Positions 1 to 64,000 of a stretch of 64,000 nucleotides of DNA are shown piece by piece. The stretch is from Qipengyuania vesicularis. Lineage in GTDB: Bacteria > Pseudomonadota > Alphaproteobacteria > Sphingomonadales > Sphingomonadaceae. The notes beneath the pieces were generated by a model that worked only from the letters and a program-made list of their open reading frames with translations, was not told the DNA's origin and did no database searches. The DNA lies in assembly GCF_019711415.1 (NCBI RefSeq), contig NZ_JAIGNJ010000002.1, forward strand, positions 558,001 through 622,000, in the 5' to 3' direction. The position numbers were made by a program, and so were the translations under genes. Within the stretch, counting starts at the first letter, position 1; the number at the start of each line of letters is the position of its first letter.

Positions 1-453
1 GGGACAGACGTATCGGGCAAGGCCATCGAACAGGCGCGCACAGGGATCTACTCGCAGTTCGAAATCCAGCGCGGAATTTCGGTTGCCCAGATGCTCAACT
101 TCTTCTCCGAGACCGGAAAGGGCTGGAAGGTGTCCGACCGTGTACTCGGCATGACCCGCTTCGAGCAGCGCAACATTCTGGACTTGCCGCCGCCTGGTCG
201 CTTCGACCTCGTCTTGTGCCGCAACTGCCTGCTCTATTTCGATCCCCAGACCCGCCGCGACGCCTTCGATCGGTTGGCTGGAGGCATTGCGCCTGACGGA
301 TTCCTCATGCTCGGCGCCGGTGAAACCGTCGTCGGGCAGACAGACAAGTTCGAACCCGCACCCTGCGGCTCGGCAATGTACCTGCCCAAAGTCGCCACCA
401 GCGCAGTGGGAGCGGTGCTTGGCGATTTCGCTCCGCGGGCCGCCACGGCCTGA
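1..453 (+). CDS. cheR: CheR-type chemoreceptor methyltransferase (3' part)
   Basis: The reading frame is open from the first base, so the gene begins before the window; about 150 C-terminal residues are visible. CheR uses S-adenosylmethionine to methylate glutamates on chemoreceptor signalling domains in the cytoplasm. Visible family features are the DVSGKAIEQAR stretch after the first methyltransferase strands and the FDLVLCRNCLLYFD segment with the conserved RN..IYF-like motif. A LMLGAGETV stretch follows near the end. Two chemoreceptor genes lie about 1.7 kb downstream on the same strand, which fits a chemotaxis operon extending upstream. The stop is at 451-453. The family call is firm; whether it is the only CheR of the cell cannot be known here. 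Confidence 0.9.
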   Translation, partial: GTDVSGKAIEQARTGIYSQFEIQRGISVAQMLNFFSETGKGWKVSDRVLGMTRFEQRNILDLPPPGRFDLVLCRNCLLYFDPQTRRDAFDRLAGGIAPDGFLMLGAGETVVGQTDKFEPAPCGSAMYLPKVATSAVGAVLGDFAPRAATA

Positions 454-588
454 TCGAATTGGCCCCGATCACTAGGACATCTGGGTTGCCCTACGCGCAA
501 GGTAAATATTGAGTTTACCGTTAATTAGCGAATGCGCGGTAACGAAAAGACAGAACAAAATACGCCTGGTATGCCAAGGGGAATTTGC

Positions 589-2127
589 GTGCGTTCACAT
601 ACCGAATTGGCTCAGAAAAGCACGCGCGTCATGATCTTCGCGCCGCTCGCTGCGCTGGCGGGCATCGTGGGCACGACCGCACTCCTCGCAGTGGTGGGAC
701 CGGACATGGGCATCGCCTCGATCCGTTCGGTACTGAGCGGCGGGCTGATCGCCTTCCTGGCGAGCGTGGGCGGGTTCGCCGTGCTCGGGATCAGGCATCT
801 CGGCAAGCTTGAACGCCTCTCCAACAGCGATGCCCTGACGCTCCTTCCTAACCGACGCGCACTGCACCGGGACGTTGCCGCCAGCATGTCTGCCGAGCAC
901 GAGCTCGCTCTCGCAATCGTCGATCTCGACGGCTTCAAGATCATCAACGATCACTACGGCCATATCGTCGGCGATGCGACCATCGGCGCCATCGGCCAGA
1001 TCATCCGCGACATCTGCGGCGCGGATGCCGACATCTACCGCCTTGGCGGCGACGAATTCGCGATCATGATGCACGGAGAACTCGCCGGCACGCTGCTCGA
1101 AGGGCATTGCCGCAGGATCATCGAGCGGCTTGCCAAATCGATCAAGGTCGAGGAACGCCGCCTGACGCTGGGCGCCAGCATCGGCCTCGCTCGAAATGCG
1201 CCGGGGCAAACGGTAACCTCTTCGGAAATGCTGCGCCGGGCCGATGTGGCAATGTACGCCTCCAAGCGGGGCGGCAAGATGCGTTGCACCTGGTTCAACG
1301 AGGCATTCGACCGCAGCCGCGAACAGATCAAGCAGCTCGACGACGACCTGCGCCGCGCCCTCACACTGGGCGAGTTCCGGATGCATTACCAGCCGCTGGT
1401 GGACAGCCGGACGCGCAAGATCGTCGCCGTAGAAAGCCTGATGCGGTGGGAACGTGCCGACGGAAAGGCGGTCGGCCCGAATACCTTTATCCCGGTTGCC
1501 GAGGAATCGGGCCTGATCAACCCTATCGGCCTGTGGGTCCTGCGCCGCGCCTGCTGCGACGCGCTCGAGTGGGAGGGGGTGACACTTTCGGTCAATATCT
1601 CTGCCGCCCAGTTGCGCAATCCAGAGTTCCCGATCCAGCTCGGACACATACTCGAAGAGACCGGTTTCGACCCAGAACGCCTCGAGCTGGAAATCACCGA
1701 GACCTGCCTCGTGCTCGACCCCGTCGTTGCCGAACGCAGTCTCAACCTCATTCGCGGTTTCGGCGTCAGCATTGCCCTCGACGATTTCGGGACCGGCTAT
1801 GCCTCGATCGGATTCCTGCGCCAGTTCCGCTTCGAGAAGCTGAAGATCGACCGCAGCCTGGTCATGCAGGCAAGCGAGGACGAATCGAGCCGCGCGATGA
1901 TGCTCTCCAGCATTACCATGGCGCAGGCGATGGACATGGCGGTCACGGCCGAGGGCGTCGAGACTGAGGAACAGGCAGACATGGTTCGCGCCGCCGGATG
2001 CGACCAGATCCAGGGCTGGCTCTATTTCAAGGCCATGCCTGCCGAAGAAATCAAACAGCACCTCGGAAAGGCGATCGCTATCGCCGACACCGGGGCAAAT
2101 GACGACCAGGGGGTCAAGATAGCATGA
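589..2127 (+). CDS. membrane GGDEF-EAL protein (c-di-GMP synthesis/breakdown)
   Basis: Two N-terminal membrane segments (about residues 15-36 and 46-68) precede a GGDEF domain and an EAL domain. GGDEF is intact at residues 153-157. The inhibitory RxxD site five residues upstream reads GADA, so product inhibition is probably lost. In the EAL domain the ExL motif is ESL (282-284). SVNIS, LEITET, DDFGTG, KIDRSL, EGVE and the final QGW follow, so every metal and catalytic position looks present. The protein could therefore both make and degrade c-di-GMP. I chose GTG 589 because AAGGGGAA lies 5 bases upstream; an in-frame ATG at 532 has no such site. The stop overlaps the next gene start (ATGA), so expression is coupled to the chemoreceptor. 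Confidence 0.9.
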
Positions 2128-3902
2128 ATGCGATGACGGGCGGATTCGATTCGATCGATTCCGACACCAGCAAGTATTACTCGGACGAGATCGCCGAAGA
2201 CCGAGCGATCCTCGCCGACATCGGCGCAGGCGGCGAAGGTATCCGCGGCAGGTTTGCCGATCTCTCGATCGGCAGCAAGCTGAGCCTTGTGGCCTATGCC
2301 AATATCGGTGCGGTCGTGCTTATGCTGCTGTCCATCGCGGTCGGCGGATGGATCGCGATCGAACTGCGTCATGAACGCATGCAGATCAGCGAAATGCTGA
2401 TCCTGTCGACCGAGCTGCAGAACGACACGGAGGAAACCCTTCTCCATATGCAGCGCTATGCCTATTCGGGTGACACCGCATCCCTCGTCCAGGCCGGCGA
2501 AAGTCTCGACGAGGCACGTCGCGACCTCAACTCGATCGAGGACGGCGCACTCGACATCGCTCCCGATCAACTCGCTACTATCGACGACTTGCGTAACGGC
2601 CTCGATCGGATGCAGAACGATCTGACCGCCCAGCGCGCGGCGATCGACGTCGCGAGCCGTGCCGAAATCGCTGAACGCGCCCTGGAACACGGTATCGCCT
2701 TCAGCGCCTTGGCCAAGCAGCTCAAGACCACCCTCTTCGTCAGCGGTGAGAGTAGCGACGCAGCCGGTGAAACCACGATCACCTGGCTCCTGGTTGCATT
2801 CGTGATCGTTGCTGCTTTGGGCATCGGCCTGATCCTGACATCCACCCGTATCATCGCGCGGGATATTTCGGGCACCGTAAGCCAGCTCACCGATGCATCC
2901 GAGCGTCTCGCTACGGGTGACAAGTCAATCGAAATTCCTGGCCTCGAACGCCGTGACGAGTTGGGCGGCCTTGCCCGTTCGCTCCATGTCTTCCTTCGAG
3001 CTGCCTTCCGCTTCGAGAGAATGGCAGCCGAAAAGGAGACCCTGCGCGCCGAACGCGGTCAGGATCTGCAGCGTTTCGCGAAGCAGTTCGAGAGCACTGT
3101 GGGTGAGGTCGTTCACGGCGTCGCAGCGGCATCGAGCCAGCTCAACGCAACGGCATCGACGATGGCCGCAGCAGCCGAGCAGGCGACCCAGCAAAGCCAG
3201 TTGGTAACGCACTCGATGGAAACGGCATCGGGCGGTGTGACCGCTGCCGCGGCTGCATCCGACGAATTTGCCATATCCATCGGCGAAATCAGCCGCCAGG
3301 CCTCGCACTCGGCGGAGCTCGCCCGCAAGGCCTCCGACGATGCCGAGGGTGCGGACGCAACGATTTCGGCGCTCGCCACTTCGGCCGACCAGGTCGGCCA
3401 GATCGTGGAACTCATCCAGTCGATCGCCAAGCGCACCAATCTTCTCGCGCTCAACGCCTCGATCGAAGCCGCTCGCGGCGGCGAAGCTGGACGCGGCTTT
3501 GCCGTTGTAGCCAGCGAGGTGAAGGAATTGGCCGCACAGACCAGCCGCGCCACCGAAGAGGTGGCCGAGCAGATCCAGGCGATGCAGGCTTCGACCGGTG
3601 CGAGCGTCAGCGCATTGCGGTCCATCGGCGACCAGATCAAGCAGCTCGAAACCACCGCGATCTCGATTGCCAGCGCGGTCGATCAGCAATCGGTCGCAGG
3701 ACAGGATCTGGCCCGCAGCATCGATCTTGCCGCACGTTCCACCGATGAGGTTTCCAGCAGCATCTCGCAGGTGCGCGAGGCCAGCGTGGCGACCGGCGCT
3801 GCCGCGAGCCAGGTGCTCGGTTCGGCCACATCGCTGGAATCGCAGGCGGGCGTTCTACGCCAGCAGGTCGACCAGTTCCTGCAACAGGTGCGGGCGGCCT
3901 GA
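2124..3902 (+). CDS. methyl-accepting chemotaxis protein with periplasmic sensor
   Basis: 592-residue transducer. The first membrane segment is near residues 52-77, followed by a helical periplasmic domain of about 140 residues and a second segment near 217-239. A HAMP domain and a long cytoplasmic coiled coil follow. The hairpin tip starts at [15 protein letters not shown] (residue 437 on) and continues into [17 protein letters not shown], the CheA/CheW contact region. No C-terminal NWETF-like CheR tether is present. The ligand is unknown. ATG 2124 overlaps the stop of the GGDEF-EAL gene. The signalling half is nearly the same as in the next gene (12 differences over 170 aligned residues by my count). 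Confidence 0.93.
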
Positions 3903-3937
3903 TCGAACAAATCGCAGCGTCGGGACGGCGCCGAAGA

Positions 3938-5296
3938 ATGGGGGGTAGCAACGTGAATGCTCAAGGTAGTATCATGACCGAGGAATTGACCCGCGAAATC
4001 GCGGATGTCGAAATGGCGACATTCGCGGATTCGACGACCCATTCCGGGCTCCACGGCTGGTTCATGGAGAAGTCCCTCTCGGCCAAGTCGATCATCGCCT
4101 CCTTCTTCACGCTCGGCGGCGTCGTTTCGGTCGGGGCTGCAGCACTGATCGGCCTGTCCTACCCCGAGTATTCGAGCACGGCGAAGGGCTGGATCATCGG
4201 TTTCATGGCGCTGTCTCTCTTCGGAGGGCTGTATAGTCTTCGGTTCATTCTCACGCACATAATCGAGCCCTTCCAGCACGTTGCGACCGAGATGGGCCGT
4301 CTTGCAGAGGGTGCGCGTGACATCCAGGTCCGCAACACCAATCGCCCCGACGAAATCGGTGACCTGTCGCGGGCGCTCGAGGTCTTTGCCAAGTCCGGCC
4401 ACAAGCTCGACGAACTGTTCAGCGGCCGCAAGCAGGCAGCCGAGCAGCGCAAGCAAGAGCTGATGCGCTTGGCCGACAGCTTCGAGAAGAGCGTCGGCGA
4501 TGTGGTCGGCGGTGTTGCTGCCGCATCGAGCCAGCTCAACGCGACTGCCGCATCCATGGCGCAGGCGGCCGAAGGTGCTGCAGGACAGGCAAACCAGGTC
4601 AGCGGTGCAATGGAAACCGCATCGGGGGGCGTTACTGCGGCAGCGGCTGCGTCGGACGAATTCGCCATGTCGATCGGTGAGATAAGCCGCCAGGCATCCC
4701 ATTCTGCAGAACTGGCACGCAAGGCTTCCGACGACGCCGGGCAGGCCGACGAGACCATCTCCGCCCTCGCCTCTTCCGCCGAACAGGTCGGACAGATCGT
4801 GGAACTTATCCAGTCGATTGCCCAGCGAACGAACTTGCTCGCCCTCAACGCTTCGATCGAAGCTGCACGCGGCGGTGAAGCGGGCCGCGGTTTTGCCGTG
4901 GTCGCCAGCGAGGTCAAGGAACTGGCGGCGCAGACCAGCCGGGCGACCGAAGAGGTCTCCGATCAGATCCGCACGATGCAGGAATCGACCGGTGCAAGCG
5001 TCTCCGCGCTGCGCTCCATCGGCGATCAGATCAAGCAGCTGGAGACGACGGCTATCTCGATCGCCAGCGCGGTCGACCAGCAGTCGGTCGCCGGACAAGA
5101 CCTTGCACGCAGTATCGATCGCGCCGCACAGGGCACGGATGAGGTCTCTGGTCACCTGGACAGCATGCGCGATACCAGCGTCGCAACCGGCGCGGCCGCG
5201 AGCCAGGTCCTGGCATCATCCAGCGATCTGGAAGCTCAGGCATCGACTTTGCGTGCCAAAGTAGACGAATTCCTCAAGCACATTCGCGCAGCATAG
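3938..5296 (+). CDS. methyl-accepting chemotaxis protein lacking a sensor domain
   Basis: 452 residues. Two membrane segments (around [19 protein letters not shown] and [18 protein letters not shown]) are separated by only about 15 residues, so there is no periplasmic ligand domain. A HAMP domain and an MA signalling domain follow, with the same [15 protein letters not shown] tip as the upstream receptor. Such short-loop receptors usually sense an internal or membrane state, or act as auxiliary partners in receptor arrays; that is inference here. The start is uncertain. ATG 3938 gives the longest form, GTG 3953 sits behind GGGGGT, and ATG 3974 sits behind AAGGT. The stop is 35 bases before a strong hairpin that ends the block. 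Confidence 0.92.
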
Positions 5297-5330
5297 GCCG
5301 TGAAACCGGCGCTCAGGAGATGGGCTTAAG

Positions 5331-5363
5331 GGGCGGCCCGGCACTGTGCCGGAGCCGCCCTTT
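5331..5363. terminator. hairpin terminator between convergent genes
   Basis: GGGCGGC-CCGGCAC pairs with GTGCCGG-A-GCCGCCC with one bulge and a loop of one to three bases, followed by TTT on the + strand. It lies exactly between the chemoreceptor stop (5296) and the stop of the convergent amidohydrolase (5367). Confidence 0.75.
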
Positions 5364-5366
5364 CCT

Positions 5367-8300
5367 TCACTCCCACCAATAGGGGAGGCGTCGCTCGTCG
5401 CCGGTCTCGACCTCGTTCATGGTGCTCGCATCGTAGAGGCGGCCGCCAATCATCACTTGCGCGATGTCGTCCGAATTGTGGATGTCCTCCGCAGGATCTG
5501 CCGTGAGGATCACGAGGTCCGCCAGCTTGCCGACCTCGAGGCTCCCGATGTCGCGCTCCATACCCAGCGACTTGGCCGGCTCTATCGTGCCAGCGCGCAG
5601 CGCTTCGACCGGAGACATGCCCCCGCGCGCAAAGCTCCACAGTTCCCAATGGGCCGCAATGCCCGGCTGCTGGCCATGCGCACCGATGCTGACCTTCACC
5701 CCCCGCTGCGCGAGCTTGCGCGCCTCCCTTGCCGAGTTGTCATCGACAAACGCCCAGTCGGGCGCCTTGGTCCGCCGGGCTGTCGATGCGAGAAGGATCT
5801 TGGGCGGAGTATGAACCAGCAGCGGATTGTCGAATACATCCGTCGCCTGGCGCCAATAGGGATCGGCCGCGAGACCTCCGTAGGTTACCGTCAGCGTCGG
5901 CGTATAGTTCGTGTCCGAACCGGCGAACATCTGCAGCACGTCCTCGTACATCACATCGACAGGGATGTTGTGTTCGAGAGTCGAATTGCCGTCGGCGATG
6001 AGGTTCATATCCATGCCGAAGAGCGAACCGCCTTCCGCGACCACAAGCATGTTCTCGGCCCGGGCCGCTGCAACGACCTGTTGTCGCTGTTCACGGCGAG
6101 GCTGGTTGTAGTTCTTGACGCTGATCCCGCCCTGCGCCTTGATCCGGCGAACATGGGCCAGCGCATCCTCGTAGCTGTCGATCCGAGCGTAGACGCTGGG
6201 TGCCTTGGCCCCGTAGATGATCTCGCCCGTCGAAAATATCCGCGGGGCGAGAAGGCTGCCTGCCTGTTGGCGCTCGGCGGCTGCGAAGATCATACTTGCC
6301 GAAGATGACGGGTCGTGGATCGTGGTGACGCCCATGGCGAGATCCTGCACCAACGACCAGTTCTGCTGCGGGATGAGATCGCCCGTCCCCTGCGGTCCAT
6401 GCGCGTGCGCATCGACAAGGCCGGGAATGATCGTGCGACCATTGGCCTCGACAACCGTGGCACCAGCAGGGATCTGGATCGAGGCAGCAGCCCCGATAGC
6501 TGCGATCCGGTCGCCTTCGATGACGATCGTGCCATTCTCGATCGTGCCCGAGCCGTCTCCCGCCATGCTGTGAATGCGCGCGCCCGTAATTGCCACGGTG
6601 CCTTCAGCCTTGTCGGCCCGGACGGTGCGGGCAAGCGACGTGCCCGTATCGGGCGGCGTGAAAGAAGGTGCCTCACTGCCGGGAGATGTCGGCGTAAGCG
6701 CGGAGGTGCTGGCTCGGTAGAGCACCGGACCCATAGACCAGTGGAGGGTCGAGCCGTTCTCCGCCCAGCCGATATAGTCCGCGCCGCCGGTGCTGACCTT
6801 GGTCACCGGTAGAGAACTCGCCTTCTCCCCCACCGTCACGGTCTGGCCGCCCGGAAGCAGGGGCATGGCAAAGACTTCGTAGTTCTGCCGGAATGCGACG
6901 TAGTCCCCGCGCGGAGAAACCCGGAAATCATTCGCCAGATCGCCTTGCGCATGGACCCGGCGCGCCTCGCCATCGAGGTCTGCCGAGATCAGCTGGAGGT
7001 TCCCGCCTTCCTGCGCGAGCATGAAGATGCGGTCGTCATCGGCACCGAATTGCGGCGTTGCCGTATCGCGCGCGACAAGCCTCGGCGAACCACCACTCGC
7101 CGCGATCGCGTAAACACCCTGATTCTCGGAGAACTCCGGTGAGGTAAGATAACCGCCTCCGCGTTTCTCGAAGACGATCGTGTCGCCATCGGGCGAGAAT
7201 TGCGGGACCGCATAGTGGCCCCGTTGACGCGTAACGGCTCTCTCGTTCCTGCCGCGCGCGTCGACCGTGACGATCTGCCCGAGCCCGTCGTCGGTCCAGC
7301 GTACGAAGGCGATGCGGCTGCCGTCGCGCGACCATGTCGGCCAAAGTTCCAGGCTGTCGCCGCCACCCGAGAGGAGGCGCTGCGGGGCGGAGCTGCGGCC
7401 GACCGGCTTGGTGTAAAGCTTGCCCATACTCTCGAACACCACCCGGCGCCCGTCGGGAGAGACGCTGGCGAAGCGCGGGATCTTGGTCGTGATGCTTTCC
7501 GGTGCGACTTCGATCACCGGATGCGGAGCTTCGGCGACCATGCGGCTGTCGGTGATGCGGAAGGGGATTTCCTGCGCACCGGACCCGTCGGCGGATACAC
7601 GGCGCAGCTTACCGCCGGCCCAAACGACCATGCTCTCGCCGTCCGGCATCCAATCCATCATCGGATAGACGCCATAGACCGCCCAGGTTTCCTGCAGATC
7701 GAGGTCGAGCGCGCCGTAGATCATGCGCTCTTCGCCAGTCGATATGTTCTTCACCCAGAGCTGCGACTGGTCCTTGTCGCGCCGCACGAAAGCGATGCTC
7801 TTGCCATCGGGCGAAGGCGTCGGCCGGACCGCGCCGCCAAAGCCGCCTACTGCCGTCGTTACCTCGCCCGTATCGATGTCGTAACGCTCGATATTGAACG
7901 TGCCCTGGGTCGAATCCTGCGCATAGATGAAGGTCGCACCGGGAGTGACGTTGCGGGTGTAGTAGATCGCGTTCCCGTCTGGCGCGTAGATCGGCTCGCC
8001 CAGCTCCTTCTGAACTGCCTCGCTGGCGCGCTTGACGAGTTGCACCCCGCCGCCACCGGACACGTGATAGAGCCAGATCTCGCCCGTGCCTGCACTGCGC
8101 TGCGTGGTGAAATGCTTCTTGGCGACGATATAGCGCCCGTCGGGCGACCAGCTGGGCTGGTTCAAGAGGCGAAAGTCCTCCTTCGTGACCTGCTGCTTGT
8201 CCGACCCGTCGGCATTCATGAGCCAGATATTGTCACCGCCCCCGCGGTCCGAGATGAAGGCGATCTTGGACCCGTCGGGCGAGAAGCGAGGCTGGATTTC

Positions 8301-8699
8301 CCAGGCAAGCCCTTCGGCGATCCGGGTGGGCGTCCCGCCCGAGATCGGCATGGTGTAGACGTCGCCCAGAATTGAGAAGGCCAGCGTTCGTCCATCGGGG
8401 GAAACGTCGACATCCATCCAGGTGCCTTCGTCCGTATCGATCGCCACTTCGCGTAAAGTGGCACCGCGCGGGGCGGTAACGTCCCAGCCCTCTTCCTTCT
8501 TTTCAGCATCCGGCATCGGCACGGTGGCAGCGGCAGCATCGACCGCTTCGCCGCTACCCTCGGGAGGAAGCGCGTCCTGCGAGGCATCGACTTCCTGTTC
8601 CTCGACCGGGTTCGGGCTCGGCTCCGGCTCCTGGCTCTGTGCGTGAACGGTTCCCGCACACAGGACGAGCGCGAGGGCGGAAGCAATGCTGGTTTTCAT
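5367..8699 (-). CDS. exported TolB-type propeller fused to amidohydrolase
   Basis: 1110 residues with a clear signal peptide (MKTSIASALALVLCAGTVHA), so it is periplasmic or secreted. A low-complexity acidic linker follows. Most of the protein then consists of WD40-like TolB repeats (recurrent SPDG.., FSPDG, WSPDG, WSRDG motifs). The C-terminal third is an amidohydrolase: GLVDAHAH carries the HxH metal site, later EHN and a GAHGQQPG segment follow, and the end ELGK-like motif is GSLEVGKLADLVIL. The family is found in sphingomonads and related bacteria. Members are usually suspected to act on peptides or cyclic amides, but no substrate is established. ATG 8699 is preceded by GGGGAGAGA at good spacing. 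A LacI-type regulator gene starts upstream on the same strand, 83 bases away. Confidence 0.88.
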   Translation of the reverse strand: MKTSIASALALVLCAGTVHAQSQEPEPSPNPVEEQEVDASQDALPPEGSGEAVDAAAATVPMPDAEKKEEGWDVTAPRGATLREVAIDTDEGTWMDVDVSPDGRTLAFSILGDVYTMPISGGTPTRIAEGLAWEIQPRFSPDGSKIAFISDRGGGDNIWLMNADGSDKQQVTKEDFRLLNQPSWSPDGRYIVAKKHFTTQRSAGTGEIWLYHVSGGGGVQLVKRASEAVQKELGEPIYAPDGNAIYYTRNVTPGATFIYAQDSTQGTFNIERYDIDTGEVTTAVGGFGGAVRPTPSPDGKSIAFVRRDKDQSQLWVKNISTGEERMIYGALDLDLQETWAVYGVYPMMDWMPDGESMVVWAGGKLRRVSADGSGAQEIPFRITDSRMVAEAPHPVIEVAPESITTKIPRFASVSPDGRRVVFESMGKLYTKPVGRSSAPQRLLSGGGDSLELWPTWSRDGSRIAFVRWTDDGLGQIVTVDARGRNERAVTRQRGHYAVPQFSPDGDTIVFEKRGGGYLTSPEFSENQGVYAIAASGGSPRLVARDTATPQFGADDDRIFMLAQEGGNLQLISADLDGEARRVHAQGDLANDFRVSPRGDYVAFRQNYEVFAMPLLPGGQTVTVGEKASSLPVTKVSTGGADYIGWAENGSTLHWSMGPVLYRASTSALTPTSPGSEAPSFTPPDTGTSLARTVRADKAEGTVAITGARIHSMAGDGSGTIENGTIVIEGDRIAAIGAAASIQIPAGATVVEANGRTIIPGLVDAHAHGPQGTGDLIPQQNWSLVQDLAMGVTTIHDPSSSASMIFAAAERQQAGSLLAPRIFSTGEIIYGAKAPSVYARIDSYEDALAHVRRIKAQGGISVKNYNQPRREQRQQVVAAARAENMLVVAEGGSLFGMDMNLIADGNSTLEHNIPVDVMYEDVLQMFAGSDTNYTPTLTVTYGGLAADPYWRQATDVFDNPLLVHTPPKILLASTARRTKAPDWAFVDDNSAREARKLAQRGVKVSIGAHGQQPGIAAHWELWSFARGGMSPVEALRAGTIEPAKSLGMERDIGSLEVGKLADLVILTADPAEDIHNSDDIAQVMIGGRLYDASTMNEVETGDERRLPYWWE

Positions 8700-8782
8700 C
8701 GAAGATCTCTCCCCTTGAGATAAGGCGGGGAGGCTTAGACCTTGCGCGCGCCGCTTGGCAAACGCGCTTTCGACGAACCGCG

Positions 8783-9811
8783 CTATTTCGCGCTCGAACG
8801 CTCCACGAGGCGAACGGGTACGCGTCGTTCGGCACGCTCCCCCTCGCCCGCCAGCGCAGTTTCGACGAGGAGGCGACCCGCTTCGGCGAAGTCTGGCTCG
8901 ACCGTGGTCAGAGGCGGGCTGCTGAATTCGCCCGAACCAAGGCCGTCGAAGCCCACAACGCCGACTTTGCCCGGCACATCCACCCCGCGCGAGGACAATT
9001 CTTCCAGTGCCCCCAGCGCCATCGCGTCGCAGGCGAAAAATAGTCCGTCGAACTTCTCACCGCTGTCGCACAGCTGGCCGACCGAACTGCGCCCCTGCGA
9101 CACCCTGTCTTCGCCTTTGGCGATCGCGGGATCGCGTACGGCAAGGCCTGCCTTCTCCATCGCGACACGATACCCTTCGTAGCGTTCGCGGAACTGTTTC
9201 TGGGAGGAATTGGGATCACCGACGAAGACGATGTCCTTCGCTCCGCCCGCAACAAGTCGCTCAACCGCTAGCCGCCCGCCCTCGGCATTATCGGAACGCA
9301 CCCACACCGCATCGTCGAAGGGCGAACCCCAAAACGCGATGGCATCGCTGCCGGCTGCAACTTCGCGGAAATAGTCCCACGCGGGCCGGTTGGTTGCGGT
9401 TCCGATCACGACGACGCCATCGGCCTGGCGGCGTCCGACGTAGTGGCCGAAGAGCTCGTCTTCCTTCGCCTGGAAGGATACCAGCGCTTCGTAGCCGCGC
9501 TCCGCTGCAGCAGCGCAGGTGCTGCCGAGAAGGCTGTAGTAAAAGGGGTTGATCGCTGCCGGTCCCTGCCCATCGCGCCCGATCACGACGATGGCGATGG
9601 TGCCGGTTTCGCCCTTGCGCAATCCTGCGGCACGCATGTTGACGTGGTAGCCTAGCTCAGCAGCAGCCTGCTCCACCCGGCGGCGTGTAGCCTCGGTTAT
9701 CGTTTCAGAGCCCGAAAGCGCCCGGCTTACGGTCGATTGGCTGACTCCAGCACGTTCGGCGACATCGATGGAAGTAACCCGATGGGGCCTCCCATTACCC
9801 TCTTTCGTCAT
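8783..9811 (-). CDS. LacI-family transcriptional regulator
   Basis: 342 residues. The N-terminal helix-turn-helix reads SIDVAERAGVSQSTVSRALS, a classic LacI DNA-binding segment, followed by the hinge helix region and a periplasmic-binding-protein-like effector domain. The effector is not predictable; LacI proteins most often bind sugars. The start ATG at 9811 has GAGGAGAA 4 bases upstream. It lies upstream of the propeller-amidohydrolase on the same strand and divergent from the glycan genes starting at 9974, so either could be its target. A perfect 10-base palindrome at 9871-9880 in the divergent spacer is a candidate operator. Confidence 0.92.
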   Translation of the reverse strand: MTKEGNGRPHRVTSIDVAERAGVSQSTVSRALSGSETITEATRRRVEQAAAELGYHVNMRAAGLRKGETGTIAIVVIGRDGQGPAAINPFYYSLLGSTCAAAAERGYEALVSFQAKEDELFGHYVGRRQADGVVVIGTATNRPAWDYFREVAAGSDAIAFWGSPFDDAVWVRSDNAEGGRLAVERLVAGGAKDIVFVGDPNSSQKQFRERYEGYRVAMEKAGLAVRDPAIAKGEDRVSQGRSSVGQLCDSGEKFDGLFFACDAMALGALEELSSRGVDVPGKVGVVGFDGLGSGEFSSPPLTTVEPDFAEAGRLLVETALAGEGERAERRVPVRLVERSSAK

Positions 9812-9870
9812 GGCTTCTCCTCAAACCCGTCCATGCCCTAGCCGACAGAAATTGGGAAAGCGAGAGTGCA

Positions 9871-9880
9871 GCAAGCTTGC
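9871..9880. promoter_or_regulatory. candidate LacI-type operator palindrome
   Basis: GCAAGCTTGC is a perfect palindrome in the divergent spacer between the LacI-type regulator (start 9811) and the glycosyltransferase (start 9974). Short palindromes beside their own regulator gene are typical LacI-family sites. A 10-base palindrome in 160 bases is only moderately unlikely by chance, so this is tentative. Confidence 0.25.
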
Positions 9881-9973
9881 AGCATCGCGCAAGAAGTGGG
9901 AATGCTGCGGCCAAGGGTCACGGGGGATGTGGCATATGCCGAGCCGGGCACAGGAAATGTGCGCAGGAATGGA

Positions 9974-11023
9974 ATGAGCGAATTTTCCGTCACTACTGGC
10001 GAGCGCGAGCTGGCGACGCCCGTTCCGGTGCGCTTCGTGCACAATGATCGATTTGGCGCCGCGGAGGCGATCGCCAGCAACGATTTTTCGAAGCTGCTGG
10101 CCGAACGCCCCGATATTCTCGGCTCATTCGCCAAGAACGGCGACCTGTGCTGGACGGTCCAGACCTGGTGTCGCTTGCGCGACCTCGGCGTGAGCGGGAT
10201 CGAGATAGCGACCGAACCCGCAGAGGGCCGGATCAACCTGGCCAAGGCCAAGACGCTGTCGCGGCGCGGACCGGACGCAGGACTGTTCCAGGTCTCGATC
10301 CAGGCCGACTACCCGCGCGTGCTGTGGGCGCAGTTCCATGTCCAGCAGAATGCCGACCAGCTGTGCGAAGACTCGGCCCTTCAGTATCTCTGGCCGCAAG
10401 CAGGTATCGTGCCGCGCGACGAATCCCGCGATGGCGTGAAGCGCGTGGGCTTTCTCGGCAAGCTCGACGGCAACCTTGCCGCCAGCGCGGATGACTGGTC
10501 GCGATTGCTGGCCGCGCGAGGGCTCGAATTCGTTGCCCGCGATCCAGACCGCTGGCACGACTTCTCGGACATCGACATCGCCATCGGCCTGCGCAGCTTC
10601 GGCACGTCGCGCCATTCGCGAAAGCCCGCCAACAAGCTGGTCAACGCCTGGATCGCGGGTGTCCCGTTTGTCGGAGGGAACGATTCCGCCTTCAACCAGG
10701 TGGGCATGGCCGGCTTCGATCATCTTGTAGCCCATTCGAGCGAGGAAGCGTTGAGCCAGATCGACCGGCTGCGTAGCGACCCCGCGCTCTACGATGCTAT
10801 GGTGGAAGCGGGCCGCCAGAAGGCCCGCTTGTTCTCGATCGAGCGTCTGGCAGCGCAATGGGTCGCCATGATCGAAGGGCCAATTGCCGCGCGCTACCGC
10901 GAATGGGAGGCGCACAAGCCGCGCGAGAAGCGCCGCGTAATGATGCTCGGCGGTGCGCAGGGAGCCATCGACATTGCCAAGAGCGCCGGGCGGATGGTCC
11001 TGGGCAGAGCCACCGAGGCGTGA
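9974..11023 (+). CDS. glycosyltransferase-like protein of a surface-glycan module
   Basis: 349 residues from ATG 9974, which has AGGA 6 bases upstream. An in-frame start at 9866 would run through the regulatory spacer and is less likely. The C-terminal half resembles the nucleotide-sugar-binding half of GT-B enzymes: a KPANKLVNAWIAGVPFVGG segment, then SSEEAL, and a closing RLAAQWVAMIEG helix. The N-terminal half is not clearly recognisable. The gene overlaps the flippase gene by GTGA and heads a three-gene operon with a polymerase, so it most likely adds a sugar to a polyprenol-linked repeat unit or its product. The transferase call comes from the C-terminal pattern and context; donor and acceptor are unknown. 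Confidence 0.65.
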   Translation: MSEFSVTTGERELATPVPVRFVHNDRFGAAEAIASNDFSKLLAERPDILGSFAKNGDLCWTVQTWCRLRDLGVSGIEIATEPAEGRINLAKAKTLSRRGPDAGLFQVSIQADYPRVLWAQFHVQQNADQLCEDSALQYLWPQAGIVPRDESRDGVKRVGFLGKLDGNLAASADDWSRLLAARGLEFVARDPDRWHDFSDIDIAIGLRSFGTSRHSRKPANKLVNAWIAGVPFVGGNDSAFNQVGMAGFDHLVAHSSEEALSQIDRLRSDPALYDAMVEAGRQKARLFSIERLAAQWVAMIEGPIAARYREWEAHKPREKRRVMMLGGAQGAIDIAKSAGRMVLGRATEA

Positions 11024-12393
11024 ACGATTCAAGGCGATTGCTGCGCGGTATCTCGGCCAATCTCGTCGCGGTCGGGACGCGGATTGCAGTGCAATTCGCC
11101 ACGCTCCCGATCTTCTTTGCCAGCTGGACGGTCGAGGCGGTCGGCAGCTGGCTGATCCTGTTTGCCGTCCCCGCCTATCTCGCGCTCGTCGGCAATGGTT
11201 TTGCCGGAGCAGGAGGAACGGCGGCACTGGGCGCTGCGAGCGATGGTGACATGCCCCGGGCGAGGCGGGATTTCCGGGCAGCCTGGACGATCTCGACCGT
11301 TTCGACAGCCCTGCTTGCCGTGGCCTTCGCCGGTGCTTCGGTCTTCATCCTGCCTGCGCTCGCGGGACAGGGCGACGCTCTCGACCTATCCGACATGGGA
11401 CAGGCCGCGGCTTGGCTGGCGCTCTATATCTTCGCCACCAGCCAGATGGCGCTGTTCGACATCCCCTATCGTGTTGCCGGTCGCTATCCCGACCATATTT
11501 TCCTCTATAACGCAGCCAGCCTTTGCGAAATCGCTGTCATCGCGCTGGCAGTCAGCCTGAGCGACAGCTTTGCGGATCTCGCCATGGCGCTGGCGCTGTT
11601 CCGTTGCCTGTCCGCCCTCGTCATCTATCGCGGTTCGCGCCGCGCAGCGCCGCAGATGTTCGAAGCAGGCCACGGACCGATCCGCCCCAGCCTGGCGCAA
11701 TTGTGGCGTCCATCGCTCGCCTTCATGCTGATGCCGATCGTCTTCGGCCTCAACCTGCAGGGATACCTGCTACTGGTCGGTGCGGCGTTCGGCGCCGCAA
11801 TCCTTGCCGCCTTTGCCGCCACGCGGACGCTCACCCGGCTGCTCGACCTTGTGACCAATGTCACCTTCGGTCTGCAGTTCTACGAAAGCGGATACATCAA
11901 GGGCGACCGCCGCGCTATCCAGCGTCGAATGCTGGCCACCACCACCCTCGTCTCGCTGGTCATTGCCGCCTTCTTCACGCTCGGTCTGCTCGCTGTCGGC
12001 CCATGGCTGCAAGACCTCTATACGCTCGGGAAGACGCAGTTCGATGTGGGGGTCGCGCTGATCCTGATGGCAGCTGCGACCCTTCGCAATCTGTCGGCGG
12101 CGCCTGTCGCAGTCTTGGCAGCGGACAATGCACACGCACGCATGGTCGCAGGGTATCTCGCCATGTCCGCGCTGGCCCTGTTGCTGGCGATCGCGCTGGG
12201 AATATCGGGCGCGCCTCTCCCGCTTGTCCTTGCACCGCTGATCCTTGCCGAAGCTTCGCAATTCATCCCCTCGATGCGGCGCGCGCTGGCGGTGCTTGAC
12301 TGGTCGAGCGGAGACTTCATCGCTGCGCTCGCGTCGCGCGAACGTTTTGCGGATATCAGCCTTTTGGCGCGCAAGCTGGCGAGGCGATCATGA
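11020..12393 (+). CDS. Wzx-like polysaccharide flippase
   Basis: 457 residues with about twelve hydrophobic segments and few charged loops, in the pattern of the MATE/MOP superfamily polysaccharide exporters. These flip undecaprenyl-linked oligosaccharides across the inner membrane. I chose GTG 11020, which overlaps the stop of the glycosyltransferase as GTGA; the frame stays open upstream but only inside that gene. The N-terminal RGISANLVAVGTRIAVQF and the mid-protein FAATRTLTRLLDLVTN fit this family. The polymerase gene follows after 43 bases. A lipid flippase of another kind is possible, but the neighbours favour glycan export. Confidence 0.78.
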   Translation: MNDSRRLLRGISANLVAVGTRIAVQFATLPIFFASWTVEAVGSWLILFAVPAYLALVGNGFAGAGGTAALGAASDGDMPRARRDFRAAWTISTVSTALLAVAFAGASVFILPALAGQGDALDLSDMGQAAAWLALYIFATSQMALFDIPYRVAGRYPDHIFLYNAASLCEIAVIALAVSLSDSFADLAMALALFRCLSALVIYRGSRRAAPQMFEAGHGPIRPSLAQLWRPSLAFMLMPIVFGLNLQGYLLLVGAAFGAAILAAFAATRTLTRLLDLVTNVTFGLQFYESGYIKGDRRAIQRRMLATTTLVSLVIAAFFTLGLLAVGPWLQDLYTLGKTQFDVGVALILMAAATLRNLSAAPVAVLAADNAHARMVAGYLAMSALALLLAIALGISGAPLPLVLAPLILAEASQFIPSMRRALAVLDWSSGDFIAALASRERFADISLLARKLARRS

Positions 12394-12436
12394 CCGGCTT
12401 GCCGAAGCGTGAGATGACGGAATAGGAAGCGGGACC

Positions 12437-13834
12437 GTGTACGATTTCCTCCTTCTTGCTTCGCTGATCGCATTCCTCGGCGCGGTGCTGCTCTACCTGC
12501 GGCACGATGCTGCCTCGCTGTCACACCCGGCAAGTTTCTACTTGGCCTTCCACGGCTTCATCTTCGTCCTGCGACCGTTGGTGGCCCGCTGGTACGAGTT
12601 CGACTTCGTCTACCGGCTCTACGGTTTCCAGCCTTCGGTCGAGGACAAGATCACGGTCATCCTCGGTGCCAACCTCGCCATGATCAGCTTCGTACTGGCA
12701 AGCCTGGCGATCGGCTCGCGGCCGTTTCGAACGGTAGAACCGAGCATGTTCGACGAAGTCCGTCGACGCCTGATGTGGCCAATACTCCTAACCGCAGCCT
12801 TCCTCACCCCGCTCGCGGTCGGTTCGCAGATCGGCAATTGGTCGCGCCGGGCCAATCACTTCGAATCCATGGTCCGCGACGCCGCAACGGGCGCCGCGGT
12901 CAACATCCAGGGCAATGGCTGGTTTACCGACGCCGCGCTGATGATGGCGCCCATCGCCGTCATGATGGTGTGGCTGGCCCGCTACCGCTGGTGGGGCTGG
13001 GCCTATTTCGGCGGCTTTGCCCTGCTCCAGGCCGGCACAGGAACCCGTAATGCGCTAGTCTTCGCCATCGCCGCGATCGGGATCGCCTGGCTGCTCGAAC
13101 GAGGGCGCAAGTGGTTCGACTGGCGTGCGGTAGTGCTCATTCTGGCGACCGCTATCGCATTCAACCAGATCGTTATCGACCGCGGCGGCGCGGTGCGCGA
13201 GCTGTTCGACGACGACCTCGGCCCGCGCTACGTCAACGAGGACGAGCTCGACCCGCTCGAGCACATGGATTTCGCCAATCTCGAGTACTTCGAGTACATC
13301 GTCTACGCCGTCCCGCAGCGCACCGGCACCTATGACTATTTCGCGCACACTCTTCAGGTTTTCACCGAACCCGTCCCCCGTGCGATCTGGAAAGACAAAC
13401 CGGTTGGCTCGCCCGTGCAGCATTTCTCCCTTTGGGATTACGGCCAGCCGATCGGGATGACCGCTTCACTGCCCGGGATCGGCTGGATGAGCCTCGGATA
13501 CCCGGGCATCGTCATCCAGGCCCTCATCTTCGCGCTGATCTTCGGCGGCGCTTACAGGTTGCTGTTGCAGAACAGGGGTGGCCCCTTCGCGCAACTCACC
13601 TATGCGCTCGTCATCGCAACCAGCGCGGTCGGCTTTCGTGATGGGACCTTGCTGACGCTGCTTCGCGGAGTACCCTTCTATTTCGGACCGCTCTTGCTGG
13701 CAGCAGGATTGGGGCTTGTAATGGCGATGCGCGCACCAGGCCGCCCTGCAATCAATACAGGCCACGCCGACACGCCCACCCCGGCAATGCGGCGCAAGGC
13801 GATGGCTGAAAAGGCCATCACCGGGCGCCGATAG
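12437..13834 (+). CDS. Wzy-like oligosaccharide repeat-unit polymerase
   Basis: 465 residues, about eleven membrane segments and one long central loop (roughly residues 245-330) rich in acidic and aromatic residues (FDDDLGPRYVNEDELDP). This is the usual layout of O-antigen polymerases, whose large periplasmic loop carries catalysis. The stretch QAGTGTRNALVFAI resembles the conserved TGSR-like site of WzyE/oligosaccharide polymerases. GTG 12437 has AGGAAGC 6 bases upstream. It closes the GT-Wzx-Wzy operon. Sequence conservation in this family is low, so topology and context carry most of the weight. Confidence 0.78.
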   Translation: MYDFLLLASLIAFLGAVLLYLRHDAASLSHPASFYLAFHGFIFVLRPLVARWYEFDFVYRLYGFQPSVEDKITVILGANLAMISFVLASLAIGSRPFRTVEPSMFDEVRRRLMWPILLTAAFLTPLAVGSQIGNWSRRANHFESMVRDAATGAAVNIQGNGWFTDAALMMAPIAVMMVWLARYRWWGWAYFGGFALLQAGTGTRNALVFAIAAIGIAWLLERGRKWFDWRAVVLILATAIAFNQIVIDRGGAVRELFDDDLGPRYVNEDELDPLEHMDFANLEYFEYIVYAVPQRTGTYDYFAHTLQVFTEPVPRAIWKDKPVGSPVQHFSLWDYGQPIGMTASLPGIGWMSLGYPGIVIQALIFALIFGGAYRLLLQNRGGPFAQLTYALVIATSAVGFRDGTLLTLLRGVPFYFGPLLLAAGLGLVMAMRAPGRPAINTGHADTPTPAMRRKAMAEKAITGRR

Positions 13835-13891
13835 GTTTCACCGCGCAACTTAAGCTTTCCCTCCGCGGACTCATGCGATAGTCTGATTCAC

Positions 13892-15409
13892 ATGGGTGAG
13901 AGACCAACGAGCAACCGCGCCACCGATTTCGACGTGCTGATCGTGGGTGCCGGGATTTCCGGCATCGGCATGGCAGCGCATATGAAAGAAAAGGCGCCCG
14001 ACCATACATTCGCGATCGTCGAGCGGCGCGAGAACCTCGGAGGGACCTGGGACCTGTTTCGCTATCCGGGCATCCGCTCGGACAGCGACATGCACACGCT
14101 GGGCTTCGATTTCGAACCCTGGAAGCATGAGAAATCGATCGCCGATGGTCCGGCAATCCTCGAATATCTCGACCGGATTGTCGCTGAACGCGACATCCGC
14201 CGCCACATCCGCTTCGGCCACAAGGTCATCGCCGCCGACTGGCGCGAAAGCGACGCGCGCTGGCACGTCACGCTCGAAACCGACGATGGCGAGCGCAAGA
14301 TGCTTACCGCCAACTGGCTCTATCTCGGTTCGGGCTATTACGACTACGACGAACCCTACGATCCCGGCTTCGATTTCGGCGAATTCGATGGCCAAGTGAT
14401 TCATCCGCAGTTCTGGCCAAAAGACCTCGACTATGCGGGCAAGAACGTCGTGGTGATCGGCTCGGGTGCGACGGCAGTGACCATCGTCCCCTCCATGTCG
14501 GACAAGGCGGCCAAGGTCACCATGCTCCAGCGCACACCAACCTGGATGTTCTCGCGTCCGGCGAAAGACGGGCTCGCGAACTTCTTGCGCAAGATCCTGC
14601 CGGAGAAGCTCGCCTACCGGATCACCCGGTTCAAGAATATCAGACTGCAGGATATCAGCTTCAAGAAAGCGCGGACCAAGCCGGAGAAGGTCGGCGAGTT
14701 CCTGCACAAGAAGATCACCAAGATCATGGGCAAGGATTTCGACCTCGCGCCCTTCACCCCGCCTTACAACCCGTGGGACCAGCGCCTGTGCCTGGTGCCG
14801 GACGACGATCTGTTCGAAGCCCTCAAGAGCGGCAAGGCGGATGTCGTCACGGGCCGGATCAAGGCCTTCGAAAAGGGCGGCGTGAGGCTCGAAGACGACA
14901 GCTTCCTGCCAGCCGATATCGTGGTCACGGCAACCGGCCTGAAACTCGCCGTCGCCGGCAAGATAAAGCTTTCGATAGAAGGCCAGCCGGTCGATCTGGC
15001 GCAGAGCTTCTATTACAAGGGCTGCATGTATTCGAACGTGCCAAACCTTGCGGTAGTATTCGGATATCTCAACGCCAGCTGGACGCTGCGCGCGGATATC
15101 AATTCAGATTACGTCTGCCGCGTCCTGAATGAAATGCGTGCGACCGGCACCGATATCGCTGTCCCTGTGCTGCCAGACGATCACCAGCTCGAAGAGGACG
15201 ATATTTTCGATTTCTCCTCTGGCTATATCCAGCGCGGCAAGCACATCATGTCGAAGAACGCAGTCGAATATCCCTGGCGGCTAAACCAGGAATATGTCCT
15301 TGATCGCAAGCGCATGCGGACGGACCCTGTCGAAGACGGGATTCTCGCCCTGCGGCGCAAGGGTGCCAATGCCCGCGGGGCGGCCGAGGAATTGGAAGCT
15401 GCGGAGTAG
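13892..15409 (+). CDS. flavin monooxygenase with Baeyer-Villiger fingerprint
   Basis: 505 residues. An FAD-binding VGAGISG lies at residues 18-24 and an NADPH-binding IGSGATA near 189-195. Between them is FDGQVIHPQFWP (165-176), an exact match to the Baeyer-Villiger fingerprint FxGxxxHxxxWP. FRYPGIRSDSDMHTLG is also typical. Class B monooxygenases of this type insert oxygen next to a carbonyl or oxidise N/S atoms, using NADPH and O2. The substrate is unknown. It lies 57 bases after the polymerase gene and 33 bases before a CinA-like gene, with no strong ribosome site visible. Confidence 0.9.
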   Translation: MGERPTSNRATDFDVLIVGAGISGIGMAAHMKEKAPDHTFAIVERRENLGGTWDLFRYPGIRSDSDMHTLGFDFEPWKHEKSIADGPAILEYLDRIVAERDIRRHIRFGHKVIAADWRESDARWHVTLETDDGERKMLTANWLYLGSGYYDYDEPYDPGFDFGEFDGQVIHPQFWPKDLDYAGKNVVVIGSGATAVTIVPSMSDKAAKVTMLQRTPTWMFSRPAKDGLANFLRKILPEKLAYRITRFKNIRLQDISFKKARTKPEKVGEFLHKKITKIMGKDFDLAPFTPPYNPWDQRLCLVPDDDLFEALKSGKADVVTGRIKAFEKGGVRLEDDSFLPADIVVTATGLKLAVAGKIKLSIEGQPVDLAQSFYYKGCMYSNVPNLAVVFGYLNASWTLRADINSDYVCRVLNEMRATGTDIAVPVLPDDHQLEEDDIFDFSSGYIQRGKHIMSKNAVEYPWRLNQEYVLDRKRMRTDPVEDGILALRRKGANARGAAEELEAAE

Positions 15410-15442
15410 CTTTCCGCAGCCAGCCGCTCTACCACCACCCGC

Positions 15443-16198
15443 ATGAGTGACCGCATCTATACTGCAGGGCTCGTCGTGATCGGCGACGAGATCCTTTCGG
15501 GCCGCACGCACGACAAGAACATCGCGCAAGTCGCCAGCTGGTTGCAGGTGCAAGGCATCCGTCTTGCCGAAGTGCGGGTCGTACCCGACGTGATCGATCG
15601 CATCGTGGAAGCGGTGAATGCACTGCGCGAAAGCTACGATTACCTCTTCACCACAGGCGGCATCGGTCCGACGCATGACGACATATCCGTCGATGCAGTA
15701 TCGAAGGCCCTTGGCGTGCCCGTAATCATCCATCCAGAGGCCCGCGCCATTCTCGAGCGCTACTACACCGACAAGGGCGGCGTGAATGAGGGCCGCTTGC
15801 GTATGGCCCGCACGCCGGAAGGGGCCGAGCTCATTCCCAATCGCATGTCGGGTGCTCCGGGGATCAGGATCGGCAATGTCCACATGATGGCCGGCGTCCC
15901 GCACATCACCGCAGGCATGCTCGATGCCCTGACCGGCACGCTGGAAGGCGGCGCGCCGCTAATCTCGGAGACGGTCGGGGGCTTCATCCCCGAAAGCGAA
16001 GTCTCCATCCTGCTGCGCGATGTCGAGAAGGCGCATGAGAACTGCCAGATCGGCAGCTATCCCTTCTTCCGCGAAGGCCGCGTGGGGTCGAACTTTGTCA
16101 TCCGCTCGACCGATCGCGGCGATCTCGACACCTGCATGAAGGCGCTGTGCGACGGGCTCGCCGAGGCCGGGTTCGAATTTACCCACGGCGGAATCTGA
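15443..16198 (+). CDS. CinA-like molybdopterin-binding-fold protein
   Basis: 251 residues, only the N-terminal MoCF_biosynth domain of CinA: VVIGDEILSGRTHDKN at residues 11-26 and the hallmark FTTGGIGPTHDDISVDA near 70-86. In CinA this domain hydrolyses ADP-ribose-type pyridine nucleotide breakdown products; the separate C-terminal nicotinamide-nucleotide amidohydrolase domain is absent here. Stand-alone proteins of this length are common in alphaproteobacteria. A role in nucleotide repair is plausible but not shown. It lies between the monooxygenase and the DUF2339 gene on the same strand. Confidence 0.88.
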   Translation: MSDRIYTAGLVVIGDEILSGRTHDKNIAQVASWLQVQGIRLAEVRVVPDVIDRIVEAVNALRESYDYLFTTGGIGPTHDDISVDAVSKALGVPVIIHPEARAILERYYTDKGGVNEGRLRMARTPEGAELIPNRMSGAPGIRIGNVHMMAGVPHITAGMLDALTGTLEGGAPLISETVGGFIPESEVSILLRDVEKAHENCQIGSYPFFREGRVGSNFVIRSTDRGDLDTCMKALCDGLAEAGFEFTHGGI

Positions 16199-16242
16199 CC
16201 GGGACTTGCACGCTGCGACTTCCGAGCTAGCTTCGCGGTTCG

Positions 16243-19170
16243 ATGCTCTGGCTCCTCGTCTTCGGCCTGATCGTGGCCTGCGTACTGCTGTTCCAGCGAT
16301 TGCAACGGGCCGAGGAACGTATCGGCCATCTCGAAGAGCGGCAATCCGAGCAAACATGGCGCATCCTGGCGCTGGCTGCGGCCGAGCGCGAGCAAGGAGA
16401 GGCGGAAAGCCCATCCGCACCGCCCGAACCTGATCCCCAGCCCGAACCCGAAGGCGAGCCGGCCGCACCCGCCCCTGCCGTCACCTTGCGCAGCTGGGCG
16501 GAGCCGGTAGCCACGGCGGAAGTCGAGGAGCGACGACAAGAGGAGGAGCATGATCCAGCTCCTGTCGAAGCTCTCGATGACGAGAGCACCTCTCCTTGTT
16601 TCAGCTTCGACTTCGAGGAGATATTCGGACGCCGACTCCCGATCTGGGCGGGCGGTATCACGCTGGCCGTCGCAGGTGTCTTCCTGGTGCGCTACTCGAT
16701 CGAGGCTGGCCTCCTGACACCGCTTGTGCGCGTGGCGATGTCCTTCTTCTTCGGCCTCGCCTTGCTGGCCGGAGCAGAGGCGGCCTATCGGTTCGAAGAC
16801 CGCGTGCGCGATGAACGCGTGCGGCAGGCGCTGGCAGGTGCCGGTCTCGCGACGCTTTATGCAGCCTTTTATCTCGCGGGCACGCAGTATGAACTCATCG
16901 GCCAGACGGTCGCTTTCCTCGGGCTCGCCTCGGTAACCGCGCTCGCGATCTTCCTGTCCTATCGCTTCGGTCTGCCAAGCGCGGTGCTGGGGCTGGTCGG
17001 AGGGTTCGCTGCCCCGGCCCTGGTCGGCGGCGAGGACGCCAATCTACCGATGCTCGCGCTCTATCTTGCGCTGGTGACGGGCGGGCTGACGCAAACGGCT
17101 AACCGCCAGAAGCGCTCCTGGCTCGGGCTTGGCGCGCTGGCCGGCGGGCTGGGCTGGGGCGCCCTGCTCCTGCTCGGCGGCGACTACGACATGAGCGAGA
17201 TTGTGGCGCTGGGGCTCTACTTCGTCCTGCTCGGCGCGCTTGTTCCCGCTTTCCTTGATATCGATCGCTTGCAGCAGCCAGTACGGCTCGCCGCTGCGGG
17301 TGCTGCGGGCCTGCAGCTGGCGGTTCTGGTGGACAAGGGTGGCTACCAGCCCCTGGCCTGGGGTCTCTACCTGCTGCTCGGCGCAGCCCTGGCGTGGTTC
17401 GGCTGGCGTCGGCCCGAAATGCGCGCCGGGAGCGCCATGGCCGCAGCCATCGGCATCGCGCTGCTGGCGTTGTGGCCCTCGCCCGAGCCATTACTCTTTG
17501 CCCTGGTCGCCGCGGCAGTTGCCGGACTGTTCACACTCGTGCCACTTGCCCTGATCAGGTGGAAGGACGGCGGCGCGCTTCAGACCATTTCGATCGCGGC
17601 CGCATCGCTTGCCATCGGCATCGTCGTCATGACCACGTTTGGCGCGTTCGATGTCGACGGGCTGCACATGTGGGAGGCGGTGGGACTTCTGGCTCTTGCC
17701 CTTCCACCCTCGCTTGCTGCGCGCGAATTGTTCACGCGTCCTGCGACAGGCGAACTGGCTGCCAATCTCACCAGCGCCGGGCTGATCCTCATCCTTGCTT
17801 CCGCCTGCCTGCTGCCCGACACCTTCGTGCCAATTGCAGCCAGCGCGATCGCCATCGGCCTGACATGGCTCCTGCGCGAGAAGCTCGTAATCGGTCGCTC
17901 GCTGAAGGCGGTGGTGTGGCTCTTTGCCGTCATCCCCGCGATCACGCTGACGATCGCCGACACCGCCTTCACCGAATTCAACACGATTTCCAGCGGCGTC
18001 GAGGCGCTCTCGATCCTTTCCGCCCTACGCTGGCTTGCAGCGGTGTTGCCCTTTGCAGCGATCGCCTTGCTCGGGAAGGAGGGTAACGACCGCAGCATGG
18101 GCGAACTGCTGGCCGGCTTCCTCCTCTTCGGAGCCATGGCCCAGCTCTTGCCGCCGATAGCGCTGGTCTGGGTGGCGGCGGCGCTGGCCGTTGCAATCTT
18201 CCTTCGGCTATCCGAGCGTGGGCTAGCTGCCCTCGCCCTAACCGGTTGCATCTCCCTGTGGGCGATAATGCCCGCAGGCCAGTGGCTGGAAGAGGCGCTG
18301 CTTTCGCTGGCAGGCGAACCCATGCTGGCAAGCTATCTACCACCGCTGCGCGACATGTTCGGCTTTGTCCTGCCCCTCGCCATCGCGCTCGGCGCGGCGC
18401 GCGTCCACATTCGCAACCTCTCGGATCGGCCAGTACCGCTGTTCTGGCTCGCCATTCCGCTAGCCGGGATCGTGGCGCACAGTGTCTTCAAGCAGCTCTT
18501 TTCGCTCGAGGGACAGCCCGACTTCGCCGTCCTGGGACTGGCAGAGCGCACCGTGTGGCAAGGTCTTCTACTCGCGGCGGGCTGGTGCATCTGGACGAAA
18601 CTGCGCAGTGCGCCGCTCGCATCGGTCCCGGCGCTCGCCGCGCTCGTCCATTTCGGATGGTACACACTGCTGTTGCACAATCCCTTGTGGGCGCACCAGG
18701 CTGTCGGCCAGGTTCCGATCGCGAACCTTGTGCTGGCAGCTTACGGCGTCGCGATTGCCGCACTGCTGTCGCTCCGCAAGTGGTGGCCCGCCTGGCGGCG
18801 TGCGTTCGATATCGCGATCATGCTGCTTTCGCTCATCGGTGCGATAAGCCTGTTGAGACAGATGTTCGCAGGCACATTCCTCGATACGCTCCCGATGAGC
18901 CAGAGCGAGGACCTGCTGCGGTCGCTGGTCGGCATCCTGCTTGCCATTGCCTTCCTTCTGATCGGCAGCGCGCGCGAGGAACGGATCTGGCGGATGGGAT
19001 CGCTAGTGCTGATGATCGGTACTGTCTTGAAGGTCTTTATCTTCGATACCGCAGGGCTCGAGGGGCTCTTGCGGGTCGCCAGCTTTGTGGCGCTTGGCGG
19101 CAGCCTGATGGGGATCGGCTGGTTCTATTCGCGCCAGCTCAAGGCCGGGCCGAAAACGAGAGACGTGTGA
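16243..19170 (+). CDS. DUF2339 polytopic membrane protein
   Basis: 975 residues. One N-terminal membrane anchor ([16 protein letters not shown]) is followed by a short coiled coil and a proline- and glutamate-rich linker. Some two dozen closely packed membrane helices make up the rest. The junction [18 protein letters not shown] leading into [16 protein letters not shown] is the signature of the DUF2339 family. The function is not known; the family is widespread in proteobacteria and bacteroidetes. The gene starts 44 bases after the CinA-like gene and ends 6 bases before a strong hairpin. Confidence 0.88.
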
Positions 19171-19176
19171 CAATGA

Positions 19177-19209
19177 GAAAGGGCCGGAGGTTTCCCCCCG
19201 GCCCTTTTC
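19177..19209. terminator. bidirectional hairpin terminator
   Basis: GAAAGGGCCGG (19177-19187) pairs with CCGGCCCTTTTC (19198-19209) around a 10-base loop. A U-rich end results on either strand. It sits between the DUF2339 stop (19170) and the convergent rplA stop (19237). Confidence 0.85.
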
Positions 19210-19236
19210 AAATCGCTTTCGAGTAGGAAAGAGCTC

Positions 19237-19929
19237 TTACGCGCCTTCCACCTCGCCAAGGTCGACCTTGAGGCCCGGGCCCATCGACGAGGTCAGCGTG
19301 ACCTTGCGGACATACTTGCCCTTGGCACCCGACGGCTTCGCTTTGACGATCGCGTCGGTCAGAGCCTTGAAGTTGGTCTTCAGGTCTTCGTCCTTGAACG
19401 ACAGCTTGCCGATGCCGCTGTGGATGATGCCCTGCTTCTCGACGCGGAATTCGACCTGGCCGCCCTTGGCGTCCTTCACGGCCTGTTCCACGTTCGGCGT
19501 GACGGTGCCGAGCTTCGGGTTCGGCATCAGGCCCTTGGGGCCGAGCACCTTACCGAGACGGCCGACGACACCCATCATGTCGGGGGTCGCGATAACGCGG
19601 TCGTAGTCGAGGTTGCCGTTCTGCATGTCTTCCATGAGATCTTCGGCACCGACCTTGTCTGCACCGGCGGCAAGTGCCTTCTCGGCATTGTCACCCTTGG
19701 CGAACACGGCGACCTTGACGTCCTTGCCGGTACCGCTCGGGAGCGAGACCATGCCGCGGACCATCTGGTCGGCGTGGCGCGGATCGACGCCGAGGTTCAT
19801 GGCGACTTCGACGGTCTCGTCGAACTTTGCCTTGTGCTCGCGCAGCGTGGCGATGGCTTCGTCCACGGTGTAGAGCTTCTCACGGTCGAGCTTGGCTGCA
19901 ACCTGCTGCTTCTTGGTCTGCTTGGCCAT
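19237..19929 (-). CDS. rplA: 50S ribosomal protein L1
   Basis: 230 residues, the usual L1 length. Recognisable L1 segments are [44 protein letters not shown] and [18 protein letters not shown]1 forms the mobile stalk beside the E site and in many bacteria represses its own operon by binding the L11-L1 mRNA. It starts 4 bases after the rplK stop; GGAGGG lies 8 bases before ATG 19929 inside the end of rplK. A hairpin at 19177-19209 follows the stop. Confidence 0.98.
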
Positions 19930-19933
19930 GTCC

Positions 19934-20365
19934 TTAGCCCTCCACCACTTCGAGGCCCATCGAACGCGCGCTGCCTTCGATGATCTTCATGGCCTGGTCG
20001 ATATCGTTCGCGTTGAGGTCGACCATCTTCGCTTCGGCGATTTCCTTGATCGCGCTCTGCTTGATGGTTCCGGCCGAAACCTTGCCCGGCTCCTTCGAGC
20101 CCGACTTCAGCTTGGCTGCCTTCTTGAGGTAGAACGAAGCCGGCGGCGTCTTGGTGACGAAGCTGAACGAACGGTCGGCATAGACCGTGATCACGGTCGG
20201 GATCGGAGCGTTCTTTTCAAGGTCCTGCGTGGCGGCGTTGAACGCCTTGCAGAATTCCATGATGTTGACGCCGCGCTGACCCAGTGCGGGGCCGATCGGG
20301 GGTGAGGGATTTGCAGTGCCCGCGGGCACCTGCAGCTTGATATAGCCGTCAATCTTCTTGGCCAT
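19934..20365 (-). CDS. rplK: 50S ribosomal protein L11
   Basis: 143 residues. The N-terminal domain has the [20 protein letters not shown] proline-rich helix that binds the GTPase-associated centre and L7/L12 partners. [17 protein letters not shown] and the C-terminal rRNA-binding domain follow. L11 is needed for RelA-dependent stringent signalling in other bacteria. ATG 20365 is preceded by AAAGGAGGC, a nearly perfect ribosome site. It is the first gene of a two-gene operon with rplA. Unusually, nusG and secE do not sit directly upstream: three genes on the other strand intervene. Confidence 0.98.
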
Positions 20366-20767
20366 TACTGGCCTCCTTTCACACTGTCGGCTGCATCCTT
20401 CGATCCAGCCTCATGTTGAGCGGTCGAGCGGCCTGCAATGAAGCAGTCCTCCCGCGTGGAATCCCGAACTGTCGCTTGGGAAGGCGCGCACATAGCGATT
20501 CTGCGCGGTTTTGCAAGCGCTGAAGGTGCCTGTTGGACGCAGGTTGGACTGGCCGGAGACCAACCCGACAGCATGGAACACATGGAACACGGTCCTGGGA
20601 TTGAAAGCACACCATCGGCATCGGTTGCCGCAGGAGGAAAACCCGCATCGCTCCATCCGGTAAGGCATAGGAAATCGCCCCGCTGTAGGAAATCACACTG
20701 GTCGATACAGACGGTTGCAAGTTTGAGAATTTTTGCCGATGAATGAGGGCATTAACGGGAGGACAGC
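20366..20767. other. 402-base intergenic spacer holding divergent control signals
   Basis: No convincing gene: short frames here lack ribosome sites and family resemblance. On the - strand it holds the strong rplK ribosome site (20371-20379), a candidate promoter (20489-20516) and so an mRNA leader of about 120 bases in which L1 feedback could act. On the + strand it ends with GGGAGG (20757-20762), the ribosome site of the next gene. I see no remnant of nusG or a tRNA. Confidence 0.6.
20489..20516 (-). promoter_or_regulatory. candidate sigma-70-type promoter of rplK-rplA
   Basis: On the - strand TTGCAA (20516-20511) is followed after 16 bases by TATGTG (20494-20489), pointing to rplK about 120 bases downstream. 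A separate promoter is needed because the usual upstream nusG is absent. This is a pattern match only. Confidence 0.35.
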
Positions 20768-22294
20768 TTGAGAATCTACGCGCTAGCGATTGCAATGGCG
20801 GCCACACCCCTGGCCGCGCAGGATGTCGCACCGATGCCTGAGCCGGCAGAAGATTACGCAGCGATGTCAGACGCTGATCTCGTCGATGCCTGGCAGAATC
20901 TTGATAGAGACGCGTCGACTTGCGCAACGAGGCTGCCCCTATTGCGAGCACTTGAAGTCCTGAGGCCGGGTGTCATCGAACTCCGTCATGATGTCATGCG
21001 AATGGAAATCTGGTGCCACTACGAACGTGACGACTATGCGAATGCGCTGATTGCCTTGAAAGCTCTGGAGGAGGTGGATGGCAGCTTCTCGCAACCGGCC
21101 GCACTGGCGATTGCCGCAAATTCGGGTCAAGGGGATGCATTGCTTGCCCGAATGCGGATCATGGCCCTCGACGGCGATGCAGAATCCTATTCGTCGTTGA
21201 CCAGCGACCTATGGTTCTTTGCCCAACGCAAGGCTCGTGACCTCGATCTCACCGCGGAAATCGACGCCTTGGACGCCGAGATATTCTTGCGAGGCCACCA
21301 CGATCAGTTCGACCCTGCAATCCGGTATTCCATAGTCGATGGAGCATTCAATCATGGAGTAGCTTCAAACGATAGCAGGCTCGCCGAGACCGCGATCAGC
21401 CAGCATAGGCAACCGGGATATTTCGATACCTATCTCGCCGATCGGAAGTACGAAGCCTATTGGCCCATCATAGAGCGGCGCGTGGGCCCTGCGATGGAAA
21501 CCATCATACGCGAATACCTCGCAACCGCCCGGCGCGCGTTTGCCGCCGATCCGGAGAATCCGGAGAATCTCAACGACCTTGGACACGCTCTCTATTACGC
21601 AGGAGAATTCCATGAGCTGCTCGCATTTGCCGATGCGCAGTTAGGCCGGGACGATCTGGAACAGACCATGGTTGAAGACGAGGGCTGGCTTCTCAACCTG
21701 AAGGCATACACGCTCGATGCCTTGGGTAGGGGCGATGAAGCTGACGAGGTATTCGATTCCCTTGCCCGCGTAGGTCGCGAGAATGGTGGCTGGGGCGTGA
21801 ATTTCGTGATCAATCGCGCCTCCCGCCTTGTCGGACAACAGCGCTGGGAAGAGGGCTTAGTTGCCGCAAACGAGGCAAAGCTCGTGTCCGACGTGTACGG
21901 CTCGACCTTCGCAAAGCTCCTCGTGGCGCGCGATCAGCTTTGTTCACTTACAGCCTTGGGCCGCGCGGAGGAGGCAGCCGAGCAACTTGCATTCGTGCGC
22001 GAGAACGGTCCGGAGTTCCCGACCATCGCGACGATGGCGCTCCTGTGCCAGGACCGAGAAGAAGAAGCGGTCGCCTTGTTGCTGGAAGGCTTCAAGAACG
22101 AAAAGGAGCGATCGGGCATTATTACGGAGATGCAGGCGGAGGAAGTCGATCTATTCTACACGCCCACGAAGCTTCGCCGGGCTAATGATCTGCTCGCAGA
22201 GCATGCCGATTTGAAGTCCGCTTTCGAAGAATATGGCCGCACTATTCCCGAAGAGTTCTACTCCATGGCGTCGCGAGCCCGTTATTCAAACTAA
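20768..22294 (+). CDS. exported helical-repeat (TPR-like) protein, unknown role
   Basis: 508 residues starting at TTG 20768, justified by GGGAGG 5 bases upstream and by the signal peptide it begins (MRIYALAIAMAATPLAAQ). The mature protein is acidic and almost entirely helical. Repeat-like units such as NPENLNDLGHALYYAGEFHE and LLNLKAYTLDALGRGDEADE look like TPR pairs around residues 255-330, with weaker ones to the end. No catalytic motif is visible. It is likely a periplasmic scaffold. It lies opposite to the ribosomal genes on both sides, upstream of PspA. Codon use is somewhat less GC-rich than in neighbours. Confidence 0.72.
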   Translation: MRIYALAIAMAATPLAAQDVAPMPEPAEDYAAMSDADLVDAWQNLDRDASTCATRLPLLRALEVLRPGVIELRHDVMRMEIWCHYERDDYANALIALKALEEVDGSFSQPAALAIAANSGQGDALLARMRIMALDGDAESYSSLTSDLWFFAQRKARDLDLTAEIDALDAEIFLRGHHDQFDPAIRYSIVDGAFNHGVASNDSRLAETAISQHRQPGYFDTYLADRKYEAYWPIIERRVGPAMETIIREYLATARRAFAADPENPENLNDLGHALYYAGEFHELLAFADAQLGRDDLEQTMVEDEGWLLNLKAYTLDALGRGDEADEVFDSLARVGRENGGWGVNFVINRASRLVGQQRWEEGLVAANEAKLVSDVYGSTFAKLLVARDQLCSLTALGRAEEAAEQLAFVRENGPEFPTIATMALLCQDREEEAVALLLEGFKNEKERSGIITEMQAEEVDLFYTPTKLRRANDLLAEHADLKSAFEEYGRTIPEEFYSMASRARYSN

Positions 22295-22376
22295 AGGTCG
22301 CCAATAAACTCGATCCGGTTTACCAAGCATTCATGGGGTGCTCCTAAGTTGGGCGCACCAAAGGGGGACGCATTTC

Positions 22377-23078
22377 ATGTTTCGTATCGCTATCCAGGTA
22401 AAAGAACTGATCTCGAGCAATGTTTCGAGTGCACTCGACGGTGCATCAGACCCGGCAAAAATGCTGGTCCGGCTGCAACGCGAGATCGAGGAAGCGCTGG
22501 TCGGGCTTCATGGCGAACAGTCAAAGGCGCGGCGCCAGAAGGATCGACTGGAGAACGAGCTTACCCAGGCCGAGCTGCGCGAGGCCGACTGGAGCGACAA
22601 GGCCGCGATCGCCATGGACAACAACCGCGAAGACCTTGCCCGACAGGCATTGCTTGCGCGCGAGGACTGCCGCGGCGGGATCGAGCGGGTGAAGCAGGAT
22701 ATCGAGCGCCTCAGTGCCGACATCGCCGAAATGGAAGCCGCCGAGCGCGAACTCGAAGCCAAGCGCGAGGACGTGCGCCAGCGCTATCACGACCAGCGCG
22801 CCGCCGATGGCGATGGGAGCGCAAGGTCGGGCAGCAGCGGCTATGCCAAGCGCACCGAACGCCGGATGGACCACATCGAAACGCTGGAAAAGCGCACCGC
22901 CTTCGCGACCGAAGATAGCGCCGAATGCCGAGGCAACGCATCCGTGGAACGCGAGATCGAAGAGATGCGACGCGCTCGCAAGATCGAGGAAGAGCTGGCG
23001 GCGATGCGAAACGTGGACAAGTCGCCTCCGAAGAAGGCCCCGGCAAAGAAGGGCGGAAAACGCGCCAAGGCCGGGTGA
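22377..23078 (+). CDS. pspA: PspA/IM30-family envelope-stress protein
   Basis: 233 residues. It begins with MFRIAIQVKELISSNVSSAL, the amphipathic membrane-binding helix of the family, and the conserved DPAKMLVRLQREIEEAL follows. A long coiled coil runs to a short linker (GDGSARSGSSGYAKR) and a last helix. The lysine-rich tail (KKAPAKKGGKRAKAG) is unusual. PspA oligomers coat and stabilise damaged inner membrane. No pspBC or pspF is nearby, so regulation differs from the enterobacterial system. ATG 22377 follows AGGGGGA; GTG 22338 would add 13 residues ahead of the membrane helix and is less likely. A hairpin (23099-23133) follows. Confidence 0.85.
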   Translation: MFRIAIQVKELISSNVSSALDGASDPAKMLVRLQREIEEALVGLHGEQSKARRQKDRLENELTQAELREADWSDKAAIAMDNNREDLARQALLAREDCRGGIERVKQDIERLSADIAEMEAAERELEAKREDVRQRYHDQRAADGDGSARSGSSGYAKRTERRMDHIETLEKRTAFATEDSAECRGNASVEREIEEMRRARKIEEELAAMRNVDKSPPKKAPAKKGGKRAKAG

Positions 23079-23098
23079 TCGAACCCGGTTCGGATGCT

Positions 23099-23133
23099 AG
23101 GGCGGCCTCCCGGGGGTCGCCCTGTTCCTTGCG
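23099..23133 (+). terminator. probable terminator after pspA
   Basis: AGGGCGGCC (23099-23107) pairs with GGTCGCCCT (23115-23123), a 9-base stem with one G-U pair, followed by TGTTCCTT. It lies 20 bases after pspA and 27 before the next start, so the protease gene may be only partly co-transcribed. Confidence 0.5.
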
Positions 23134-23159
23134 GGTCGCCAAAATGTGAGGGGATAAGC

Positions 23160-23918
23160 ATGTCGGACACGCCAGCCCGAGAACTGGGATGGGGTCGCTT
23201 CATCCTGCAACTCGCAACCGTTGCATTCGCCTATTTCGCCGGCGGCGTCCCCGCTGCGCTATTCTGGGGGTACGAGACGGCTGACGGGACCTTCGCGCTC
23301 AGTTCGACCGGTGTCGCGGTTTCCGTCGCCCTCAGCATGGCCTCTGCAGTTCTGGTCGCGTGGCTTTGGCTGCGCGGCGACGGAGCGCTGAAAAGGGCGT
23401 GGAACCTGGGTACGCCAGCATCAGGATGGACCACGACGTTCATATATGCAGTGCTCGCGACGGTCGCGATCATTGGCTGGTTCACTCTTGGAGCGATGCT
23501 TCTCCAGGCACTTGGGTTCGGTGCGCCCGACACCGCCGAGGTCTTCGGCTGGATCACCGAGAGCCGGTTCCATTTCATTCTCTGGATCGTGCTCGTCGCC
23601 GTCTTCGCGGCCGGCATTGGCGAGGAACTCATGTTGCGCGGCTTCCTCATCGACCGACTGGACCGGCTCGACGGGCTGCGCGGCAGGATGTGGCCGATCA
23701 TCCTCCTGCAGGCGGCCATATTCGGATCGCTGCACATTTACCAGGGCGTCAGCGGGGCGATCATCACCGGTGTCGCCGCAATCGGTTTCGGCTGGCTGCG
23801 TTACCGCTGCGACGGCAACCTGTGGGCCTGCATCATCGCGCACATCGCCGTCGATGTGATCATGATGAGCCTCGCCTATGCCCAGACGTTGGGGATGCTG
23901 CCGGAGATCGCAAGCTGA
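23160..23918 (+). CDS. CPBP-family intramembrane metalloprotease
   Basis: 252 residues and about seven membrane helices. The three conserved motifs of the CAAX-protease/bacteriocin-processing (Abi) family are all present: EELMLR at 155-160 (EExxxR), FGSLH at 188-192 (FxxxH) and HIAVD at 228-232 (HxxxD). These residues coordinate metal within the membrane. The substrate is unknown; bacterial members include bacteriocin-immunity and membrane-protein-processing enzymes. ATG 23160 has GAGGGGAT upstream. Lying just after pspA, it may serve membrane quality control. A perfect hairpin follows the stop. Confidence 0.88.
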   Translation: MSDTPARELGWGRFILQLATVAFAYFAGGVPAALFWGYETADGTFALSSTGVAVSVALSMASAVLVAWLWLRGDGALKRAWNLGTPASGWTTTFIYAVLATVAIIGWFTLGAMLLQALGFGAPDTAEVFGWITESRFHFILWIVLVAVFAAGIGEELMLRGFLIDRLDRLDGLRGRMWPIILLQAAIFGSLHIYQGVSGAIITGVAAIGFGWLRYRCDGNLWACIIAHIAVDVIMMSLAYAQTLGMLPEIAS

Positions 23919-23920
23919 AA

Positions 23921-23966
23921 TGCGAAAAGGGGAGCCGCTCCTGATAGAGCGGCTCCCCTTTTCGCA
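23921..23966. terminator. perfect 20-base bidirectional terminator
   Basis: TGCGAAAAGGGGAGCCGCTC (23921-23940) is perfectly complementary to 23947-23966 around a 6-base loop. Runs of A and T in the arms give U-tracts on both strands. It separates the CPBP gene from convergent nusG. Confidence 0.92.
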
Positions 23967-23978
23967 TCGATACCGGTC

Positions 23979-24515
23979 TTACTTGACCAGTTCGACCTGT
24001 TCGAATTCCAGTTCGACCGGCGTCGCGCGGCCGAAGATCGAGACCGAAACCTTGACCTTCTGCTTGTCGAAATCGAGTTCTTCGACAAGGCCGTTGAAGC
24101 TGGCGAAGGGGCCGTCGAGCACCTTGACCTGGTCGCCGATCTCGTAGTCGACCGAAACCTGCTTTTTCGGGGCCGACTTGGCTTCTTCCACGCCGCCGAA
24201 GTAACGCGCCGCTTCCTTTTCAGAGATCGGCTGCGGCTTGTTGTTGTTGCCGAGGAAGCCGGTGACCTTGGGCGTGTTCTTCACGAGGTGGTACACGTCG
24301 TCGGTCATGTTTAGCTTGGCGAGGACGTAGCCGGGCATGAACTTGCGCTCGACCTGGACCTTCTTGCCGCGCTTCACCTCGGTCACGGTTTCGGTCGGGA
24401 CTTCGACTTCTTCGACGCCTTCGGACAGGCCCAGACGCTCGGCCTCGGCGATGATCGAATCGCGAACCTTGTTCTCGAAGCCGGAATAGGCGTGGATGAT
24501 GTACCAGCGTGCCAT
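23979..24515 (-). CDS. nusG: transcription elongation/antitermination factor NusG
   Basis: 178 residues. The NGN domain begins MARWYIIHAYSGFENKVRDS and contains RKFMPGYVLAKLNM, with GFLGNNNKPQPIS before the linker. The C-terminal KOW domain reads VKVLDGPFASFNGLVEELDF followed by VKVSVSIFGRATPVELEF. NusG binds RNA polymerase and couples it to ribosomes through S10 or to Rho. ATG 24515 is the conserved start; upstream in-frame codons read into the secE-nusG spacer. It follows secE as usual, but rplK does not follow it: a hairpin ends the operon here. Confidence 0.97.
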   Translation of the reverse strand: MARWYIIHAYSGFENKVRDSIIAEAERLGLSEGVEEVEVPTETVTEVKRGKKVQVERKFMPGYVLAKLNMTDDVYHLVKNTPKVTGFLGNNNKPQPISEKEAARYFGGVEEAKSAPKKQVSVDYEIGDQVKVLDGPFASFNGLVEELDFDKQKVKVSVSIFGRATPVELEFEQVELVK

Positions 24516-24541
24516 GTGTTTCTCAGTATCCCTGTAGGCGA

Positions 24542-24775
24542 TCAGGCCAGCGTCATCAGCCAGCGCACGAGGGCGCCGAAGGTCGAATCGACGCCGAGGA
24601 AGAAGAGCGAGAGGATCGTCATCATGATGAAGACGAAGATCGAAATGCGGACCGTTTCCGGCCAGGTCGGCCACACGACCTTGCGGCCTTCGGTGCGGAC
24701 CTGGTTCACGAACTCGGCAGGCGAAGTCTTGCTGCCCTTCGCGACTTTCGGTGTCTTGTCGGCGTTGTCGGCCAT
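24542..24775 (-). CDS. secE: preprotein translocase subunit SecE
   Basis: 77 residues with a short charged N-terminus, the conserved amphipathic helix (FVNQVRTEGRKVVWPTWPET) and one membrane helix. The VVWPTWPE motif is the SecE signature that packs against SecY. I took ATG 24775; ATG 24784, three codons upstream, is also possible. It heads the secE-nusG operon. A tRNA-Trp gene, often found upstream of secE, is not present in the 247-base spacer. Confidence 0.95.
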   Translation of the reverse strand: MADNADKTPKVAKGSKTSPAEFVNQVRTEGRKVVWPTWPETVRISIFVFIMMTILSLFFLGVDSTFGALVRWLMTLA

Positions 24776-24888
24776 GATCGTCATGCTCTCGCGTTGAACT
24801 CTTACGTCTCTTCCGGGATGGGGTCTTCGCCGCCCCGATACAAGGTCGGGAGGGGCTTTTCCTTCATCGATGTCGGAAGACGCGCAGG

Positions 24889-24917
24889 CATGTAGTCCGC
24901 GCGCCAGCAAAAGGCAA
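24889..24917 (-). promoter_or_regulatory. candidate promoter of secE-nusG
   Basis: On the - strand TTGCCT (24917-24912), a 17-base spacer and TACATG (24894-24889) match the sigma-70 layout and point to secE 114 bases downstream. Only a pattern match. Confidence 0.4.
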
Positions 24918-25022
24918 GCGGTGGAAGGGCCGGATTTTGCCGCTTTCCAACCCAGCATGAGGTGGCTAGCTTGCGCGCTTCGGAACATATGGCCTTTTGG
25001 GTCGAACGAGGGGAAGCCAAAG

Positions 25023-26546
25023 ATGGCGGCACAATCTGATCCAGCTCTCGAGCTGGTAACCAATATCGCGGATTTCCTTTGGGTGGGGACTTGGGACAGT
25101 GCTCAAGTTCTCCCTTTCCCTCCGCTCGCGATTTTGCTGCTCGGCGGCGGACTTTACATGATGATCGGCCTGCGGTTTTATCCGCTCATCAAGCTGTTCT
25201 CGGCGTTTGGAGGACTATTTAGGGGCCGTAAGGGTGAAGGGGCTGGGGAGATTTCCCCGTTCGCTGCGCTTTCGACGGCGCTTTCCGGCCAGGTCGGGAC
25301 AGGTAATCTCGCAGGGGTTGCGTCCGCTATAGCACTAGGGGGTCCTGGCGCCATTTTTTGGATGTGGATCACAGCGCTATTTGGCATGGCGCTAGCATTC
25401 GCAGAAGGTTCACTAGCCATCCGTTTCCGCGAAAGAACCAGCGATGGTGTGTATCGGGGCGGTCCCATGAGTTACATAATGATGGGGTTGGGGCCGAAAT
25501 ACGCGTGGCTTGCCATAGTTTTCTGTATTCTTTTGCTTTTCTCCGCGATGGTCACCGGCAATGCCATCCAGGCCAATGCAGTCGCCGACAGCCTGAAAGA
25601 ACTCTTTGGACTGACCGAAGTGGTCGGTGGAATGATTGTCGCTGTCGCCGTGTTTGTAGTCATCATCGGCGGGATCAAGTCGATCGGGAATGTCGCGGAG
25701 AAGATCATTCCCTTCATGGCGGGGCTCTATATCGTCTTGGCCATGATCGTGCTGGCAATGAATGCTCCGCTAATTCCCGCGACATTCGGACTGATATTTG
25801 AGAGCGCGTTTAATCCTACGGCAGCAACTGGTGGATTCGCTGGAGCGTTGATGATCCTTGCCATCCGTGCCGGTGTTGCTCGCGGCCTCTTTTCGAATGA
25901 GGCTGGTCAAGGCTCGACGCCGATCGCGCACGCAGTGGCACAGACGAACGATCCTGAACAGCAGGGCCAAATGGCAATGCTGGGTACGTTCATCGATACA
26001 ATCGTGGTTTGCACGATGACTGCCCTTGTGATCCTTACCGTTCAGGGCAGCTTCGAGGTGGGTGGTGAAACCCAGAGCAAAGAGATTGTTGCGTACACAT
26101 GGCAGACAGCAATGGAGCCATTTGCAATGACCTCCAGCTCATTTGGTACAGCAATGCCCTTCGAGATACTTGGGACACCCATTGGTACAATCATTGTTAG
26201 CCTTGTGCTGATCCTGTTCGTCTTCACCACACTGCTGACGTGGAGTTACTACGGCGAACGAGCCATCACATTCCTTTACGATCGGATCCCTGGCTCGACC
26301 CGTGAGGGGGAGAAGAAGTTGCACATCGCCTGGCGCGTGTTCTGGTGCTTGGTCATTGTGGCCGGCGCTAGCCAGAAATCAGACTTTGTGTGGCGACTGG
26401 GCGACATTGCAAACGGGTCAATGGTCGTTCCGAACTTGATTGCACTTCTGCTACTATCCGGCGTGGTCTTCAAGCTCGCTAAAGGCGACAAGACCGCTGG
26501 CAATACGCACACCGCCGATACGCCGGAAGAGCCCGAGGAATACTAG
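25023..26546 (+). CDS. alanine/glycine:cation symporter (AGCS family)
   Basis: 507 residues, about eleven membrane helices. AGCS hallmarks are ALSGQVGTGNLAGVASAIAL (the G-rich substrate site), FWMWITALFGMALAFAEGSL, GVYRGGPMSYIM and ARGLFSNEAGQGSTPIAHA. These proteins import alanine or glycine with Na+ or H+. ATG 25023 lies about 7 bases after GAGGGGAA; the frame is open for 51 codons upstream, but that stretch is rich in charged and polar residues and is unlike the family. Base composition is lower than the neighbourhood (31 G+C of 60 at 26101-26160), suggesting acquisition or recent replacement. A hairpin follows at 26575. Confidence 0.92.
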   Translation: MAAQSDPALELVTNIADFLWVGTWDSAQVLPFPPLAILLLGGGLYMMIGLRFYPLIKLFSAFGGLFRGRKGEGAGEISPFAALSTALSGQVGTGNLAGVASAIALGGPGAIFWMWITALFGMALAFAEGSLAIRFRERTSDGVYRGGPMSYIMMGLGPKYAWLAIVFCILLLFSAMVTGNAIQANAVADSLKELFGLTEVVGGMIVAVAVFVVIIGGIKSIGNVAEKIIPFMAGLYIVLAMIVLAMNAPLIPATFGLIFESAFNPTAATGGFAGALMILAIRAGVARGLFSNEAGQGSTPIAHAVAQTNDPEQQGQMAMLGTFIDTIVVCTMTALVILTVQGSFEVGGETQSKEIVAYTWQTAMEPFAMTSSSFGTAMPFEILGTPIGTIIVSLVLILFVFTTLLTWSYYGERAITFLYDRIPGSTREGEKKLHIAWRVFWCLVIVAGASQKSDFVWRLGDIANGSMVVPNLIALLLLSGVVFKLAKGDKTAGNTHTADTPEEPEEY

Positions 26547-26574
26547 GCTAGGTTCCCGCATCGGCGGCACGAAA

Positions 26575-26617
26575 AAGGGGCCGGGAGTTTCGCTACTCCC
26601 GGCCCCTGCCCTTTTAC
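26575..26617. terminator. bidirectional terminator with U-tracts on both sides
   Basis: GGGGCCGGGAGT (26577-26588) pairs with ACTCCCGGCCCC (26595-26606) around a 6-base loop. AAAAA precedes it and TTTT follows shortly after, so it works on either strand. It ends the AGCS gene and the small - strand gene at 26633. Confidence 0.88.
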
Positions 26618-26632
26618 CGACTGAACCTCCAG

Positions 26633-26782
26633 TCAGCGCGCCCCGAACAGGCGGGCGAAGAAGCCCGGCTCTTCCATCGGAAGGATCTTGCCGTGGTGCT
26701 TATGGCGAAGGCTTGCATCGCTATAAGGCCGCGGCTTCACCCACCGATCTGGGCGGCTGCTGCGAAAGGACAAGCTAGACAT
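26633..26782 (-). CDS. 49-residue basic small protein
   Basis: I translated this by hand: 49 residues starting MSSLSFRSSRPDRWVKPRP and ending GFFARLFGAR. It is basic, with a His/Lys patch (RHKHHGK) and no membrane helix. The ATG at 26782 has GGAGG with 7 bases spacing, and a terminator follows the stop by 16 bases, so it has all the signals of a real gene. The ending FFARLFGAR could be a short amphipathic helix. I know no function. It may be a small conserved protein of sphingomonads; this rests on signals rather than on homology. Confidence 0.7.
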   Translation of the reverse strand: MSSLSFRSSRPDRWVKPRPYSDASLRHKHHGKILPMEEPGFFARLFGAR

Positions 26783-26908
26783 GGGATATCCTCCATGAAA
26801 CCTTTCCCTCGCGTCCTGCCCCGTAAAACTGCGTAGGGTTGTGCCCGGTTCCCAGAGACTTGCGCGATCCCGCCCAGCGGTCCCGATACGGGACGGCGGG
26901 AGTGATCT

Positions 26909-28744
26909 TTAGTCGCCTCCGCGCGCAATCCAGCGATCAATCTTTGCTTCGAGGACCGGCAGGGGCAGGCCGCCCGTGTCGAGCACCTGCGTGTGGAAGG
27001 CCTTGATGTCGAAATCATCGCCCAGCGCGGCTTCCGCACGGGCACGCAGTTCCTGGATCTTGAGCGCGCCAACCTTGTAGGCGAGCGCCTGTCCGGGAAT
27101 GGCAATGTAGCGTTCCACCTCTGCCACAACCTCGGTTTCGGTCAGGCCGCTGTTTGCCAACATGAAATCGATCGCCTGCTGGCGCGACCAGCCCTTGGCG
27201 TGAAGCCCCGTATCGACAACCAGCCGCATCGCGCGAAGCTGCTCGTCCTGGAGCGTGCCGTAACGGTTCCAAGGATCCTCGAAGAACCCCATCTCGTAGC
27301 CAAGCGTTTCGGCGTAGAGCGCCCATCCCTCGACGAAAGCGGTCGTCCCGCCAAAGCGCATGAAGGAGGGCAAATCCTCGTTTTCGCGCGCAAGGCTGAT
27401 CTGGAAATGATGCCCGGGCGCGCCCTCGTGGAGATATAGCGTCACGATGCCCGTAGTGAGCCGGCTCGGCAGGTCATAGGCGTTGAAGTAGAAAACGCCG
27501 GGCCGCGACCCGTCGGGCGACCCGCTCTCGTAGGACCCGCCGGCGGAGAATTGCTCGCGATAGGGTTCGTAGGGACGGATCTCGAGCGGCGTGACCGGAG
27601 TGAGTGAGAAATAGTCGTCGATCTTCGCATCGACCGCGTGACCGATGTCGTAGTAGCTTTGGGTCAGCGCCTCCCGGCTCGCCGACTTGAACTGCGGATC
27701 GGTGCGCACGTAGTCGAAGAATTCGCCAAGAGTGCCCTCGAAGCCGACCTCGGCCTTGATCGCCTCCATCCCGTCCTTGATCCGCGTGACTTCGGCGAGG
27801 CCGAGATCATGCAGGTAATCGGGCTCGAGCGGCAGCGTCGTCGTGCTCTCGATGAGCTGGCGATAGAGCGCCTCGCCGCCTTGCATCTGCGCAAGGCCCA
27901 CGCTTTCGCGGGCGGCCTGATAGTATTCGTCGCGCAGGAAATCGCGCAGCCTCTCATTGGCAGCGAAAACCTCGCCGATGGAGGCTCGGTATTCGCGCGT
28001 CAGCCGCACCTTGTCGCTGTCGGAGAAACCTTCGGGGAAATTGTCGATCGGCATCCAGAAGGGCGATTCCTCGATATCGTCGGCGAGCTGCGTGTCGAGC
28101 TGGGTGATCACATTCCCGATCGAGAGCTGGGTTTCGACGACACCGCTGGCCATTCCCTCGCGGAACCGGAGGATCGCCTGGTCGATCAGCTCGGCGTAAT
28201 TCGCATGCCGCTTGAGGTTGTTCTCGTAATCTTCGACCGTCTCGAACGGCGCCGCGCTCTGGCCACTCGCAAGGTTCGGATAGAATGAGTGGAGGCCCGT
28301 GAAGTGGTTGATCGGGCGAACCGAGGTCGCCGCCAGAATTTCGGGTGCAAGCCCCTTCAGGGCATCGAGCTGATCATATTCGAATACGTCATAGGCAAGC
28401 CGATCCGTGGGGGAGAGTTCGCTTCGATCGATGTTGCGCAGCGCCTCGAGGTTGCGCTCGGCATCCTTGCGCAGGGCGTCGCTGAAGCTCGCGGAATAGA
28501 AATCGCCAAGCCGGTCCGCATAGCGCATGTCGCCCCTGAACAGCGCGCCCAGGGGATTGAGCTTGAGACCGCGCTCGTCGGCCTCTGCAAACAAGGCGAA
28601 GAGCTTGTCATGCGCCGCCTGCTCCGCGGCTGCCTGGGCCGCAGCGTCGTTTGCCGCATTTCCGGGCTCCAGGCTTCCGGTCGTCGTGCAGGCGGCGAGC
28701 GCAAGCGCCAGGCTGCCGATCAGCGAGCTGCGTGCAATGATCAT
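26909..28744 (-). CDS. DUF885 lipoprotein, putative metallopeptidase
   Basis: 611 residues. The N-terminus MIIARSSLIGSLALALAAC ends in a lipobox, so the mature protein is a lipoprotein, probably periplasmic. The rest matches DUF885: NPLGALFRGDMRYADRLGDF near the start, then YLHEGAPGHHFQ with HEGxPGHH at 439-446, and an EGWALYAE motif some 30 residues later. The HE..GHH plus E arrangement resembles a gluzincin-like zinc peptidase, but activity is unproven for most members. ATG 28744 has GGGGAC upstream. It closes a - strand run of exported hydrolases (from 31253). Confidence 0.87.
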   Translation of the reverse strand: MIIARSSLIGSLALALAACTTTGSLEPGNAANDAAAQAAAEQAAHDKLFALFAEADERGLKLNPLGALFRGDMRYADRLGDFYSASFSDALRKDAERNLEALRNIDRSELSPTDRLAYDVFEYDQLDALKGLAPEILAATSVRPINHFTGLHSFYPNLASGQSAAPFETVEDYENNLKRHANYAELIDQAILRFREGMASGVVETQLSIGNVITQLDTQLADDIEESPFWMPIDNFPEGFSDSDKVRLTREYRASIGEVFAANERLRDFLRDEYYQAARESVGLAQMQGGEALYRQLIESTTTLPLEPDYLHDLGLAEVTRIKDGMEAIKAEVGFEGTLGEFFDYVRTDPQFKSASREALTQSYYDIGHAVDAKIDDYFSLTPVTPLEIRPYEPYREQFSAGGSYESGSPDGSRPGVFYFNAYDLPSRLTTGIVTLYLHEGAPGHHFQISLARENEDLPSFMRFGGTTAFVEGWALYAETLGYEMGFFEDPWNRYGTLQDEQLRAMRLVVDTGLHAKGWSRQQAIDFMLANSGLTETEVVAEVERYIAIPGQALAYKVGALKIQELRARAEAALGDDFDIKAFHTQVLDTGGLPLPVLEAKIDRWIARGGD

Positions 28745-28843
28745 GTGAATGTCCCCAGTAATCTAATCCGATGGCCGGTTACTGCACTTGGCGGATAGCA
28801 CAAGCTTTCCTGCATCGGCGGTGATCCCCGCTCGACGAACGAC

Positions 28844-29797
28844 CTAATCGATGCAGAACCGGTCGCCCCGCCGGGCAACGGAATAGCCGCGCTCGGAAAC
28901 CTGGCGGCTCTCGGCGCTGTCAGGATCGCGGATCGGATTGGTGTGATTGTAATGGATGAAATGGACCTTCGCCCGCTCGCTGGCGGGAAGGTGCTGCAAC
29001 ATATCCATCGTTTCGGTCACACGGGGATGCGGAATCTCCGACATGTCGCGGCCCGGCAGTTCGTCGTCGTCCCAGAAGGTCGCGTCCACGAAGACATGAT
29101 CGGCGCGTTCGAGGAGCGACATCAGCTTCGATCCGTCGGTGCCCGCCCAGTCCTCCCAGCTGTCGATGTCGGGCAGGTAAAGCACGCCGCCACCATTTGA
29201 GGGCATGATGTAGAAACCCACCGTCTCCGAATATTCGTCACGGTGATGGACCGGCAAGGCGACAACGACGAGATCGGGTGTCAGCGCAACCGCCTGGATC
29301 GCATCACCACCCTCGAGCTTTACCAGCTCGATCTGTCCTAGCTCGACCAGCTGGTTCCACGGGCCGTTGCTCGCGAGGAAGTCCGCCATGCGTGGCATGG
29401 CATAGACCGGAATGCCGTTGGCGCTGGCAGCTTCCCGACCGAGATAGGCGAGGCCGAGATAGTGCCCGATATGCGCATGGGTGAGGAAGATGCCATCGAT
29501 GCCCAGCCCATTGCTCGGCGGCTCAATGCGGTCGAGCGCGGCGAGCTGTTCGGTGAGCGCCGGTGACGCGTCGAACAGGTACCGCGCTCTATTCGACCGA
29601 TCGATCAGGGCAAGCGAGCTCGGAAGCAGGCTTGACCCTGCGTCATGCGAATTGCCGATCTGCGGCGCGCCTGCGTCCTGACCCGCTCCCAGAACAACCA
29701 GCTCGATCTGACACTGGTCAGCAGCTTCCCGCGCCGCGGCAGTCGGCGCTAGGAATGCCGAGGCCAATACCACCAGTATGCTAGAGGAGCACCTCAC
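28844..29797 (-). CDS. exported metallo-beta-lactamase-fold hydrolase, PqqB-like
   Basis: 317 residues from GTG 29797; TTG 29812 is an alternative. The GTG gives a clean signal peptide (RCSSSILVVLASAFLAPTAAA). The metal motif THAHIGH lies at 106-112. VVALPVHH, YLPDID, FVDATFWDDDELPGRDMSEI and HFIHYNHTNP follow. The LGAGQDAGAPQIGN opening and overall order resemble PqqB-type MBL proteins, but PqqB itself is cytoplasmic and no pqq genes are here. The start lies inside the 3' end of a 42-residue gene, so the two are translationally linked. The substrate is unknown. Confidence 0.8.
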   Translation of the reverse strand: MRCSSSILVVLASAFLAPTAAAREAADQCQIELVVLGAGQDAGAPQIGNSHDAGSSLLPSSLALIDRSNRARYLFDASPALTEQLAALDRIEPPSNGLGIDGIFLTHAHIGHYLGLAYLGREAASANGIPVYAMPRMADFLASNGPWNQLVELGQIELVKLEGGDAIQAVALTPDLVVVALPVHHRDEYSETVGFYIMPSNGGGVLYLPDIDSWEDWAGTDGSKLMSLLERADHVFVDATFWDDDELPGRDMSEIPHPRVTETMDMLQHLPASERAKVHFIHYNHTNPIRDPDSAESRQVSERGYSVARRGDRFCID

Positions 29798-29909
29798 GCA
29801 GGAAGCCTGCAACGATGCCGGCCACGATCATGGCACTCAGCACTTTCACCCAGCCCGGCTGCGACTTCCAGTCGTGCAGCTCGAAGGCGATTTCGAATAG
29901 CCGATACAT
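29781..29909 (-). CDS. 42-residue membrane microprotein
   Basis: Hand-translated: 42 residues, MYRLFEIAFELHDWKSQPGW then a single hydrophobic helix (VLSAMIVAGIVAGFL) and REVLL. AAGGGGGA lies 4 bases before ATG 29909, the best ribosome site in this operon. Its 3' end overlaps the start of the MBL-fold gene in another frame. The layout (amphipathic N-terminus, one membrane helix) fits a small membrane protein that could tether or modulate a partner. Function unknown; confidence comes from the ribosome site, the composition and the overlap. Confidence 0.65.
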   Translation of the reverse strand: MYRLFEIAFELHDWKSQPGWVKVLSAMIVAGIVAGFLREVLL

Positions 29910-29978
29910 ATTGTCCCCCTTCGCTTTGTCGGGGGTATAGGCTTGAAAAGATTGCTGAATATCTAAAGCGAAATCGAC

Positions 29979-31253
29979 TCACTCGATCACGCGTCCGCGG
30001 ACCATGACCCAGTCGACATCCTCGAGCACGGTGGCATCGTCCAGCGGATTGCCCTCGACTGCAATGATGTCCGCCGAATAGCCGACGGCAATGCGGCCGA
30101 TCTCGCTCTCCATGCCGAGGATTTTCGCCGCGCCCGTCGTCGCCGTGGCCAGTGCTTCGCGGCTGGTCATGCCGTTGTTCAGGAGCAAGCGGAATTCGCC
30201 CCCGTTCTGCCCGTGCGGGAACACGCCCGCATCGGTGCCGAACGCGATATTCACATTCCACTTGCGCGCCCGTTCGACGATTGTCCCGGCATAGGCCGCG
30301 ACTGCCCTGATCTTCTCCTCGACCACTGGCGTGTAGAACCCTTTGCCCAGATTGCCCTTGATGCCTTCGAAAGCCATCAGTGTCGGGACCAGCGTGGTAC
30401 CGTTCTCGCGCATCGCCTTGGCTGCCGCTTCATCGAGATAGGTGCCATGTTCGATCGTGTGCACACCGGCACGCGCCGCGGCCTCTATGCCCCTTGCTCC
30501 ATGCGCATGGGCGGCGACCTTCAAGCCCAGCGATTCCGCCGTCGTGACGATGCTGCGCATTTCCGCATCGGTGAAGTGCGCCTCGAGCCCACGTCCCTGC
30601 TGGCTCAGCACGCCGCCCGTGGCGGTGATCTTGATCAGGTCCGCGCCATATTTCGAAGCCTGGCGGACCATTTCGGCGCATTCGACCTCGCCAGTGCAGG
30701 CGAAGGAAGTGCCGAGCGCGTCATTCACCTCGCGCCGGAAACCGTTGATATCGCCATGCCCGCCGACGATTGCGATCGTGCGCCCGCTGGTGATGACGCG
30801 CGGCCCGGGAACCATGCCCTCTGCTGTCGCGCGGCGCAGCATCTGCGTGACCTGGTCGGACCGCGAGCCTACGTCACGAACCGTGGTGAAGCCTGCCAGT
30901 GCGGTGATCCGCGCATTCTTGGCAGCGACCAGAGTGCTCCATTCGATCGGGGTCGTCGCCGCTCGCCAGAATTCGCCCGAAGGATCGCCGGAGAGGTGCG
31001 TGTGCAGGTCGATCAGGCCGGGGACCAAAGTCTTGCCTTCGAGATGGATCATCTCGGCCCCCTCGGGAACGGCAGACCAGCCTTCCTCGATGCTGACGAT
31101 ACGGCCGTCCGTCACGGTGACGGTCGCCCTGCCCATCGGCTGGCTACCGGCATCCAGGATGACGCCATCGGCATGGATAACGGTGGTTTCGGCCAAAACC
31201 GGCGCGGCGCCCGCCAGCAGGCAACCGGCAATCATTGCAGTCAGTTTGCGCAT
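29979..31253 (-). CDS. exported amidohydrolase (imidazolonepropionase/prolidase-like)
   Basis: 424 residues. The signal peptide MRKLTAMIAGCLLAGAAPVLA begins at ATG 31253, preceded by GGGAGAG. GLIDLHTHLSG carries the HxH metal pair. AAHAHGARGIEAAARAG and TIEHGTYLDE hold later metal histidines, and FGTDAGVFPHGQNG holds the catalytic aspartate. Exported relatives from sphingomonads and xanthomonads hydrolyse Xaa-Pro or arginine dipeptides, so a dipeptidase role is likely but not certain. It starts the - strand hydrolase run and diverges from the gene at 31391. Confidence 0.88.
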   Translation of the reverse strand: MRKLTAMIAGCLLAGAAPVLAETTVIHADGVILDAGSQPMGRATVTVTDGRIVSIEEGWSAVPEGAEMIHLEGKTLVPGLIDLHTHLSGDPSGEFWRAATTPIEWSTLVAAKNARITALAGFTTVRDVGSRSDQVTQMLRRATAEGMVPGPRVITSGRTIAIVGGHGDINGFRREVNDALGTSFACTGEVECAEMVRQASKYGADLIKITATGGVLSQQGRGLEAHFTDAEMRSIVTTAESLGLKVAAHAHGARGIEAAARAGVHTIEHGTYLDEAAAKAMRENGTTLVPTLMAFEGIKGNLGKGFYTPVVEEKIRAVAAYAGTIVERARKWNVNIAFGTDAGVFPHGQNGGEFRLLLNNGMTSREALATATTGAAKILGMESEIGRIAVGYSADIIAVEGNPLDDATVLEDVDWVMVRGRVIE

Positions 31254-31390
31254 CGAGTCTCTCCCCTGATCGCGCCGTGATGCCCGCTCCCTCGCCGTGC
31301 GGCAAGAGGTGGAACAATGCGGCGCTTTTCGAAACGCTAACCATTGGCGTGTTACGGCGCAGGCTGTTGTCAGTTCTGGGGGAAGCGAAG

Positions 31391-31903
31391 ATGCGGGCAA
31401 TCCTCGCCATCGCCGTCGGTTGCGGCATGATCGCTGGCGGCCTGCGGCTGTTCCCGGACACCGATGACATGCCTACCGCCATATCGATCATACTTTGCCT
31501 GTTCGGCGCGGTTGTGGTCCTGGCTGGCATCAACCATGGCTGGCTGCGCATCCAGCGGCGGCGCGCCTATGCGGGTGGGCGCGAACGACGCGGCACGGTC
31601 CGATTCTTCCGGCCTGTCGGGATGGATGACGATACCAGCTACCTGATCTTTGCGACCAGCTATGGCGAGTGGCTGTTGACGGTCGACAGCAGCAGCATCC
31701 GCAAGGTTGGCGATGGTCTTGCGGAAGGGCTCCCCGCCCGCGCCTACATGGGCGCGGACGACCGGATCTACGGGCTCGATATCGGAAAGGTCAGGACCCT
31801 TCCGATTTCCGCTGGGATACCCTTCGAGGGCAAGTTGCGCGAACGAGTGGAGCGCATCGAGGAACGGCGGAAAGAACTCGGCGCGCGCTCGACCAAATCG
31901 TGA
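31391..31903 (+). CDS. small membrane protein of unknown function
   Basis: 170 residues from ATG 31391, which follows GGGGGAAG; the frame is open upstream but without a better start. Two hydrophobic segments lie near the N-terminus (ILAIAVGCGMIAGGLRLF and SIILCLFGAVVVLAGI). A cytoplasmic domain with beta-rich segments (GTVRFFRPVGMDDDTSYLIF) follows, and a basic helix ends the protein. No family is recognised. It ends 10 bases from the convergent MipA-like gene and diverges from the amidohydrolase. Confidence 0.6.
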   Translation: MRAILAIAVGCGMIAGGLRLFPDTDDMPTAISIILCLFGAVVVLAGINHGWLRIQRRRAYAGGRERRGTVRFFRPVGMDDDTSYLIFATSYGEWLLTVDSSSIRKVGDGLAEGLPARAYMGADDRIYGLDIGKVRTLPISAGIPFEGKLRERVERIEERRKELGARSTKS

Positions 31904-31913
31904 ATGCGAAACT

Positions 31914-32795
31914 TCAGAAGGTGTAGCCCAGCCCGAGCGCGATGAAGTACTGATCATTGTTGCCGCGAATGCTGGTGAAAGGGGTTTCTGCAGCATCGCC
32001 TTGCAACACCGACCAACCACCGATGGCGACGATCGACAAGCCGCCGTCGGTCACATCGCCAGACAGGTCCTGCGCCAACAGCAGGTTTACGCCGAGGCTC
32101 TGAAGCCCGCCTTCCGCCTGGAAGCCCGGGAGCAGGTCTTCGGCCGGAAGCGCCGGATTGGCATCGGGCACGGTGAAGTAATAATCGGCCAGATCGTCGT
32201 CGATGAAGGTCGCGCTGAGCGAAAGCGAGGCCGCCGTGGCACGGCTGAGCGGGGTGAAATAGGTGACGCTCGGGCTCCAGAACATGCCCCCATGCGCGCC
32301 CGCAACGTCCCAAGCGGCATCGACATTCACGCTCAGGCTGTCAAAAGGATTGAGCAATTGGGGAAACTGGACACCCACGGTGCCGCCGATCTCCACCGCA
32401 CGGTCGAGTTCGCCATAGGCGGCCACGATGTCGTCATTGATATCTTCCACATCGGCACGATCGCTGCGCAAGCGGAACATCGGCCCTGCGGAGAAGGAAA
32501 CACCGCGCTCGGGATCGGGTACCAGATCGACCGCGACACCTGCTGGTCGTGGATTGATGTCTATCCCGCCGAGCGAGCCCTGCACGATCGGCAGGATATT
32601 GATGTTGTAATCGTCGCTGCCCGAATAGCTGGCATTGTAGCCAACGCCGATACCGACACTCAGGAAATCGCCGTCGAAGATTGTTTCAGGCGGTCCCGCG
32701 GGCAAGGGTTCTTCGATCTCTGTTTGTTGAGCGAAGGTGGGCATTGCGAATGCGGATGCGAAGATAGTTGCAGCAATGCTTGCCGTTCGGATCAT
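31914..32795 (-). CDS. MipA/OmpV-family outer-membrane protein
   Basis: 293 residues. The signal peptide MIRTASIAATIFASAFAMPTFA is followed by beta-strand-rich sequence with alternating hydrophobic residues. It ends in ALGLGYTF, and a terminal aromatic after such a pattern is the outer-membrane beta-barrel signal. GIGVGYNASYSGSDDYNINI and PERGVSFSAGPMFRLRSD fit MipA/OmpV. MipA scaffolds peptidoglycan enzymes in E. coli, and other members act as porin-like proteins; the role here is open. AGAGGGA precedes ATG 32795. Confidence 0.88.
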   Translation of the reverse strand: MIRTASIAATIFASAFAMPTFAQQTEIEEPLPAGPPETIFDGDFLSVGIGVGYNASYSGSDDYNINILPIVQGSLGGIDINPRPAGVAVDLVPDPERGVSFSAGPMFRLRSDRADVEDINDDIVAAYGELDRAVEIGGTVGVQFPQLLNPFDSLSVNVDAAWDVAGAHGGMFWSPSVTYFTPLSRATAASLSLSATFIDDDLADYYFTVPDANPALPAEDLLPGFQAEGGLQSLGVNLLLAQDLSGDVTDGGLSIVAIGGWSVLQGDAAETPFTSIRGNNDQYFIALGLGYTF

Positions 32796-32901
32796 GCGGA
32801 TTTCCCTCTGTCTTTTGCTGGGAAACTACCGCCCGCGCAGCCTGTTCCACGATTTCAGCTGCGCATTGCAAGTCGATGAGCGACGCAATAGACCCAAACC
32901 C

Positions 32902-33642
32902 ATGAAGTATTCGACAAAGTTCGCCGGCGCACTCGCTTTCATGCTTTCTACTTCCTTGGGGGCACAGTCGTTGGAAACGCAGGATGGCGTGAACGCGGAT
33001 CCGCACGTCGCGCTGGTCGATGCGATGATGAGCCCCGAAGGATTGGCGGTAGCATCGACCAATTCCATCGCCGAGATCAGGAAAGTCTACGAAGCGGACG
33101 CCGATCTGATCGAGATGGAAGCCGAATGCCCCGGCACGATAGACCTGCTGATGGCGACCACCACGCCATTCTTCTACGAATATGACCGGATCGAGGCAGA
33201 ATTGCGCCGCGAGGCGATGGTAGAAATCCTGAGGGTAGAGATGTCCGAAGAGCACGCGAGAGCGGCGAGCGAGTTTTATTCCAGCGAGATCGGCCAAAAG
33301 CTCACCATGGCGGTGATGGACAACTATTCGATCGAGACCACTCTCAATGCCGCCATGCAGAGCGAAGAGGATGAATTCGAGGTCGACCCGAAGGACGTTG
33401 CTTCGGACAACCTGCGCTCGGCCGCCGCCGCCGCCCTCACCTTGAGCCCAGAAGAAAAGGCAAGCATCGAATCCCAGTTGAGAGGTCGGGAATGGTTCGC
33501 AGCGTTGCTCAAAGCGCGGCCTAAAATGTTCGCTAGGGGAATGGAAATCGCAAACTCGGACTTTGCCCCTCACCTGGATCGGGAGATCGAGACAGCCGTG
33601 GACACTGCGCTGACCGCCCATCTCGATGATTGCGGTTACTGA
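32902..33642 (+). CDS. exported DUF2059-like protein
   Basis: 246 residues starting with the signal peptide MKYSTKFAGALAFMLSTSLG at ATG 32902. A helical mature protein follows. EHARAASEFYSSEIGQKL near residue 120 matches the 'FY.s..GqKl' core of DUF2059. Nothing catalytic is visible; the family has no settled function. No strong ribosome site is seen. The last 17 bases overlap the longest form of crtY downstream, so the two may be co-transcribed. Confidence 0.68.
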   Translation: MKYSTKFAGALAFMLSTSLGAQSLETQDGVNADPHVALVDAMMSPEGLAVASTNSIAEIRKVYEADADLIEMEAECPGTIDLLMATTTPFFYEYDRIEAELRREAMVEILRVEMSEEHARAASEFYSSEIGQKLTMAVMDNYSIETTLNAAMQSEEDEFEVDPKDVASDNLRSAAAAALTLSPEEKASIESQLRGREWFAALLKARPKMFARGMEIANSDFAPHLDREIETAVDTALTAHLDDCGY

Positions 33643-34846
33643 CCCTCCAGCGACCGATATGACTGGTGGCCAGACCGACATCGCCATCGTTGGCGGCGGG
33701 CTTGCCGGGGGGCTGACTGCGCTTGCGATCCATCGCGTCAATCCCAGGCTTTCGGTCGCCCTGTTCGAGGCTGGCGATAGCTTCGGCGGCAACCACCGAT
33801 GGAGCTGGTTCGAAGGCGATCTCGACGAGAGAGGTACCGAGCTACTAGGGGCTTTCAAAAAGGCCGAGTGGTCCGGCGGGAACGAGGTGCGCTTCCCCTC
33901 TTATACTCGGCAGCTGGCCAGCAATTACCGTTCGCTCGATAGCCGGGATTTCGACGAGGGCATGCGCCGAGCCCTGCCGCAGGAGTCGATCCGGCCCGGA
34001 AGCCGGGTTGCAGGCCTCGATGCTGCCGGGATCACACTGGACACGGGTGAACGCATCGCTGCGCGCGCCGTGATCGATTGCCGCGACGCGGTCCCCAGCG
34101 AACATCTTACAGGCGGCTGGCAGGTCTTTCTTGGCCAGCACCTGCGCACCGACGCGCCCCATGGCCTCGCGCGGCCGGTCATCATGGACGCTTCGGTGGA
34201 GCAGCCCGATGCCTACCGTTTCGTCTACCTCCTGCCGCTCGGTCATGACGAGATCTTCGTAGAGGATACCTATTATTCCGACAGTCCCGCGCTCGACCGG
34301 GAATGCCTTCGCGAGCGGATCTCAACCTATGCCCGTGACAAGGGTTGGGCTTGCGAGGTGGTTCATGAGGAAACGGGCGTCCTGCCGGTCATCACCGGCG
34401 GTGATTTCGCGGCCTATCGCGCGGAACTGTCGACGCCCGGCGTGGCGTTGTCCGGCGCGCGGGGCGGCTTTGTCCACCCGCTGACGAGCTACACGCTGCC
34501 CATTGCCGTCGACAACGCGCTGGCCATCGCCGAAGCGGCAAGCGGCGACCTTTCGCAGCTTGCCGGTGCGGTGGAAGAGCGGGCTCAGCAACACTGGAGT
34601 CAAACCGCCTATTACCGCCTCCTTGGCAAGATGCTGTTCGACGCGGCCCTTCCGAGGGAACGATACAGGGTGTTCGAGCGCTTCTATCGCCTGCCCGAAC
34701 CACTCATCACCCGTTTCTACGCCGCCAGATCATCCCCAATGGACAAATTGCGCATCCTGACCGGCAGGCCGCCCGTAGCTATTGGCCGAGCGGTCAAAGC
34801 CTTGCTTGGCAAGGGCACGCCGCTGGTCCAAGGAACCGAACCATGA
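33626..34846 (+). CDS. crtY: lycopene beta-cyclase
   Basis: 406 residues. A dinucleotide-binding IVGGGLAGGLTALAI starts at residue 21, and SFGGNHRWSWFEGDLDE follows, as in bacterial CrtY. The EDTYYSD segment corresponds to the FLEET-type catalytic acid region, and a substrate-side ARGGFVHPLTSYTLP is present. The enzyme cyclises both ends of lycopene to give beta-carotene at the membrane. ATG 33626 overlaps the previous gene; ATG 33659 (twelfth codon) is an equally good start and neither has a strong ribosome site. It is the first crt gene in the cluster. Confidence 0.93.
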   Translation: MIAVTDPPATDMTGGQTDIAIVGGGLAGGLTALAIHRVNPRLSVALFEAGDSFGGNHRWSWFEGDLDERGTELLGAFKKAEWSGGNEVRFPSYTRQLASNYRSLDSRDFDEGMRRALPQESIRPGSRVAGLDAAGITLDTGERIAARAVIDCRDAVPSEHLTGGWQVFLGQHLRTDAPHGLARPVIMDASVEQPDAYRFVYLLPLGHDEIFVEDTYYSDSPALDRECLRERISTYARDKGWACEVVHEETGVLPVITGGDFAAYRAELSTPGVALSGARGGFVHPLTSYTLPIAVDNALAIAEAASGDLSQLAGAVEERAQQHWSQTAYYRLLGKMLFDAALPRERYRVFERFYRLPEPLITRFYAARSSPMDKLRILTGRPPVAIGRAVKALLGKGTPLVQGTEP

Positions 34847-36393
34847 ATGCCGAACTGACGTCGCACCCTGTCGCCGACAACGATGCGCCTCCCTCCCTGC
34901 CCGAACCCACGGGCAAGACCGCCTGCGTCATTGGGTCGGGCTTCGGCGGGCTTGCGCTTGCCATTCGCCTGCAATCCGCCGGGATCGCAACCACGGTGAT
35001 CGAAGCGCGCGACAAGCCAGGCGGCCGCGCTTACTACTGGGAAAAGGACGGCTTCACCTTCGATGCCGGCCCCACCGTCATCACCGATCCCGATTGCCTG
35101 CGCGAACTCTGGGCATTGACCGGCCACGACATGGCCGAAGACATCGAGATCATGCCGGTGATGCCTTTCTACCGGCTCAACTGGCCCGACGGGACGAATT
35201 TCGACTACTCGAACGACGAGGAACAGCTCTTCCGCGAGATTGCTGAACTCAATCCTGCCGATGTCGCCGGCTACCAGCGCTTCCTCGACTATGCCGAGGG
35301 CGTGTACGAGGAAGGCTACGTAAAACTTGGGCACGTGCCTTTCCTCGACTTCAAATCGATGATGAAGGCGGCCCCGGCGCTGGCTAAGAAGCAGGCCTGG
35401 CGCAGCGTCTATTCGATGGTCTCGAGCTATGTCGAGAACGAGAAGCTGCGCGAGGCGCTCTCCTTCCATACGCTGCTCGTCGGCGGCAATCCGATGAAGA
35501 CCTCGAGCATTTACGCGCTGATCCACAAGCTGGAGAAGGATGGCGGCGTGTGGTGGGCGAAGGGCGGCACCAACCGGCTGATCGCCGCGATGGTCAAGCA
35601 TTTCGAACGTATCGGCGGGACCGTGCGGCTGCACGATCCGGTAACGCGCATCCACACGCTTGGAACCACCGCGAGCGAGGTCGAGACCCACTCTGGTTTC
35701 CGACAGCGCTTCGACGCGGTCGCCAGCAATGCGGACATCATGCACAGCTACAAGGACCTGCTCGGCGGGACCAAGCGGGGCGAAAGCTACGCCAGATCGC
35801 TCGCCCGCAAGAAGTTCTCGCCCAGCCTCTTCGTGGTGCATTTCGGGATCGAGGGCACCTGGCCGGGTATCCCGCATCACATGATCCTGTTCGGACCACG
35901 CTACAAAGGCCTGCTCGAAGACATTTACGATCACGGCGTTCTGCCGCAGGATTTCTCGATCTACCTCCACCATCCAAGCGTTACCGACCCCAGCGTCGCA
36001 CCCGAGGGCATGAGCACCTTTTACGCGCTCGTTCCCGTGGCGCACATGGGCAAGCTGTCGGTCGACTGGCAGGAAATGGGCCCGATCCTGGAGAAGCGCA
36101 TCCTCGACGAGGTCGAGCGCCGCCTGATCCCAGACCTCCACGGCCGGATCAAGACGAAGTTCCATTACGCTCCGCGCGATTTCGCGATGGACCTCAATGC
36201 CCACAAGGGCAGCGCCTTCAGCCTCGAGCCGCTGCTGACGCAGAGCGCGTTCTTCCGCGGGCATAACCGGGACGATGTGATCGACAATTTCTACCTCGTC
36301 GGTGCAGGGACCCACCCCGGAGCCGGTATCCCCGGCGTGGTCGGCAGCGCCAAGGCGACTGCCGGATTGATGGTCGAAGATTTGGTGAAATGA
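34843..36393 (+). CDS. crtI: phytoene desaturase (lycopene-forming type)
   Basis: 516 residues. The FAD motif CVIGSGFGGLALAIRLQSAG starts near residue 28. EARDKPGGRAYYWEKDGFTF and DAGPTVITDP follow, and the bacterial-type desaturase signature near the end is FYLVGAGTHPGAGIPGVVGS. CrtI introduces the double bonds turning phytoene into lycopene. ATG 34843 overlaps the crtY stop (ATGA). The next gene starts in the same way, showing a tightly coupled operon. Confidence 0.96.
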   Translation: MNAELTSHPVADNDAPPSLPEPTGKTACVIGSGFGGLALAIRLQSAGIATTVIEARDKPGGRAYYWEKDGFTFDAGPTVITDPDCLRELWALTGHDMAEDIEIMPVMPFYRLNWPDGTNFDYSNDEEQLFREIAELNPADVAGYQRFLDYAEGVYEEGYVKLGHVPFLDFKSMMKAAPALAKKQAWRSVYSMVSSYVENEKLREALSFHTLLVGGNPMKTSSIYALIHKLEKDGGVWWAKGGTNRLIAAMVKHFERIGGTVRLHDPVTRIHTLGTTASEVETHSGFRQRFDAVASNADIMHSYKDLLGGTKRGESYARSLARKKFSPSLFVVHFGIEGTWPGIPHHMILFGPRYKGLLEDIYDHGVLPQDFSIYLHHPSVTDPSVAPEGMSTFYALVPVAHMGKLSVDWQEMGPILEKRILDEVERRLIPDLHGRIKTKFHYAPRDFAMDLNAHKGSAFSLEPLLTQSAFFRGHNRDDVIDNFYLVGAGTHPGAGIPGVVGSAKATAGLMVEDLVK

Positions 36394-36974
36394 TGAAACG
36401 TCTTGCAGTCTATTGCGGTTCGGCATCGCCCGCAGATCCGCGTTATCTCGAACTTGCCCGCGAAGTGGGGGCTGGCCTTGCAGAGCGCGGGATCGGCGTC
36501 GTTTATGGCGGCGGCCGGCTCGGCCTGATGGGTGCGGTGGCATCGGGCGCGCTTGATGCGGGCGGCGAGGTGATCGGTATCATTCCCGAAGCCCTCGCCA
36601 GCAGCGAAGTGGCCAATCACGACTGCACCGAGCTCCACACCGTCTCGGGCATGCATGAGCGCAAGCAGAAGTTCACCGACCTTTCGGACGGTTTCGTAAC
36701 GATCCCGGGCGGCGTCGGCACGATGGACGAGCTGTGGGAGGCCGTCAGCTGGGCGCAGCTCGGCTATCACGACAATCCGGTCGGCCTGCTCAATGCATTC
36801 GGCTTCTACGACCACCTGATCGCCTTCAACGCGCATATGGCCAGCGTCGGCTTCGTGCGCCCGGCGCACCAGAACATCATCATCGCCGAAGACACGTTAA
36901 GCGCGTTGCTGGAGAAAATGGCAAGCTACCAGCCGCATACTCCGATCTTCAAGATGAAGGCGAGCGACCTCTGA
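36390..36974 (+). CDS. LOG-family nucleoside-5'-monophosphate phosphoribohydrolase
   Basis: 194 residues. It shows the LOG signature PGGVGTMDELWE and the paired SGMHERKQ, with YGGGRLGLMGAVA near the N-terminus. The family (TIGR00730) cleaves the ribose-base bond of nucleoside monophosphates, including cytokinin nucleotides, although the bacterial substrate is often unknown. It is wedged between crtI and crtB with 4-base overlaps on both sides, so it must be expressed with the carotenoid genes. No role of LOG in carotenoid synthesis is established. Confidence 0.93.
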   Translation: MMKRLAVYCGSASPADPRYLELAREVGAGLAERGIGVVYGGGRLGLMGAVASGALDAGGEVIGIIPEALASSEVANHDCTELHTVSGMHERKQKFTDLSDGFVTIPGGVGTMDELWEAVSWAQLGYHDNPVGLLNAFGFYDHLIAFNAHMASVGFVRPAHQNIIIAEDTLSALLEKMASYQPHTPIFKMKASDL

Positions 36975-37990
36975 ACAAGCCCCGCCCACTGACGACCCAG
37001 AACCTGCGCCCCACTCCGGCGCGCGCCGGCGGTGGGCGCGAACGGGCCGCGCTCGTGCAGAAGGCACATGATTCGATCGAGGTCGGCTCCCACAGCTTCG
37101 CCGCTGCATCGAAACTCTTCGACAAGACGACGCGCGAGCGGGCATGGTTGCTTTACGCCTGGTGCCGCCGGTGCGACGACATTGCCGACAACCAGGACAA
37201 GGGCGGCCCGCTCGGCGACCAGGGTACTCCCAAGGAAGCCGAAGACCGCATCCAGGCGATCAAGGTGCTGACGAGGCGCGCATTCGAGGAACAGCCTACG
37301 GCCGATTTCGCTTTCGACGCTTTCGGGCTGGTAGCCGACGAATGCGGGCTCACCTACGATATGGCGCGCGACGTCATCGGCGGCTTCGCGCTGGACGCTA
37401 CCGGCTTCGCGCCCAAGAACGAGCGCGACATGCTGCGCTATTGCTATCACGTGGCAGGCGCGGTCGGGATCATGATGGCACACATCATGGGGGTGCATCC
37501 CGATGATGGCGAAACGCTCGACCGGGCGAATGACCTCGGCCTCGCATTCCAAATCGCGAACATCAGCCGCGACGTGGTGGAGGATGCTGGGGCGGGCCGG
37601 GTCTACCTGCCTGCCGAATGGCTCGCCGAGGTGGGCCTCGCACCGGGCGAACACGCCAAGCCGGAGAACCGCTTCATCCTCGCCAGCCTCATGCCGCGCA
37701 TGATCGCGCTGATGGAGAAGCACGAAGCCGCCGCACGGCTGGGTGCAAAACGCCTGCGCTTTCGCCATCGCTGGGCAGTGCTCTCGGCGGCGAACATCTA
37801 CGGCGCAATCGGACGCAAGGTGCTGACCCGCGGCCAGCTGGCCTGGGATAGCCGCACCAGGGTAAGCGGTCCTGAAAAGGCCTGGCACATGCTCACCGCT
37901 TTCTTCCAGTCGGTGTGGAACCGGCCGAGCGGGCCTCAAGAGCCGATCATCTGGTCGCGCCACGATTTCCGGCCCGTTGCCGGGTGGTAG
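36971..37990 (+). CDS. crtB: phytoene synthase
   Basis: About 339 residues. It has both aspartate-rich motifs of squalene/phytoene synthases: CRRCDDIADNQD, and the second in NISRDVVEDAGAGRVYLP. It joins two geranylgeranyl diphosphates to phytoene. The start is unusual. In this frame no ATG, GTG or TTG lies close to the LOG stop. CTG 36971 overlaps that stop as CTGA, matching the overlap style of this operon. GTG 37055 would still give a plausible N-terminus just ahead of the conserved GSHSFAAAS segment. I give the longer form. Function is certain, the start is not. Confidence 0.9.
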   Translation: MNKPRPLTTQNLRPTPARAGGGRERAALVQKAHDSIEVGSHSFAAASKLFDKTTRERAWLLYAWCRRCDDIADNQDKGGPLGDQGTPKEAEDRIQAIKVLTRRAFEEQPTADFAFDAFGLVADECGLTYDMARDVIGGFALDATGFAPKNERDMLRYCYHVAGAVGIMMAHIMGVHPDDGETLDRANDLGLAFQIANISRDVVEDAGAGRVYLPAEWLAEVGLAPGEHAKPENRFILASLMPRMIALMEKHEAAARLGAKRLRFRHRWAVLSAANIYGAIGRKVLTRGQLAWDSRTRVSGPEKAWHMLTAFFQSVWNRPSGPQEPIIWSRHDFRPVAGW

Positions 37991-38028
37991 CTTGATGCGG
38001 CGCGCAGCTACGGCTAGCGCGCATTCGT

Positions 38029-39930
38029 ATGATTTCTAAGCTTCTCATCGCCAACCGCGGCGAAATCGCCTGCCGTATCATCCGCACTGCGCGCGAGATG
38101 GGGATCGCCACTGTGGCGGTCTATTCCGATGCCGATGCCAAGGCGCTGCATGTGCGGCAAGCCGACGAGGCGGTCCACATCGGCCCCTCACCCGCTGCCG
38201 AAAGCTATCTGGTGGGCGAGAAGATCATCGCCGCGGCGAAGGAAACCGGGGCAGAGGCGATCCATCCGGGCTACGGCTTCCTGTCCGAGAATGCGGGCTT
38301 CGCGCAGGCCGTGATCGAAGCGGGGCTGATTTGGGTCGGCCCCAAGCCTTCCAGCATCGATGCGATGGGTCTCAAGGACGCGGCCAAGAAGCTGATGCGC
38401 GAGGCGGGCGTGCCCGTGACACCCGGCTATGAAGGGGAAGACCAGTCTGTCGAGCGCCTCAAGCTGGAAGCCGACGCGATCGGCTACCCCGTCCTCATCA
38501 AGGCGGTCGCGGGTGGCGGCGGTAAGGGCATGCGCAAGGTCGACAAGGCCGAAGACTTCGAAGCGAGCCTCGAAAGTTGCCGACGCGAGGCCAAGGCCAG
38601 CTTTTCCAACGATGAAGTGCTGCTGGAAAAGTGGATCACCTCGCCCCGCCATATCGAGGTGCAGGTCTTCGGCGACAGCCACGGTAATGTCGTCCACCTG
38701 TTCGAACGCGATTGCTCGCTCCAGCGCCGCCACCAGAAGGTGATCGAGGAAGCCCCCGCCCCCGGCATGGACGAAGCGACGCGCGAGGAAATCTGCGCCG
38801 CCGCCGTCCGCGCCGCCAAGGCTGTCGATTACGAGGGTGCGGGCACCATCGAATTCATCGCCGACGCCAGCGAAGGCCTGCGCGCCGACCGCATCTTCTT
38901 CATGGAAATGAACACACGGCTCCAGGTCGAACACCCGGTGACCGAAGAAATCACCGGGGTCGATCTGGTAGAGTGGCAGTTGCGTGTCGCGAGCGGCGAG
39001 CCGATACCGCTCAAGCAGGAGGAACTGAGCATCAACGGCTGGGCCATTGAGGCTCGGCTCTATGCGGAAGATCCGGCGAAGGGGTTTTTACCGAGCACGG
39101 GAAGACTAGAAGTCCTCAACCTCCGCCATTGCAGACGCGTCGATACGGGCGTCGAAGAGGGTGATGAGATTTCACCTTTCTATGATCCGATGGTCGCAAA
39201 GCTGATTACATGGAAAATCAATCGCAACGCGGCAATCGAAGCCATGATTGAAGCAAGCGCAGAGGTGGAATGCTACCCTGTCAAAACCAATGCTTGGTTC
39301 TTAAAGCGCCTTCTGTCGAGCGATGCATTCGCTGAGGGCGAGTTCGACACGTCCTACATCGGATCGAACCTCGACACTCTTATTGATCCGCCTGTGCCAT
39401 CGGAAATGCTGCTGTCACGAGCGAAGCGAAGAGTGGACACCTTCTACCTAGAAATGGATGATCCATACTACGAGCAACAAGCCTATCGTCAGGGCATGTC
39501 AGGATTTAGACTCAACTCGGAGCGTCGGACGGCAACCAGGGTACTCGTTAGCGGAGTCGAAGAGACCGTCAGCAAGATCGGTTTCATCCACAGCAAACAC
39601 GAGGATCATTGGCCCTCGTCCGATGAGTTCGTCCTCTTCGAAGATGGAGCATCATTCGAGGTCGCAAAGTTCCGAGAGCGCGGCACCGGCCACGCCTCCG
39701 CCGCTGATGGCGCGATCCTCGCCCCCATGCCGGGCAAGGTCATCGCGGTCGATGTGGCCGAGGGTGATGCGGTCACTGCGGGCCAGCGGCTGATGGTGCT
39801 CGAGGCGATGAAGATGGAACACGCGCTCACCGCGCCTTTCGACGGGACCGTGACCGAGCTTTCCGCCAGCGAGGGCGGGCAGGTTCAGGTGGAAGCGGTT
39901 TTGTGCGTGGTGGAGCCGAACGAAGAGTAG
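38029..39930 (+). CDS. acyl-CoA carboxylase alpha subunit (biotin carboxylase + carrier)
   Basis: 633 residues. A biotin carboxylase domain comes first: KLLIANRGEIACRIIRTA, GFLSENAGFAQA, the glycine-rich ATP loop KAVAGGGGKGMRKV, and the catalytic-region MEMNTRLQVEHPVTEEITG. An intersubunit domain and a C-terminal biotin carrier follow, with EAMKMEH at 592-598 (biotin on K595). It carboxylates biotin with bicarbonate and ATP. Propionyl-CoA is a likely final substrate given the valine operon 13 kb away, but methylcrotonyl- or acetyl-CoA cannot be excluded. Bases about 39075-39670 (roughly residues 350-547) drop sharply in G+C; see findings. A repeat separates it from the beta subunit. Confidence 0.92.
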   Translation: MISKLLIANRGEIACRIIRTAREMGIATVAVYSDADAKALHVRQADEAVHIGPSPAAESYLVGEKIIAAAKETGAEAIHPGYGFLSENAGFAQAVIEAGLIWVGPKPSSIDAMGLKDAAKKLMREAGVPVTPGYEGEDQSVERLKLEADAIGYPVLIKAVAGGGGKGMRKVDKAEDFEASLESCRREAKASFSNDEVLLEKWITSPRHIEVQVFGDSHGNVVHLFERDCSLQRRHQKVIEEAPAPGMDEATREEICAAAVRAAKAVDYEGAGTIEFIADASEGLRADRIFFMEMNTRLQVEHPVTEEITGVDLVEWQLRVASGEPIPLKQEELSINGWAIEARLYAEDPAKGFLPSTGRLEVLNLRHCRRVDTGVEEGDEISPFYDPMVAKLITWKINRNAAIEAMIEASAEVECYPVKTNAWFLKRLLSSDAFAEGEFDTSYIGSNLDTLIDPPVPSEMLLSRAKRRVDTFYLEMDDPYYEQQAYRQGMSGFRLNSERRTATRVLVSGVEETVSKIGFIHSKHEDHWPSSDEFVLFEDGASFEVAKFRERGTGHASAADGAILAPMPGKVIAVDVAEGDAVTAGQRLMVLEAMKMEHALTAPFDGTVTELSASEGGQVQVEAVLCVVEPNEE

Positions 39931-39944
39931 GCGCCCTTTCCTTT

Positions 39945-40048
39945 CGTCATTGCGAGCGATAGCGAAGCAATCCAGCTCCTGACCTTGCAGCCAGAAGCGG
40001 GTTAGGGAGATGGATTGCCGCAGCGACTGCGTCGCTTCGCAATGACGG
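39945..40048. repeat. REP/MITE-like palindromic element
   Basis: The left arm begins CGTCATTGCGAGCGATAGCG and continues AAGCAATCCAGCTC. The right arm is its imperfect reverse complement, with GGATTGCCGCAG and CGCTTCGCAATGACGGG. About 30 bases lie between the arms. 'CATTGCGAG..GAAGCAATCC' is a well-known type of dispersed palindrome in sphingomonads and other proteobacteria. It fills the space between the two carboxylase genes and abuts the ribosome site of the second. Only one copy is in the window. Confidence 0.75.
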
Positions 40049-40057
40049 GAGAGGTTT

Positions 40058-41608
40058 TTGAGCTGGGCCAAGGAACTCGAAGAACTGCGCCGCCGCGAGG
40101 CCCTCGCCGAGCAGATGGGCGGGCCGGACAAACTCGCTCGCCAGCATGGGCGCGGCAAGATGGATGCTCGCGCAAGGCTTGCCGCATTGGTCGATGAAGG
40201 CTCCTTCCGCGAAATCGGCAAGATCGCAGGCAAGGGTCATTACGACGAGGAGGGCAACCTTCAAAGCGTCGCCCCAGCCCCGTTCCTCTTCGGCAAGGCG
40301 CTCATCAACGGCCGCCCGGTGGTCGCCACGGCAGACGATTTCACCATTCGCGGCGGGGCGGCGGATGCGGGGATTTCCCGCAAGATGGTCCAGGCCGAAA
40401 AGATGGCGCATGAGCTCAAACTGCCGCTGATCCGCATGATCGACGGCACGGGTGGCGGCGGCAGCGTCAAGACGCTCGAACAGATTGGTGCGACATATAT
40501 TCCCGCCGTGCCCGGCTGGTCGGACGTGGTGAAGAACCTCGACACCGTGCCCGTCGTGGCGCTGGCGCTCGGCCCCACTGCCGGGCTCGGCGCGGCGCGG
40601 ACGGTCGCCAGCCACTATTCGATCATGGTCAAAGGCCTAAGCCAAATCTTCGCCGCAGGTCCCGCCGTCGTCGACGGGCTAGGCGAAAGCTACAAGGGGT
40701 CCACCGACCACAGCCAAGCCAAGGAAGACCTCGGCGGTTCGGAAATCCACACGCGCAACGGCGTAGTCGACGACGAGGTTGCCAGCGAGGCCGAGGCCTT
40801 CGCCCGCGCGCGCCATTTCCTCTCCTTCATGCCCGAACATGTCGGCCAGCTTGCGCGCCGATCGCACTGTACCGATCCGGTCCATCGCCGCGAGGAGGCG
40901 CTGCTCAGCCTCGTCCCGCGCGAAGAGAAGCAGGTCTATTCCATGCGCCGCTGCATGGAGATGGTGTTCGACCAGGGCACCGTGTTCGAGATCGGTCGCA
41001 TGTGGGGCCGCGCCTGCATCACCGCCCTCGCCCGGCTAGACGGCTGGCCGGTCATGGTTCTCGCGAGCGATCCGTCCTATCTCGGCGGATCGTGGGAGGC
41101 GAAGACCAGCGAGAAGGTCGAGCGCTTCGTGAAGCTCGCCGACCAGTTCCGACTTCCCATCGTCCACCTTGTCGACAATCCGGGCTTCATGATCGGGCGC
41201 GAGGCGGAAATGGCAGGCACGATCCGCTATGGCGTGCAGGCGATGAACGCGATCTACAAGGCCAGCGTCCCGCTCGCCTCGGTTGTGCTGCGCCGCGCCT
41301 ATGGAATCGCAGGCAGCGCGATGAGCAACGCCGAGACCTACCAATACCGCTTCTGCTGGCCCTCGGGTGACTGGGGCAGCCTGCCGATCGCGGGCGGGCT
41401 GGAGGTGGCCTACAAGTCCGAGCTCGAGGCGGCCGACGATCCCGAAGCCGAACTCGCCGCGATCCGCGAGCGGCTGGACAAGGTCACCTCGCCCTTCCGC
41501 AGCGCCGAACGCTTCAATGTCGAGGACATCATCGACCCGCGCGACACGCGTCCGCTGCTGTGCGAGTTCGCTCAGCTTGCCTGGCGCAGGCTGGAGAGCG
41601 AGGCCTAG
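40058..41608 (+). CDS. acyl-CoA carboxylase beta (carboxyltransferase) subunit
   Basis: 516 residues from TTG 40058, with GAGAGG a few bases upstream. It has two crotonase-like carboxyltransferase halves: GRGKMDARARLAALVDEGSF, FTIRGGAADAGISRKMV and IDGTGGGGSVKT in the first, and VDNPGFMIGREAEMAGTIR plus SVVLRRAYGIAGSAMSNAET in the second. It moves carboxyl from biotin to an acyl-CoA. The second-half sequence is typical of propionyl/acyl-CoA carboxylases, but the substrate is inferred. The stop (TAG 41606-41608) shares bases with the stop of the convergent transporter. Confidence 0.9.
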   Translation: MSWAKELEELRRREALAEQMGGPDKLARQHGRGKMDARARLAALVDEGSFREIGKIAGKGHYDEEGNLQSVAPAPFLFGKALINGRPVVATADDFTIRGGAADAGISRKMVQAEKMAHELKLPLIRMIDGTGGGGSVKTLEQIGATYIPAVPGWSDVVKNLDTVPVVALALGPTAGLGAARTVASHYSIMVKGLSQIFAAGPAVVDGLGESYKGSTDHSQAKEDLGGSEIHTRNGVVDDEVASEAEAFARARHFLSFMPEHVGQLARRSHCTDPVHRREEALLSLVPREEKQVYSMRRCMEMVFDQGTVFEIGRMWGRACITALARLDGWPVMVLASDPSYLGGSWEAKTSEKVERFVKLADQFRLPIVHLVDNPGFMIGREAEMAGTIRYGVQAMNAIYKASVPLASVVLRRAYGIAGSAMSNAETYQYRFCWPSGDWGSLPIAGGLEVAYKSELEAADDPEAELAAIRERLDKVTSPFRSAERFNVEDIIDPRDTRPLLCEFAQLAWRRLESEA

Positions 41609-42918
41609 ATCGCCTCATGCATGGCGAGGTACTTGCGTGCCTCGCCCGGGCGCCGGAAAAGCTTGCCCCGCTCGCTGAACAGCACGAGCATCAGGGAGCA
41701 CAGGCTGAACCCGAACAGCGCCAGCGCGATGGGCTTTGCCGTACCATCGTAATTCTGCCCGATCGCAATCCCGATCAGCGCGGCCCCACCCATGCGGATG
41801 AAGCCCTGGGCGGAGGAAGCCGCGCCCGCAGTATGCTCGAACGGCTGCATTGCGATCGATCCGAAGTTCGCGCCCATGAAGCCAAGCAGGCATAGGTTGC
41901 CTGCCATCAGCGGCACGAACCAGTACAGATCGCCCGGCTGGAAGAAGGCGGCGTAGACCTGCATCGCCGCCAGGCAGATGAAGGTCACGAGCGCCGTGTG
42001 GCTCACCCGCCGGGCACCGTATCGTTCGACGATGCGCGAATTGGCGAAGCTCGACATCGCTAGCGTCGAAGCGGTCAGGCCGAAGATGAGCGGGAAGTAT
42101 TCGTCCGCATCGAAATGTTCGCCGATCAGCTGCTGCGCGCTGTTGATGTAGCCGAACAGAGCGCCAAAGGTCAGCGCGCTGCCGATGACGTAACCCGAAG
42201 CCTCGCGTGTGGTGAGCGTGAGGGGCAGGTTGTGCGCTACCGTGCGGAAATCGAGCGGCTGCCGATCCTCTGGTGAAAGCGTTTCAGGCAGGCGCGACCA
42301 TGCCCACAGCCAGACGAGCGACGCGATCGCGGCCATGACCACGAAGACCCAGGGCCAATGGCCGAAAGCCAGCACCACCTGCCCGAGGCTGGGTGCGAGC
42401 ACCGGCACCACCATGAAGACGATGAAGATGGTCGACATGATCCGCGCCATTGCATCGCCTTCGAAGCGATCGCGAATGATCGCGGCGGGCAGCACGCCCA
42501 GCCCCGCAGTGCAGAAGCCCTGGATGCCGCGCAGCCAGAGCAGGCTCTCGTAAGTGGGCGCGAAGGCACACAGGATCGAGGTAACGACATAAGCGGCGAA
42601 GGCCACGAACAACACGCGGCGCCGACCGAAAGTATCGGCAAAGGAACCCGGGATCAGGCAGCCGACGCCTGCCGCAAGCAGGTAGACACCCACAACGAGC
42701 TGTCGCCTGTTCGGCTCGGACACGCCGAAGGATCCCGCGATCTCGTCGAGCGCGGGGAGCATGGCGTCGATCGCCAGCGCGCCAAGGCTCATCGTCGCCG
42801 CCATCAATGCGACGAACTCGGCCCTGCCGATGCTACGGCTGGTGCCGTCGCTTGAGGAGATGGTGGTGATCATGCGGGGGTGTCTTTGCGAGACGAAGGA
42901 TACGATGGGAAGGCGCAT
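41605..42918 (-). CDS. MFS exporter of the Bcr/CflA drug-resistance type
   Basis: 437 residues, twelve membrane helices. The opening MSLGALAIDAMLPALDEIAG and GVYLLAAGVGCLIPGSFADTFGRRRVLF (motif A) are typical of Bcr/CflA efflux proteins, as is LRGIQGFCTAGLGVLPAAII (motif C region). Probable role: proton-driven drug or metabolite export. ATG 42918 has AGGAA upstream; ATG 42873 is a plausible shorter start closer to the family N-terminus. Its stop overlaps the carboxylase stop (CTAG). It diverges from dinB. Confidence 0.88.
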   Translation of the reverse strand: MRLPIVSFVSQRHPRMITTISSSDGTSRSIGRAEFVALMAATMSLGALAIDAMLPALDEIAGSFGVSEPNRRQLVVGVYLLAAGVGCLIPGSFADTFGRRRVLFVAFAAYVVTSILCAFAPTYESLLWLRGIQGFCTAGLGVLPAAIIRDRFEGDAMARIMSTIFIVFMVVPVLAPSLGQVVLAFGHWPWVFVVMAAIASLVWLWAWSRLPETLSPEDRQPLDFRTVAHNLPLTLTTREASGYVIGSALTFGALFGYINSAQQLIGEHFDADEYFPLIFGLTASTLAMSSFANSRIVERYGARRVSHTALVTFICLAAMQVYAAFFQPGDLYWFVPLMAGNLCLLGFMGANFGSIAMQPFEHTAGAASSAQGFIRMGGAALIGIAIGQNYDGTAKPIALALFGFSLCSLMLVLFSERGKLFRRPGEARKYLAMHEAI

Positions 42919-42987
42919 CGGGTTCCTGAGTGCAATTTTTCATGCCCTGTGCTTCATTTGTCGCGCCCGCGCGCCTATCCCCGGCGC

Positions 42988-44103
42988 ATGGCCGAAGAGG
43001 AGCAAGACGACGCAGATGAGGCAGATGGCCTGCGCAAGATCATCCACGTCGACATGGACGCATTCTTCGCCAGCGTAGAACAACGCGACAACCCGGAACT
43101 GCGCGGCAAGCCAGTGGCTGTCGGTGGATCGAGCGGGCGCGGCGTCGTGGCAGCCGCTAGTTACGAAGCGCGAAAGTTTGGTGTGCGTAGCGCCATGCCC
43201 AGCGTCACGGCCAAGCGCAAATGCCCAGAGCTGATCTTCTGCAAATCGCGCTTTGATGTCTATCGCGCGGTCAGCCAGCAGATCCGGGCGATCTTCCGTC
43301 ACCACACCGACCTGGTCGAGCCGCTGAGCCTCGACGAGGCCTATCTGGACGTGACCGAGGACAAGCTCGGCATCGGGAGCGCCACGCGTATCGCCGAACT
43401 CATCCGGCAGGAAATCCGCGCCAAGACCAGGCTGACGGCGAGCGCGGGAGTGAGCTACAACAAGTTCCTGGCCAAGCTCGCCAGCGACCAGAACAAGCCG
43501 GACGGACTATGCGTTATTCGCCCGGGAGAGGGCGCAGAATTCGTGCAGTCTTTGCCGGTGAGACGGTTCCACGGTGTCGGTCCGAAGGGGGCGGAAAAGA
43601 TGGCGCGGCTCGGGATCGAGACGGGCGCGGACTTGGCGGCGAAGGACATCGAGTGGCTGCGCGCCCATTTCGGCAGCTTCGCCGATTACCTCTACCGCGC
43701 GGCCCGCGGCATCGATTTGAGACCCGTCCGCTCCAGCCGCATACGCAAGTCGGTCGGCGGCGAGCGGACCTTCAACCGCGATCTGTCATCGGGCAGCGAG
43801 CTGCGCGAGACACTGGAAGACATCATCGACATCGTCTGGGGCTATATCGAGCGGGCCGAGGCCAAGGGGCGTACGGTCACGCTCAAGATGAAATACACCG
43901 ACTTCCAGATCTTCAGCCGTGCAAAGACAGTCGACCAGCCCATTGAAGGAAAGGAAGAGTTCGCTCGGATATCACGCAAGCTGCTGGAGGAGGTCTTGCC
44001 CCTCCCGATGCCCATCCGGCTGATGGGACTGACATTGTCGAAGCTGGACCGTGACGGCGAGGACGAGCCGCAGCGGCCCGATGCGCAGTTGAGCTTGCTC
44101 TAG
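42988..44103 (+). CDS. dinB: DNA polymerase IV (Y-family, translesion)
   Basis: 371 residues from ATG 42988. The frame is open upstream but reads through the divergent spacer, and family proteins begin near here. KIIHVDMDAFFASVEQRDNP holds the first catalytic aspartates and PLSLDEAYLDVT the next acidic pair. TASAGVSYNKFLAKLASDQN and a little-finger domain follow. The last residues AQLSLL form a beta-clamp-binding motif, exactly at the C-terminus as in other DinB proteins. It bypasses DNA lesions with low fidelity. No clear SOS box was found upstream. The stop overlaps that of the convergent NUDIX gene (CTAG). Confidence 0.95.
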   Translation: MAEEEQDDADEADGLRKIIHVDMDAFFASVEQRDNPELRGKPVAVGGSSGRGVVAAASYEARKFGVRSAMPSVTAKRKCPELIFCKSRFDVYRAVSQQIRAIFRHHTDLVEPLSLDEAYLDVTEDKLGIGSATRIAELIRQEIRAKTRLTASAGVSYNKFLAKLASDQNKPDGLCVIRPGEGAEFVQSLPVRRFHGVGPKGAEKMARLGIETGADLAAKDIEWLRAHFGSFADYLYRAARGIDLRPVRSSRIRKSVGGERTFNRDLSSGSELRETLEDIIDIVWGYIERAEAKGRTVTLKMKYTDFQIFSRAKTVDQPIEGKEEFARISRKLLEEVLPLPMPIRLMGLTLSKLDRDGEDEPQRPDAQLSLL

Positions 44104-44570
44104 TCCTTGCGGGCCTGCCACAACTTGAGCCGCTCGCGCGTGCGCGGGCTCAACGGTTCGGGCAATGAATGGGTGGGGAAGAAACGTGCCTCGATCACCT
44201 CGCGGCCATCGGCTTCAGGCATATCATTTATGATCCCGTCGAACACATGCGCCGTGTGCGCTGCGCCGGACAATTCTTCCTCGATCACGCCGACCAGCTT
44301 CATGCCTTCGATTTCGCAGCCGGTTTCTTCGAGCAGTTCGCGTCTGGCAGCGTTTTCCGGAGCCTCGCCATCGGCGATACCGCCGCCGGGAAAGTACCAT
44401 TCCTGCGGACCGTAGCTATGACGAACGAGCAAGACCTGCCCATCGAAATCGCGCCCGATGATGCTGACGCCATCGCGCGTGGTGCCGGTGACAGCCCGGG
44501 CGCGACGGCGCACCTTGTATCCGATTTTCAGGGCGAGGCGGTGCAGCGGTGCGGGCATCAGGTGAAGCAT
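44100..44570 (-). CDS. NUDIX hydrolase
   Basis: 156 residues. The NUDIX box is complete: GGIADG-E-APENAAR-RELLEETG matches Gx5Ex7REUxEExGU, and the preceding EWYFPGG is standard. It hydrolyses a nucleoside diphosphate linked to another group; the substrate is unknown. The basic N-terminus is RLALKIGYKVRRRARAV. ATG 44570 overlaps the end of pgl; ATG 44558 (TGATG with the pgl stop) is an alternative that suggests coupled translation. Together with dinB it may be a coincidental repair pairing. Confidence 0.9.
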   Translation of the reverse strand: MLHLMPAPLHRLALKIGYKVRRRARAVTGTTRDGVSIIGRDFDGQVLLVRHSYGPQEWYFPGGGIADGEAPENAARRELLEETGCEIEGMKLVGVIEEELSGAAHTAHVFDGIINDMPEADGREVIEARFFPTHSLPEPLSPRTRERLKLWQARKD

Positions 44571-45178
44571 GTGACAGGCTGTTTAGCGCCTGCCAGCAGC
44601 CTCGCAACCGGCAAATCGCTGTTACCCGCAGCCGCCTGATCGAACACGTCCCGCTTGTCTTGCCCCCTGATAACGAAAGCGATTTCCCCGCTGTCGAGCA
44701 GCGAAGGGAGCGTAAGGCTGATGCGATCGAATGGTGCCTCGGGGGGCAGGGGATCGGGGGTCAGGCGGATGATGCGCCGCGGCTCCTCCAGTTGCGGATC
44801 GGTGTTGGGAAAGAGCGACGCGATATGCCCGTCGGCGCCCATGCCGAGCCAGGCGAGGTCGAAATGCGGAACCTGCTCCATGATCGTGAGCGTGACGACC
44901 TCGGCCCCGGCAGGTTCGAACAGGGCGCGCAATTTGCCGGTATTCGAGGCTTCGTGATCTTCGGGGACGATCCGGTCGTCCCCCGGCCACACGACGAGCC
45001 GCGACCAGTCGAGATCGGCTTCCAGCAGCTTTGCGATGATCGGGAACGGGGTCGATCCTCCGGGTACGGTAATCGTGACCGGCCCGTCTCGCGAAGCCAG
45101 CGCGCCTGCAATCCTGCCTTCCAGCCATTCGGCAATCGCGCCGTCTGCTGCGTTCTCGATGATCGTGATGTCAGCCAT
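44558..45178 (-). CDS. pgl: 6-phosphogluconolactonase
   Basis: 206 residues. VTITVPGGSTPFPIIAKL near residue 35, WPGDDRIVPEDHEASN and the signature AWLGMGADGHIASLFPNTDP identify bacterial 6-phosphogluconolactonase (DevB type). It opens 6-phosphogluconolactone in the pentose-phosphate/Entner-Doudoroff entry. zwf and edd are not adjacent. It is followed by the NUDIX gene with overlap. Confidence 0.93.
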   Translation of the reverse strand: MADITIIENAADGAIAEWLEGRIAGALASRDGPVTITVPGGSTPFPIIAKLLEADLDWSRLVVWPGDDRIVPEDHEASNTGKLRALFEPAGAEVVTLTIMEQVPHFDLAWLGMGADGHIASLFPNTDPQLEEPRRIIRLTPDPLPPEAPFDRISLTLPSLLDSGEIAFVIRGQDKRDVFDQAAAGNSDLPVARLLAGAKQPVTCFT

Positions 45179-45249
45179 GCGTCACAGCGATACAGCAAAC
45201 CCGCCCACGGCCAAGCCGGGAGCGGGTGAATTGCTATGCGCCAGAGACC

Positions 45250-45711
45250 TTACTTGCTGGTCTGGTTTAGGAACCAGATGCGCTCTTCGGCCTGGTCGAT
45301 CCAGTCGTCCACGATACCGCTGGTGGCATTGTCGCCGACGCTTTCGGCTTCTTCCTTCACGGTTTCGAGGCGCTGGTGCAGCTTCTTGTTGTCGTCGCGC
45401 AGTTCGATCACCATCGCATCCGCGGTCAGGGTCACATCGTCCTGATCGGCAATCTGGGTTTCGGACGCCACTGTGCCGATCGAGGTCAGCGTATACTCGT
45501 CGTTCTTGCGAACGCGTTCACCGATATCGTCGACGGTCCCGATCAGCTGGGCGGCCTGCTCGTCGAATAGGACATGGAGGTCGCGAAAGCGCGGCCCCGC
45601 GACGTGCCAGTGAAAGTTCTTGGTCTTGAAATAGAGCGCCATCGTGTCTGCAAGGGCGCCGTTCAGCGCCGTCACGAGGCCCGATTTCGCGTTGTTTCCG
45701 AGAGTGGTCAT
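45250..45711 (-). CDS. dps: Dps-family ferritin-like DNA-protection protein
   Basis: 153 residues. The ferroxidase segment NFHWHVAGPRFRDLHVLFDE carries the H...H...D...E ligands that sit between Dps subunits, and a four-helix pattern continues to the end. Dps dodecamers oxidise and store iron with peroxide and shield DNA in stress. ATG 45711 has AAAGGA 9 bases upstream; upstream in-frame codons read through the promoter region. Likely stress-induced, but I recognise no OxyR site with confidence. Confidence 0.93.
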   Translation of the reverse strand: MTTLGNNAKSGLVTALNGALADTMALYFKTKNFHWHVAGPRFRDLHVLFDEQAAQLIGTVDDIGERVRKNDEYTLTSIGTVASETQIADQDDVTLTADAMVIELRDDNKKLHQRLETVKEEAESVGDNATSGIVDDWIDQAEERIWFLNQTSK

Positions 45712-45854
45712 CCGTTTTTCCTTTGATCTGGGTTCTTGCCCAATCAACGGATCAGAGGCGCGGGAGTTTCGCGAAGCGTTTCGCCCGCTCTAATCGGATC
45801 ACTCGATCAAAGGATGGTTTTATTCTCGGTTATTGCGATCAATTCGCAGTTGGA

Positions 45855-47177
45855 TCAAGCAGCCCACGGCCCGGTAATCGCGACGGTCCGCGTCGGGGAA
45901 TAGGCGTTGACGAAGAACCACTTCCCATCGGGCGAGAAGCACCCACCAGCGAGTTCAGTCTGCATGTTGAGGCGGCCAAAGACATAGGGCTCGCCTTGCG
46001 GGGTGATACCGATCAGGCGATTGTCGACCACCTGCGTGTACTGATCTTCGCACACAATCAGGTGACCGTTGGGCCCGACAGTCAGATTGTCGCCATAGTT
46101 GAACTGGTCTTCGCTCTCGCTCTCGAAGAAGAGCTCGACCTCATCGGCCTTTTTCTCCCGTCCGGGGACCAGCTTGAAAATCTGTCCGAGCTTCTTCGCA
46201 CCGCCGCTTGTCGAGCAGATGAACAGTTCATCCGTCCCCATGTGAATCCCTTCGCCGCGGGCGACGAGCGATCCGCCCTGGGCGGCCGCACGCATGCGCA
46301 AATCGTCTTGTGGGGAATCGACATCATCGAGAGGAATCCACTCGACCTTGTAGCGCTTGCCGACCTCCATCGTTGCGCTTTCCCAGTTGCGGGTATCGGG
46401 CAGCCCCACAATACGCATCGCCTCCAACCGACCACCCTTCGCCAGATCGCCGGCGACATCGGGGATGAAGCGGTAGACGACCGAATCGTCCCGGTCCTCG
46501 GTCAGGTAGACCAGCCCCGTTTGCGGATCGACGCAGGCCGCCTCGTGATTGAAGCGTCCCATCGCCTTGAGTGGCTCCGGGTTGATCAGCCCTGTTGCGT
46601 CGGCGGGAATTTCGAAGATCCAGCCGTGATCCTTGGCCAGTCTATCAGGACCGATATGCTGCGGTTCGGAGACGAATTCCTCGCAAGTGAGCCAGCTGCC
46701 CCAGGGCGTCACCCCGCCCGAACAATTGCGAATTGTTCCAGCCAGCGAGCGAAATTCGCGCTTCTTCTCCAGCGTTCGAGCATCGAGCACGATGTGGGTT
46801 GTCCCGCCGGGCAATACGGCCTGGCCGGCTAGACGATCATAGCCGTCGACAAGATTGCCGCCTGTGCCCTGACCGGGACGCAGCTCGTGGTTGCGAACGA
46901 GTGCGATATCTCCGCTCGGCAGCGGCAGGCATCCCATGCCATCTGCGGCATCCGGCACGGTTCTGCCATCGCTCATCACGTCATCGAAGCTGGAGAGAAG
47001 CCGGTAGGAAAAGCCCTCGGGTAGGTCGAGCAGGCCAAAGGGATCGGGAACCAACGGTCCGTATCCAGTGAATGTTGCGGATCTTGATGGCGGCGACATG
47101 CAGCCACTCAGCGACAGCGCAGCCAATGCGCTTGCGGTGGCAGATAGGAACTGTCGGCGATGTAGGTCTGCGGTCAC
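45855..47177 (-). CDS. PhoX-family (DUF839) phosphatase-like exported protein
   Basis: 440 residues from GTG 47177, which has AAGGAGA upstream. The N-terminus HRRQFLSATASALAALSLSG then C combines a twin-arginine motif with a lipobox-like LSGC, so Tat export and lipid anchoring are both possible. The body fits PhoX: RNHELRPG, NCSGGVTPWGSWLTCEE, GRFNHEAACVDP and VYLTEDRDDS, which in PhoX hold iron and calcium ligands. Predicted phosphatase activity is from the family only. It diverges from the SDR gene. Confidence 0.87.
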   Translation of the reverse strand: MTADLHRRQFLSATASALAALSLSGCMSPPSRSATFTGYGPLVPDPFGLLDLPEGFSYRLLSSFDDVMSDGRTVPDAADGMGCLPLPSGDIALVRNHELRPGQGTGGNLVDGYDRLAGQAVLPGGTTHIVLDARTLEKKREFRSLAGTIRNCSGGVTPWGSWLTCEEFVSEPQHIGPDRLAKDHGWIFEIPADATGLINPEPLKAMGRFNHEAACVDPQTGLVYLTEDRDDSVVYRFIPDVAGDLAKGGRLEAMRIVGLPDTRNWESATMEVGKRYKVEWIPLDDVDSPQDDLRMRAAAQGGSLVARGEGIHMGTDELFICSTSGGAKKLGQIFKLVPGREKKADEVELFFESESEDQFNYGDNLTVGPNGHLIVCEDQYTQVVDNRLIGITPQGEPYVFGRLNMQTELAGGCFSPDGKWFFVNAYSPTRTVAITGPWAA

Positions 47178-47252
47178 GAATCTCTCCTTGGCGCGTCGGC
47201 CATCGCCATGCGATAGCAGGGTGAAGGAGTTATGACAGCGGGGAGAGACGTA

Positions 47253-48047
47253 ATGCAGCTGACCGAAGGCATGGCGGCCGTGGTTACCGGCGGCGCGAGC
47301 GGGCTCGGCAAGGCAAGCGCGAAGGCGTTGGCGGACCTGGGCCTCAAGGTGACGATCTTCGACGTGAACGAGGAAGCGGGCGAGGCGCATGCAAGCGACA
47401 TTGGCGGCACATTCGCAAGGGTCGATATCACCGACGAGCAATCGGTCATCGAAGGCTTCGAGCAGGCTCGCAGTGCCCATGGGCAGGAGCGCGTCACGGT
47501 CCATTGTGCCATGACCAGCCGAAGGGGGAAGACGCTGGGCTGGGACAAGGAAGCGGGCGGCTACAAGCGGCTGGCCACCGAAGACTACGCTTTCGGCGCG
47601 GAAGGCATCCTGGTCTCCTCCTATCGCATTGCCAGCCACTCCGCACTCGGCATGGCGAACAGCGATCCGCTAAACGACGACGGGGAACGGGGCTGTATCA
47701 CGCTGACGGCCAGCGTCGCGGCGCAGGATGGCCAGATCGGACAGGTCATCTACGGCAGCTGCAAGGCAGGCGTGAATGGCCTCGTCCTGCCAATGGCGCG
47801 TGATCTGATGGACCTCGGCATCCGCGTGAACTCGGTGATGCCGGGAATATTTGCGACGCCCCTGATGCTCGGCATGAAGGATCGCAATCCGCAAATGTGG
47901 GACCAGCTCAACGCCAGCGTCCCCTTCCCAAAGCGCCTCGGCGAGCCCGAAGAATTCGCCTCGCTTATCTGCGAAATCGCGCGCAACAGCTACATCAACG
48001 GCCACAAGTTCCGGCTGGACGGGGCAATCAGGATGCCGCCGAAGTAG
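47253..48047 (+). CDS. short-chain dehydrogenase (type-2 hydroxyacyl-CoA DH-like)
   Basis: 264 residues. The cofactor site is VTGGASGLGKASAKAL, VDITDEQS follows, and the catalytic YGSCK is at Y167-K171 with an upstream serine in TLTASVAA. The whole resembles 3-hydroxyacyl-CoA dehydrogenase type 2 (HSD17B10-like) proteins that oxidise short branched 3-hydroxyacyl-CoAs. I chose ATG 47253 (GGGGAGA upstream); ATG 47232 has AAGGAG only 2 bases away, too close. A role in fatty or branched-chain acid oxidation is inference. Confidence 0.87.
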   Translation: MQLTEGMAAVVTGGASGLGKASAKALADLGLKVTIFDVNEEAGEAHASDIGGTFARVDITDEQSVIEGFEQARSAHGQERVTVHCAMTSRRGKTLGWDKEAGGYKRLATEDYAFGAEGILVSSYRIASHSALGMANSDPLNDDGERGCITLTASVAAQDGQIGQVIYGSCKAGVNGLVLPMARDLMDLGIRVNSVMPGIFATPLMLGMKDRNPQMWDQLNASVPFPKRLGEPEEFASLICEIARNSYINGHKFRLDGAIRMPPK

Positions 48048-48150
48048 CTTCTCCGGGCGTCCTGTCCGGATTCAGGACTTTCGCGGGTCCTCGCTTGCGA
48101 TCGCCCCTTGAGATATTGCAATGCCGGTCGAAACCGGGGGACAGGCGATC

Positions 48151-49377
48151 ATGAACGATACCAGCGCTGCCGTACCGTGGTGGTTCAGGGCCGCCAACGC
48201 AACAGCCCCTGTCGCCGCGCTTGTGGGCCTCGCGGCTTTCTCGGCAGTAGTATTTTTCGGTTTCGGGAAGCCGCCCGGAACCTGGATGAGCGACTTCGTC
48301 TGGTTCTTCGCAGGGGGCGAATGTTTCGAGAGCGGCAGCCATATGTACGCGCAGAGATGTGTCGCACCTATCGTTGAGGCTACCGGTTGGGGCGAGGTAT
48401 CGACCGGCTTGTCCTATCCACCGCAGTTCGCACCCTTCGCGATGATCATGTCTGCGGCGCCGCTCGAAGTCGGTAAATGGATATTCTATTTGGCTGGCAT
48501 TCTTGCCGCTTGCGCGACCTTGTGGCTGGTCATCAAGACCGAACGTCGCACGCGCGGATCGAACTCCGACCAAACCTTGAACCACTACTGGGCTGTCCTG
48601 CTGGTTCTCGGGGCTTCAGGGGTATTGGCGTCGATCTGGATCGGGCAGCTGACCCTGCTCCTTGTTCCGCTGTTCTGGCTGGTATTCGGCTTGGTCAAGA
48701 ACGAGCGGTTCGTATTGGCGGGGCTCGCCCTCGCGGTAATCTCGATCAAACCACAGGTCGCCGTTCTCCTGTTCTTCTGGCTCCTGATCCATGGTCGCTG
48801 GAAAGAACTGGCGAGCGCATCGGCTTGGGCACTCCTTCTGAGCGTTGCCTCATTCGCCAGACTGGGACCGGTCGAATCCCTGCTCGCCTGGATCGAAAGC
48901 CTGACCAGCTACCAGAACTATTCGATGAATGTACTCGGTAGCGGGCAGATCATGGGCCTGCCTAGCATGTTGGCAGTGGGGGGAATTGAGTTCCCCGTCA
49001 TTGCGGCTACCGGCTTGGGAGCTGTCCTGCTCATCATCCTGCGCCTGCGCGGCAATATCGATCCCTTCGGTCCCATGGCGCTCGCGACGATATTGAGCCT
49101 TCAGATGCTCGTCTTCTCGCGCTCTTACGATATTGCCCTGCTGGCCCCGGCGGTCGCATTGCTCTGGCCGACCAATCGCTCGTCTATCGGCCAAGCCATA
49201 TTGTTCTTCGGCGTGTTGGTCCTTTTCTGCATGCCACAGAAGCTGGGCATGGCATTCCTGCCAACCGCTTTCGACGCGCATTTCAGGACGTTGCTCTTCC
49301 TGGCGCTCGCTGCAATTTTCAGCTGGTGCGCATGGAACGGCCGCGAACGGTTTACGAGAACGTCCAGTAGCGGTTGA
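48151..49377 (+). CDS. GT87 (DUF2029) polyprenol-sugar mannosyltransferase-like
   Basis: 408 residues with about ten membrane helices. WMSDFVWFFAGGECF near the N-terminus has the acidic residue expected of GT-C enzymes, LSYPPQFAPFA the YPP motif, and ISIKPQVAVLLFFWLL the KPQ motif of the DUF2029/GT87 family. These transfer a sugar from polyprenol phosphate outside the inner membrane. ATG 48151 follows a GGGGGA stretch; ATG 48121 adds ten polar residues. It overlaps the convergent GtrA gene by 26 bases at the 3' end. Confidence 0.8.
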   Translation: MNDTSAAVPWWFRAANATAPVAALVGLAAFSAVVFFGFGKPPGTWMSDFVWFFAGGECFESGSHMYAQRCVAPIVEATGWGEVSTGLSYPPQFAPFAMIMSAAPLEVGKWIFYLAGILAACATLWLVIKTERRTRGSNSDQTLNHYWAVLLVLGASGVLASIWIGQLTLLLVPLFWLVFGLVKNERFVLAGLALAVISIKPQVAVLLFFWLLIHGRWKELASASAWALLLSVASFARLGPVESLLAWIESLTSYQNYSMNVLGSGQIMGLPSMLAVGGIEFPVIAATGLGAVLLIILRLRGNIDPFGPMALATILSLQMLVFSRSYDIALLAPAVALLWPTNRSSIGQAILFFGVLVLFCMPQKLGMAFLPTAFDAHFRTLLFLALAAIFSWCAWNGRERFTRTSSSG

Positions 49378-49753
49378 GGATAAAGGTGACGACCGGCGTC
49401 ACGCAGAACACGGGAATGAGCGGAACCCAGGGGGCAAGCCCCAGCCAAGGCCCTGCGATGACCCAGACGAAGGTCGTGTTGAGCAGGAAGCCTACCAGCG
49501 TCACCACCACGAATTTCGCCCCGCTCGATGCATAATTCGATCGCGGTCCGGTTTCGCGGAAAGTCCAGAAACGATGGGTTATGAAACCGACCACCATCGA
49601 GATTGCGTAGGCCGAGAAATGCGAAGGCATGACCTCAAGGCCGGTAGACACCAGCCCGAGATAGATCGCCGAATAGACGGCGGTCACGAACAGTCCGCCG
49701 AACCCGAAGCGGACAAACTGCACAAGCGTCAGCGATGATAGGGGTAGTTTCAT
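49352..49753 (-). CDS. GtrA-family membrane protein
   Basis: 133 residues with four membrane helices. FVRFGFGGLFVTAVYSAIYL opens it, and HRFWTFRE and the closing LNRYWTFS are the two GtrA 'RxWTF' motifs. GtrA-type proteins are thought to flip or hold polyprenol-phosphate sugars used by GT-C transferases. The 3' end overlaps the GT87 gene on the other strand, so the two complementary functions lie tail to tail. Confidence 0.9.
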   Translation of the reverse strand: MKLPLSSLTLVQFVRFGFGGLFVTAVYSAIYLGLVSTGLEVMPSHFSAYAISMVVGFITHRFWTFRETGPRSNYASSGAKFVVVTLVGFLLNTTFVWVIAGPWLGLAPWVPLIPVFCVTPVVTFILNRYWTFS

Positions 49754-49793
49754 CCCATTCCACCAAGAACCGCGGCATCACTCCTGCCGCCGG

Positions 49794-49826
49794 CAAAAAC
49801 ACGCATTGGACATCAATGCGTTTTCC
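49794..49826 (-). terminator. terminator of the tRNA-Gly transcript
   Basis: ACGCATTG (49801-49808) and CAATGCGT (49814-49821) form an 8-base stem with a 5-base loop. On the - strand it is followed by GTTTTTG. It lies 80 bases downstream of the tRNA. Confidence 0.7.
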
Positions 49827-49905
49827 GTCGGCAACAGCGCCATAGCAAGGAATGCTTTAAGATATTCCCTTGCTCCCGGAAAGCAGCGCCTCAACGGGTG
49901 GGAAT

Positions 49906-49979
49906 TGGAGCGGGTGAAGGGAATCGAACCCTCGTCGTCAGCTTGGGAAGCTGCTGCTCTACCATTGAGCTACACCCGC
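49906..49979 (-). tRNA. tRNA-Gly, anticodon CCC, CCA encoded
   Basis: On the - strand a full cloverleaf: acceptor GCGGGTG pairs with CACCCGC, D arm GCTC..GAGC, T arm with loop TTCGATT. The anticodon stem-loop is GCAGC-TTCCCAA-GCTGA, giving anticodon CCC (reads GGG); the outermost stem pair is G-A. After discriminator T, CCA is encoded (49908-49906), so the span is 74 bases. Confidence 0.93.
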
Positions 49980-50097
49980 GAAATCGGCGCGGCGCTTGCC
50001 ATGGATGGCGCTGGCCGGTCAACACAATCCCGCGGTGCCCGCGGAAAACACGCTCTGGTGGACTTTCGCAAGCTGCAAGGGGCGCTACAAGGTGCCA

Positions 50098-51171
50098 ATG
50101 ACGGAGAGGCGCAAGTGGGTTAACTGGGCGGTCGGACGGATCGAGGCGGATTTCAACCGATCCGCGGATACGCATCTGATCCCGCTGCCCGTGCCCGCGC
50201 TCCCCGATATCGCGATCTACCTCAAGGACGAATCCAGCCACCCGACCGGCAGCCTCAAGCACAGGCTGGCGAGATCGCTGTTCCTATACGGCCTTTGCAA
50301 TGGCTGGATTTGCGAGGATACAACGATCGTCGAAGCCTCCAGCGGATCGACCGCTGTTTCCGAAGCCTATTTCGCGCGCATGCTGGGCCTGCGCTTCATA
50401 GCGGTAGTCCCGCGAGCGACCGCGCAGGCCAAGATCGATGCGATCGCCTTCCAAGGCGGCGAATGCCATTTCATCGACGATCCGGGCGAGATGTACGGCG
50501 TCGCCCAATCGCTCGCCGATGAGCTGGGGGGCCATTACATCGACCAGTTCACCTTCGCCGAACGGGCGACCGATTGGCGCAGCAACAACAATATCGCCGA
50601 ATCCATCTTCACCCAGTTGGCGCGCGAGCCACACCCGGTTCCGCGATGGATCGTTTGCGGCGCCGGCACGGGCGGGACCTCGGCGACGATCGGGCGCTTT
50701 GCCCGCTACAACCGGCATGACACACGCATATGCGTTGCCGATCCGGAAGGTTCGGTCTTCCATCGCCATTGGGCCGATCGCTCGGTGGAGCGGGTCGATC
50801 ATTCCGCAGGTTGTATCGAGGGGATCGGTCGCCAGCGCGTCGAGCCCAGTTTCCTGCCTGATGTCGTCGACCGGATGGAGGCTGTGCCCGACGCCTGCTC
50901 CATCGCTGCCGCGCATGAGGTCAGTGCAAGGCTCGGTCGGCGCTGCGGCGGATCGACCGGGACTAATGTCTGGGCCTGCGCCAAGATCGCAGCGGAAATG
51001 GCCGAGCGCGGCTTGAAAGGCTCCATCGTCTCGATCCTGTGCGACGACGGGGCGCGCTATAGCGATACGATCTTCGATGATGGCTGGCTCGAAACCAAGG
51101 GCTTCGATATCACGGCCGAACGCAAGAAGATCGCGCATTTCTTCGACACCGGCACATTCGCGGCCGGCTGA
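50098..51171 (+). CDS. PLP-dependent cysteine-synthase-like enzyme
   Basis: 357 residues. [20 protein letters not shown] contains the PLP-binding lysine (in SLKHR), [16 protein letters not shown] the cofactor-side loop, and [19 protein letters not shown] the phosphate-binding GTGGT. It belongs to the tryptophan-synthase-beta fold with cysteine synthase and cystathionine beta-synthase. The true reaction is not predictable: beta-replacement on serine or O-acetylserine is likely. It has no CBS domain. ATG 50098 has AAGGTG upstream; the frame is open back toward the tRNA but without support. Confidence 0.87.
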
Positions 51172-51197
51172 TCCCGAAACGGGGGAGTACAAGCACC

Positions 51198-52412
51198 ATG
51201 ATCACTGACGATCGCATCATCCTCGGACTTCTCGCTGCACTGCTCGCCTTCGTGTTCGCCACGCGCGACCGGCCGGGCTGGAAGAAGTTCTACGTCTTCG
51301 TGCCCATCATCCTCGTCTGCTATCTCGTGCCCTCGCTCTTCGTGACAACCGGACTGGTCGATGCGAGCGAGAGCCAGCTCTGGCCCATCGCCAAGGACTA
51401 TTTCCTGCCCGCCGCGCTGTTCCTGATGACGCTCAGTATCGACATCAAGGGAATCCTCGGCCTGGGCAACAAGGCGATTATCATGTTCCTGACAGCGACG
51501 GTCGGGATCATCCTCGGCGGGCCGCTCGCCCTCTGGATCGTCGCGCAGTTCGAGCCATCCATCATCGGCTCGGGCGATACCGCCGCGTGGCGCGGGCTGG
51601 CGACGCTCGCAGGAAGCTGGATTGGCGGCGGGGCAAACCAGACCGCCATGCTCGAAGTCTACGGCTATCCACTCGAAGGTTTTGCCGCCCTGCTCGCGGT
51701 CGATATCATCGTCGCCGAGATTTGGATGATCTTTCTTCTGTATGGCGCAGGCGCGCACGAGCGCGTCGACAAATGGCTCGGCGCGGACAGTTCTTCCATC
51801 GAGAAACTGCGCGACAGCATGGCGGACTATACCGCGCGTACGGAGCGGGTTGCCTCGGCCAATGACTATATCCTGCTGTTCGGCGCGGCCTTCGCGGTCG
51901 TGGGAATATCGCACCTTGTCGGTGGCTGGCTGGGCAATTTCTTTGCCGAGCTTCAAGGCGAGGAAGCGACGCTGGCGAGCGAGTTTTTCTGGGTCGTGGT
52001 GATCTCCACCACTGCAGGCCTGCTCGCCAGCTTCACCCGCGCCCGCGAACTGGAAGGCGTCGGCGCGAGCAAGTTCGGCGTGCTCTTCATCTTCCTGCTG
52101 GTCGCTATCATCGGCACGCGAATGGACGTGACCAAGATCATGGACGCCCCCGCCTTAATGGCGATCGGCGCGATCTGGATGCTGTTCCACATCGTCCTCT
52201 TGCTGGTGGTCGCCAAGCTCATCAAGGCACCGTTTTTCTTCGTTGCGGTGGGCAGCAAGGCCAATGTCGGCGGGGCGGCCTCAGCACCCGTCGTGGCGGG
52301 GGCATTCCACCCCGCGCTGGCGCCTGTCGGCGTGCTTTTGGCGGTGCTAGGCTATGCGCTCGGCACCTATGGCGCGATATTGTGCGCGCAAATGATGGCA
52401 AGTGTTGGCTAG
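51198..52412 (+). CDS. DUF819 membrane transporter-like protein
   Basis: 404 residues and about eleven to twelve membrane helices. The DUF819 marks are LATLAGSWIGGGANQTAMLE and, in the second half, FFFVAVGSKANVGGAASAPVVAG. The repeated glycine-rich G(S/N)..GG elements suggest an inverted-repeat transporter. Eukaryotic and bacterial relatives are of unknown or debated substrate. It begins 26 bases after the PLP enzyme, so it may move that enzyme's substrate or product. Confidence 0.87.
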   Translation: MITDDRIILGLLAALLAFVFATRDRPGWKKFYVFVPIILVCYLVPSLFVTTGLVDASESQLWPIAKDYFLPAALFLMTLSIDIKGILGLGNKAIIMFLTATVGIILGGPLALWIVAQFEPSIIGSGDTAAWRGLATLAGSWIGGGANQTAMLEVYGYPLEGFAALLAVDIIVAEIWMIFLLYGAGAHERVDKWLGADSSSIEKLRDSMADYTARTERVASANDYILLFGAAFAVVGISHLVGGWLGNFFAELQGEEATLASEFFWVVVISTTAGLLASFTRARELEGVGASKFGVLFIFLLVAIIGTRMDVTKIMDAPALMAIGAIWMLFHIVLLLVVAKLIKAPFFFVAVGSKANVGGAASAPVVAGAFHPALAPVGVLLAVLGYALGTYGAILCAQMMASVG

Positions 52413-52500
52413 CCTCCCAGCCAAAGGTTTCATCTGAAACCGGTTGATTTCGGAGCCTCCGCTTGCCACAGCCGTTGGCAAGAAAAGAGAGGATTCTCCC

Positions 52501-53994
52501 ATGCGCCAGGTTGACCATTTCATAGTCGGCGACAGCCCCGCCGCGACCCGCAAGCACAAGATTTGGAACCCGTCGACGGGCGAAGTGCAGGCGGAGGTCG
52601 CCTTGGGTGACGCAGCCCTACTCCAGCGGGCGGTCGATGCAGCGAAGAAGGTCCAGCCCGGTTGGGCGGCGACCAATCCCCAGAAGCGCGCCCGCGTGAT
52701 GTTTGAATACAAACGTCTCGTCGAAGCGAACAAGCAGGAACTGGCCGAACTGCTGTCGAGCGAGCACGGCAAGGTCGTCGAAGATGCGCATGGCGACGTA
52801 CAGCGTGGCCTTGAAGTCATCGAATTCGCCTGCGGCATCCCGCAAGCGCTGAAGGGCGAGTACACGCAAGGCGCAGGTCCGGGCATCGATGTCTATTCGA
52901 TGCGCCAGCCGCTCGGCATCGGTGCTGGCATCACGCCGTTCAACTTCCCCGCCATGATCCCGATGTGGATGTTCGGCATGGCTATCGCTTGCGGCAACGC
53001 TTTCATCCTGAAGCCTTCCGAGCGCGATCCCAGCGTGCCGGTCCGTCTTGCCGAACTGATGCTGGAAGCGGGTGCGCCCGAGGGGCTGCTGCAGGTCGTC
53101 CATGGTGACAAGGAAATGGTCGATGCCATCCTCGACCACCCCGATATCCCGGCGATCAGCTTCGTCGGCTCCAGCGACATTGCGCAGTATATCTATTCGC
53201 GCGGCGCGGCGAATGCGAAGCGCGTGCAGGCCTTTGGTGGCGCAAAGAACCATGGCATCGTCATGCCCGACGCCGATCTCGACCAGGTCGTCAACGATCT
53301 TGCCGGTGCCGCTTTCGGCTCGGCCGGCGAGCGCTGCATGGCGCTGCCCGTCGTCGTCCCGGTGGGCGAGGACACGGCAGACAAGCTGCGCGCAAAACTG
53401 ATCCCCGCGATCAACGCGCTGCGCGTTGGCGTCTCCAACGATCCCGATGCGCATTACGGCCCGGTAGTCACTCCCGAGCACAAGGCGCGCGTCGAAGGCT
53501 GGATCGACACAGCCGAGAAGGAAGGCGCCGAAGTCGTCATCGACGGCCGCGGCTTCTCGCTTCAGGGCCACGAAAAGGGCTTCTTCGTCGGCCCGACGCT
53601 GCTCGACCGTGTCACCACGGACATGGAAAGCTACAAGGAAGAGATCTTCGGCCCCGTGCTCCAGATCGTGCGCGCCAAGGATTTCGAAGACGCTGTGCGC
53701 CTGCCGAGCGAACACCAGTACGGCAACGGCGTCGCCATCTTCACACGCAACGGCCACGCCGCGCGCGAATTCGCGAGCCGCGTCAATGTCGGCATGGTCG
53801 GCATCAATGTGCCGATTCCCGTGCCCGTCAGCTACCACAGCTTCGGCGGCTGGAAACGTTCGGGCTTCGGCGACATCGACCAGTACGGCATGGAAGGCCT
53901 CAAGTTCTGGACCAAGGCCAAGAAGGTCACCCAGCGCTGGCCCGATGGCGGCGGTGACGGGTCGAACGCCTTCGTCATCCCAACGATGGGGTGA
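52501..53994 (+). CDS. mmsA: methylmalonate-semialdehyde dehydrogenase (CoA-acylating)
   Basis: 497 residues. GIGAGITPFNFPAMIPMWMF and NAFILKPSERDPSVP form the NAD and substrate pocket, and FGSAGERCMALPVVV carries the catalytic Cys279. EEIFGPVLQIV and the GGWKRSGFGD end motif follow. The GERCMA cysteine context and overall pattern are those of MmsA/IolA, the aldehyde dehydrogenases that use CoA. It converts methylmalonate semialdehyde to propionyl-CoA with loss of CO2. ATG 52501 has AGAGGA upstream. It starts the valine operon, whose other enzymes lie downstream. Confidence 0.95.
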   Translation: MRQVDHFIVGDSPAATRKHKIWNPSTGEVQAEVALGDAALLQRAVDAAKKVQPGWAATNPQKRARVMFEYKRLVEANKQELAELLSSEHGKVVEDAHGDVQRGLEVIEFACGIPQALKGEYTQGAGPGIDVYSMRQPLGIGAGITPFNFPAMIPMWMFGMAIACGNAFILKPSERDPSVPVRLAELMLEAGAPEGLLQVVHGDKEMVDAILDHPDIPAISFVGSSDIAQYIYSRGAANAKRVQAFGGAKNHGIVMPDADLDQVVNDLAGAAFGSAGERCMALPVVVPVGEDTADKLRAKLIPAINALRVGVSNDPDAHYGPVVTPEHKARVEGWIDTAEKEGAEVVIDGRGFSLQGHEKGFFVGPTLLDRVTTDMESYKEEIFGPVLQIVRAKDFEDAVRLPSEHQYGNGVAIFTRNGHAAREFASRVNVGMVGINVPIPVPVSYHSFGGWKRSGFGDIDQYGMEGLKFWTKAKKVTQRWPDGGGDGSNAFVIPTMG

Positions 53995-54299
53995 TGCCCA
54001 TGCGCACGCTTCTTCTGATCCCCGCGCTCTTGACAGCTTCCTGCATGGCAAATTCACCACCCGTCGGTGGAATGGACGCACCCGATGCACCGCCAGCCGC
54101 CTGTTCTGCGCGTGATGTCGACCGGTTTGTCGGCCTAAAGGCATCTCAATCGCTCGGACGCGATATCCTCGAGGCCACCAACGCTCGCGAACTGCGTTGG
54201 GGCGGACCCGACACGGCCTTCACCATGGATTACCGAGAGGGCCGGGTGAACGTGATCTACGATGCGGATGGCGTCGTCACGCGGATCTACTGCGGGTGA
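53994..54299 (+). CDS. small exported I78-family peptidase-inhibitor-like protein
   Basis: About 101 residues. The N-terminus MRTLLLIPALLTASC is a secretion signal ending in an imperfect lipobox. The mature part FVGLKASQSLGRDILEATNA, then RELRWGGPDT, REGRVNVIYDADGVVTRIYC and a final G, matches the I78 inhibitor pattern seen in many alphaproteobacteria. ATG 53994 overlaps the mmsA stop (TGATG); ATG 54000 is also possible. Most bacterial members have no known target. Its place inside a catabolic operon is odd. Confidence 0.75.
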   Translation: MPMRTLLLIPALLTASCMANSPPVGGMDAPDAPPAACSARDVDRFVGLKASQSLGRDILEATNARELRWGGPDTAFTMDYREGRVNVIYDADGVVTRIYCG

Positions 54300-54685
54300 C
54301 TTCCCGCCAGCACACCACCAGCGGCTCGCCCTTCGAGGAGCAGTTCGGTTTCTGCCGCGCCGTGCGTGACGGCAACCGCATCATCGTAGCCGGCACCGGG
54401 CCTATCGAGGACGACGGCTCGAGCACCAAGGGCGATGCTGCCGCACAGGCCGCGCGCTGTTTCACGCTGATCCTCCGTGCCATCGAACAGCTTGGAGGCA
54501 AGGCTTCGGACATAGTTCGCACCCGCATGTTTCTTACCGACTTCGACGACCAGTCAGCCGTCGGCGAGGTCCACGCGCGTTTCTTCGGCGATGCGAAACC
54601 CGCCGCAACAATGGTCGGCGTCTCGTGGCTTTGCCGCAAGGAATGGAAAGTAGAAATCGAAGCCGAGGCAATCGTTCAGGGCTAG
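54296..54685 (+). CDS. RidA-family enamine/imine deaminase
   Basis: 129 residues from GTG 54296, which overlaps the previous stop (GTGA). VAGTGPI, the catalytic-region DIVRTRMFLTDFDD with the conserved arginine, and ATMVGVSWLCRKEWKVEIEA fit the RidA/YjgF family. RidA clears reactive enamines formed by PLP enzymes, which can poison branched-chain amino-acid enzymes. Being in a valine operon downstream of transamination is consistent with that. The glutamate common near the end appears as KVEIEAEAI. Confidence 0.88.
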   Translation: MTSRQHTTSGSPFEEQFGFCRAVRDGNRIIVAGTGPIEDDGSSTKGDAAAQAARCFTLILRAIEQLGGKASDIVRTRMFLTDFDDQSAVGEVHARFFGDAKPAATMVGVSWLCRKEWKVEIEAEAIVQG

Positions 54686-54734
54686 GGTCTCCGGCCCCTT
54701 CCCTTGCCCACGCGAGAGGGCTAGAGGCGAGCCC

Positions 54735-55880
54735 ATGACAGGACAATTCCAGCTTACCGAAGAGCAGCTGCAGATCCAGGAAATGGCGCAGCGCTTCACC
54801 GCCGACAACATCACGCCGCACGCTGCGGAATGGGATGAAAAGTCGCATTTCCCGCGCGACGTCATCAAGCAGAGCGCCGAACTCGGCTTCGGGGCGATTT
54901 ACGTCTCGGAAGAGAGCGGCGGTATTGGCCTCGGCCGGCTCGAAGCCGCGCTGATCATGGAAGCGATGGCCTATGGTTGCCCGGCGACCAGCGCCTATAT
55001 CTCGATCCACAATATGGCTGCATGGATGATCGACCAGTTCGGCGGCGTCGAGGTGAAGGAGAAATACCTCCCTGACCTCGTCACCATGGAGAAAATCGCC
55101 AGCTATGCGCTGACCGAGCCGGGCAGTGGCTCGGACGCTGCGGGGCTGAAGACCAGCGCGAAGCTCGACGGCGACCATTACGTGCTCAACGGCACCAAGC
55201 AGTTCATTTCGGGTGGCGGCTTCAACGATGTCTACGTCACCATGGTCCGCACCTCCGACCACAAGACGAAAGGCATCACCTGCCTCGTTATCGACAAGGA
55301 CACGCCGGGCATCTCCTTCGGCAAGCCGGAGAAGAAATTGGGCTGGAACGCTTCGCCCACCGCGCAGGTGATCTTCGAAGATGCCCGCGTGCCGGTTGCC
55401 AATCGCGTGGGCGATGAAGGCGAAGGCTTCCGCTTCGCGATGATGGGCCTCGACGGCGGCCGCCTCAACATCGGCGCCTGCTCACTCGGCGGGGCGCAGC
55501 GTTGCCTCGACGAGGCGGTGGCCTACACCAAGGATCGCAAGCAGTTCGATACGCCCATCGCCGACTTTCAGAACACGCAGTTCATGCTCGCCGACATGGC
55601 GACCGACCTCGAGGCGGCGCGTGCGCTGCTCTATCTCGCCGCGGCGAAAGTCACCGATGGCGCGCCCGATAAGAGCAAGTTCTCCGCCATGGCCAAGCGC
55701 CTCGCGACCGACAGCGGCAGCAAGATCGTCAACGACGCGCTGCAGCTCTTCGGCGGCTACGGCTACTTGCGTGAATATCCCATCGAGCGGTTCTGGCGAG
55801 ACCTGCGAGTGCACTCGATCCTCGAAGGCACGAACCAGGTCATGCGCATGATCGTGGGCCGCGACCTCTTGCGCCAGTGA
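54735..55880 (+). CDS. acyl-CoA dehydrogenase, probably isobutyryl-CoA dehydrogenase
   Basis: 381 residues. ALTEPGSGSDAAGLKTSA is the FAD/substrate signature, and LQLFGGYGYLREYPIER the second. The catalytic base is E364 in ILEGTNQVMRMIVGRDLL. Position between mmsA and the HIBYL-CoA hydrolase points to oxidation of isobutyryl-CoA to methacrylyl-CoA, with electrons going to ETF. Substrate assignment comes from context. ATG 54735 is 49 bases after the RidA gene and the stop overlaps the next start (GTGA). Confidence 0.9.
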   Translation: MTGQFQLTEEQLQIQEMAQRFTADNITPHAAEWDEKSHFPRDVIKQSAELGFGAIYVSEESGGIGLGRLEAALIMEAMAYGCPATSAYISIHNMAAWMIDQFGGVEVKEKYLPDLVTMEKIASYALTEPGSGSDAAGLKTSAKLDGDHYVLNGTKQFISGGGFNDVYVTMVRTSDHKTKGITCLVIDKDTPGISFGKPEKKLGWNASPTAQVIFEDARVPVANRVGDEGEGFRFAMMGLDGGRLNIGACSLGGAQRCLDEAVAYTKDRKQFDTPIADFQNTQFMLADMATDLEAARALLYLAAAKVTDGAPDKSKFSAMAKRLATDSGSKIVNDALQLFGGYGYLREYPIERFWRDLRVHSILEGTNQVMRMIVGRDLLRQ

Positions 55881-56944
55881 GCACGGACATGACCGACGAC
55901 ATCCTCATCCATACCCATGGCCGGGTCGGCCATATCTCGCTCAACCGTCCCAAGGCGCTGCATGCGCTGACGCTCGACATGTGCCATGCGATGAGCAAGG
56001 CACTTACCGAGTGGGCCAATGAAGACGCCATCGAGGCGGTAATCCTCGACCATTCGGAGGGTCGCGGTTTTTGCGCGGGCGGCGACATCAACCTGCTACG
56101 CCACTCGGCGCTGAACGACGGCGGCGAAAGCGGTCGCAAGTTCTTCCACGACGAGTACCAGCTCAACCACCAGATGATGACCTATGACAAGCCCATCGTG
56201 GCCTTCATGGACGGCATCACAATGGGCGGCGGTGTCGGCATTGCCTTGCCCTGCAAATTTCGCGTCGCGACCGAGAACACGCGCTTCGCCATGCCCGAAA
56301 CGGGCATTGGCCTGTTCCCGGATGTGGGCGGCGGCTGGCACCTCTCACGCCTCGGCGGGCGGCTCGGCCAGTTCCTCGCGTTGACTGGTGCGCGGCTCGA
56401 TGGGGCAGAATGTCTGTGGGCGGGCATCGCGACGCATTACGTGCCGAGCGAGATGCTCGCCGACGTCAAGGCTCGTATCATCGAAAAGCCCGACCGCATC
56501 CGCGGCATTTTGTCCGAACCCGTCGGCACGCCGCCCAAAGCGCGGATCGAAGGTAATGCCGACAGGATCGCCCGTCACTTCACCTCCGATCGCTACGAAG
56601 ACATTCTCGCCAGCCTCGAAAAGGCGGCCGAGGACGGCGATGAGTGGGCGCAGAAGGAACGCGACACGCTAAACACCAAGAGCCCGCAGACCTGCAAAGT
56701 GGCGCTTCGCCAGCTGGCGACGAGCAAGGAACTCGGTAGCTTCGCCGACAACATGGTGATGGAATACCGCATCGCCAGCCGTGTGCTGACCCGCCCCGAC
56801 TTCGCCGAGGGCGTGCGCGCGGTAATCGTCGACAAAACCAACGACCCCAAATGGGAACCGGCAACGCCCGAGGGCGTGAGCGAGGAACTGCTCGACAGCA
56901 TCTTCGCCCCGCTTCCCACCGATGAGGAATGGAAACCGCTATGA
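55877..56944 (+). CDS. 3-hydroxyisobutyryl-CoA hydrolase
   Basis: 355 residues, longer than ordinary enoyl-CoA hydratases. The family mark [20 protein letters not shown] holds the catalytic Glu and Asp. [13 protein letters not shown] and [20 protein letters not shown] form the oxyanion pocket. It releases 3-hydroxyisobutyrate from its CoA ester, preventing build-up of methacrylyl-CoA, a toxic thiol-reactive intermediate. GTG 55877 overlaps the previous stop; ATG 55889 is an alternative. The stop overlaps the hydratase start (ATGA). Confidence 0.93.
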
Positions 56945-57723
56945 CTTACGAAACCATCACCGTCGAACAGCGAGACGCGGTTACGCTGATTACGCTCAAC
57001 CGTCCGCAGGCTCTGAACGCCCTCAACTCGAAGGTGCTCGAAGAACTGATCGAGGCTTTCGCTGCCTACCAAGCCGATAGCAGCCAGCTATGCGCAGTCC
57101 TGACCGGTTCGGGCGACAAGGCCTTTGCAGCGGGCGCCGACATCAAGGAGATGAGCGAGAAGGAAGCGGCCGACTTCTACCTCGAGGATTTCTTCGCGCC
57201 CTGGACCAGCGAGATCGTCAAGAAGACCCGCAAGCCGTGGATCGCAGCTGTCAACGGCTTCGCGCTCGGCGGCGGGTGCGAGCTGGCCATGATGGCCGAC
57301 TTTATCATCGCTTCGGAAAACGCCAAGTTCGGCCAGCCCGAAATCAAGCTCGGAGTGGCACCCGGCATGGGCGGGTCGCAGCGCCTGACCAAGGCGATCG
57401 GTAAGTCGAAGGCCATGGAGATGTGTCTCACCGGCCGCATGATGGGTGCCGAGGAAGCCGAACGCAGCAATCTCGTCGCGCGTGTCGTGCCGCATGACGA
57501 TCTGCTCGAAGAAACGATGAAGACTGCCGCGCAGATCGCCGCGATGCCGCCGATGGCCTCCATCGCGAACAAGGAAATGGTCAACGCCGCCTTCGAAACC
57601 AGCCTCGACCAGGGGCTGATCATCGAGCGCCGCATCTTCCAGATCCTGACCGCGAGCGACGACAAGAAAGAAGGCATGGCCGCCTTCGTTGAAAAACGTG
57701 AGGGCAAGTGGAAGGGGCGGTGA
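56941..57723 (+). CDS. enoyl-CoA hydratase (methacrylyl-CoA hydratase role)
   Basis: 260 residues, normal short-chain hydratase length. [31 protein letters not shown] and [20 protein letters not shown] show both catalytic glutamates (in GCELA and QPEIK). It hydrates methacrylyl-CoA to 3-hydroxyisobutyryl-CoA in this pathway, and may also serve crotonyl-CoA. ATG 56941 overlaps the hydrolase stop. The next start overlaps its own stop (GTGA). Confidence 0.94.
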
Positions 57724-57944
57724 GTCGATTGACAGCCTCTGTGAAGATCGCGCTGTTCCTCATCGCGCTTCACTTCAGCGCGATGGCCTTCGCTTGGATC
57801 GCCAAACCAGAATACGATGGAGGCGATTTCAGCGCTCTCATCCTTTGGGTATACATCAGCCACATTTTCCTGATTGTCGGAGGGGCCATCTTTCTATTCC
57901 ACCTTATTCGATGGTTCGTGACTAGAAAGAACGACGGCCTTTAG
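57720..57944 (+). CDS. 74-residue two-helix membrane protein
   Basis: Begins at GTG 57720, overlapping the hydratase stop as GTGA. Two hydrophobic helices ([20 protein letters not shown] and [20 protein letters not shown]) are joined by a short acidic loop, and the end is basic ([11 protein letters not shown]). No family is recognised. Its tight coupling inside the valine operon argues that it is translated. It may be an accessory or a chance membrane protein; I cannot assign a role. Confidence 0.6.
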
Positions 57945-57963
57945 CCGTGGAGAGGAAACCAAT

Positions 57964-58830
57964 ATGAAAATCGCCTTCATCGGCCTTGGCAACATGGGCG
58001 GCGGGATGGCCGCCAACCTCGTGAAGGTGGGGCACGAAGTGAACGCTTTCGACCTAAGCGAAGAGGCGCTTGCGACTGCCAAGACTAACGGCTGCGCGAC
58101 CTTCACCGATGCGGCGGAGGCCGTGCAGGGCGTCGATGGCGTGGTGACCATGCTCCCCAATGGTGGAATCGTGAAATCGGTCTACCAAGCCAGCGTGATC
58201 GGCAAGGCACCCGAAGGTGCTGTGCTGCTCGACTGCTCGACCATCGATGTCGCCACCGCCAAGGACGTTATCGCCAAGGCCGAAGCCTCCGGTTACGACA
58301 TGGTCGATGCTCCGGTCTCGGGCGGGATCGCGGCGGCCAACGGCGGGACGCTGACCTTCATGGTCGGCGGCACCGACAAGGCCTTCAAGCGCGCCGAGGG
58401 AGTGCTGGAAGCCATGGGCAAGGCCGTGATCCATTCGGGCGATGCAGGCGCGGGCCAGACCGCCAAGATCTGCAACAACATGCTGCTCGCCATCACCATG
58501 ATTGGCACGACCGAGGCGATGAAGATGGCCGAGAAGCTCGGCCTCGACCCGCAGAAGTTCTACGAGATCAGCTCGCAGTCGTCGGGCTATTGCTGGCCGC
58601 TCAATGCCTACACGCCGATGCCCGGGGTTGGCGTCGAAAGCCCTGCAGACAAGGACTACCAGGGCGGCTTTGCCACGGCGCTGATGCTCAAGGACCTGCG
58701 CCTCGCTATGGAGGCTGCGGACAGCGTCGACGCGAAGACCGCGCTTGGCCGTCACGCGACCGAAATCTACGAAGCCTTTGCCGAAGAGAATGGCGGGCTC
58801 GACTTCTCGGCGGTGATCAAGACGCTGTGA
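57964..58830 (+). CDS. mmsB: 3-hydroxyisobutyrate dehydrogenase
   Basis: 288 residues. FIGLGNMGGGMAANLVKVGH is the NAD site, DAPVSGGIAAANGGTL the substrate loop, and GAGQTAKICNNMLL carries the catalytic lysine (K168). It oxidises 3-hydroxyisobutyrate to methylmalonate semialdehyde, the substrate of mmsA at the start of this operon. GAGAGGAAAC lies before ATG 57964. It is the last gene; an A/T-rich hairpin follows. Confidence 0.95.
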   Translation: MKIAFIGLGNMGGGMAANLVKVGHEVNAFDLSEEALATAKTNGCATFTDAAEAVQGVDGVVTMLPNGGIVKSVYQASVIGKAPEGAVLLDCSTIDVATAKDVIAKAEASGYDMVDAPVSGGIAAANGGTLTFMVGGTDKAFKRAEGVLEAMGKAVIHSGDAGAGQTAKICNNMLLAITMIGTTEAMKMAEKLGLDPQKFYEISSQSSGYCWPLNAYTPMPGVGVESPADKDYQGGFATALMLKDLRLAMEAADSVDAKTALGRHATEIYEAFAEENGGLDFSAVIKTL

Positions 58831-58933
58831 TGGATATGAGGTGGTACCGCGCAGCTGCCCGGTAGGGCGACTGGCCGAAAGGCTCGAAGGCAACAACGCG
58901 ATACCGTGGACTGTTCTGACTCGCGAAGATTAA

Positions 58934-58960
58934 AAAATCCAGCCACAAATCTTGGATTTT
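58934..58960. terminator. hairpin between convergent mmsB and Nmad3-like gene
   Basis: AAAATCCA (58934-58941) pairs with TGGATTTT (58953-58960) around an 11-base loop, with A's before and T's after, so it may act on both strands. The stem is A/T-rich and weak. Confidence 0.5.
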
Positions 58961-58966
58961 CCTGAA

Positions 58967-59698
58967 TTATTTCCGCAATGCCGCGAGAGTTTGCGCCAGC
59001 CATTCCCTCGGGTGGCGGCGCGATCCGATATCCGCCACGAACTCTTGCCCTCGCGCAACGCTTCGCAATCTGCTGCCGGAAAGCCAGCGATCTGGGCGGT
59101 CGTGATAGCTAAGGCCGCCTCTCCTCAGCCAGCCTGGACGGCGCCAGAGACTCGGTGGGCCGCCCGGAACGGTGAGCCGGAGGCTTTTCGGGGCGCGTGA
59201 CGCCGCAAGTCCTGAGCCGATATAGAGGCAATCGTTGGTCCCGTGCATTTGCAGGGCATGCGGGTGGCCAAGATCGCGAAAGCCATCTCGTTCAGGCCCG
59301 GCGCAGCTATCGAGATGCACCACTCGCTCGATCTCGAGACAGCCAAAGATCCGGTGATGCGGTTCGCCGCTTTCTTCCTCACGGAACAGACCGAAGAAGA
59401 GGAAGACGTCCCCAACCCCGACACCCTGATTGGCCAGATGTGTTTGCGCCGCGCCTACCTGTCCAAACACGCAGGTGCCGTCGTCCAGGAACATCGGGTC
59501 GTGATGGCAAGGGTCATTCTCTCCGAGCCTCCCGCGACTGGCGACAGCCGCGTGATCGCCGAGGCCCAGGTCGCCGTAAGTGGTCCGCGAAGCAACGCCA
59601 GCCGGAATCGGCAGGCTGATCGGCTTGCCGTCCACGATCGGAGACGCGCCGCCGCCTGCCGCGCTGTCGAAGCCCTTGCGGCTGAAGACGATCTTCAT
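58967..59698 (-). CDS. Nmad3-like protein (nucleotide-modification associated)
   Basis: 243 residues. MKIVFSRKGFDSAAGGGASP at the start, GKPISLPIP, TYGDLGLG, CHHDP, FGQVGAAQTHLANQGVGVGD and FLFFGLFR follow in the order I associate with Nmad3, a domain predicted to take part in phage and bacterial nucleotide modification. GQEFVADIG near the end also fits. No reaction is established and no catalytic residues can be named safely. It lies 18 bases after gcvPB on the same strand, so it is probably the last gene of the glycine-cleavage operon. The opposite-strand reading at 59243-59833 is a shadow. Family call from memory, moderately sure. Confidence 0.65.
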   Translation of the reverse strand: MKIVFSRKGFDSAAGGGASPIVDGKPISLPIPAGVASRTTYGDLGLGDHAAVASRGRLGENDPCHHDPMFLDDGTCVFGQVGAAQTHLANQGVGVGDVFLFFGLFREEESGEPHHRIFGCLEIERVVHLDSCAGPERDGFRDLGHPHALQMHGTNDCLYIGSGLAASRAPKSLRLTVPGGPPSLWRRPGWLRRGGLSYHDRPDRWLSGSRLRSVARGQEFVADIGSRRHPREWLAQTLAALRK

Positions 59699-59715
59699 GT
59701 CCGCATGAGGCAGGC

Positions 59716-61323
59716 TTACCGCCCGCCCTGCTCGCTCATCGTCGGCGTGCCACCGGGAGGGTTCGGCTCTTCCCAGGCGAGGATCGGTTTGCGGGCTGCC
59801 AGCGTCTCGTCGAGCCTGCGGCGCGGCGCGTAGTGCGGCGCGGTCTTGAGTCTCTCGTCCCCCGCCCGCGCCCGCTCTGCCACGCTGCGCAGGGCGCCGA
59901 TGAACTGGTCCAGCGCCGCCTTGCTCTCGGTCTCGGTCGGTTCAACCAGCATCGCGCCATGCACCACCAGCGGGAAGTACATGGTCATGGGATGGTAGCC
60001 CTCGTCGATAAGCGCCTTGGCGAGGTCGAGCGTCGAGATGTCCTCGGCAAAGCCCTTATCGCTGAACAGCGCCTCATGCATGCAGGGCCCGCTGTGGCCG
60101 AAAGGCGCATCGAGCACATCTTCGAGGCTGCGCAGGATGTAGTTGGCGTTGAGCACCGCGTCTTCTGCCACCTGCCGCAGACCATCCGCGCCATGGCTGA
60201 GGATATAGGTCAGCGCGCGGGTGAACATGCCCATCTGCCCGTGGAACGCCGTCATGCGGCCGAAGGCCTTTGTGTGCTCGAACTCGCCCGCGTTCTCTTC
60301 CTCGACGAGATGCACCTCGCCGTCCTTGCCGCGCACCACGTAAGGAAGCGGACCATAGGGTGCGAGCGCTTCGGACAGCACCACCGGACCAGAACCCGGA
60401 CCGCCACCGCCATGCGGGGTTGAGAAGGTCTTGTGGAGGTTGATGTGCATCGCATCGACGCCGAGGTCGCCGGGCCGGACCTTGCCGACAATGGCGTTGA
60501 AGTTCGCACCGTCGCAATAGACGAAGCCGCCCGCTGCGTGGACCGCGTCGGAGATTTCCTTGAGGTCGCGCTCGAACAGGCCGAGCGTCGAGGGGTTGGT
60601 GATCATCACGCCTGCGACATCGGGGCCAAGACGCGACTTGAGTGCATCGAGGTCGACGCGGCCATCGCTGTTGGCGGGGATGTCCTCGATCTTGTATCCG
60701 GCGAAGGCGGCAGTGGCGGGGTTGGTGCCATGCGCGCTTTCGGGCACGAGGATGACTTCGCGCGCATCGCCGCGTGCTTCGAGAGCGGCGCGGATGCAGA
60801 GGATGCCGCATAACTCGCCATGCGCGCCCGCCTTGGGGCTCATCGCGACGCCGTGCATGCCGGTGAGGTCGATTAGCCAGTTGGCAAGTTCGTTCACGAC
60901 TTCGAGCGCGCCCTTGACCGTGTCGACAGGCTGCAACGGGTGCACGTCGGCAAAGCCGGGCATCCGCGCGACCTTCTCGTTGAGGCGCGGGTTGTGCTTC
61001 ATCGTGCACGAACCGAGCGGGAAGAGGCCGAGGTCGATGGCATAGTTCTGGCGGGAAAGGCGCGTGTAGTGACGCACGGTTTCCGGTTCGGAGAGGCCGG
61101 GCAGGCCGATGGTCTCGGAACGGTCGAGGCCGCCGAGGCGGTCCGCGCCGCCCGATGGCTCGGGCAGGTCCACGCCGGTCGTCTCGATCGTGCCGATTTC
61201 GAAGATCAGCGGCTCCTCGAGCATCAGTGCGCGATTGCCGGTGACGGTGTCGGGGCCGCTCATCGCATTGTGGTCCTGAACAGGGCTGCCGGGCTTCCAG
61301 CCGGACTGGTTCGGAGTGCTCAT
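59716..61323 (-). CDS. gcvPB: glycine dehydrogenase (decarboxylating) subunit 2
   Basis: 535 residues. The PLP lysine is K298 in [34 protein letters not shown] and [16 protein letters not shown] are typical. With subunit 1 it decarboxylates glycine and passes aminomethyl to the lipoyl arm of GcvH. ATG 61323 overlaps the gcvPA stop (ATGA). Split P-protein genes are common in alphaproteobacteria and firmicutes. Confidence 0.96.
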
Positions 61324-62687
61324 GCCAGCACCTCCTTCAGCGCGGAGACGAGGGTTTCGATGTCCTCCTCGGTGGTGGTCTCGGTGACCGCGACAATGAG
61401 GCCATCGGCCAGTTCATCATGCTCCGGGAAGAGGCGACCGAGCGACACGCCGGCGAGCACATTGTCCTTGGCCAGCTTGCGGACCACGGCGCGGGCATCG
61501 GTGCCGAGGCGGATGGTGAACTCGTTGAAGAAGCTGTCGTTGAGCACCGAGACACCCCGCACTTCGGCCAATCTGTCGGCGGCAAGGCAGGCGAGGCGAT
61601 GGTTCTCCGCCGCTAGCTGGCGCAGGCCCTTCTCGCCCAGCAGCGTCATGTGGACGCTGAACGCCAGCGCGCAGAGGCCCGAGTTGGTGCAGATGTTTGA
61701 AGTCGCCTTCTCGCGGCGGATATGCTGCTCGCGGGTCGAGAGCGTCAGCACGTAGCCGCGCTTGCCTTCCGCATCCTGCGTTTCGCCGCACAGGCGGCCC
61801 GGCATCATGCGGACATGCTTGGGGTCGCGCACCGCGAAAAGACCGAGATAGGGTCCGCCGAACTGCAGGCCGACGCCAATCGACTGGCCCTCGCCCACGA
61901 CGATATCCGCGCCCTGCTCACCCGGCGACTTGATCGCTCCCAGGGCCACCGGCTCGGTGTTGACGACGATCAGCAGGGCGCCTTTTTCATGCGCGGCATC
62001 GGCGATCGGCTGGAGGTCGGTCACGCGCCCGAGGATGTCGGGATATTGCACCACCACGCAGCTCGTGTCGCCGTCGATGCGGGAGATTAGTCCGGCAGTG
62101 TCGGGAGCTGCTGTCATCGCCGGCTTGGCGTGGGCAATCTCGTCATCAGTGAACTTCGCCATGGTCTTCACGACCTCGGCATAATGCGGGTGCAGCGCGC
62201 CCGAGAGCACGACCTTGCGCTTCTTGCCGCGGGCGATGCGGCTCGCCATTGCAACCGCTTCCCAGCAAGCGGTCGAGCCGTCGTACATCGAGGCATTGGC
62301 CACCGCGCAGCCATAGAGATGTGCAACCTGGCTCTGGAACTCGAACAGCATCTGCAGCGTGCCCTGCGCGATTTCCGGCTGGTAGGGCGTGTAGGCGGTC
62401 AGGAACTCGCCGCGCTGGATGATGTGGTCGACGCTCGCCGGGACATGGTGCTTGTACGCCCCCGCGCCGAGGAAAAAGGCCGCATCCGAAGCCGCGAGGT
62501 TCTTCTTCGACAGAGTACGCATATGCTTCTCGACTGCCATTTCGCTGGCATGCATCGGCAGGCCTTGGATCGGCCCGTCGAGCCGTGCTTCCTCGGGCAC
62601 ATCGACAAACAGCGCGTCCACATCGGGCGCACCGATTTTCTCAAGCATTGCCGAACGGTCGGCGTCAGTCAGGGGTAGGTAGCGCAT
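61320..62687 (-). CDS. gcvPA: glycine dehydrogenase (decarboxylating) subunit 1
   Basis: 455 residues from ATG 62687 ([15 protein letters not shown]), the usual subunit 1 start; the frame is open upstream only through the spacer. [52 protein letters not shown] and [18 protein letters not shown] are conserved. It forms the alpha2beta2 P-protein with gcvPB, which follows with overlap. Confidence 0.96.
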
Positions 62688-62710
62688 TGGAATGTTCAGC
62701 TCACTACTGG

Positions 62711-63085
62711 TTAGTCGGCTCTGCCGAGGAGGATAGGGTTTGCAAGCGCATCCCCTCTGTCCGAACAAAGGGAGATGATGACATCGTATTCTAAGTCGAA
62801 GCATCGCCCGGTGAAAACGGCTCGAATTATCACTTTTTGACCATCGAGCGTGGCGACTGACTTGTCGAATTCTGGCGAGGCTCCAATAGCTAATCCATCG
62901 TCGCCTTCTGTTATCGCGCAGCCGCGCGGAAGACATCGTGTTAGCTCTCCGGTGACAGTGACCTCGCGTCCTATCAGCTCACGAGCATTCTCACGGACTT
63001 GGGAAACTGTCAGGGGGACGGTTGCGACTGGTCGAGCCACGCATCCGCAACTAAGGAGTGCAAGGGCTAAGACCAGAAACCGCAT
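62711..63085 (-). CDS. small lipoprotein-like protein within the gcv operon
   Basis: 124 residues. The N-terminus [15 protein letters not shown] is a signal sequence with a cysteine-containing end, likely a lipoprotein. The mature part [20 protein letters not shown], then [18 protein letters not shown], looks like an OB-fold (tOB-type) small domain with a cysteine pair. ATG 63085 overlaps the gcvH stop as TGATG, so it is translated with gcvH, and gcvPA follows after 23 bases. A/T content is higher than neighbours. Function unknown. Confidence 0.68.
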
Positions 63086-63456
63086 CAAAGCCCGTCGCAG
63101 AAGCTCTTGTAGGCCTTGTCGTCCATCAGTCCTTCGAGTTCGGACTTGTCGGAGACGGTCATCTTGAAGAACCAGCCGTCTTCCTCGGGCGAGGAATTGA
63201 CCAGTGCCGGGTCGTCCTCAAGGCCGTCGTTCACTTCGACCACTTCGCCCGAAAGCGGGGCGTAGACGTCGCTCGCGGCCTTGACGCTTTCGACCACGGC
63301 GGCGTCCTTGCCCTTTTCGACCATGGTGCCGACGTCGGGCAATTCGACGAAGACGATGTCGCCCAGCTGGCCTTGCGCGTAATCGGTAATGCCAACCGTG
63401 GCAGTATCGCCTTCGAGGTCGATCCATTCGTGTTCATCGGTGAAATAACGGGCCAT
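63085..63456 (-). CDS. gcvH: glycine cleavage system H protein
   Basis: 123 residues. [20 protein letters not shown] begins the lipoyl domain and [20 protein letters not shown] carries the lipoylated K59. It shuttles the aminomethyl group among P, T and L proteins. ATG 63456 lies 4 bases after the gcvT stop. Confidence 0.97.
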
Positions 63457-63460
63457 CAGG

Positions 63461-64000
63461 TCACTTCCCTCTGTAGTAGCGGTTGGGGACGAAGGGCATC
63501 GTTGCGACCTTCGCAGACAGTCTCTTGTTACGAACCTCGACTTCGAGTTCGGTTCCCTCCTGGGTGAGCTCGGTATCGATATAAGCCATGGCGATCGGGC
63601 GCTCGAGCGTGGGCGAGAAGCCGCCGCTGGTGACGCGTCCGACTTGGCTGTCGCCCGAGTAGACGAGCGCGCCTTCGCGAGCCGGCATGCGGCCTTCGAT
63701 CTCAAGACCGACGCGCTTCTGCTTCGGGCCCTCGGCGAGAACCTTGGCGACCGCCTCATGACCCATCCAGCCGCCTTCCTCGCGGCGCTTCTTCGTCAGC
63801 GCGAACAGCAGGTCTGCGGAGACCGGGTCGGTCGCCTCGGTGATGTCGTGGCCGTAGAGAGGTAGCCCAGCTTCGAGGCGCAGGCTGTCGCGTGCGCCGA
63901 GGCCGATGGGGCGCACTTCGATTTCGGCGCACAGCCTGTCGGCGAGGCTCTCTGCGTGTTCCGCGGGCACCGAAATCTCGAACCCGTCTTCGCCGGTATA
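63461..64000 (-). CDS. gcvT: aminomethyltransferase, glycine cleavage T protein (3' part)
   Basis: The frame runs off the window; 179 C-terminal residues are visible. [37 protein letters not shown] and, in the last domain, [20 protein letters not shown] are T-protein hallmarks. It releases ammonia and makes methylene-tetrahydrofolate from the GcvH-bound group. A glycine riboswitch, if present, would be upstream beyond the window. Confidence 0.95.

Follow-up and report, generated by a model that had tools for sequence, protein, structure and literature searches.

The 64,000-nucleotide stretch of Qipengyuania vesicularis DNA analyzed here (hereafter, the window) ends in genes of the glycine-cleavage system, and a gene encoding an Nmad3-like protein lies directly behind them. 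The question raised by this locus is whether the function of the gene can be read from its position or has to be sought in the protein itself. The names of the Nmad families, reportedly defined in Iyer et al. 2013, signal only an association with nucleotide modification. The literature search, which did not cover this founding paper, found no tested function of Nmad3 and no paper joining glycine cleavage, gcvP, operon and nucleotide modification.

The Nmad3 gene and its linkage to the glycine-cleavage genes

The gene order around Nmad3 is given in Table 1. According to the Pfam HMM search, the product of the ORF, which starts with ATG, matches the Nmad3 profile PF18754 with 243.5 bits (cut-off 27) and E 3.4e-72 over profile positions 1–247 of 247. 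This full-length match above the curated cut-off places the protein in the Nmad3 family, where the earlier note had correctly put it, and the invariant positions of the family are present. Pfam indicated no nuclease or effector domain in the window protein, NCBIfam gave no match at E up to 1, and the window's genome contains one Nmad3 match. The ORF is not a chance frame, because it shares 63–76% identity with the Nmad3 frame of 56 other loci and dN/dS of Nmad3 is 0.08–0.23 (13 pairs in all three gene contexts described below; dS is 1.3–2.5 in the three pairs involving the window copy). Thus, Nmad3 is under purifying selection, which is alike in every context.

Table 1. Genes and intergenic gap at the Nmad3 locus of the window
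Feature	Position in the window	Strand	Basis and remarks
3-Hydroxyisobutyrate-dehydrogenase-type gene, convergent	57964..58830	+	NAD_binding_2 / NAD_binding_11; 136 bases from Nmad3
Nmad3 gene	58967..59698	-	Pfam PF18754, AlphaFold2 model and VIA matches; 243 aa, predicted PUA/EVE/YTH-like fold
Gap between gcvPB stop and Nmad3 start	59699..59715	-	17 bases; by eye, no obvious Shine-Dalgarno sequence
gcvPB, glycine dehydrogenase subunit 2	59716..61323	-	NF003346, 685 bits; positional neighbor, not judged a functional partner
gcvPA, glycine dehydrogenase subunit 1	61320..62687	-	NF001696, 606 bits; start from the codon-score caller (ORF list: 62936)
gcvH, 123 aa	63085..63456	-	NF002270, 177 bits; start from the codon-score caller
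gcvT, 3' (C-terminal) part, cut by the window end	63461..64000	-	GCV_T_C, E 2.9e-26; GCV_T, E 1.7e-15

The tight co-directional placement behind gcvPB described previously was confirmed, with a gap one base shorter than the 18 bases reported. On the other side, the convergent dehydrogenase-type gene bounds the Nmad3 site, on its right, in many loci of the Erythrobacteraceae. A crude consensus scan of positions 58700–60300 detected no sigma-70-like promoter, and a terminator scan detected one terminator-like site, on the opposite strand inside the Nmad3 gene, a number equal to the chance expectation. GC3 of the Nmad3 gene is 0.70 versus 0.82–0.84 in three neighboring genes; together with the failure of the codon-score caller to find the gene, this may reflect low expression or a foreign past. 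A lipoprotein-like ORF of 125 aa with a sub-threshold DUF5818 match is located between gcvH and gcvPA (62711–63088, minus strand); it was left uncalled by the same caller and may not be a gene.

The gene order was compared in 81 loci, namely the window and the best 80 of 495 confirmed relatives, a set heavy in Erythrobacteraceae. Neighboring genes were predicted with our own codon-score caller, so that some small neighbors may be wrong, and Pfam names were given to only some of them. Since the caller missed the Nmad3 gene of the window, Nmad3 was placed in the locus maps by its tblastn position. A gcvP gene was found directly upstream of Nmad3 and co-directional with it in 15 of the 81 loci. 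In 29 loci, gcvP is located within six genes with others intervening, and the nearest neighbor of Nmad3 is antisense in 27 of these, being a flippase-like or a MobA-like nucleotidyltransferase gene, and co-directional in two. No gcvP was present within six genes in 35 loci, eight of them on short contigs, while the remaining two could not be judged, having no upstream gene on the contig. An antisense gene between gcvPB and Nmad3 means that Nmad3 is not simply readable from the gcv promoter there. Many Erythrobacteraceae contain an antisense two-gene cassette at this place (L068–L127, e.g., L084:7839-9935), encoding a flippase-like Polysacc_synt protein and a MobA-like nucleotidyltransferase; it is absent in other Erythrobacteraceae loci, including the window.

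Because the 81-locus set was heavy in Erythrobacteraceae, a second sample of 21 Nmad3-containing genomes of the window's family was drawn, one per genus (21 of the 36 positive genera in list order). In this sample, gcvPB was located within 100 bases of Nmad3 in three genomes (G066, G069, G101) and within 3 kb in seven (G062, G064, G079, G097, G114, G118, G122); in 11 it was far off, on another contig, or below the cut-off. In a tree of the 81 proteins, constructed by a quick method, the three gcv contexts need at least 12 changes, the adjacent state 8, with at least 3 forced by the starred branches; these counts leave out of account 10 of 81 rows without a state (2 without an upstream gene and 8 on short contigs) and cannot separate gain from loss. 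The gcv-adjacent rows nevertheless group together on the tree (none of 500 shuffles gave so low a count), as would be expected for inherited synteny. The frequency of gcvPB above the cut-off was similar in Nmad3-positive and Nmad3-negative genomes (26 of 29 and 19 of 21, respectively; Fisher p = 1.0), and three genomes (G073, G424, G1243) contain Nmad3 with gcvPB not above the cut-off.

Thus, the survey of gcv neighborhoods proposed in the earlier note showed that the linkage is not conserved, and the tight linkage typical of an operon member was found in only 15 of the 81 loci and 3 of the 21 genera. Nmad3 does not need the gcv neighborhood, since the linkage is often broken, the presence of gcvPB is independent of Nmad3, and dN/dS is alike in all contexts. 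The position of Nmad3, with gcvPB on one side and the convergent dehydrogenase gene on the other, is a synteny shared by part of the Erythrobacteraceae, and its proximity to the glycine genes seems to be a local coincidence and not a clue to its function. Where intervening genes are absent, as in the window, putative co-transcription of Nmad3 with gcv is plausible. Within Erythrobacteraceae there may also be a mild regulatory link to gcv, because gcvP is common near Nmad3 there, being located within six genes in 44 of the same 81 loci.

Distribution of Nmad3 and its recurring neighbor Nmad2

Of 37 genus members examined, the window's genome among them, 34 contain Nmad3, as do 80 of 298 family members; none of 24 genomes from other families within the order has it. 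Among genomes drawn across the class and the phylum, 11 of 385 and 9 of 398 contained it, respectively. Nmad3 was also found in 7 of 321 genomes of the class of G424 and in 1 of 48 genomes of the order of G361 (the samples overlap); 14 control genomes had none. The family is patchy overall and steady in the window's genus. One same-family match (G067:C1:930424-930990) contains two internal stop codons and is apparently decayed; the genome in question is 86% complete with 7% contamination.

A collection of 50,697 phage records contained no Nmad3 match, and phage origin of the window copy was rejected; relatives are carried by 11 IMG/VR contigs. The viral label of one of these, IMGVR_UViG_2831900202_000008 (L144), is doubtful because its length and match position are identical to those of the host contig L135 of Roseisalinus antarcticus. 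In the plasmid collection, two Nmad3 matches were found, both in large Burkholderiaceae replicons in which the stretch is unannotated.

The one neighbor found to recur across distant lineages is a gene of the Nmad2 family (PF18753), which directly adjoins Nmad3 in nine loci in both gene orders. It precedes Nmad3 in G361, G424, G1169, and the viral contig L151, and follows it in L135, L136, G790, L129, and L201, where it is short. In reading this number, it should be considered that the tree shows L129 and L136 to be closely related, that the Nmad2 match of L151 is barely above the cut-off (27.3 vs. 26.1 bits), and that in G1169 Nmad3 is matched only in part (positions 1–186) and was missed by our own profile search. 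Among 18 Nmad3 genomes, including the window's, Nmad2 was present in four and adjacent in all four; G790 contains an Nmad2 fragment elsewhere besides the adjacent copy. In the 398 phylum genomes, Nmad3 was found in nine, Nmad2 in five, and both in two (Fisher p 0.004). Nmad2 occurred without Nmad3 in three of its five genomes, and each of the two genes also occurs alone. A search of viral contigs for more Nmad2 sequences yielded one locus, on the same contig as L144. The window's genome contains no Nmad2, and the Nmad2–Nmad3 pair does not occur there.

Elsewhere, the genes that Nmad3 follows or faces are unrelated to one another. They include purK, ubiA, and a HAD hydrolase gene; ATP12, a PIN-domain gene, and a CcmH/CycH-like TPR gene; a metallo-beta-lactamase-fold gene with a dCTP-deaminase-like gene beyond; an NAD-binding gene with an HD-domain gene before and a ribBA-type gene after it; and a class-II tRNA-synthetase-like gene behind an EF-P-like gene (the latter by eye). 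In Pontixanthobacter rizhaonensis (L073:9052-9981), Nmad3 starts 19 bases behind the CcmH/CycH-type TPR gene. Bell et al. 2020 (PMC7641849) describe cytochrome c biogenesis clusters beside true EVE genes in Sphingomonadales; no EVE genes were found in the Nmad3 loci searched with the EVE profile. In G720, an AP_endonuc_2 gene (endonuclease IV by sequence) lies 40 bases upstream of Nmad3. On viral contigs, the neighbors are a DNA N6/N4 methylase with ParB_N 146 bases upstream (L147), a gene with a start like that of this methylase 88 bases upstream (L149), genes of a HARE-HTH protein and a UvrD-type helicase (L148), site-specific recombinases (L150), a phage capsid gene (L143), and Nmad2 with DUF1643 (L151). 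On the viral contig L145, the end of Nmad3 shares 8 bases with a 210-aa ORF (5590-6222) for which Pfam gave no match at E up to 0.01.

Predicted fold and conserved positions of Nmad3

3D modeling of Nmad3 using AlphaFold2 with 12 sequences gave a model with pLDDT 92 and pTM 0.90. VIA-align analysis of the Foldseek candidates showed that 49 of the 50 PDB entries listed belong to the PUA-like superfamily, namely, 11 of EVE/DUF55 type, 32 YTH, 4 ASCH, and 2 McrB-N. Since the 32 YTH entries represent few proteins, the list holds fewer independent matches than its 50 rows imply. The best match was with 2p5d (Z 8.8, 137 residues, 4.3 A; model range 1..240), followed by 2hd9 and 1wmm (Z 8.6), the EVE-HNH nuclease VcaM4I (7.1), YTH entries (up to 6.6), McrB-N of T. 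gammatolerans (6.5), ASCH (6.2), and THYN1 with 5mC DNA (6.0); only three chains among the 50 matches listed reach Z 8 or above, and according to the program's own note, best Z of 7–8 is common for relative-less models and Z below 8 can reflect a common arrangement. We take 2p5d, 2hd9, 1wmm, 2ar1, 1zce, 2gbs, and 2g2x to be EVE/DUF55 structures, 4r3h to be a YTH structure, and PF04146 to be the YTH profile.

The fold comparison covered two models, those of Nmad3 and Nmad2. The latter is weaker (pLDDT 76.7), and 48 of its 50 matches listed are YTH, EVE, ASCH, or McrB-N entries, with YTH the best (Z 7.5) and none at Z 8 or above; the other two are DrmAB. The remaining row of the Nmad3 list is likewise DrmAB of the DISARM system (PDB 7s9v/7s9w chain A, residues 13-129, Z 6.0), and the start of this chain is what the Nmad2 model matches (Z 6.1 and 5.9). 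This suggests that the chain start of DrmAB holds a PUA/YTH-like domain.

Other searches detected no significant similarity. Foldseek gave a best E of 0.046 for the Nmad3 model with probability of at most 0.47 among the 50 matches listed, the BFVD fold search a best E of 0.043, and the profile search of PDB sequences one chance match (E 2). The hhalign comparison of 29 Nmad3 with 10 EVE sequences was not significant (P 0.26), its best, non-significant, patch being AxxxL..GDxxFF. The profiles of Nmad3 and Nmad2 showed no significant similarity either, though the models give the same fold family. Since Pfam found no EVE, YTH, or ASCH match in the window protein at E up to 1 and the sequence profiles lend homology no support, membership in EVE (PF01878) was rejected and membership in YTH was not found by sequence similarity; what is claimed is the fold, and the protein is placed in the PUA-like superfamily by its predicted fold only.

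The model consists of strand 2–7, helix 47–53, strand 75–80, helix 82–90, strands 98–107, 113–128, 157–165, and 219–223, and helix 228–242. Paired by eye, the order of these elements follows that of EVE, and the EVE stretch WDGVRNxxAxNN..GDxxFFYHS falls on FGQxGAAQxHL..GDxFLFFG of Nmad3, the same patch that scored best, without significance, in the hhalign comparison. The uniform match list and the EVE-like element order favor the PUA-like reading, and the model matches a PUA-like superfamily fold nearest to EVE and YTH. The structure prediction proposed previously gave a confident model with the fold of base-binding pockets, and we read Nmad3 as a pocket protein and not as a glycine-using modification enzyme.

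Nmad3 differs from EVE proteins (PSPTO5229/2eve, PH1033, THYN1, VcaM4I N-terminus), to which its structural matches are best, in being longer (243 aa vs. about 140 aa), in lacking the EVE W/VRN motif, and in having extra conserved stretches with H65-x-D67 and H147; a true EVE gene sits separately in the window's genome. The likeness to YTH, the m6A readers, is one of fold, and YTH is also the best match of the partner Nmad2.

Conservation was assessed in a chosen 29-row alignment, in which 27 columns are invariant; a motif filter had removed L158, L159, L160, and L166 beforehand. In a recount without the filter (151 distinct rows, profile matches at E up to 1e-5), 22 of these 27 columns stay invariant: S6, R7, K8, G9, D11, G15, P30, I31, P32, H65, D67, P68, G79, Q80, L88, D97, F99, G103, H115, H147, W185, and Q218. 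The others are F10 (148 rows; replaced by L in L158-L160), G24 (146), F101 (150), H145 (147), and E219 (150). The near-invariant motifs SRKGFD (6–11), GQ (79–80), FxFxG (99–103), and QE (218–219) are located at the end of strand 1, before helix 82–90, in the FFG strand, and in the last strand, respectively. In the model, these positions correspond in order to the places of the EVE base pocket. In VcaM4I, the residues P24, W82, and Y130 hold the flipped base (PMC7897488). H65-x-D67 and H147 are located in stretches unmatched to EVE, and together with H115 they may mark a catalytic or metal site. The density of these invariant polar residues exceeds what a plain reader needs, which hints at an enzyme.

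Possible functions of Nmad3

Taken together, the best explanation, with a probability of about 0.6, is that Nmad3 is a PUA-like reader with a base pocket, perhaps also an actor, which is independent of glycine and owes its place to synteny. Nmad3 would be a single-domain PUA-like protein, nearest to EVE and YTH, and a modified base or nucleoside would be gripped in the predicted pocket formed by SRKGFD, GQ, FxFxG, and QE. The EVE-like order of fold elements in which the pocket motifs stand suggests that the most likely role of the protein is to read a modified base or nucleotide, with or without acting on it, and that glycine is not turned into the modification by Nmad3. Some distant lineages encode it beside Nmad2, whose predicted fold is the same. 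In the window, Nmad3 is probably carried on the gcv transcript. The family, the predicted fold, the loose and repeatedly altered gcv linkage, the purifying selection, and the adjacency to Nmad2 were established computationally; pocket use, class of ligand, activity, and co-transcription in the window are all inferred. A reader and an eraser are both possible, and reading of a modified base is the safer statement.

Less probably, the PUA-like scaffold of Nmad3 serves catalysis, and the protein is an eraser or a salvage hydrolase by which a modified nucleoside is removed or degraded, in the way that the ASCH amidohydrolase YqfB acts on N4-acetylcytidine; a candidate metal may be bound via H65, D67, H115, and H147. 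The study of YqfB (PMC6972931) indicates that the superfamily can hold nucleoside hydrolases; this PUA-like protein acts on a modified nucleoside and also has dense conserved polar residues, including the Lys-Thr-Glu triad with Arg (Lys21, Thr24, Arg26, Glu74). In Nmad3, the invariance of S6, R7, K8, D11 and the four candidate metal residues, the near-invariance of E219, the place of H65/D67 and H147 outside the EVE-matched elements, and the endonuclease IV neighbor in G720 are consistent with such a role. However, this neighbor was seen once, H145 is replaced in 4 of 151 rows, EDTA had no effect on YqfB according to the same study, and YqfB is only 103 aa long with other motifs, its catalytic positions not corresponding to those of Nmad3 by eye. 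It is rather unlikely that Nmad3, with or without Nmad2, serves as a sensor of modified phage DNA in a defense system. The gene contents of viral contigs (methylase, HARE-HTH protein with helicase, recombinases, Nmad2 with DUF1643) fit a defense role; EVE and McrB-N relatives serve modification-dependent restriction, as stated for VcaM4I in PMC7897488; and figure legends of the DefensePredictor study (PMC13092281) name an unnumbered NMAD domain in validated and predicted systems. Yet the passages of that study do not specify which NMAD is meant, and the window protein, with no nuclease or effector domain, had no PADLOC match at E up to 0.1, two distant Nmad3 proteins giving weak matches (E 0.04 and 0.011). 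Moreover, many chromosomal copies lie beside ordinary genes (gcvPB, purK, ubiA, ATP12, CcmH-like), and presence in nearly all genomes of the genus is steadier than expected of a defense gene.

The proposal of the earlier note, that Nmad3 as the last gene of the gcv operon draws on glycine or one-carbon folate units to modify a nucleotide or tRNA, is very unlikely. It agrees with the 17-base co-directional gap in the window and with the 15 loci in which gcvP is directly upstream; however, the arrangement is missing or cannot be shown in the other 66 of the 81 loci (window and best 80 of 495 relatives), the contexts changed at least 12 times on the tree, gcvPB is equally frequent without Nmad3 and falls below the cut-off in three genomes with Nmad3, and the predicted fold is that of a base-binding pocket. 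With a linkage that is lineage-bound and often broken, the glycine or one-carbon link was rejected as the main reading, and the suggested functional connection to glycine cleavage is not supported. The patchy presence across the phylum, the frequent changes of place on the tree, and the lower GC3 would also suit a passenger gene with no selected role. This is hardly credible: the low dN/dS in all three contexts, the 22 columns invariant in 151 rows, and the retention of the gene in 34 of 37 genus genomes have largely refuted it.

The window protein belongs to a known Pfam family, for which the analysis gives a predicted fold and, in other genomes, a partner, Nmad2. The pairing resembles the (PIN)-GNAT-EVE plus ASCH two-reader operons treated in Bell et al. 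2020 (PMC7641849), where EVE gene contexts including EVE-ASCH pairs are described: in both cases two PUA-like proteins are encoded together, for Nmad2–Nmad3 in some genomes. A word search of the main text of that paper found neither Nmad nor gcv. As a speculation that we regard as doubtful, Nmad2 and Nmad3 may form an undescribed two-protein system, both with YTH/EVE-type pockets, in which the extra site of Nmad3 (H65-x-D67, H115, H147) would give it catalytic activity toward a modified base or nucleoside. In genomes like the window's, Nmad3 would then work alone, as an eraser or a salvage enzyme, and elsewhere within a reader-eraser pair.

The results remove a misleading metabolic lead to glycine cleavage. 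By placing Nmad3 and, less firmly, Nmad2 among base-pocket domains, the fold prediction turns the family name into a concrete and cheap question, namely, which modified nucleoside is bound or converted. If Nmad3 is an eraser, its steady retention in the genus would be a sign that these bacteria have a nucleotide modification not yet known.
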